Assembly: GCA_028817015.1 (NCBI GenBank)
Contig: JAPPQJ010000218.1
Coordinates: 1-32,833, forward strand
Source: Gammaproteobacteria bacterium
GTDB taxonomy: Bacteria; Pseudomonadota; Gammaproteobacteria; Arenicellales; Poriferihabitantaceae
Reading direction: 5' to 3'
DNA: 32,833 nucleotides
Made by a program: the position numbers and the translations under genes. This document shows positions 1 to 32,833 of the stretch, one piece after another. A model generated the notes under the pieces. That model did no database searches. It was not told the origin of the DNA and saw only the letters and a list, made by a program, of their open reading frames with translations. Numbering within the stretch: the first letter of the stretch is position 1; the number at the start of each line of letters is the position of its first letter.

Positions 1-1
1 C

Positions 2-601
2 CGCGACTTGGGCGTCGACAACGCCGGCGGGGTGAAGATTTTCTCGGTCACCGGCCATGTCGAGCGCCCCGGCAACTACGAGATTGAACTCGGCACGCCG
101 TTCGCCGAGTTGCTGAAAATGGCCGGCGGGGTGTGGAAGGGCCGGCGACTCAAGGCGGTGATTCCGGGCGGCTCATCGGTGCCGGTGCTGCCGGCGGAGA
201 TCATCATGCGCGCCAACATGGACTACGACTCGCTGCAACAGCACGGCTCCGCGCTCGGCGCCGGCTCGGTCATCGTCATGGACGAGACCACCGACATGCC
301 GGCGGTGTTGGAGCGCATCTCGCTGTTCTACTTCGAGGAATCCTGCGGCCAGTGCACACCGTGCCGCGAGGGCACCGGCTGGCTGCACCGCATCCTGCGC
401 CGCATCAACGCCGGGCGCGGCGGCCGCGCCGACCTCGACACCCTGCTGGATGTCGCGGGCCGCATCGAGGGGCGCACGATTTGCGCGTTAGGCGACGCCG
501 CGGCGTGGCCGGTGCAGAGTTTTCTGCGCCATTTCCGCCACGAGTTTCAAGCGAAGATCGAGGCCGCGGCCGACACCGTCGCCACCGCGCGCGCCGCCTG
601 A
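2..601 (+). CDS. nuoF: NADH-quinone oxidoreductase subunit F, C-terminal part (5' truncated by window edge)
   Basis: C-terminal NuoF motifs ESCGQCTPCREGTGWL and GRTICALGDAAAWPVQSFLRHFRHEF; followed directly by nuoG with a TGATG overlap. Confidence 0.97.
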   Translation, partial: RDLGVDNAGGVKIFSVTGHVERPGNYEIELGTPFAELLKMAGGVWKGRRLKAVIPGGSSVPVLPAEIIMRANMDYDSLQQHGSALGAGSVIVMDETTDMPAVLERISLFYFEESCGQCTPCREGTGWLHRILRRINAGRGGRADLDTLLDVAGRIEGRTICALGDAAAWPVQSFLRHFRHEFQAKIEAAADTVATARAA

Positions 602-3072
602 TGGCCACGCTGGAAGTGGACGGCCGGCGCATCGAGGCCGAAGTCGGCGAAATGCTGATCGCCGCCACCGACCGCGCCGGCATCTACATTCCGAGATTCT
701 GCTATCACGAGAAACTGTCGGTGGCCGCCAACTGCCGCATGTGCTTAGTTGAAGTGGGGCACGCGCCTGAGCCGTTGCCGCCGCTGACCGGGGCGCAACC
801 GAAACCCCAACCTTGCAAGCGCGACCAACTGCGCCTGGCGCCCAAGCCGCTGCCGGCCTGCGCCACGCCGGTGACCGACAACATGGTGGTGTTCACCCGC
901 TCCAAATTGGCGCGCGAGGCGCAGCAGGGCACGCTGGAATTCCTCCTCATCAACCACCCGCTGGACTGCCCGGTGTGCGACCAGGGCGGCGAATGCCCGC
1001 TGCAGGACCAGGCGATGGGCTACGGCAACGACGACTCGCGCTACCGCGAAGTTAAGCGCTCGGTGGCCAGTTACGACATCGGGCCGCTGGTGGCGACCGA
1101 AATGACCAGATGCATCCACTGCACCAGATGCGTGCGATTCGGCGAGGAAATCGCCGGGGTCATGGAACTGGGCTTCCCCGGGCGCGGCGAGGCGGCGCAC
1201 ATCGCCACCTTCCTGAACCGCTCGGTGGATTCGGAGGTGTCCGGCAACATCATCGACCTGTGCCCGGTCGGCGCGCTGACCTCCAAGCCCTGCCGCTTCG
1301 CCGCGCGCGCCTGGGAGTTGGAAAGCCACCGCGGCATCAGCCCGCACGACTGCGTCGGCGCCAACCTCAACATCCAGACCCTGCGCGGGCGCGTCGAGCG
1401 CGTGGTGCCGCGCGACAACCCGCAGGTCAACGAATGCTGGTTAGCCGACCGCGACCGTTACAGTTACGAGGCGGTCAACAGCGACTCGCGGCTGAGCGCG
1501 CCGATGGTCAAGGACAACGGCCAGTGGAAGGAAACCGACTGGGAGACGGCGCTGCAGCGCACCGCCGACGGCATTAAGGCGGCCATCGCCGCGGCCGGCG
1601 CCGACGGCTTCGGCGCGTTAGCCGGCTACACCTCCACCCTGGAAGAGTATTTCCTCCTGCAAAAATTGGTCCGCGCTTTGGGCGCCAACCACATCGACCA
1701 CCGCCTGCAGCAAAGCGATTTTCGCGACGATGCGGCGGCGCCGGTTTTCCCGGCCTCGGAGTTGCCCATCGAGCGGTTCAGCGGTGTGCCGGCCGCGTTG
1801 TTGGTCGGCTCGAACATCCGCAAGGAGCAGCCGCTGCTGGCGCTTCGGCTGCGCGCGGCGGCCCGCCACGGTGCGCGCATCGGCATCATCAACCCGCTCG
1901 ACTACGCCCAGAATTTCGACGCCGAAACGCTGGCGCCCGGCGCCGCCGGCCTGGCCGCCGCGGTGGCCGCACTGGCCGTGCAGGTGGCCAAAGCCGGGGG
2001 CGCGGCGATGCCCGGCGAGATTAAGCAATGGGCCGACCTGGCGCCCGCTTCGCAACCCGGCGCCGAGTATGACGCCGCGCACCGCCTGGCGGCGCATCTG
2101 ATTAAAGCCGGCGGCGACGGCGTGGTCATCCTCGGCGTATTAGCCCAGCAGCACCCGCAGGCCAGCGCGATTAAAGCCATCGCGCAGTGGGTGTGCGAGG
2201 CGGCCGGCAGCCGCCTGGCGATTCTGCCGCCGGGCAACAGCGCGGCGGCGTGGTGGGCCGGCTGCGTGCCGCATCGCGGGCCCGGCGGACAGGCGGCGGC
2301 CGGGCGCCCCGGACGCCATGTGGCGGGGATGCTCGCCGAGCCGCGCCGCGCCTATCTGCTGCTGGATAACGACCCGGTGCTCGACGGCATCGACGGGCGC
2401 GCCGCCCTGGAGGCGCTGAACCGCGCCGAGTTCGTCGCCCACATCACCGCCTACCGCAACGGCGCGGCGGCCGAGTGCGCCGATGTGCTGTTGCCGATGG
2501 CGGCGTTTACCGAATCGGCCGGCATTTTCCTCAACTGCGAAGGGCGGGTGCAACGCGCCGAGGCCGCGGCTCGGCCGCTCTTTGAGGCGCGCCCGGCGTG
2601 GAAAATCCTGCGCGTGTTAGGCAATTTCCTCGACCTGCCGGGGTTCGATTATGTGTCGCTCGACCAGGTGAACGCCGATATTCCGCACTTCGAGGGGCCG
2701 CCGACAGCGCGCCTCGGCACGGGCACTATTCCGGCGCGCCCCGACCAACGGGATGCGGACAGCGGCGCCGACCTGTGCCGCCTGCTCGACCTGCCGATAT
2801 ACCGCGGCGATTCCACTGTGCGCAACGCGCCGGCACTGCAGCGGACCGCCGACAACCCGCCGCCGGCGGCGCATGTCAACCACGACTCGGTGGCGCGCCT
2901 CGGCCTGGCCGACGGCGACCCGGTGCTGGTTAAGAACGGCGCCGGCAGCGCCCGCCTGCCGCTGCGCGCCGACCCGAGGGTGCCGCCCGGCTGCGTTTAT
3001 GTGCCGGCCGGCCACGCGCAAACCGCGCCGCTCGGCGGGCACGGGCGGGTGAGCGTGGAGAAAGCGTCATGA
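601..3072 (+). CDS. nuoG: NADH-quinone oxidoreductase subunit G
   Basis: ATG at 601; [73 protein letters not shown]. The listed ORF from 133 extends upstream of the true start. Confidence 0.96.
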
Positions 3073-4115
3073 GGGAATTGTTCTTTCACTTGACCGGGTG
3101 GCTGCCCCAGGCACTTCAGGAGACGTTGTGGATCATGGCCAAGATCACCGCCATCCTGGCGCCGCTGATGGGCTGCGTGGCGTATTTCACCTTCGCCGAG
3201 CGCAAGTTGATCGGCTACATGCAGGTGCGGGTCGGGCCGAACCGGGTCGGGCCGCGCGGCTGGCTGCAGCCGATTGCCGATGCGCTTAAACTGATGATGA
3301 AGGAAATCGTCATCCCGCGCCGCTCCAACAAGGCGCTGTTCCTGATGGCGCCGGTGTTGTCGCTGGCCCCGGCGCTGGCCGCGTGGGCCGTGATCCCGTT
3401 CAGCGACCACCTGGTGCTGGCCGACATAGACGCCAGTTTGCTGTATATCCTGGCGCTGACCTCGATGGGCGTCTATGGCGTCATCGTGGCCGGCTGGGCG
3501 TCCAACTCCAAATACGCCTTCCTCGGCGCGATGCGCTCGGCGGCGCAGATCGTGGCCTATGAAATCGCCATGGGGTTCGCGCTGGTGGGCGTTTTGATGG
3601 TGGCCGGCAGCCTTAACCTGCGCGACATCGTGCTGGGGCAGTCCGGCAGCCTGCTGCACTGGTATTGGCTGCCGCTTTTGCCGCTGTTCCTGGTTTATTT
3701 CATCTCCGGCGTGGCCGAAACCAACCGCGCGCCGTTCGATGTCGCCGAAGGCGAGTCGGAAATCGTCGCCGGCTTCCATGTCGAATACTCCGGCATGGCC
3801 TTCGCGGTGTTCTTCCTCGCCGAATACGCCAATATGATTCTCATCGCCGCGCTCACGGTGATCATGTTCCTGGGCGGCTGGCTGCCGCCGCTTGAAATCG
3901 CGCCGTTCACCCTGGTTCCGCCGCTCATCTGGTTCGGCGTCAAAACCTCGCTGGTGGCCTTTTTGTTTCTGTGGTTTCGCGCCACCTTTCCCCGATACCG
4001 CTACGACCAGATCATGCGCCTGGGCTGGAAGGTGCTGATCCCGGTCACGCTGGTGTGGATCGTGGTGGTCGGCCTGGGGAAATTGTATACGCCGTTCGGC
4101 GCCTTCTTTTCATAA
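3069..4115 (+). CDS. nuoH: NADH-quinone oxidoreductase subunit H
   Basis: [60 protein letters not shown]; 4-bp overlap with nuoG. Confidence 0.98.
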
Positions 4116-4155
4116 GGCCCAACGGCCGCTGTTGGACCGGAGACTGGAGACCGAC

Positions 4156-4647
4156 ATGGGCATCGACATCAAACAATGGTATAAAACCTTCACGCTCAAG
4201 GAGTTGCGCAAAGGCATGTGGGTTACCGGGCGGCGGCTGTTCAGCCGCAAGATGACCATCATGTACCCGCAGGAAAAGACGCCGAAATCGCCGCGCTTTC
4301 GCGGCCTGCATGCGCTGCGGCGCTACCCCAACGGCGAGGAAAGATGCATCGCCTGCAAACTGTGCGAAGCGGTGTGCCCGGCGCTGGCCATCACCATCGA
4401 CTCCGAAGAGCGCGCCGACGGCACGCGCCGCACCACCCGCTATGACATCGACCTGTTCAAGTGCATCTACTGCGGCTTTTGCGAAGAAGCCTGCCCGGTG
4501 GACTCCATCGTCTTGACCGACATCCACGAGTTCCACATGGAGGAAGACCGCGAGAGGTGGATCGGCAAACAGCGCCTGCTGGAAATCGGCGACCAATACG
4601 AAGCCGAAATCGCCGCCGCGCGCAAAGCGGATGCGCCGTACCGGTAA
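4156..4647 (+). CDS. nuoI: NADH-quinone oxidoreductase subunit I (two 4Fe-4S motifs)
   Basis: [17 protein letters not shown] and [18 protein letters not shown]; start chosen at ATG 4156 ([10 protein letters not shown]). Confidence 0.97.
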
Positions 4648-4683
4648 GCGCTCCGGCGGAAATGACGAAAATAAAAAACGGAA

Positions 4684-4935
4684 ATGAGAAAACCGCAAAC
4701 GAGGAGACCGTTTTTAATCGCCGCCGCCCGCGTGTCAGGCGGCGCCGCGCAGGCCGACCGGTATGAGCCGAACACCTGCAAGGTTTATATCCGCGACTGG
4801 TGCGACGGACCGTGCATCGTGATTGAGGGCGGCATGAACCGGGGCATCGCCAAAGCGTTTGAAACGGCCGCCGACCGGCATCGGCGCATCAAAAAGGTGT
4901 GGCTGTGGAGCAACGGCGGCCGGACAGCAAAATGA
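4684..4935 (+). CDS. Small 83-aa ORF of uncertain function; resembles the N-terminal half of a periplasmic ClpP-like (COG3904-type) protein cut off at the SNGG motif; possible gene remnant
   Basis: TCKVYIRDWCDGPCIVIEGGMNRGIAKAFETAADRHRRIKKVWLWSNGG, then stop. The TGA overlaps the ATG of the downstream methyltransferase (ATGA at 4932-4935). Confidence 0.45.
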   Translation: MRKPQTRRPFLIAAARVSGGAAQADRYEPNTCKVYIRDWCDGPCIVIEGGMNRGIAKAFETAADRHRRIKKVWLWSNGGRTAK

Positions 4936-5927
4936 AGAAAACCCGCCCGGTCGCCGAAAGAACCCGGTCGCCGCGCAACCGCACTTTGCGCTGCAGCGAA
5001 CAGGAATCCGCCAAACTCGGTGCCCGTCTCCTTGTGCTCACTTCGCCCGCTCCGGTCAAAAAAATAAAAGACAAAATCATCAATCAGAATATTTTTGACG
5101 CGGCGCCCCGCCTGCCTTCCGGGTTCGTTGATTTGCTGATTCTTGACCCGCCGTATAATTTAACCAAAAACTATCACGGCAAGACTTTTCCGGAGACGGA
5201 AAAAAACAAATACGCCGCGTGGTTTGAAAAAGTCATCCGCTCAATACGGCACACCCTGAAGCCGGCGGCGTCCGTGTATGTGTGCGCGGACTGGAGGACA
5301 TCCATTATCGTCGCCCCCATACTGGAAAAATATTTTCAGGTTAAAAACCGAATCACCTGGGAGCGCGAGAAGGGGCGCGGTGCAAAGTTCAACTGGAAAA
5401 ACAACATTGAGGACATTTGGTTTTGCGTAACGGGCGGGGAGTATTTCTTTAATGTGGATGCGGTTAAACTGAAAAGAAAAGTCATGGCGCCCTATCGTCA
5501 AAACGGGCGCCCCAAGGACTGGCGCGAAGAGGCGGGCGGCAATTACCGCCTTACGCATCCGTCCAACGTGTGGACCGACATATCGATTCCATTCTGGTCA
5601 ATGCCGGAAAACACCGATCACCCGACGCAAAAACCTGAAAAACTGCTGGCCAAACTAATCCTCGCCAGCAGCAGGCCGGGCGACATGATTTTTGACCCGT
5701 TTATGGGAAGCGGCACCACCGCGGTAACGGCCAAAAAACTGCGCCGCCGTTTCGTGTGCGTGGAACTGAACAGGGAATACTGCTGCTGGGGCCAAAAACG
5801 GCTGCTCCAGGCCGCTTCGGGCGACCCCATTCAAGGGTATGCGGGACATGTGTTCTGGGAAAGGAACACCTTCGGCAATCAACCCAAAGACGGTGACCAA
5901 ATGCCGGCACAGGAAACATTGCTGTGA
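4932..5927 (+). CDS. Type II DNA (probably adenine-N6) methyltransferase, beta-class motif order
   Basis: Motif IV LLILDPPYNL precedes motif I FDPFMGSGTTAVTAKKLRRRFVCVELN; HPTQKPEKLL (motif X region). Start taken at ATG 4932 (MKKTRPVAERT). Confidence 0.93.
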   Translation: MKKTRPVAERTRSPRNRTLRCSEQESAKLGARLLVLTSPAPVKKIKDKIINQNIFDAAPRLPSGFVDLLILDPPYNLTKNYHGKTFPETEKNKYAAWFEKVIRSIRHTLKPAASVYVCADWRTSIIVAPILEKYFQVKNRITWEREKGRGAKFNWKNNIEDIWFCVTGGEYFFNVDAVKLKRKVMAPYRQNGRPKDWREEAGGNYRLTHPSNVWTDISIPFWSMPENTDHPTQKPEKLLAKLILASSRPGDMIFDPFMGSGTTAVTAKKLRRRFVCVELNREYCCWGQKRLLQAASGDPIQGYAGHVFWERNTFGNQPKDGDQMPAQETLL

Positions 5928-6592
5928 AATCGTCTTTTTTTTACGGTGACGCCTGCGGGAAGGTGGCGCAAAAGATAAAAAGCGCCATCAACGCCTCTCC
6001 CGATTTCCTTTCCTCGCTGACCGCTTCCAGCCCGCGCGCTGCCGGTGACGCAATTCAATTACTGGTGGAAAAAAAGTTTGAGGCTGCAATCGGCGCCTGG
6101 TGCACGGAGTATTCGTCTTCATTCGCGCGGCGGGCAATGGCGGATTTGGCATTCAAGGACAAAGAAGGGTTTTACTGCATAGTCGATGTGAAAACGCACC
6201 GGCAGGACACAAAATTCAACATGCCTGCGCTTGTGTCGGTCGAGCGGCTGGCCCGTTTTTATGAAGATGACATGAATATTTTCTCAATCCTTCTCATTAA
6301 CTATAAAGTTGTCGACACCCGCGTGCAGGTGGCCAAGGTTGTTTTCTGTCCGATAGAGTTTCTGGATTGGAGTTGCCTTACAATCGGGGCGCTCGGTTGG
6401 GGGCAGATACAAATTGCCAATTCCAATATCATCCGCCGCAGTCCCGGCCAGTCCAGAAAAAGTTGGATGCTTTCCCTGTGCGGCGCCATGCTGGAATTCT
6501 ACCCTAAACAGATTTTGAAAATTGAAAGTAGAATAAACCGGTTTAGTGAAATCGAATCACATTGGCAACGCAAGAAGGACGCTTGGATTTGA
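5924..6592 (+). CDS. Putative Type II restriction endonuclease, PD-(D/E)XK fold, HincII/EcoRV-like
   Basis: GTG start overlapping the methyltransferase stop (GTGA 5924-5927); ADLAFKDKEGFYCIVDVKTHRQDTKF gives D-x13-DVK, resembling the HincII/EcoRV active-site arrangement; adjacent to the cognate-type methyltransferase. Confidence 0.75.
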   Translation: MKSSFFYGDACGKVAQKIKSAINASPDFLSSLTASSPRAAGDAIQLLVEKKFEAAIGAWCTEYSSSFARRAMADLAFKDKEGFYCIVDVKTHRQDTKFNMPALVSVERLARFYEDDMNIFSILLINYKVVDTRVQVAKVVFCPIEFLDWSCLTIGALGWGQIQIANSNIIRRSPGQSRKSWMLSLCGAMLEFYPKQILKIESRINRFSEIESHWQRKKDAWI

Positions 6593-6620
6593 CCGAAACC
6601 GGCTCATTGGCACTCGACAG

Positions 6621-7259
6621 ATGACCTTCCTCCAATTCGCCTTCTACTTCTTCAGCGCGACGCTGATTTTCGCCGCCGCGATGGTGGTGACGGTGCGCAA
6701 CCCGGTCAAGGCGGCGTTGTTTTTAGTGCTGGCGTTTTTCAGCGCGGCTTGTGTGTGGATTACGCTGCAGGCGGAATTCCTCGCCATCGTGCTGGTGCTG
6801 GTGTATGTCGGCGCGGTCATGGTGTTGTTTTTGTTTGTGGTCATGATGCTGGACATCGACCTCGCCGAACTGCGCGCCGGGTTTGCCAGATACCTGCCGG
6901 TCGGCAGCGTCATCGCGGTGCTGCTGGTGGTTGAAATCGCGCTGGCGCTGGCCGGGTCGTTTTCGCCGCAGCGCTTCGCCAACCCGCCCGCGCAAGCCGC
7001 CGGCTACAGCAACACCCGCGAACTTGGCGAGCAACTGTATACCACCTATGTCTATCCGTTTGAAATCGCCGCGTTTATTCTGCTGGTGGCGATTGTCGCC
7101 GCCATCGCACTGACCATGCGCGAGCGGCCCGGCGGCAAGCGCATCGACCCGGCCGGTCAGGTGCGCACGCGGCGCGACCAGCGCCTGCGCATCGTCAAGA
7201 TGAAACCGGCCAACCGGCCGACCGGCCAACCGGCCGACCGGGAGGATCAACCGTCATGA
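6621..7259 (+). CDS. nuoJ: NADH-quinone oxidoreductase subunit J
   Basis: [78 protein letters not shown]; start at ATG 6621. Confidence 0.96.
7208..7239 (+). repeat. Two perfect tandem copies of a 16-bp unit GGCCAACCGGCCGACC in the 3' end of nuoJ
   Basis: Read directly: ggccaaccggccgacc ggccaaccggccgacc. Confidence 0.9.
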
Positions 7260-7561
7260 TCCCGCTGTCGCATTATTTGGCGTTAGGCGCGGCGCTGTTC
7301 GCTTTAAGTGTGGTGGGGATTTTCCTCAACCGCAAGAACGTGGTGATTCTGCTCATGTCCATTGAGTTGCTGCTGCTGGCGGTCAACATCAACTTCGTGG
7401 CTTTCTCGCATTTTCTCCAGGATGTCGCCGGCCAGGTGTTCGTGTTTTTCATTCTCACCGTGGCGGCCGCCGAGTCCGCCATCGGCCTGGCCATCCTCAT
7501 CGTGCTGTTCCGCTCCCGCCGCACCATCAACGTCGAAGAACTGGATTCGCTCAAAGGATGA
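7256..7561 (+). CDS. nuoK: NADH-quinone oxidoreductase subunit K
   Basis: [49 protein letters not shown]; 4-bp overlap with nuoJ. Confidence 0.97.
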
Positions 7562-9519
7562 CCGGCATCTACACCGCCATCCCCCTGTCCTGTCTGGCCG
7601 CGGCGCTGATTACCGGGCTGTTCGGCAAAATCATCGGCCGCCGCGCCGCGCATTCGGTGGCCATCGCCGGCGTGGCCGTCGCCTTCGCGCTGTCGGTGGT
7701 GGTGTATGCCGATGTGCGCGCCGGCAACCTGTTCAACGGCGCCATTTACACCTGGGCGGTGAGCGGCGGCGTGCCGCTGCGCATCGGCTTCATGATAGAC
7801 GGGTTGAGCGCGGCGATGATGGTCGTGGTCACTTTCGTCTCGCTGATGGTGCACATCTACACCATCGGCTACATGGCCGATGACCCCGGCTACCAGCGTT
7901 TCTTCTGCTACATCGCGCTGTTCACCTTCGCCATGCTGATGCTGGTGATGGCCAACAATTTCCTGCAATTGTTCTTCGGCTGGGAGGCGGTCGGCCTGGT
8001 GTCGTACCTGCTCATCGGTTTCTGGTATGAGCGAGACAGCGCCATCTTCGCCAACTTGAAGGCCTTTCTGGTCAACCGCGTCGGCGATTTCGGCTTCCTG
8101 CTCGGCATCGCCGCGGTGCTGTATCTGTTCGGCTCACTGGACTACGGCGCGGTGTTCGCCGGCGCCGACCGGGTCGCGCAGCAGAGCGTCGCCGGCCCGT
8201 TCGGCGAATGGCAGTGGATGACCATCATTTGCCTGCTGCTGTTCGTCGGCGCCATGGGCAAGTCGGCGCAGATACCGCTGCATGTGTGGCTGCCGGATTC
8301 CATGGAAGGCCCGACCCCGATTTCGGCGCTGATTCACGCCGCCACCATGGTCACCGCCGGCATCTTCATGGTGGCGCGCATGTCGCCGCTGTTTGAGTTG
8401 TCCGAGACGGCGCTGTCGGTGGTGCTGGTGACCGGCGCGACCACCGCGATTCTGATGGCGTTGGTGGGCCTGGTGCAAAACGACATCAAGCGCGTGGTGG
8501 CGTATTCCACGCTGTCGCAGTTGGGCTACATGACCGTGGCCCTGGGCGCGTCCGCGTATCAAATCGCGATCTTCCACCTCGGCACCCACGCCTTCTTCAA
8601 GGCGCTGCTGTTTTTAGCCGCCGGCTCGGTGATTATCGCCATGCACCACGAGCAGGACATGCGCAAGATGGGCGGGCTGCGCACCATCATGCCGGTCACC
8701 TACATCACCGCCGCCGTCGGCTCGCTGGCATTGGCCGGCATCCCGCCGTTCGCGGGGTTCTTCTCCAAAGACGCGATCATCGAATCGGCCCGCCACAGCC
8801 AGGTGTGGGGCGCCGGCTACGCCTACACGGCGGTGCTCCTCGGCGTGTTCGTCACCGCGTTTTATTCGTTCCGGCTGCTGTTCATCACCTTCCACGGCAA
8901 AAACCGCTCCGACCCGCACATCCGCCGCCACCTGCGCGAATCCCCGTGGGTGGTAACCGGGCCGCTGTTAGCCCTGGCGGTGCCGTCGATCATCGCCGGA
9001 TTCTTGCTGTTCGAGCCGGTGCTAAGCGGCGAGTTGCTCGGCGGCGCCATCCACATCGACCCGCAGCACGACGCGGTCGCCAAATTAGCCGCCGGCTATG
9101 ACGGCAAACAGGGTTTCGCGCTGATTCTCGCGGCGCTGGTGCACGGCGTATCGACCGCCCCGTTCTGGCTGGCCGTGGCCGGCATCATCTGCGCCTGGTA
9201 TGGTTACCGCAAAAAACCCGAGTTGCCGGGAAAAATCGCCGCCGCCTGCGGCCCGTTGTACCGAATCGTGCAAAACAAATACGGTTTCGACGACCTCTAC
9301 CAGGCGGTGTTCGCCCGGGGCTCGCTGCGCCTCGGCAACCTGCTCTCCCGGCGCATAGACGCCGGCCTGATCGACGACGCCGTAGTCAACAACTCGGCGC
9401 GCGTGGTGCGGCGGTGCGCCGGCGTCATGCGCAAGGCGCAAACCGGCTTCACCCATCACTACGCCTTCGCCATGATCATCGGCCTGTTCTGCCTGATCAC
9501 CCTCTTCGTGTGGCTGTAA
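7558..9519 (+). CDS. nuoL: NADH-quinone oxidoreductase subunit L
   Basis: [76 protein letters not shown]. Confidence 0.98.
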
Positions 9520-9542
9520 GGCGGCGGTGGAACCGAACGCCC

Positions 9543-11024
9543 ATGGAAAATCACCTGCTTAGCCTGCTGATCTGGCTGCCTATCGTGGCCGGCATACTGA
9601 TTCTGGGCGCCGGAGACCAACGGCGCGCGGCGCTGGCGAGAAAGCTGGCCCTGGGGTTCTCGAGCGCGGTGTTCCTGCTCAGCGTGCCGCTTTATACCCG
9701 CTTCGACACCACCACCGCAGCCATGCAGTTCGGCGAACGGGCGAGATGGATCGACGCCTTCAACATCCATTACGCGCTCGGCGTTGACGGCATCTCCATG
9801 CCGCTCATCCTGCTGACCACGCTGCTGACCGTGGTCGTGGTCATCGCCGGCTGGACCGCCACACCTAAGCGCGTGGCGCAGTATATGGCCGCGTTCCTGA
9901 TCATGGAGGGCCTGATGATCGGCGTGTTCGCATCCCTGGACGCGGTGCTGTTCTACCTGTTCTGGGAGGCGATGCTGATTCCCATGTTCCTGATCATCGG
10001 CATCTGGGGCGGGCCGAACCGCATCTACGCGACCATTAAGTTCTTCCTGTATACGCTGCTCGGCTCGTTGCTGATGCTGGTCGCGTTGCTGTATCTGTAT
10101 CACGCCAGCGGCGGCAGTTTCAGCATCCTCGACTACCACCGCCTGCCGCTGGCGCTGGCCCCCCAGGTTCTCATCTTTCTGGCCTTCTTCGCCGCCTTTG
10201 CGGTCAAGGTGCCGATGTTCCCGGTGCACACCTGGCTGCCGGACGCGCATGTCGAGGCCCCCACCGGCGGCTCGGTGATTTTAGCCGCGGTGATGCTGAA
10301 GATGGGCGGCTACGGGTTCCTGCGCTTCAGCCTGCCGGTCACGCCGGACGCCAGCCACCAACTGGCCTGGCTGATGATCACGCTGTCGCTAATCGCGGTG
10401 GTGTATATCGCCTTAGTGGCGCTGGCGCAGCGCGACATGAAGAAGTTGATCGCCTACTCATCCATTTCCCACATGGGTTTCGTGACCCTCGGCCTGTTCA
10501 TTTTCAACCCCCGGGGCGTCGAAGGGGCGATGGTGCAGATGATCTCGCACGGCTTCATCTCCGGCGCGCTGTTCCTGTGCGTCGGCGTGCTGTATGACCG
10601 CCTGCACTCGCGCATGATCGCCGACTACGGCGGCCTGGCCGCGCCGATGCCGGTGTTCGCCGCCTTCATGGTGCTGTTCGCGCTGGCCAATGCCGGGCTG
10701 CCGGGCACCTCGGGTTTCGTCGGCGAATTCCTGGTCATTCTCGGCGCCTTCCAGGTCAACGCCTGGTTCGCCGTGGCGGCCGCGCTGACTCTGATTTTCG
10801 GCGCCGCCTATACGCTGTGGATGGTCAAGCGGGTGATCTACGGCGCGGTCATCTCCGAGCGGGTCGCCGCGCTGCCCGATGTGAACGGTCGCGAAATGCT
10901 GTTTTTGGGCGTGCTCGCCGCACTGGTGCTGTGGGTGGGGGTCTGGCCGAACCCGCTCCTTGAGGTCATGCACGCCACTATCGACAACCTGCTGGAGCAC
11001 ACCGCCGCCTCGAAACTGCCATGA
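9543..11024 (+). CDS. nuoM: NADH-quinone oxidoreductase subunit M
   Basis: FYLFWEAMLIPMFLIIGIWGGPNRIYATIKFFLYTLLGSLLM; HTWLPDAHVEAPTGGSVILAAVMLKMGGYGFLRFSLP; start at ATG 9543. Confidence 0.98.
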   Translation: MENHLLSLLIWLPIVAGILILGAGDQRRAALARKLALGFSSAVFLLSVPLYTRFDTTTAAMQFGERARWIDAFNIHYALGVDGISMPLILLTTLLTVVVVIAGWTATPKRVAQYMAAFLIMEGLMIGVFASLDAVLFYLFWEAMLIPMFLIIGIWGGPNRIYATIKFFLYTLLGSLLMLVALLYLYHASGGSFSILDYHRLPLALAPQVLIFLAFFAAFAVKVPMFPVHTWLPDAHVEAPTGGSVILAAVMLKMGGYGFLRFSLPVTPDASHQLAWLMITLSLIAVVYIALVALAQRDMKKLIAYSSISHMGFVTLGLFIFNPRGVEGAMVQMISHGFISGALFLCVGVLYDRLHSRMIADYGGLAAPMPVFAAFMVLFALANAGLPGTSGFVGEFLVILGAFQVNAWFAVAAALTLIFGAAYTLWMVKRVIYGAVISERVAALPDVNGREMLFLGVLAALVLWVGVWPNPLLEVMHATIDNLLEHTAASKLP

Positions 11025-12499
11025 ACCTTGCCTCTTTGAGAGTGACCGCCGCGCTGCCGGAAATTTTCATCGCCCTGGCGGCCTGCGCGATTTTGCTGCT
11101 TGGCGTAACCGGCAAACCGGGCAAGCCGAACCACCGCGCCGCGCTGGCCTGCCCCCTGGCCATCGCCGCGCTGCTGGTGACCGCGCTGCTGGCCGGGTTG
11201 AATTTTCCCGCCGGCGGCGGGGCGGTGGCCGCCTTCAACAACTTGTTCATCGGCGATGCGCTGGCCGGGTTGCTGAAGATCAGCATGTGCCTGCTGTGCG
11301 CCGCCGCCTTTTTATACGGCCGCCGTTACAACCGCGACCGCGGCCTGCTGACCTGCGAGTATTATGTGCTGGGCCTGTTCTCGGTCGCCGGCATGATGGT
11401 GGTGGCCTCGGCCAGCCACCTGCTGACCCTGTATCTCGGCCTGGAACTGATGTCGCTGTGCCTGTATGCGATGGTCGCCTGCCACCGCGACAGCCGACTG
11501 GCCTCAGAGGCGGCGATGAAATACTTCGTGCTCGGCGCGCTGGCCTCCAGCATCCTGCTGTATGGCATGTCGCTGTTGTATGGCCTGACCGGCTCGCTGG
11601 AGTTGCCGGTCATCCGCGCCGCCCTGTTTGCTGAAGCCGCCGACCCCGACGACGCCGCGCTGGCCCTGGCGGTGGTGTTCGTGGTCGTGGCGTTGGCCTT
11701 CAAACTCGGCGCGGTGCCGTTTCACATGTGGGTTCCCGACGTCTATCACGGCGCGCCGACCTCGACCACCGCGTTCCTCTCGGCCGCGCCCAAGGTCGCC
11801 GCGTTCGCCATCGTGTTGCGGCTGCTGGCCGGCGGCCTGGGCGACCTGGCCGGCATCTGGCAGTCGATGCTGGTCATCCTCGCGGTGTTGTCGGTGGCGG
11901 CCGGCAACATCATCGCCATCGCCCAGCATAACCTAAAGAGGATGCTGGCTTATTCGGCCGTCTCGCACATGGGGTTTTTCCTGTTCGGCATCGCCGCCGG
12001 CAGCGCGCAGGGATACAGCGCATCGCTGTTTTATGTCCTGGTCTATGCGGTGATGAGTTTGGGCGCGTTCGGCGCGGTGCTGTGCCTGGCCCGCGGCGAC
12101 GCCGAATGCGACCGCCTCGACGACTTGCAGGGCCTGAGCCGGCGCAGCCCGCGCACCGCCTTCCTGATTCTGATTCTAATGCTGTCGATGGCCGGCATCC
12201 CGCCGACCGCCGGCTTCTTCGCCAAACTCTCGGTGATTCAAGCGTTAGTCGGCGCCGGCCTGGTGTGGGTGGCGGTGGTGGCGGTGCTTCTCGCGGTGGT
12301 CGGCGCGTTCTACTACCTGCGCATCATTAAACTCATGTATTTCGACGACCCCGCGGACGCTTCGCCGGCGACACCGCCCGCCGGCGACCCCCCGGCGCAC
12401 CTCCTGCTGGCTTTCAACGCGCTCATCATCATCGCCATTTTGCCGTGGATCGGCGCGTTGATTTCGCTGTGCAACGCGGTGATTGCCGGCGCCGTTTAG
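11021..12499 (+). CDS. nuoN: NADH-quinone oxidoreductase subunit N
   Basis: YLGLELMSLCLYAMVACHRDSRLASEAAMKYFVLGALASSILLYGMSLLYG; FHMWVPDVYHGAPTSTTAFLSAAPKVAAFA. Confidence 0.97.
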   Translation: MNLASLRVTAALPEIFIALAACAILLLGVTGKPGKPNHRAALACPLAIAALLVTALLAGLNFPAGGGAVAAFNNLFIGDALAGLLKISMCLLCAAAFLYGRRYNRDRGLLTCEYYVLGLFSVAGMMVVASASHLLTLYLGLELMSLCLYAMVACHRDSRLASEAAMKYFVLGALASSILLYGMSLLYGLTGSLELPVIRAALFAEAADPDDAALALAVVFVVVALAFKLGAVPFHMWVPDVYHGAPTSTTAFLSAAPKVAAFAIVLRLLAGGLGDLAGIWQSMLVILAVLSVAAGNIIAIAQHNLKRMLAYSAVSHMGFFLFGIAAGSAQGYSASLFYVLVYAVMSLGAFGAVLCLARGDAECDRLDDLQGLSRRSPRTAFLILILMLSMAGIPPTAGFFAKLSVIQALVGAGLVWVAVVAVLLAVVGAFYYLRIIKLMYFDDPADASPATPPAGDPPAHLLLAFNALIIIAILPWIGALISLCNAVIAGAV

Positions 12500-12522
12500 C
12501 CCTGGCCATCGCCGGCGCCGCC

Positions 12523-13698
12523 ATGAAAAAAATCAACCTCGGGCTGCTGTTCGGCGGGCGCTCCTGCGAACACGAGGTGTCGGTGATTTCGGCGCGCTCC
12601 ATTCTCCAGGCCATCGACCGAAGAAAATACGCGGTCAGCCTCATCGGCATCGACAAGGCCGGCCACTGGCGGCTCGCCGATGGCGATGACTTGGACGCGC
12701 TGCTCAGCGGCGGCGAAGTTGCGGCGCGGCCGCCGCCAGGCGGCGGCGACTCGACCGGCGCGGCCGCCGGCCGCCCGGTCACCCTCGACCTGCACCATCA
12801 CGGCAACCTGTCCGTGGCCGGCCCACCGCCCGCCGCCGGCCGTCACCTGTTGCCGGCCCTTGATGTTGTCTTCCCGGCGTTGCACGGCACCTTCGGCGAA
12901 GACGGCACCTTGCAGGGTGTGCTCGAGATGGCCGGGGTCCCATACATCGGTTGCGGCGTGGCCGCCTCGGCGCTGGCCATGGACAAGACTCTGGCCAAAA
13001 AGGTCTTCCACGCCGCCGGCATCCCGCAGGCGCCGCACATCGACATTACCGCACCGCAGTGGCGGCGAGCGCCGGCCGACATCATGCGGCGCTGCGAAAC
13101 GCGCCTGGGCTGGCCGGAGTTTGTCAAGCCGGCCAACTTGGGCTCCAGCGTCGGCGTCAGCAAAGCGCATGACCCGGGCGAGTTGAAGGGCGCCGTTGAA
13201 TTGGCGTTGCGCTTCGACGCCAAAATCGTCATCGAGCAATCCATGGAGAATTGCCGGGAAGTGGAATGCGCGGTGCTCGGCCATGCCGGCGACGCGCGCG
13301 CCTCGGTGGTCGGCGAGATCATCCCCGGCGCCGAGTTCTACGACTACACGACCAAGTATCTGGACGATAAATCCGAGTTGGTGGTGCCGGCAAAAATACC
13401 CGGCCCGGTCGCCGAACGGGTGCGCGAGTTATCCGTCAAAGCGTTCAGAGAAATCGGCGGTGACGGCCTGGCGCGCGTCGATTTCCTGGTCGGGCGCGAC
13501 ACTGGCCAGGTGACACTGAACGAAATCAACACCCTGCCCGGCTTCACGCCGATCAGCATGTATCCGCGCCTGTGGGCGGCCAGTGGCGTGCCCTACCCCG
13601 AACTCATCGACCGCCTGATTGAACTGGCGCTTCAGACCCACCGCGGCAAGGCGAAGTTGCAGCGCGCGATTGAACCGGGGGACTGGCCCGGGGATTGA
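12523..13698 (+). CDS. ddl: D-alanine--D-alanine ligase
   Basis: NLGLLFGGRSCEHEVSVISARSI; GTFGEDGTLQGVLEMAGVPYIGCGVAASALAMDK; NEINTLPGFTPISMYPRLW; ATG at 12523. Confidence 0.95.
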   Translation: MKKINLGLLFGGRSCEHEVSVISARSILQAIDRRKYAVSLIGIDKAGHWRLADGDDLDALLSGGEVAARPPPGGGDSTGAAAGRPVTLDLHHHGNLSVAGPPPAAGRHLLPALDVVFPALHGTFGEDGTLQGVLEMAGVPYIGCGVAASALAMDKTLAKKVFHAAGIPQAPHIDITAPQWRRAPADIMRRCETRLGWPEFVKPANLGSSVGVSKAHDPGELKGAVELALRFDAKIVIEQSMENCREVECAVLGHAGDARASVVGEIIPGAEFYDYTTKYLDDKSELVVPAKIPGPVAERVRELSVKAFREIGGDGLARVDFLVGRDTGQVTLNEINTLPGFTPISMYPRLWAASGVPYPELIDRLIELALQTHRGKAKLQRAIEPGDWPGD

Positions 13699-14016
13699 GT
13701 GGAGCCGCGCCCGCCGCCCGCGCCGTTTAGAATCACCTGCCGCTGTGCGGGTGTGAACATTTTCATCGGCCACATGACTCCCCGGATCGACCGCGAAGAG
13801 GCGGCGCTTACCGGGCGTGAATCTGCTCGCGCACCGCTTTGACCACCTCGCCGCAACCGTCGGCGACCCGCCATCGTCGAACCGGCGGCGTTGGTGCAGG
13901 CGCCCGCCGTTGCGGCCGGCGGATGAAGTCGGTGGACACTTGGTGGGTGGAGTCCGGGAACATCCCGCACCCTGTGATGACCCTGTGCAAATTATCAGCA
14001 TGATTTATGCTTGAGT

Positions 14017-14025
14017 TGTGGATAA
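14017..14025 (-). promoter_or_regulatory. DnaA box (TGTGGATAA, reverse of TTATCCACA) upstream of dnaA
   Basis: Perfect 9/9 match in the ddl-dnaA intergenic region. Confidence 0.7.
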
Positions 14026-14179
14026 ACGCCGGCGTTGGAATTACACTCAGTCGTCTCCAGGAAACATCGGTTGGCGGCTTGGCGGTGGTGGATGGAACGG
14101 TATTCGGTGGTGAAACGATGTTTGTCGATTAATTTACCGGTATGCCGGGACCCGGGTTTTTATTGCGTGGATTTTGCCG

Positions 14180-15511
14180 ATGTCTGAAACTTGGAATGAT
14201 TGTGTAGCCCGACTAAAAGCCCAGATTTCGGAGGCCGACATCAGTGCCTGGGTTGCACCGTTGCATCCGGTGCGCCGGGACGACACGCTGAAACTGCTGG
14301 CTCCAAACCGCTATGTCCTTGATTATGTAAGAAAAAACCTGTTCCACCTGATCGAAAAGAAGATCCTGGAAATGAATAGCGGCATTCGGCTGGTGCAGGT
14401 TGAGATCGGCGGGCATGGCTCCGCCGACGCTGTCCGTTCCGCAGGTTCCGCCCGCCTTGCAGCAGGTAACCGCTCGCCGCAGCCCTATGCGGGCGGCGCA
14501 ATGAACGATAACTTCACCTTCGAAAAACACGTCGAGGGCAATTCCAACCAACTGGCCCGGGCGGCGGCGCTGCAGGTTGGTAAAAACGCCGGCCGCGCGT
14601 ATAACCCGCTTTTCATCTATGGCGAGGTAGGCCTTGGCAAGACCCACTTGATGCAGGCTGCAGGCCATCTGATGCAACACACGGACAGGTCCGCCAAAGT
14701 GATGTATGTCCGCTCGGAGTTATTCGTCAACGACATGGTGAATGCGTTGAAAAACAACGCCATGCATCACTTCAAGCGCCATTACCGGTCGCTGAGCGCG
14801 TTGCTGATCGACGATATTCAGTTTTTCGCCAAGAAAACCCAGTCGCAGGAAGAGTTTTTCCACACCTTCAATTCGCTGTTGGAAGGCCAGCGGCAGATCA
14901 TCATTACCAGTGACCGTATTCCGAATGCCATCACCAATGTGGATGCGCGGTTAATCTCGCGGTTTAGCAGCGGCCTCACCGTGGGCATTGAACCGCCGGA
15001 ACTCGAAACGCGGGTGGCCATTTTAGAAAAGAAAGCGCTGGAACGGGGCATTGAGTTGCCGAAAGAAGTTGCTTTTTTTGTCGCCCACGCAATTCGCTCC
15101 AATGTGCGCACATTGACCGGCGCGTTGCATCGCATCCTCGCCACCGCCGGTTTTACCGGCCGGCCGCTCGATGTTGATCTTGCCCGGGATGCGTTGAGCG
15201 ACCTGTTAGCCCACCAGCAGAAACAAATCAGCATCGAGAATATTCAGCAAACCGTGGCCGAGTATTACAAACTGCGGGTCACCGATCTGCTGTCGAAAAA
15301 ACGCTCCAGAAATATCGCACGACCACGGCAACTGGCGATGTTCCTCGCCAAAGAATACACCAACCTTAGCCTGCCCCAGATCGGCGCTCGTTTTGGCGGC
15401 CGGGACCACACTACCGTGCTGTATGCCTGTCGCAGGATCGAGGAATTGATCCAAACCGACCCTGGAATCAAGGAAGACTACCGAAATTTGGAACGCTCGT
15501 TTGGTGTATAA
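14180..15511 (+). CDS. dnaA: Chromosomal replication initiator protein DnaA
   Basis: YNPLFIYGEVGLGKTHLMQAAGHLM; LLIDDIQFFAKKTQSQEEFFHTFNSLLEGQRQIIITSDR; domain IV GGRDHTTVLYACRRIEELI. Start ATG 14180 preferred; TTG 14174 is possible. Confidence 0.98.
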   Translation: MSETWNDCVARLKAQISEADISAWVAPLHPVRRDDTLKLLAPNRYVLDYVRKNLFHLIEKKILEMNSGIRLVQVEIGGHGSADAVRSAGSARLAAGNRSPQPYAGGAMNDNFTFEKHVEGNSNQLARAAALQVGKNAGRAYNPLFIYGEVGLGKTHLMQAAGHLMQHTDRSAKVMYVRSELFVNDMVNALKNNAMHHFKRHYRSLSALLIDDIQFFAKKTQSQEEFFHTFNSLLEGQRQIIITSDRIPNAITNVDARLISRFSSGLTVGIEPPELETRVAILEKKALERGIELPKEVAFFVAHAIRSNVRTLTGALHRILATAGFTGRPLDVDLARDALSDLLAHQQKQISIENIQQTVAEYYKLRVTDLLSKKRSRNIARPRQLAMFLAKEYTNLSLPQIGARFGGRDHTTVLYACRRIEELIQTDPGIKEDYRNLERSFGV

Positions 15512-15726
15512 GGTGTATAACTTGTCGATTTTCTGTGGATAGACAGCATGAAGTGCTGAGTAGCCCGTGGAAAAATTTTTTACCCACAACCCGCGGTTTC
15601 GTTTTACAATACTTTCCAACCGCTTCACTCAAGTTCGGTCGAAATATATGCCCTTGATAAGGAAGCGAAAATACCACTTATCCACAAATCTACAGGCCCT
15701 AACTGCTACTGCTACCAAGTAAACAG
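15512..15726. promoter_or_regulatory. Putative oriC/DnaA-binding region between dnaA and dnaN
   Basis: TTATCCACA at 15678-15686 (perfect DnaA box), CTATCCACA on the minus strand at 15534-15542, TTACCCACA at 15580-15588, and an adjacent AT-rich tract AAAAATTTTTTA (15571-15582). Confidence 0.6.
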
Positions 15727-16848
15727 ATGAATATCATTATAGACAAAGAGAAAATTCTCCCCGCTTTGAATTTAGTCAGTAGCGTGGTGGAAGGACGTCA
15801 AACATTGCCGATGTTGTCCAATTTATATTTCAGTTTGAATGACGGAGTGCTTGAGATAGTCGGAACAGATATGGAAATGGAGGTTTCCGAAACCGTTAAT
15901 GAAGTCCAGGGAGACAATGGGTCTTTTACGGTATCCACAAAGAAATTCCTTGATATAGTCCGCATATTGCCCGAAAATTCGTCGATCTCCGTCAAACAGG
16001 AAAAAGACAAAGCGGTGGTCACTTCGGCAAGAAGCCGATATTCACTTAAGACATTACCCGCTGATGACTTCCCCAGAATCAAAGTCGAGAACTGGGAGGA
16101 GCGGTTAAAAGTGGGTCAGTCGGCATTGAGAGAGTTGCTTGGGAAAACTTCCTTTGCGATGGCTGTCCAGGATGTGCGCTATTACTTGAATGGCGTATTG
16201 TTTGAGTTATCAGCGAAACAACTTCGATCCATCGCGACCGATGGCCATCGTCTCGCTCAGTCGGATATGGACACCGATCTGGACCTGAATGAAACCAGGG
16301 AGTTAATCATACCGCGCAAGGCCGTCATAGAAATCAACCGGTTTATCGGCGGTGAGGATGCCGACAACGAAGAGGATGTTCATTTGACGGTCGAGATGAA
16401 CCGTAATCACCTCAAGTTGACTAAGAACAATATGGTACTTACCACTAAACTAATCGATGGAAAATTTCCCGAATATAAGGGGGTTTTAGATAATAAGTTC
16501 GATATTTTGGTCAACGTCAATCGGTTGGATTTTATCGGTGCCTTAAGCCGTGTTGCGGTTTTGACTGAGTCACACCAGCACCAGGGAATTAAAGTCAACC
16601 TTGAGGAAGGGGGGATACGTGTGACGACGACTAATTTGGATCAGGAAGAGGCGGAGGATTATGTGGATGTCGAGTATAGCGGCAAGCCCATCGAGATCGG
16701 ATACAATGTGAACTATCTAATCGACGCTGCCCGGGCTGGCCATAGCGAGATGATAGAACTCCATCTACAGGGAAGTGACGGCATCTGCGTCATGAAACAA
16801 CCCGGTGATGACCGCACGATCTGGCTGATTATGCCTATGCGCATTTAG
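15727..16848 (+). CDS. dnaN: DNA polymerase III beta subunit (sliding clamp)
   Basis: NIIIDKEKILPALNLVSSVVEGRQTLPMLSNLYFSL; RSIATDGHRLAQSDMD; C-terminal IWLIMPMRI; position after dnaA. Confidence 0.98.
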   Translation: MNIIIDKEKILPALNLVSSVVEGRQTLPMLSNLYFSLNDGVLEIVGTDMEMEVSETVNEVQGDNGSFTVSTKKFLDIVRILPENSSISVKQEKDKAVVTSARSRYSLKTLPADDFPRIKVENWEERLKVGQSALRELLGKTSFAMAVQDVRYYLNGVLFELSAKQLRSIATDGHRLAQSDMDTDLDLNETRELIIPRKAVIEINRFIGGEDADNEEDVHLTVEMNRNHLKLTKNNMVLTTKLIDGKFPEYKGVLDNKFDILVNVNRLDFIGALSRVAVLTESHQHQGIKVNLEEGGIRVTTTNLDQEEAEDYVDVEYSGKPIEIGYNVNYLIDAARAGHSEMIELHLQGSDGICVMKQPGDDRTIWLIMPMRI

Positions 16849-16863
16849 CGCCTGGTTCAGTGA

Positions 16864-16879
16864 TGTTTCATGTGAAACA
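16864..16879. promoter_or_regulatory. parS: parS-like site 1: TGTTTCATGTGAAACA (inside GATGTTTCATGTGAAACATC)
   Basis: 15/16 match to the well-known ParB-binding consensus TGTTTCACGTGAAACA; origin-proximal. Confidence 0.75.
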
Positions 16880-17017
16880 TCGCTTGGGAGTAAAAATCAG
16901 GCGATTCGTTGAGATGTTGCTCGCGGGTTTTGTGAATTTCGTCACTACAATCCATCCCACCAGTTTCAGGTAATCCAATTTGGCTGGGTTGCCACCAAGT
17001 TATTTTTAATTCGACTA

Positions 17018-17033
17018 TGTTTCATGTGAAACA
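17018..17033. promoter_or_regulatory. parS: parS-like site 2: TGTTTCATGTGAAACA (inside CTATGTTTCATGTGAAACATAG)
   Basis: Core identical to site 1, 154 bp downstream, same variant central base, with different complementary flanks. Confidence 0.75.
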
Positions 17034-17292
17034 TAGCGATTCAAAAGAATCATATAACCCGGTCAAGACTCGCTGAGAGATGCCGTTGGCAGGCGATTCG
17101 CGTTTTGCCTTGAGCATCCGATATCCGGATTATCGCCTTTCTCTCATCGCTTCCGGCGGTCTGCAAGCGGGTATTCCGAGTCATGCCCAGAAGATTTTAA
17201 CTGATTGATTTTATTAATAATAAATTCCATAACCAGGGAGGTTTACCGGGCTGGAACATGATAAAATCCCCGCCTCATTGTTATTGGGCTAA

Positions 17293-19689
<2,397 letters not shown>

Positions 19690-19707
19690 CGGGCCCGGCG
19701 ATGATTG

Positions 19708-20298
19708 TCACGCCAAGCCGAAGCCGTCTCGGGGTTTGGCAAACACCCGCTCCAGCATCGGGATGAAGTGAGACAGCGGCTTGGACGGGTATTCGGGGTC
19801 GAAGCAGTTCTGGTCGTAGTTTTCGCAGAAATGGACGCAGTCGTGATACCACGGATGGTCGCGATATCGCTCCCGGGCATGGCGGTCGCCGCCCAGGTGG
19901 TGGGCGTAGTAATACATCTGAAACAGGCCGTGGTGGGCGATGATCCAGTGGGTTCGCTCGGAAACATACGGCCGCAAAATGGCGGCCGCCAATTCGCTGT
20001 GGGACAAGGGTGCCAGGGCATCGCCGATGTCGTGCAACAGCGCCGCCGCCACCATCTCCCCGGTCTCGCCGGCCGCCTCGGCGCGGGTCGCCGATTGCAG
20101 CGAATGCTCAAGCCGGGAAACCCGGTATCCGGAAAAAGATGCGTCCAGTTGCCGCAAAGCCGCGACCAGACGGCCCGGCAAACCGGCGGTATACTCCCGC
20201 TCATGGCGGTGCAGGAACGCATACTCCTGCGCGGTGCCGTCGGCCATTCGGGTGAATCGCACCGTTTGCACGGGTTTGGCGCTCAGGGTCATCGGCAT
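19708..20298 (-). CDS. HD-domain protein, COG4341/PhnZ-like (possible diiron oxygenase or phosphohydrolase)
   Basis: RLEHSLQSATRAEAAG, AALLHDIGDALAPLSHSELAA, HHGLFQMYYYAHHLGG, CENYDQNCFDPEYPSKPLSHFIPMLERVF. Confidence 0.75.
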   Translation of the reverse strand: MPMTLSAKPVQTVRFTRMADGTAQEYAFLHRHEREYTAGLPGRLVAALRQLDASFSGYRVSRLEHSLQSATRAEAAGETGEMVAAALLHDIGDALAPLSHSELAAAILRPYVSERTHWIIAHHGLFQMYYYAHHLGGDRHARERYRDHPWYHDCVHFCENYDQNCFDPEYPSKPLSHFIPMLERVFAKPRDGFGLA

Positions 20299-20646
20299 TT
20301 ACAAAATCGACAGCACGTTGTGCGGCGGCCGGCCAAGCGCCGCCCGGCGGCCTTTGACGACAATGGGCCGCTCCAGCAACCGGGGGTTGGCGGCCACGAT
20401 GTCGATGAGCGCTTGTTCGGACAGCGCCCTGTCCTTGAGCCCGAGTTGGCGGTATAGATCCTCGCCGGTGCGCATCATGTCGCGCACCGAGCAGCCAAGC
20501 AGCGCGGTTAAATCCTTCAGCGTGTGCGCATCCGGCGGCGTCTCCAGGTAGCGCACGATCTCGGGTTCGACGCCGTTTTCTCTGATCAGCGCCAGCGTGG
20601 CCCGTGATTTTGAACACCTGGGGTTGTGGTAGATGGTGGTGGTCAT
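20299..20646 (-). CDS. arsC: ArsC-family arsenate reductase (glutaredoxin-dependent type)
   Basis: TTIYHNPRCSKSRATLALIRENGVEPEIVRYLETPP...NPRLLERPIVVKGRRAALGRPP. Confidence 0.92.
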   Translation of the reverse strand: MTTTIYHNPRCSKSRATLALIRENGVEPEIVRYLETPPDAHTLKDLTALLGCSVRDMMRTGEDLYRQLGLKDRALSEQALIDIVAANPRLLERPIVVKGRRAALGRPPHNVLSIL

Positions 20647-20707
20647 CGGTCTTCTCCGGCCGCGAAATTATAATGGCGTCGGCGGCCGTTGCGCAAATCC
20701 CGGTGCG

Positions 20708-21019
20708 TCAACTCCCGGGAGGAAGCGGGGTGTCGCATCGCCAGCAGATATCGAAGGTGGTCGGATTGCGCTCCAGGCAGGTGCCGCAGGTTTTGTCAAG
20801 CGCCGGCGGCGGGCGGCTTTCAAATTCACGGATCGCGCGCCGCGCCTTTTCCTCGTCGAAGTTGCGCTTCACCCACACCTCCGGGGGCGTAACCGGCAGG
20901 TCGCCGAGGCCGCCCTGGGCATTCTGGTTAAACAGCAGACTGGGGACGCCGGCCCGGGCCAGAAGATCGACCACCAACTGACCGTCGATCAGGGACTGCG
21001 CGGTATAAACCCGTTTCAT
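20708..21019 (-). CDS. DUF2007-like protein with a C-terminal CxxC...CxxC zinc-ribbon-like tail
   Basis: MKRVYTAQSLIDGQLVVDLLARAGVPSLLFNQNAQGGLGDLPVTPPEVWVKRNFDEEKARRAIREFE...CGTCLERNPTTFDICWRC. True start at 21019; the listed 389-aa ORF runs antiframe through the upstream gene. Confidence 0.75.
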   Translation of the reverse strand: MKRVYTAQSLIDGQLVVDLLARAGVPSLLFNQNAQGGLGDLPVTPPEVWVKRNFDEEKARRAIREFESRPPPALDKTCGTCLERNPTTFDICWRCDTPLPPGS

Positions 21020-22083
21020 TCGGTGGCCCGGTTCCGGCCCGAAGATTTCGGCCAGGCGACGATGACGGCCTGCACCAGCGTGGCCAGGGGGATGGCGAAA
21101 AACACCCCCCAAACCCCCCACAGCCCGCCAAAGAACAGCACCGCGACGATGATCGCCACCGGGTGGATGTTGACCACCCCGGAAAACAGAAGCGGCACCA
21201 GCAAATTGCCGTCCAACGCCTGGATGATCAGGTAGGCGGTCACCACATAGATAAAATCGCTGCTCCAGCCCCACTGAAACCAGGCGATCAGCGTGACCGG
21301 GATGGTGACCACCGCGGCCCCGACATAGGGGATCAGCACCGACAGGCCCACCAGTACCGCCAACAGCATGGAAAACTGCAGCCCGAAGTAGGCGAAACAA
21401 AGGAAGGTGGCCAACCACACGATCAGGATTTCCCAGAATTTGCCGCGGATGTAGTTGCCGATCTGCAAATCCACATCGCCCCACACCCGCATCGCCAGTT
21501 GACTGTCGCGCGGCAGCAGCTCGATGAACCAGTTGAGAATGCGCTCCTTGTCGCGCAGAAAAAAGAAAATCAGGATCGGCAGCAGGATCAGGTAGATCAG
21601 CAGCGTGATGATGCTGGCGGCGCCGGACAGCGAGGAGGCGACCACGGCCTGGCCGATCTCGGTCAACTGCGAGCGCATGCTGTCGATGAGATCCCTGACC
21701 TGGGCGGCCGAGAACAGCTCCGGGTATTTTTCCGGCAACGCGATTAGCGCCGCCTGCCCGCGCGACAGCATGGTCGGGATTTGCCGCACCATCTCGGTCA
21801 ATTGGCCATACAGCGTCGGCAGCAGGCCGAACACCACCAGCACCACGAACAGCATGAAGGCGACAAACACGATCCACACCGCGACCGGCCGCGGCACCTT
21901 GAGGCGGGTCAGTTTGCGCGTCAACCCCTCGAGCAGATAGGCGATGACGATCCCCGCCAGCACCGGCGCCAGCATGCTGCCGGCATACACGATGACCAGG
22001 AACGAGCCGACCAGAACCGCGGCCAGGTAAACCACCTGGGGGTCGGCGAGGTGCTGTTTGAACCAGTTGGTAATTCGCTCCAT
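21016..22083 (-). CDS. AI-2E/PerM family permease
   Basis: Multi-TM protein with QIPTMLSRGQAALIALPEKYPEL, LILLPILIFFFLRDKERIL, LVGLSVLIPYVGAAVVTIPVTLIA, GLWGVWGVFFAIPLATLVQAVI; ATGA overlap with the downstream gene. Confidence 0.9.
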   Translation of the reverse strand: MERITNWFKQHLADPQVVYLAAVLVGSFLVIVYAGSMLAPVLAGIVIAYLLEGLTRKLTRLKVPRPVAVWIVFVAFMLFVVLVVFGLLPTLYGQLTEMVRQIPTMLSRGQAALIALPEKYPELFSAAQVRDLIDSMRSQLTEIGQAVVASSLSGAASIITLLIYLILLPILIFFFLRDKERILNWFIELLPRDSQLAMRVWGDVDLQIGNYIRGKFWEILIVWLATFLCFAYFGLQFSMLLAVLVGLSVLIPYVGAAVVTIPVTLIAWFQWGWSSDFIYVVTAYLIIQALDGNLLVPLLFSGVVNIHPVAIIVAVLFFGGLWGVWGVFFAIPLATLVQAVIVAWPKSSGRNRATE

Positions 22084-22115
22084 GAGGAATTTATAGCAGG
22101 TCGAGGCGCGCGCGG

Positions 22116-22571
22116 CTATGCCTGGGTCCCGTCCGCGGGGGCGCTTTCGGCGATTTCAAAATCGTGGGTGATGGCCGCGGTTTTCTCCAGCATGCGCGTG
22201 ACCGAGCAATATTTTTCCATTGACAGCGACACCGCGCGCGCCACCTTGTTGCGGTCCAGGCGCTCCCCACGCAGGCGGAAGCGTATATGGATGCGAGTGA
22301 ACACCGCGGGCACCGCGTCGGCGCGCTCGGCTTCAATGCCGATTTCGCAGGCGCTGACTCGCTGGCGGCTCTTGTGCAGGATCGACAACACGTCGATGCC
22401 GCTGCAGCCGCCGAGCCCCATCAGCACCATTTCCATCGGCCGCGGCCCGGTGTTGTCGCCGCCACCGCCGCCCGCCTCGGGGGCGGCCGACATCACCACG
22501 CGCCGCCCGTTGTCCCCCACCGCCTCGAAATTCATCCCCCCGACATGCGCCAGTGTCACCCGCACGGCCAC
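22116..22571 (-). CDS. OsmC/Ohr family protein (YhfA-like)
   Basis: GPRPMEMVLMGLGGCSGIDVLSILHKSRQRV...VARAVSLSMEKYCSVTRMLEKTAAITHDFEI. Confidence 0.9.
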   Translation of the reverse strand: MAVRVTLAHVGGMNFEAVGDNGRRVVMSAAPEAGGGGGDNTGPRPMEMVLMGLGGCSGIDVLSILHKSRQRVSACEIGIEAERADAVPAVFTRIHIRFRLRGERLDRNKVARAVSLSMEKYCSVTRMLEKTAAITHDFEIAESAPADGTQA

Positions 22572-23200
22572 CCCCTCCGGCGCGCCGCCAGCAGGTCATC
22601 GACAAAAGCCGTGACCGCGCTGCGCAGTTTGCCGATATACGCTTCATCTCGAAACGCCCGGATCAAGCGGGACTCATAATCGGGATGGTAACTGAAGAAA
22701 TCACACCAACGCCGCCCGGTAATCCACAACTGCCCCTGCACTTGCGGAACATGCGGCGGCGGCAGCCGCAGCGAGCGCAAATAATCGCGGTGCGTGTGCT
22801 CCATCGGGCACTTGATTTCCAGCAATCCCTCCGTCCCCACCAGGCCGTCCGGGCTGGCGGCGACCAGCCGCTTGCGGTTGAGGTATACCAGGCCGGTTTC
22901 GGTTACCGCCGCGCCGGTGCGCGCTTCATATGCCGAGCGCGCTTCGGGTTCCAACTCAATGCCGCGCACCATCCATGGGCTGGATTGGGACTCCCGCCCC
23001 CTGCCGTTGTGGTATTCGCATACCAGTTCGTGCAGATACTGCGGCGCGGAATCGGAGCGCCGCCCCGATGCGGTCAAAATGCGCTTGAAATGGGATGCGG
23101 TGGGAATACCGCGCCGGGCCTCGAACCAGGCCGCCGAGCCTTGCACAACATCCAGTTGCACCGGCTGGTCGCGGATTTTCCGCTCCCGGGTCGACAACAT
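22556..23200 (-). CDS. YqaJ-type viral recombinase / lambda-exonuclease-family nuclease
   Basis: GSAAWFEARRGIPTASHFKRILT, RGIELEPEARSAYEARTG, LVAASPDGLVGTEGLLEIKCPMEHTHRDYL, PQVQGQLWITGRRWCDFFSYHPDY; D...ExK active-site pattern. Confidence 0.88.
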   Translation of the reverse strand: MLSTRERKIRDQPVQLDVVQGSAAWFEARRGIPTASHFKRILTASGRRSDSAPQYLHELVCEYHNGRGRESQSSPWMVRGIELEPEARSAYEARTGAAVTETGLVYLNRKRLVAASPDGLVGTEGLLEIKCPMEHTHRDYLRSLRLPPPHVPQVQGQLWITGRRWCDFFSYHPDYESRLIRAFRDEAYIGKLRSAVTAFVDDLLAARRRGWPCG

Positions 23201-23223
23201 TCAGCCCCCGGGCGAGTTCATGC

Positions 23224-23295
23224 GGGGTGGCCGGTCAGGGTCATCCGCGCCACCCCCTTCTACGCCGTGGAAAAAGCGCGGCCATCGGCCACGGC
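23224..23295. other. Two imperfectly spaced inverted repeats in the trpC-yqaJ intergenic region
   Basis: GGGGTGGC 23224-23231 / GCCACCCC 23249-23256; GCCGTGG 23264-23270 / CCACGGC 23289-23295. No clear U-tract. Confidence 0.4.
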
Positions 23296-23327
23296 TAACC
23301 CGCCGGCGTTGCGCTGTATCCGGGCTT

Positions 23328-24118
23328 TCATTCGTCGAACAGCGCCTTCAACGCATCCCCCGGGCACGGCGCGCGCATCAGCGCTTCGCCGACCAGGAAG
23401 GCGTGCACGCCATGCCGCCGCATCCGGGCGACATCGCCGCGGTCGTGGATGCCGCTTTCGGTCACCGCGATGCGGTCTTCGGGAATCGAGTCGAGCAACT
23501 CAAGCGTGGTTTCGAGGCGCGTTTCAAAAGTTCGCAGATCGCGGTTGTTGATGCCGACCAGTCGGCACGGCAGGGCCAGCGCGCGCTCCAGGTCGGCGGC
23601 GTCGTGAACCTCGACCAGCACATCCAGTTGCAGCGTGCCGGCCAGTTCCGCCAACTCGCCAAGCGCCGGGTCGCTGAGCGCGGCGGCGATCAGTAACACC
23701 GCATCGGCGCCCATCGCGCGCGCCTCGAACACCTGATATGCGTCGATGAGGAAATCCTTGCGGATGACCGGCAAATCGCAGGCGGCGCGGGCTTCCACCA
23801 AGTCGCGGTCGCAGCCGTGGAAATACGCCGCGTCGGTGAGCACCGACAAACAGGTGGCGCCGTGCTCGGCGTAGTCGCGGGCAATCCGCGCCGCGTCGAA
23901 GTCGGCGCGGATAACGCCTTGGCTCGGGGACGCCTTCTTAATCTCGGCGATGACCGCCGCGCGCCCGCGGCCGAGGTCGCGCTCAATGGCGGCGGTGAAG
24001 CCGCGCGGCGCGCCCAGGCGCTCGATGGCGGCGCGCAACCGCTCAAGCGGCCGGGCGGCCGCACAGCGCGCCACTTGTTCGGCCTTGGCGGCGAGAATGC
24101 GGGAGAGGATGCCGGAGT

Positions 24119-24122
<4 letters not shown>
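23328..24122 (-). CDS. trpC: Indole-3-glycerol phosphate synthase
   Basis: [105 protein letters not shown]. Confidence 0.96.
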
Positions 24123-24697
<575 letters not shown>

Positions 24698-24699
24698 GG

Positions 24700-26220
24700 T
24701 TACGCCTCCTGTGCGCCGGGGGTTCGGTCCAGGGGCCGGTGCAGGCCGCCCCGGGCCATGGCCGCCGCCCGCAACACCGCCCGGCCCTTGTTCAAGGTCT
24801 CCTCCCACTCGCTGGCCGGGTCGGAGTCGGCGACGATGCCGCAGCCGGCCTGGATGTGAACGGTGCGCCCCTGGATGAGCGCGGTGCGGATGGCGATGGC
24901 GGTGTCCATGTTGCCGTTCCAGCCGATATACCCGACCGCGCCGGAATAGATGCCGCGCTTGTCCGGCTCCAGTTCTTCGATGATCTCCATGGCCCGCACC
25001 TTGGGCGCGCCGGACAGCGTGCCGGCCGGGAAGGTCGCCTTGAGGACGTCGATGGCGTCCAGCCCGTCCTCGAGTTGCCCGCTGACATTGGAGACGATGT
25101 GGATCACATGCGAATACTTCTCGATGGTCATCTTGTCGGTGACCCTGACCGTGCCGATGCGCGCCACCCGGCCGACATCGTTGCGCCCGAGGTCAACCAG
25201 CATCAGATGCTCGGCCAACTCCTTGGGGTCGGACAGCAATTCCGCCGCCAACGCCTCATCCTGGCGCTCGTTTTCGCCGCGCCGGCGGGTGCCGGCGATG
25301 GGGCGCACGGTCACTTCGCCGTCTTCGAGGCGCACCAGGATTTCCGGGGACGCGCCGGCGATGTGGAAGTCGCCGAAGTCCAGGTAATACATGTAGGGAG
25401 ACGGGTTCAGGGTGCGCAGCGCGCGGTATAAATCCAGCGGCGCGGCCTCAAACGGCAGCGACATGCGCTGGGAAATGGCCACCTGGAAGACGTCGCCCTG
25501 GTAGATGTATTCGCGGCACCGCTCCACCGCCGCCTCGAATTCGGCGCGCGGGAACGACGAGGTGAAGTCCGGTTCATCGTTCGCCGCAACCGGCGGCGGG
25601 CGCTCGGGCAGGCCGCGGCCCAGGTCGGCGAGCAGTTGCTCCAGCCGCGCGGCGCCGCGGGCCCAGGCGTCGGGGGTGTCGGGGCTGGCGTGGACGATCA
25701 CATACAGGCGCCCGGACAGGTTGTCGAACACCACCACCTCGTCGGACACCATGAGTACAATGTCCGGCGCATCGACCGGGGCCGGCACCGCGTTGGCGCC
25801 CAGGTGGGGCTCGATGTAGCGCACCGTGTCGTAGCCAAAAAACCCCACCAGCCCGCCGCTGAATCTCGGCATGCCGGGGATTTGCGGCACGCGGTGCTGT
25901 GCTTGAAAGCGGCGGACCTCGTCCAGCGGGTCGGCGCAGTCGGCGGCGCGAGTCACCCGCTCGCCGTGCCCGCCGTGGTCGATCACCCGCAGGTGGCGTG
26001 CGCGCACCTCGAGGCGTTGCCGGCAGGGCAGTCCGATCATCGAATATCGGCCCCACTTCTCGCCGCCGTGCACCGATTCAAGCAGATAACTATACGGCTT
26101 GGAGGCCAGTTTCAGGTAGGTGCTGAGCGGCGTCTCCAAGTCAGCCAGCACTTCGCGCACCAGCGGAATGCGGTTGTAGCCGCCGGCGGCGTAGCGGTTA
26201 AATTGGTCCTGGCTCAGCAT
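24700..26220 (-). CDS. trpE: Anthranilate synthase component I
   Basis: RDPLDEV-type N-domain; [105 protein letters not shown]. Confidence 0.95.
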
Positions 26221-26488
26221 GGCAAATCATCGCAGTGAAAAACAACGGGCGGGCGGGGCGTCACCGTCTTCGCGGTTCGGATTCTCGTGGTGAGTGGTCG
26301 CGTGGGGCGACTATACCATCCCCCGCACCCCGTTAAGGCTTTTTACGGCCCGTTAAGCGGCCCTGCCGCATGAATGAAAGGGGGTTTCCACGACCAACAC
26401 CCGGCAAGATTTTGCGTTTTGCGGGACGGGCCGGCGAAATCACCGTAAGCCAGGCCGTTGGCGGGCATACTCCCGGCTGTCGTGCGCC

Positions 26489-27220
26489 TTATCCGGGCGG
26501 CGCGGCCCGGTTTCGCGGTGGCTTTATTTCGCCGGCGACCGCCGCCAGTTGGGCGCGCAGCCCGGCAATTACACTGTCATAGCCGTTTGCGTCCCCGTCA
26601 TTCTCGGCGCCAAAAATGGCGCTGCCGGCGACGAACGTGTCGGCCCCGGCGCGGGCGGTTGCGGCGATGTTGTCCAGGTTGACGCCGCCGTCGATTTCCA
26701 GGCGGATGGCGCGGCCGCTGCGCTCGATGATCCGGCGCGCGGCGGTTAGTTTGCCGAGAGTCGACTCGATAAACCGTTGTCCGCCGAAGCCGGGGTTGAC
26801 CGACATCAGTAGCACCATATCCACCTGGTCGATCACCTGTTCGAGCACGTCGAGCGGCGTGGCCGGGTTGAACACCAGGCCGGGTTTGCAGCCGCCCTGG
26901 CGGATCAGGTTAAGTGAGCGGCCGATGTGCTCGGATGCTTCGGGGTGGAAGGTGATGTAACTGGCGCCGGCGGCGGCGAAGTCGGGGATGATGCGGTCCA
27001 CCGGCCGCACCATCAGGTGTACATCGATGGGGGCGGTCACGCCGTACCTGCGAAGCGCTTCGCAACCCAGCGGCCCAATGGTCAGGTTGGGCACATAGTG
27101 GTTGTCCATCACATCGAAGTGAATCATGTCCGCACCGGAGGCCAGGACTCGCTGAACCTCCTCCCCCAGCCGTGCCAGGTCGGCGGACAGGATTGACGGT
27201 GCGATCAGGTATTCGGCCAC
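26489..27220 (-). CDS. rpe: Ribulose-phosphate 3-epimerase
   Basis: [98 protein letters not shown] start at 27220 preferred over the ORF-track start at 27331. Confidence 0.95.
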
Positions 27221-27314
27221 TGCAAAATCGGGCGTTGGCTCGCAAACTTCATAGCCTAACCGGTTGAGCGCCAAATTGCAGCGGTTTGGCGGTGTCATGC
27301 GGGGCGGGTTCGCG

Positions 27315-28721
27315 TTACTGGATGACCACAAACCGCATCTGCCGGTTGCGAAGCAGTTTGATCAGCAACGCCGTGTCGGCGCGCCGCACCACCGTTTCCA
27401 TTTCTTCCAGGCTTTCAACCCGCCGCCGGTTGACGCTGATCACGATGTCTTTTTCCTGCAACCCGGAGCGCGCCGCCGGGCTGCCGGCCTCAATTTCAAC
27501 CACCTCGACGCCGCCGCCGTACTCGGGCCGGGGCTCGGCGGCGCGGAAGCGGGCGCCGGCCAGGCGCCGGGCCAGGCCGCGGTCATCCGCGGCGAAGCCG
27601 CCGGTGTCCTTGATCCGCGCGTTGACGCTTTGCAGTTCGCCGTCGCGGTAGAAGCGCACCTGCACAGCGGCGCCGGCGCGCAGCAGGCCGACCGCGTTGC
27701 GCAGATCGGCGCTGTCGTCAACGGTGGTGTCGTTCAGGCCGACGATGACATCGCCTTCCTGGATTCCGGCGTCGAAGGCCCCCGAGTCGGGAATCACCCG
27801 GGACACCACCGCGCCCTTTTTGCCGCTTAAGCCGAAGGCGTCCGCCAGCGACGGGGTTAAATCCTGCATGGCCACCCCCAGCAGGCCGCGGCGGATGTCG
27901 CCGTGTTCGATCATCTGCGCCATCAGCGCTTTCACCATGTCGATGGGGATGGCAAAACCGATGCCGACGCTGCCGCCGCCGCGGTGGAAAATAGCGGTGT
28001 TGATGCCGATCAACCGGCCGCGCAGGTCAACCAGCGCGCCGCCGGAATTGCCCGGATTGATGGAGGCGTCGGTCTGGATGAAGTCTTCGTAGTCCTCGAT
28101 TCCCAGCCCGCTGCGGCCCAGTGCGCTGATGATCCCTGATGTGACGGTCTGGCTGAGGCCGAAGGGGTTGCCGATGGCGACCACGAAGTCGCCGACCCGC
28201 AACCGGCCGGAATCGCCGAGCGGGATGGCGGTGAGTTGGTCGCTTTCGATTTGAATCACGGCGATGTCGCTGTTGGCGTCCGAGCCCACCAGGACGGCTT
28301 CCAGGGAGCGCCCGTCGCCGGTGGTGACGCTGATTTCATCGGCCTTGTCGATGAGGTGGTGGTTGGTGACCACATAGCCCTTGGCGGCATCGACGATGAC
28401 CCCGGAGCCCAGGCTGCTGGAGCGGCGGCGCTGCGGCAGGCCGAAATAGCGGCGGAAAAACGGGTCGCGGAACATCGGGTTTTCGCGCGGCGGCAGGCGC
28501 GTGGTGGTCGAAAGGTTGACCACCGCCCCCTGAATAGTTTCCAGCATCGGCGCCAGACTGGGCAGGGACTGGCCGTCCACCGCCGCCGGCAGCGCGGCCG
28601 CGGCCGCGGGCGCCGCCATCCCCATGGCGGCGGCGCTCAACCAGGCCGCCAGCAACCGGGGGCGGCGCGCTTTGCGGGCGGCTTGAGCGGCGGGAATGGA
28701 GGGTTTACTTGTCGTGCGCAT
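27315..28721 (-). CDS. DegQ/HtrA-family periplasmic serine protease with PDZ domains
   Basis: [65 protein letters not shown]; signal-peptide-like N-terminus from ATG 28721. Confidence 0.94.
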
Positions 28722-28807
28722 GTGCAGTCGGGGTGTAGTAAAGTAAGGCGGGTCGGGCGGCCGGGCCGGAAGTCCCCGGCCCATCGCCCGTGCGATAATA
28801 GACCAAA

Positions 28808-30055
28808 ATGCTGAGAAAAAGTGCCATGTCCAAAAACACGGTGATGCTGTATTCGGGGCTCGGCCACGCCTATTTCCACATGCTGACGGCGTTTTATTTC
28901 GTCATCGTGCTGTCGCTGGAGACCGAGTGGCGGCTGCCCTACCACCAACTCATCGACCTGTGGACCATCGGCGCGCTGTTGATTGGCGTGTTTGCGGTCG
29001 TGGCCGGCTGGCTCGGCGACCGGTGGAGCGCCAACGGCATGCTGGTGGTGTTTTTTCTCGGCATGGGGTTAAGTTCCATCGCCGCCGGTTTCGCCGCCGG
29101 GCCGTTTGCGTTGCTGCTGGCGCTGTCGGGCCTCGGCCTGTTCGCGTCCATTTACCACCCGGTCGGCATCCCGCTGGTGATTCGCAGCAGCGGCGCGGGG
29201 CGCGGCAAGGCGTTAGCGCTGAACGGCGCTTTCGGCAGCCTCGGCGCCGCGATGGCCGGCGCGGTCACCGGCTTTTTGGCCGACCGCGGCGGCAGTTTCC
29301 TCGCCTTCGTACTGCCCGGCGCGGTGGTCGCGCTGACCGGTGTGGCCATGTTGATAGGCCTCGCGCGGGCGCGGGTGGCCGGCGCGCGTCGGGAGGCCGG
29401 TGACGGCGGCGCGCGCGACGCTGGCAACCCCGGCGATGGCGGCCGCGCCAACTACCGCCTGCCGTTCTTCGTCCTCATGTTCTGCCTGACCGCCGCCGGC
29501 CTCATCTATCACGCCACGCAGACGGTGCTGCCGAAGGCGTTCTCGGTGCGCTTGGGGCCGGCGTTGGGGACCGACTTGAAGACGGTCGGCTGGTATGTGA
29601 TGTGGGTGTATATCGTCGGCGGCCTGTTCCTGTTTGTCGGCGGCGCATTGGCCGACAGATACGACTTGAAGCGCGTTTATCTGGCGCAGTTTGCGCTGCA
29701 CGCGCTGTTGCTGGCGGTGGCGGCGCAGGCCGGCGGCGCGGCGCTGGTGGCGGTGATGTGCGCGGCCGCGGCCGTGGGCGCGGGGGTGCTGCCGGCCGAG
29801 AGCATGTTAGTCGCGCGGTATACGCCGAACCGCCACTACGGCCTGGTGTTCGGCTTGAAGTTCCTGCTGTTCTTCGGCACCGGTCCGGTCGGCGTGATGT
29901 TGGTATCCACGGTCAACCGCCACACCGGCCAGTTCGTCTGGGTGTTTTTGTCGCTGGCGCTCATCGCCGCGGTCATTTGCGCCGCCGCGCTGCTGCTGCC
30001 GCGCCAGCCGCCGGCACCGGCGTCCGTCCGGCCGGCCGCGGAGGTGGTGGTGTAA
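28808..30055 (+). CDS. Major facilitator superfamily transporter (fosmidomycin-resistance-like)
   Basis: 12-TM-like hydrophobic protein; GHAYFHMLTAFYFVIVL, GLGLFASIYHPVGIPLVIRSS, GKALALNGAFGSLGAAMAGAVTGFLAD. Confidence 0.85.
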   Translation: MLRKSAMSKNTVMLYSGLGHAYFHMLTAFYFVIVLSLETEWRLPYHQLIDLWTIGALLIGVFAVVAGWLGDRWSANGMLVVFFLGMGLSSIAAGFAAGPFALLLALSGLGLFASIYHPVGIPLVIRSSGAGRGKALALNGAFGSLGAAMAGAVTGFLADRGGSFLAFVLPGAVVALTGVAMLIGLARARVAGARREAGDGGARDAGNPGDGGRANYRLPFFVLMFCLTAAGLIYHATQTVLPKAFSVRLGPALGTDLKTVGWYVMWVYIVGGLFLFVGGALADRYDLKRVYLAQFALHALLLAVAAQAGGAALVAVMCAAAAVGAGVLPAESMLVARYTPNRHYGLVFGLKFLLFFGTGPVGVMLVSTVNRHTGQFVWVFLSLALIAAVICAAALLLPRQPPAPASVRPAAEVVV

Positions 30056-30675
30056 TGGCGGCGGTGTTCACCAGCGCACGCGGCGGCCGTGGCTTGCGCG
30101 CGGTGCTGGTCACCGCCGCCGTGGCCGCGGTCATGTTCATCGCCGGCTGCGCCTCAGCGCCGCCGAAGCAGCCGAACAACGCCTGCCGCATCTTCGCGGA
30201 AAAATCCGGGTGGGCCAAGCACACCCGGCGCGCGGCGCGCAAATGGCGGGTGGATGCGGCGGTGCTTCTCGCCATCATGCGCCAGGAGTCGGGCTTCGAC
30301 GCCAATGCCAAACCGCGGCGCAAGCGGTTCCTCGGCATCCCCACGCGCCGCCCGTCGTCGGCTTTCGGCTATCCGCAGGCGCTGGATTCGACCTGGAAAC
30401 TCTACCGCCGCGCCTCCGGCAACCGCATCGCCCAGCGCGACCGCTTCTCCGACGCCATCGACTTCATCGCCTGGTATGTGGCCCAGACCCGCCAGCGGCT
30501 AAAGGTTCCGCCGAGTGACGGCTACCGCAACTACCTGGCCTACCACGAAGGCTGGAACGGCTACGCGCGCGGCACCTACAAGCGCAAGAAATGGCTGCGC
30601 GGGGTGGCCCGGCGGGTCGACAAACAGGCCGGGCGATACCGCGCGCAACTGGGGCGGTGCGGGTTTAAGGTTTAG
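30055..30675 (+). CDS. SLT-domain lipoprotein, putative lytic transglycosylase
   Basis: Lipobox VMFIAGCAS; VDAAVLLAIMRQESGFDANAKPRRKRFLGIPTRRPSSAFGYPQALDSTWKLY; YLAYHEGWNGYARGTY; TAATG overlap with the MFS gene. Confidence 0.88.
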   Translation: MAAVFTSARGGRGLRAVLVTAAVAAVMFIAGCASAPPKQPNNACRIFAEKSGWAKHTRRAARKWRVDAAVLLAIMRQESGFDANAKPRRKRFLGIPTRRPSSAFGYPQALDSTWKLYRRASGNRIAQRDRFSDAIDFIAWYVAQTRQRLKVPPSDGYRNYLAYHEGWNGYARGTYKRKKWLRGVARRVDKQAGRYRAQLGRCGFKV

Positions 30676-30696
30676 CGTGGTTGGTCGCGTTGGCGC

Positions 30697-31125
30697 TTAG
30701 CCGGCGATGTAATGCTCCAACTGGTCGATGGTGTATTGTTGCTCGCGGATGACCGTCTTGACCAAATCGCCGATGGAGACCATGCCGAGGACGCGGCCGT
30801 CTTCGACCACCGGCAGGTGGCGGAAGCGGCGCTCGGTCATCAGCGACAGGCAACCGCCGACCGCCGCCGCGCGGGTGGTGGTGACCGGATCGCGGGTCAT
30901 GATGTCGCCGACCGGCGTGTTGTGCGAGGCGCGGTTTTCCAGGATGACTTTGCGCGCGTAGTCGCGCTCGCTCAAGATGCCGGTGAGTCGCCCGCCGTCC
31001 ATCACCAACACCGCGCCGATGCTCTTCTCCGCCATTAAGCGAATCGCCTCCAGCACCGACTGCTCGGAACGCACACTCCAAATCTCGCCGCTGGCGTTTT
31101 CTAAAATGTCTTTGATTGTGCTCAT
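30697..31125 (-). CDS. Tandem CBS-domain protein
   Basis: EAIRLMAEKSIGAVLVMDGGRLTGILSERDYARKVIL; DIMTRDPVTTTRAAAVGGCLSLMTERRFRHLPVVEDGRVLGMVSIGDLVK; start ATG 31125. Confidence 0.92.
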   Translation of the reverse strand: MSTIKDILENASGEIWSVRSEQSVLEAIRLMAEKSIGAVLVMDGGRLTGILSERDYARKVILENRASHNTPVGDIMTRDPVTTTRAAAVGGCLSLMTERRFRHLPVVEDGRVLGMVSIGDLVKTVIREQQYTIDQLEHYIAG

Positions 31126-31177
31126 GTCAACCCCCCGGTTTGGTTGCCGGGATGTATCATAGCAAATCCGCCGAAGG

Positions 31178-31729
31178 TTGATGAACACGGGCGATGCGCC
31201 GCTGCTGCGAGGTCACCGGATAATGCGCCTGCACGGCCTCCCGCCGATTGCGGAAAAGGGTGCGCGGGTGTTGATTCTCGGCTCGTTTCCGAGTGAGGCG
31301 TCGTTGCGCGCGCAGCGGTATTACGCGCATCCGCGCAATCAGTTCTGGGCGGTTGTCGAGGCGCTGTTTGGCATCGCGCGTGATGAGGAGTATGCGCGGC
31401 GCTGCCGGCAACTGGCGGCGCGCGGGGTGGCGGTGTGGGATGTCATCGGCAGTTGCCGGCGGCGCGGCAGTTTGGACAGCGCGATTCGCGACGCCGAAGT
31501 TAACGACTTCGCGGCGTTCTACCGCCGCCATCGGCGCATTGAGGCGGTGTTCTTCAACGGCGCGGAGGCCGAACGCCGCTATCGGCGGTTGGTCGATACC
31601 GCGGTGGTGGGGGAGGCGCCGGCCGGCGTCAGGTTGCCGTCCACCAGCCCGGCCAACGCCGCCATGTCATTGGCCGGCAAAATCGAGATGTGGCGCGCGG
31701 TGCAAACGGCGGTGGATGCGGCGCGTTAA
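31178..31729 (+). CDS. DNA-deoxyinosine (hypoxanthine) glycosylase, uracil-DNA glycosylase superfamily family 6-like
   Basis: RVLILGSFPSEASLRAQRYYAHPRNQFWAVVEALFG; GVAVWDVIGSCRRRGSLDSAIRDAEVNDF; LPSTSPANA. Confidence 0.88.
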   Translation: MMNTGDAPLLRGHRIMRLHGLPPIAEKGARVLILGSFPSEASLRAQRYYAHPRNQFWAVVEALFGIARDEEYARRCRQLAARGVAVWDVIGSCRRRGSLDSAIRDAEVNDFAAFYRRHRRIEAVFFNGAEAERRYRRLVDTAVVGEAPAGVRLPSTSPANAAMSLAGKIEMWRAVQTAVDAAR

Positions 31730-32833
31730 TCCGCAAACCAGTCGTCGATTTCATCCCGCGCCGAGAACACCGGGCGGCTGTCGAAGCGGAAGGTGTTGTG
31801 AATGTATTCGCCGCCGCAGTCGGACTCGTGGTATTGCGCCCGGTAGTGGTCCTTGCCGGCGCAGATTTTTCGCAGCGCATCGGCCAGGGCGTCGACATCG
31901 CGCGCGGTGTTATAGATGCCGAAACTGGCGCGCACCATGCCGCGGTGCATCTCCGCCAGCGCTTCCAGTTCCTCGTTGGTCAGGCCTTCCATTTGTTCTC
32001 CGAGGTCGTCGGCAATCATCTCGCGCACATACGGATGCGCGCAGAAGCAGGCGTTGCGCACCGCGATGTTGAAGTAGTCGTTCAAGATGGCCGCGGTCAG
32101 CGCGTGGTGCATGCCGCGGATGTTGATGGAGATGGCGCCGGCGCGTTTGCATTTGGCGGTGTCGGTCTCGCCATAGACCACCACATCGTCGATGGCCGCA
32201 AGGTCGGCCACGGCGCGGTTGATAAGCGCGGTCTCCTCTTCGGCGATGAAGTTCATGCCGATTGTTTTCAGCGCGGCCAGTGAAGTGGCCAGCGCGATGG
32301 CGCCGACGATGTTGGGCGTGCCGGCCTCTTCGCGGTCGGGGAATTGGTCGGTGGACAGGTAACGGTCGAGATACACGTCATCGACCATGCCGCCGCCGAC
32401 TTCGTCCGGCTCCACGCCGGCGAACAAGTCGCGCCGGGTGACCACCGCGCCGGGCGAAGACGGCGCGTAGATTTTGTGGCCCGACAAGCACACGATGTCG
32501 AGGTCGCGGGCCGGGTTGTCGTGGCCGCTCATTTGTATCGGCACATGCGCGGCCATCTGCGCGGCGTCGACCACGAGCAACGCGCCGTGTTTGTGCGCCA
32601 ACTCCGCGATGTCGTGAATGGGATTGACGATGCCGGTGACATTGGAGACGCCGGTGACCGCCACATAGTTCACGCGCCCGGCGTGCTGCTCCAGCGCCTG
32701 CTCAATGCGGCCGACATCGGCGCAGCCGAAACCGCTGTCGGTGACCGCCACCGGCGCGTGCACCACCCTGGCGAAATTCTTGCGGTGCGGCAGGTCGTTG
32801 GAGTGGTGTTCCATCACGGTGGTGACCACGACA
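31726..32833 (-). CDS. Class V PLP aminotransferase / cysteine desulfurase-like protein (N-terminus beyond window edge)
   Basis: MEHHSNDLPHR, VVDAAQMAAHVPIQM, DIVCLSGHKIYAPSSPGAVV (PLP lysine region), EAGTPNIVGAIALA. Confidence 0.9.
   Translation of the reverse strand, partial: VVVTTVMEHHSNDLPHRKNFARVVHAPVAVTDSGFGCADVGRIEQALEQHAGRVNYVAVTGVSNVTGIVNPIHDIAELAHKHGALLVVDAAQMAAHVPIQMSGHDNPARDLDIVCLSGHKIYAPSSPGAVVTRRDLFAGVEPDEVGGGMVDDVYLDRYLSTDQFPDREEAGTPNIVGAIALATSLAALKTIGMNFIAEEETALINRAVADLAAIDDVVVYGETDTAKCKRAGAISINIRGMHHALTAAILNDYFNIAVRNACFCAHPYVREMIADDLGEQMEGLTNEELEALAEMHRGMVRASFGIYNTARDVDALADALRKICAGKDHYRAQYHESDCGGEYIHNTFRFDSRPVFSARDEIDDWFAD

Follow-up and report, generated by a model that had tools for sequence, protein, structure and literature searches.

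A predicted Type II restriction-modification pair within a complex I operon and differing gene contents at the nuoI-nuoJ junction of related genomes

Restriction-modification genes among housekeeping genes

Few gene arrangements are as conserved as the operons of respiratory complexes. Accessory genes have been reported to avoid operon interiors (PMC5635113), and the horizontal-transfer hotspots described in the same work resemble the locus reported here in that accessory genes are replaced rapidly at one position flanked by core genes. Restriction-modification (R-M) systems can kill cells losing them, and mobile R-M units can insert with a long duplication of the target and undergo tandem amplification (Kobayashi group; PMC3031569, citing Nobusato 2000). 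The drg gene of Neisseria at leuS/dam (PMC4269198) is likewise a restriction gene at a fixed place among housekeeping genes; however, it is one gene at one locus, whereas a series of unrelated R-M modules was found here in core energy operons. No description of R-M genes within a nuo operon, or of mobile R-M units inside a core respiratory operon, was found in the open-access literature searched.

The gene pair in the window

The window, i.e. the whole stretch of 32,833 nucleotides that was analysed (G000:C155:1-32833), belongs to a 2.52-Mb MAG that consists of 220 contigs and has a contamination of 3.77%. As listed in Table 1, a methyltransferase (MTase) gene and a nuclease gene lie on the same strand between nuoI and nuoJ, and all ORF coordinates given in the original prediction were confirmed together with this arrangement. 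Stop/start overlaps of 4 bp join the relic ORF to the MTase (ATGA at 4932) and the MTase to the nuclease (GTGA at 5924), and the nuclease stop is separated by 28 bp from the nuoJ start. The relic ORF at 4684-4935 and both overlaps had been overlooked earlier. The cassette had also been described as AT-richer than the nuo genes, which held true for GC (0.536 in the MTase and 0.496 in the nuclease versus 0.56-0.66 in the nuo genes), for GC3 (0.65 and 0.59 versus 0.80-0.89) and for codon usage, in which both genes deviate from the nuo set. The lower GC and atypical codons of both genes support the horizontal acquisition that had been proposed.

Table 1. Features at and around the nuoI-nuoJ insert of the window
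Feature	Position	Strand	Start codon	Stop codon	Context and basis
nuoH	3069..4115	+			upstream context; tblastn matches to relatives
nuoI	4156..4647	+	ATG 4156		left border of the insert; 4Fe-4S Pfam matches; 82-91% identical within the genus
relic ORF, 83 codons	4684..4935	+			truncated N-terminus of a 216-aa secreted-looking G002 gene
beta-class DNA methyltransferase, probably N6-adenine	4932..5927	+	ATG 4932	TGA 5927	Pfam N6_N4_Mtase, PF01555, 1.1e-41
HincII-like PD-(D/E)XK endonuclease (predicted), 222 aa	5924..6592	+	GTG 5924	TGA 6592	profile, predicted fold, catalytic residues
nuoJ	6621..7259	+	ATG 6621		right border of the insert; PF00499 1.1e-40
nuoK	7256..7561	+			downstream context

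In the MTase, DPPY at residue 72 precedes DPFMGSG at residue 255, which is the beta order, and the catalytic motifs are intact. PADLOC assigned the protein to MTase_II (1.6e-61), and a sequence search of the PDB retrieved MboIIA, RsrI and CcrM as relatives. These enzymes have the beta motif order and the PF01555 domain in common with the window MTase but are only distant relatives of it, and its partner nuclease is HincII-like rather than of the MboII or RsrI type. Comparison with the copy of the congeneric genome G003 gave a dN of 0.19 and a dS of 1.9, the nuo genes showing a dS of 0.77-0.94 in the same comparison. The low dN/dS of the MTase indicates purifying selection and thus speaks for function.

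The nuclease carries the catalytic pattern D74...D88-x-K90, which was invariant in six homologues. When searched alone, it matched the HincII family PF09226 with an E value of 0.0023 and 17.7 bits, under the Pfam gathering cutoff of 23.7, while a six-sequence profile of the nuclease family matched HincII in the PDB with an E value of 5e-05. In a Foldseek search with an AlphaFold2 model (pLDDT 79.4, pTM 0.78), the best 24 matches were all HincII chains, with TM scores of 0.38-0.53 and large rmsd, and HincII was ranked first, followed by SwaI and EcoRV. The nuclease thus has a predicted fold, the D...DxK pattern and a local core sequence match in common with HincII (PDB 1kc6, PF09226), although it scores below the Pfam cutoff and only ~90 residues can be aligned by sequence. 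On the strength of the model and profile, it is predicted to share the HincII fold and active site and to be a HincII-like enzyme. The family is rare, being present in 5 of 369 genomes of the class. No relative was found in the plasmid and phage collections searched; two contigs of IMG/VR carry the MTase and nuclease pair.

A homologous MTase adjoins the nuclease in seven of the eight other genomes that have this nuclease (G003, G150, G038, G010, G020, G422 and G324), with MTase identities of 52-71% where measured; in the eighth, G023, only part of the nuclease was seen, where a contig ends, and no MTase. This linkage argues for a real Type II R-M pair, a prediction also borne out by the intact motifs and the HincII-like nuclease. 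The nuclease would be expected to cut DNA in which a short site lacks the methylation added by the MTase. Control by a C protein was considered and dropped, since the sole upstream ORF is the relic, which has no family matches. In a distant gammaproteobacterium (L264, G333:C113 4374-6401), a distant HincII-like nuclease was observed with a different MTase directly after nuoN.

The nuoI-nuoJ junction in related genomes

In the 76 other genomes of the order that were compared, nuoI and nuoJ lie -1 to 134 bp apart and none has an insert; a GTDB-wide search added 80 loci, in which the gap did not exceed 437 bp. The two genes are normally adjacent, as had been assumed, and the comparison supports insertion into the nuo operon. 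Among the genomes and loci compared, inserts were confined to the four genomes of the genus (the window genome G000, G001, G002 and G003) and to G004, from another genus of the same family. An ancestral and widespread arrangement had been named beforehand as an argument against the prediction; this is half true, as the site is occupied in all four genus genomes, but false outside the genus.

One junction has different gene contents in these related genomes. Within the genus it holds the HincII-like pair in two of four genomes, a fusion of an MTase to an Mrr-like domain in one and an array of such fusions in one. Every inserted gene, those of G004 included, has the same direction as the operon. 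In G003, the contig runs from nuoI into the same MTase (71%) and the same nuclease (~75%) and ends there; the nuclease gene appears to be frameshifted. In G001, a 480-aa MTase-Mrr protein is encoded between nuoI and nuoJ, the junction being divided over two contigs with an exact 55-bp end in common; an alternative assembly branch was dropped, as the nuoI end occurs on only two contigs. In G002, one contig carries nuoI and then the start of an MTase-Mrr gene at its end, and the nuoJ contig has three MTase-Mrr copies, two of them complete, whose ends are 100% identical and whose central region differs, together with an intact 216-aa gene matching the window relic. As the exact repeats of the array are longer than usual short reads, its order is uncertain. 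This tandem array (L055, G002:C66 8627-13402) may vary in specificity. In G004, the junction holds an unrelated MTase and an HNH/endonuclease VII protein (PADLOC REase_II, 1.6e-53). The genomes compared are short-contig MAGs; the assemblies break at or near nuoI-nuoJ in three of the four genus genomes, and within the genus the insert is fully spanned by one contig in the window only.

Repeats of ~90-100 bp of the nuoJ start lie between the MTase copies of G002, a tandem arrangement that resembles the mobile R-M units described by the Kobayashi group (PMC3031569). The window insert differs from those units in that it lacks such a flanking repeat: no target duplication was found at its flanks, only imperfect repeats of 14-20 bp.

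A tree of nuoH and nuoI was used to follow the history of the site. The four genus members were monophyletic (100/95), and the window genome and G002 were sisters (90/87). G004 grouped weakly (84/75) with G005 and G011, which have nothing inserted, and an independent origin of the G004 insert is therefore most likely; descent of the G004 and genus inserts from a common one was rejected on this tree. That G004 was entered at this junction too may be due to chance. Insertion events at nuoI-nuoJ that are demonstrably independent number two or a few.

Over ~80 codons, the relic ORF is 58-60% identical to the ORF on the G002 contig C66. The dS between the two (0.50) equals that of the nuo genes (0.49-0.53), which suggests that the gene was probably at the junction before the lineages of the window species and G002 separated; together with a dN of 0.27, the comparison indicates that the gene probably lost constraint in the window lineage. 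Homology of the relic running past its stop codon was judged spurious. The recognition region of the G001 MTase is 87% identical to that of one G002 copy, with a dS of 0.92 over the whole overlap (nuo genes, 0.56-0.67), and from this likeness the two are likely orthologous. Since the MTase is more diverged than the nuo genes between the window and G003, common descent of the pair at the site is only possible. In the history that we propose, the genus ancestor probably had an MTase-Mrr fusion at nuoI-nuoJ, the gene for the secreted-looking protein would have joined the site before the window species and G002 diverged, and most of the earlier content would have given way to the HincII-like pair in the window lineage.

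Other core operons, expression and alternative readings

Genes flanking related MTases of the genus were inspected and identified with Pfam support. In the window genome, the pyruvate dehydrogenase operon has an MTase between aceF and lpd (G000:C144 2014-4292, L157), two genes that directly follow each other in relatives such as G001 and G003. G001 has livH-MTase-Mrr-livM, with a 4-bp overlap with livH and a 4-bp gap to livM (L266, G001:C52 1949-5458). The remaining examples come from G002, where the ATP synthase operon holds a DUF6338 gene, a small ORF, an MTase and a glyoxalase-like gene between atpG and atpD (L275, G002:C105 1488-6642), and an hdr-like cluster runs from an hdrA-like gene through an MTase-HNH fusion and a HAD hydrolase to hdrC/hdrB-like genes. 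In the same genome, a second complex I junction reads nuoA-nuoB, 15 bp and MTase-Mrr at a contig end (L267, G002:C102 1-2149), sucB is followed after 13 bp by an MTase at a contig end, and ilvC overlaps an MTase-HNH fusion. The remaining MTase loci of the genus lie outside such operons and, as MTase genes are very numerous in these genomes, some inside operons are expected by chance.

The region scanned for promoters contained one promoter-like match versus a chance mean of 1.6, and terminator-like matches in the region scanned for them lay only inside coding sequence. As neither a promoter nor a terminator stands out, and given the 4-bp overlaps and the operon direction, the pair is most likely expressed as part of the transcript of the nuo operon. 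The co-transcription with complex I that had been predicted is therefore likely from the common strand, the overlaps, the short distance to nuoJ and a promoter scan at chance level. An R-M pair in such an operon would gain steady expression, and the insert would leave nuoJ-N transcribed. If only insertions that do not block the downstream nuo genes survive, the uniform orientation of the inserted genes fits. Given the MTase genes in several other core operons of the lineage, the general process that we propose is that mobile R-M genes enter core operons repeatedly and are retained if co-directional and non-polar; post-segregational killing may stabilise them.

The reading that we favour, and consider fairly probable, is that a horizontally acquired Type II pair resides in the complex I operon, that nuoI-nuoJ is a turnover site, and that mobile R-M genes repeatedly colonise the core operons of this lineage and live off their transcription. 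We advance only tentatively the broader proposal that R-M genes, including one-gene MTase-nuclease fusions (HNH or Mrr-like), have systematically spread into the energy operons of the genus (complex I at two junctions, ATP synthase, pyruvate/oxoglutarate dehydrogenase, hdr-like and branched-chain amino-acid transport), with essential transcripts as protected landing sites and the tandem array at nuoI-nuoJ varying recognition domains.

The strongest competitor of the favoured reading, which we nevertheless judge rather unlikely, is that one founder insertion in the genus ancestor created a permissive gap whose content was later swapped by recombination between shared flanks, with no site preference, addiction or respiratory tie and with G004 as a coincidence. 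The monophyly of the genus with all members occupied, the apparent orthology of the G001 MTase and one G002 copy, and the relic gene common to the window and G002 with its nuo-like dS all agree with such a founder, but other core operons of the genus have also been entered, by MTase-based modules too. That the MTase-nuclease pair is inactive or decaying seems improbable: the nuclease gene of G003, which lies where a contig ends, seems to carry a frameshift near its start, that of G020 is spread over two frames and the relic ORF has decayed at the same site, yet in the window both genes are full length and their motifs intact.

It would be more surprising still if the MTase had taken on the role of an epigenetic regulator, its dose tracking complex I expression and the nuclease being a leftover. 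Purifying selection on the MTase and the MTase without adjoining nuclease in the aceF-lpd operon of the window genome would suit this role; against it, the window nuclease is intact with all catalytic residues present, and the content of the site varies between species, a poor fit to a conserved regulatory role. An assembly chimera, i.e. an R-M fragment wrongly joined to nuo contigs, might be suspected in a MAG with this many contigs and this level of contamination, but it is hardly credible given that nuoF-nuoN all lie on a single 52.9-kb contig of the window genome and that the independent MAG G003 has the same MTase and nuclease after nuoI.

Repeated co-directional entry of R-M genes into such operons offers a natural test of whether essential operons suit mobile defence genes because of selfish addiction or because of free transcription. 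It also shows that sister species can come to differ in their DNA-modification repertoire through turnover at one junction of a core operon.

Elsewhere in the window, the region downstream of nuoN (12445-19689) holds, by eye, ddl-like, dnaA, dnaN and gyrB genes, and no recF-sized gene was seen by eye between dnaN and gyrB. An ORF resembling, by eye, a YqaJ/lambda-type exonuclease lies on the minus strand at 22556-23200, just ahead of tryptophan biosynthesis-like genes.
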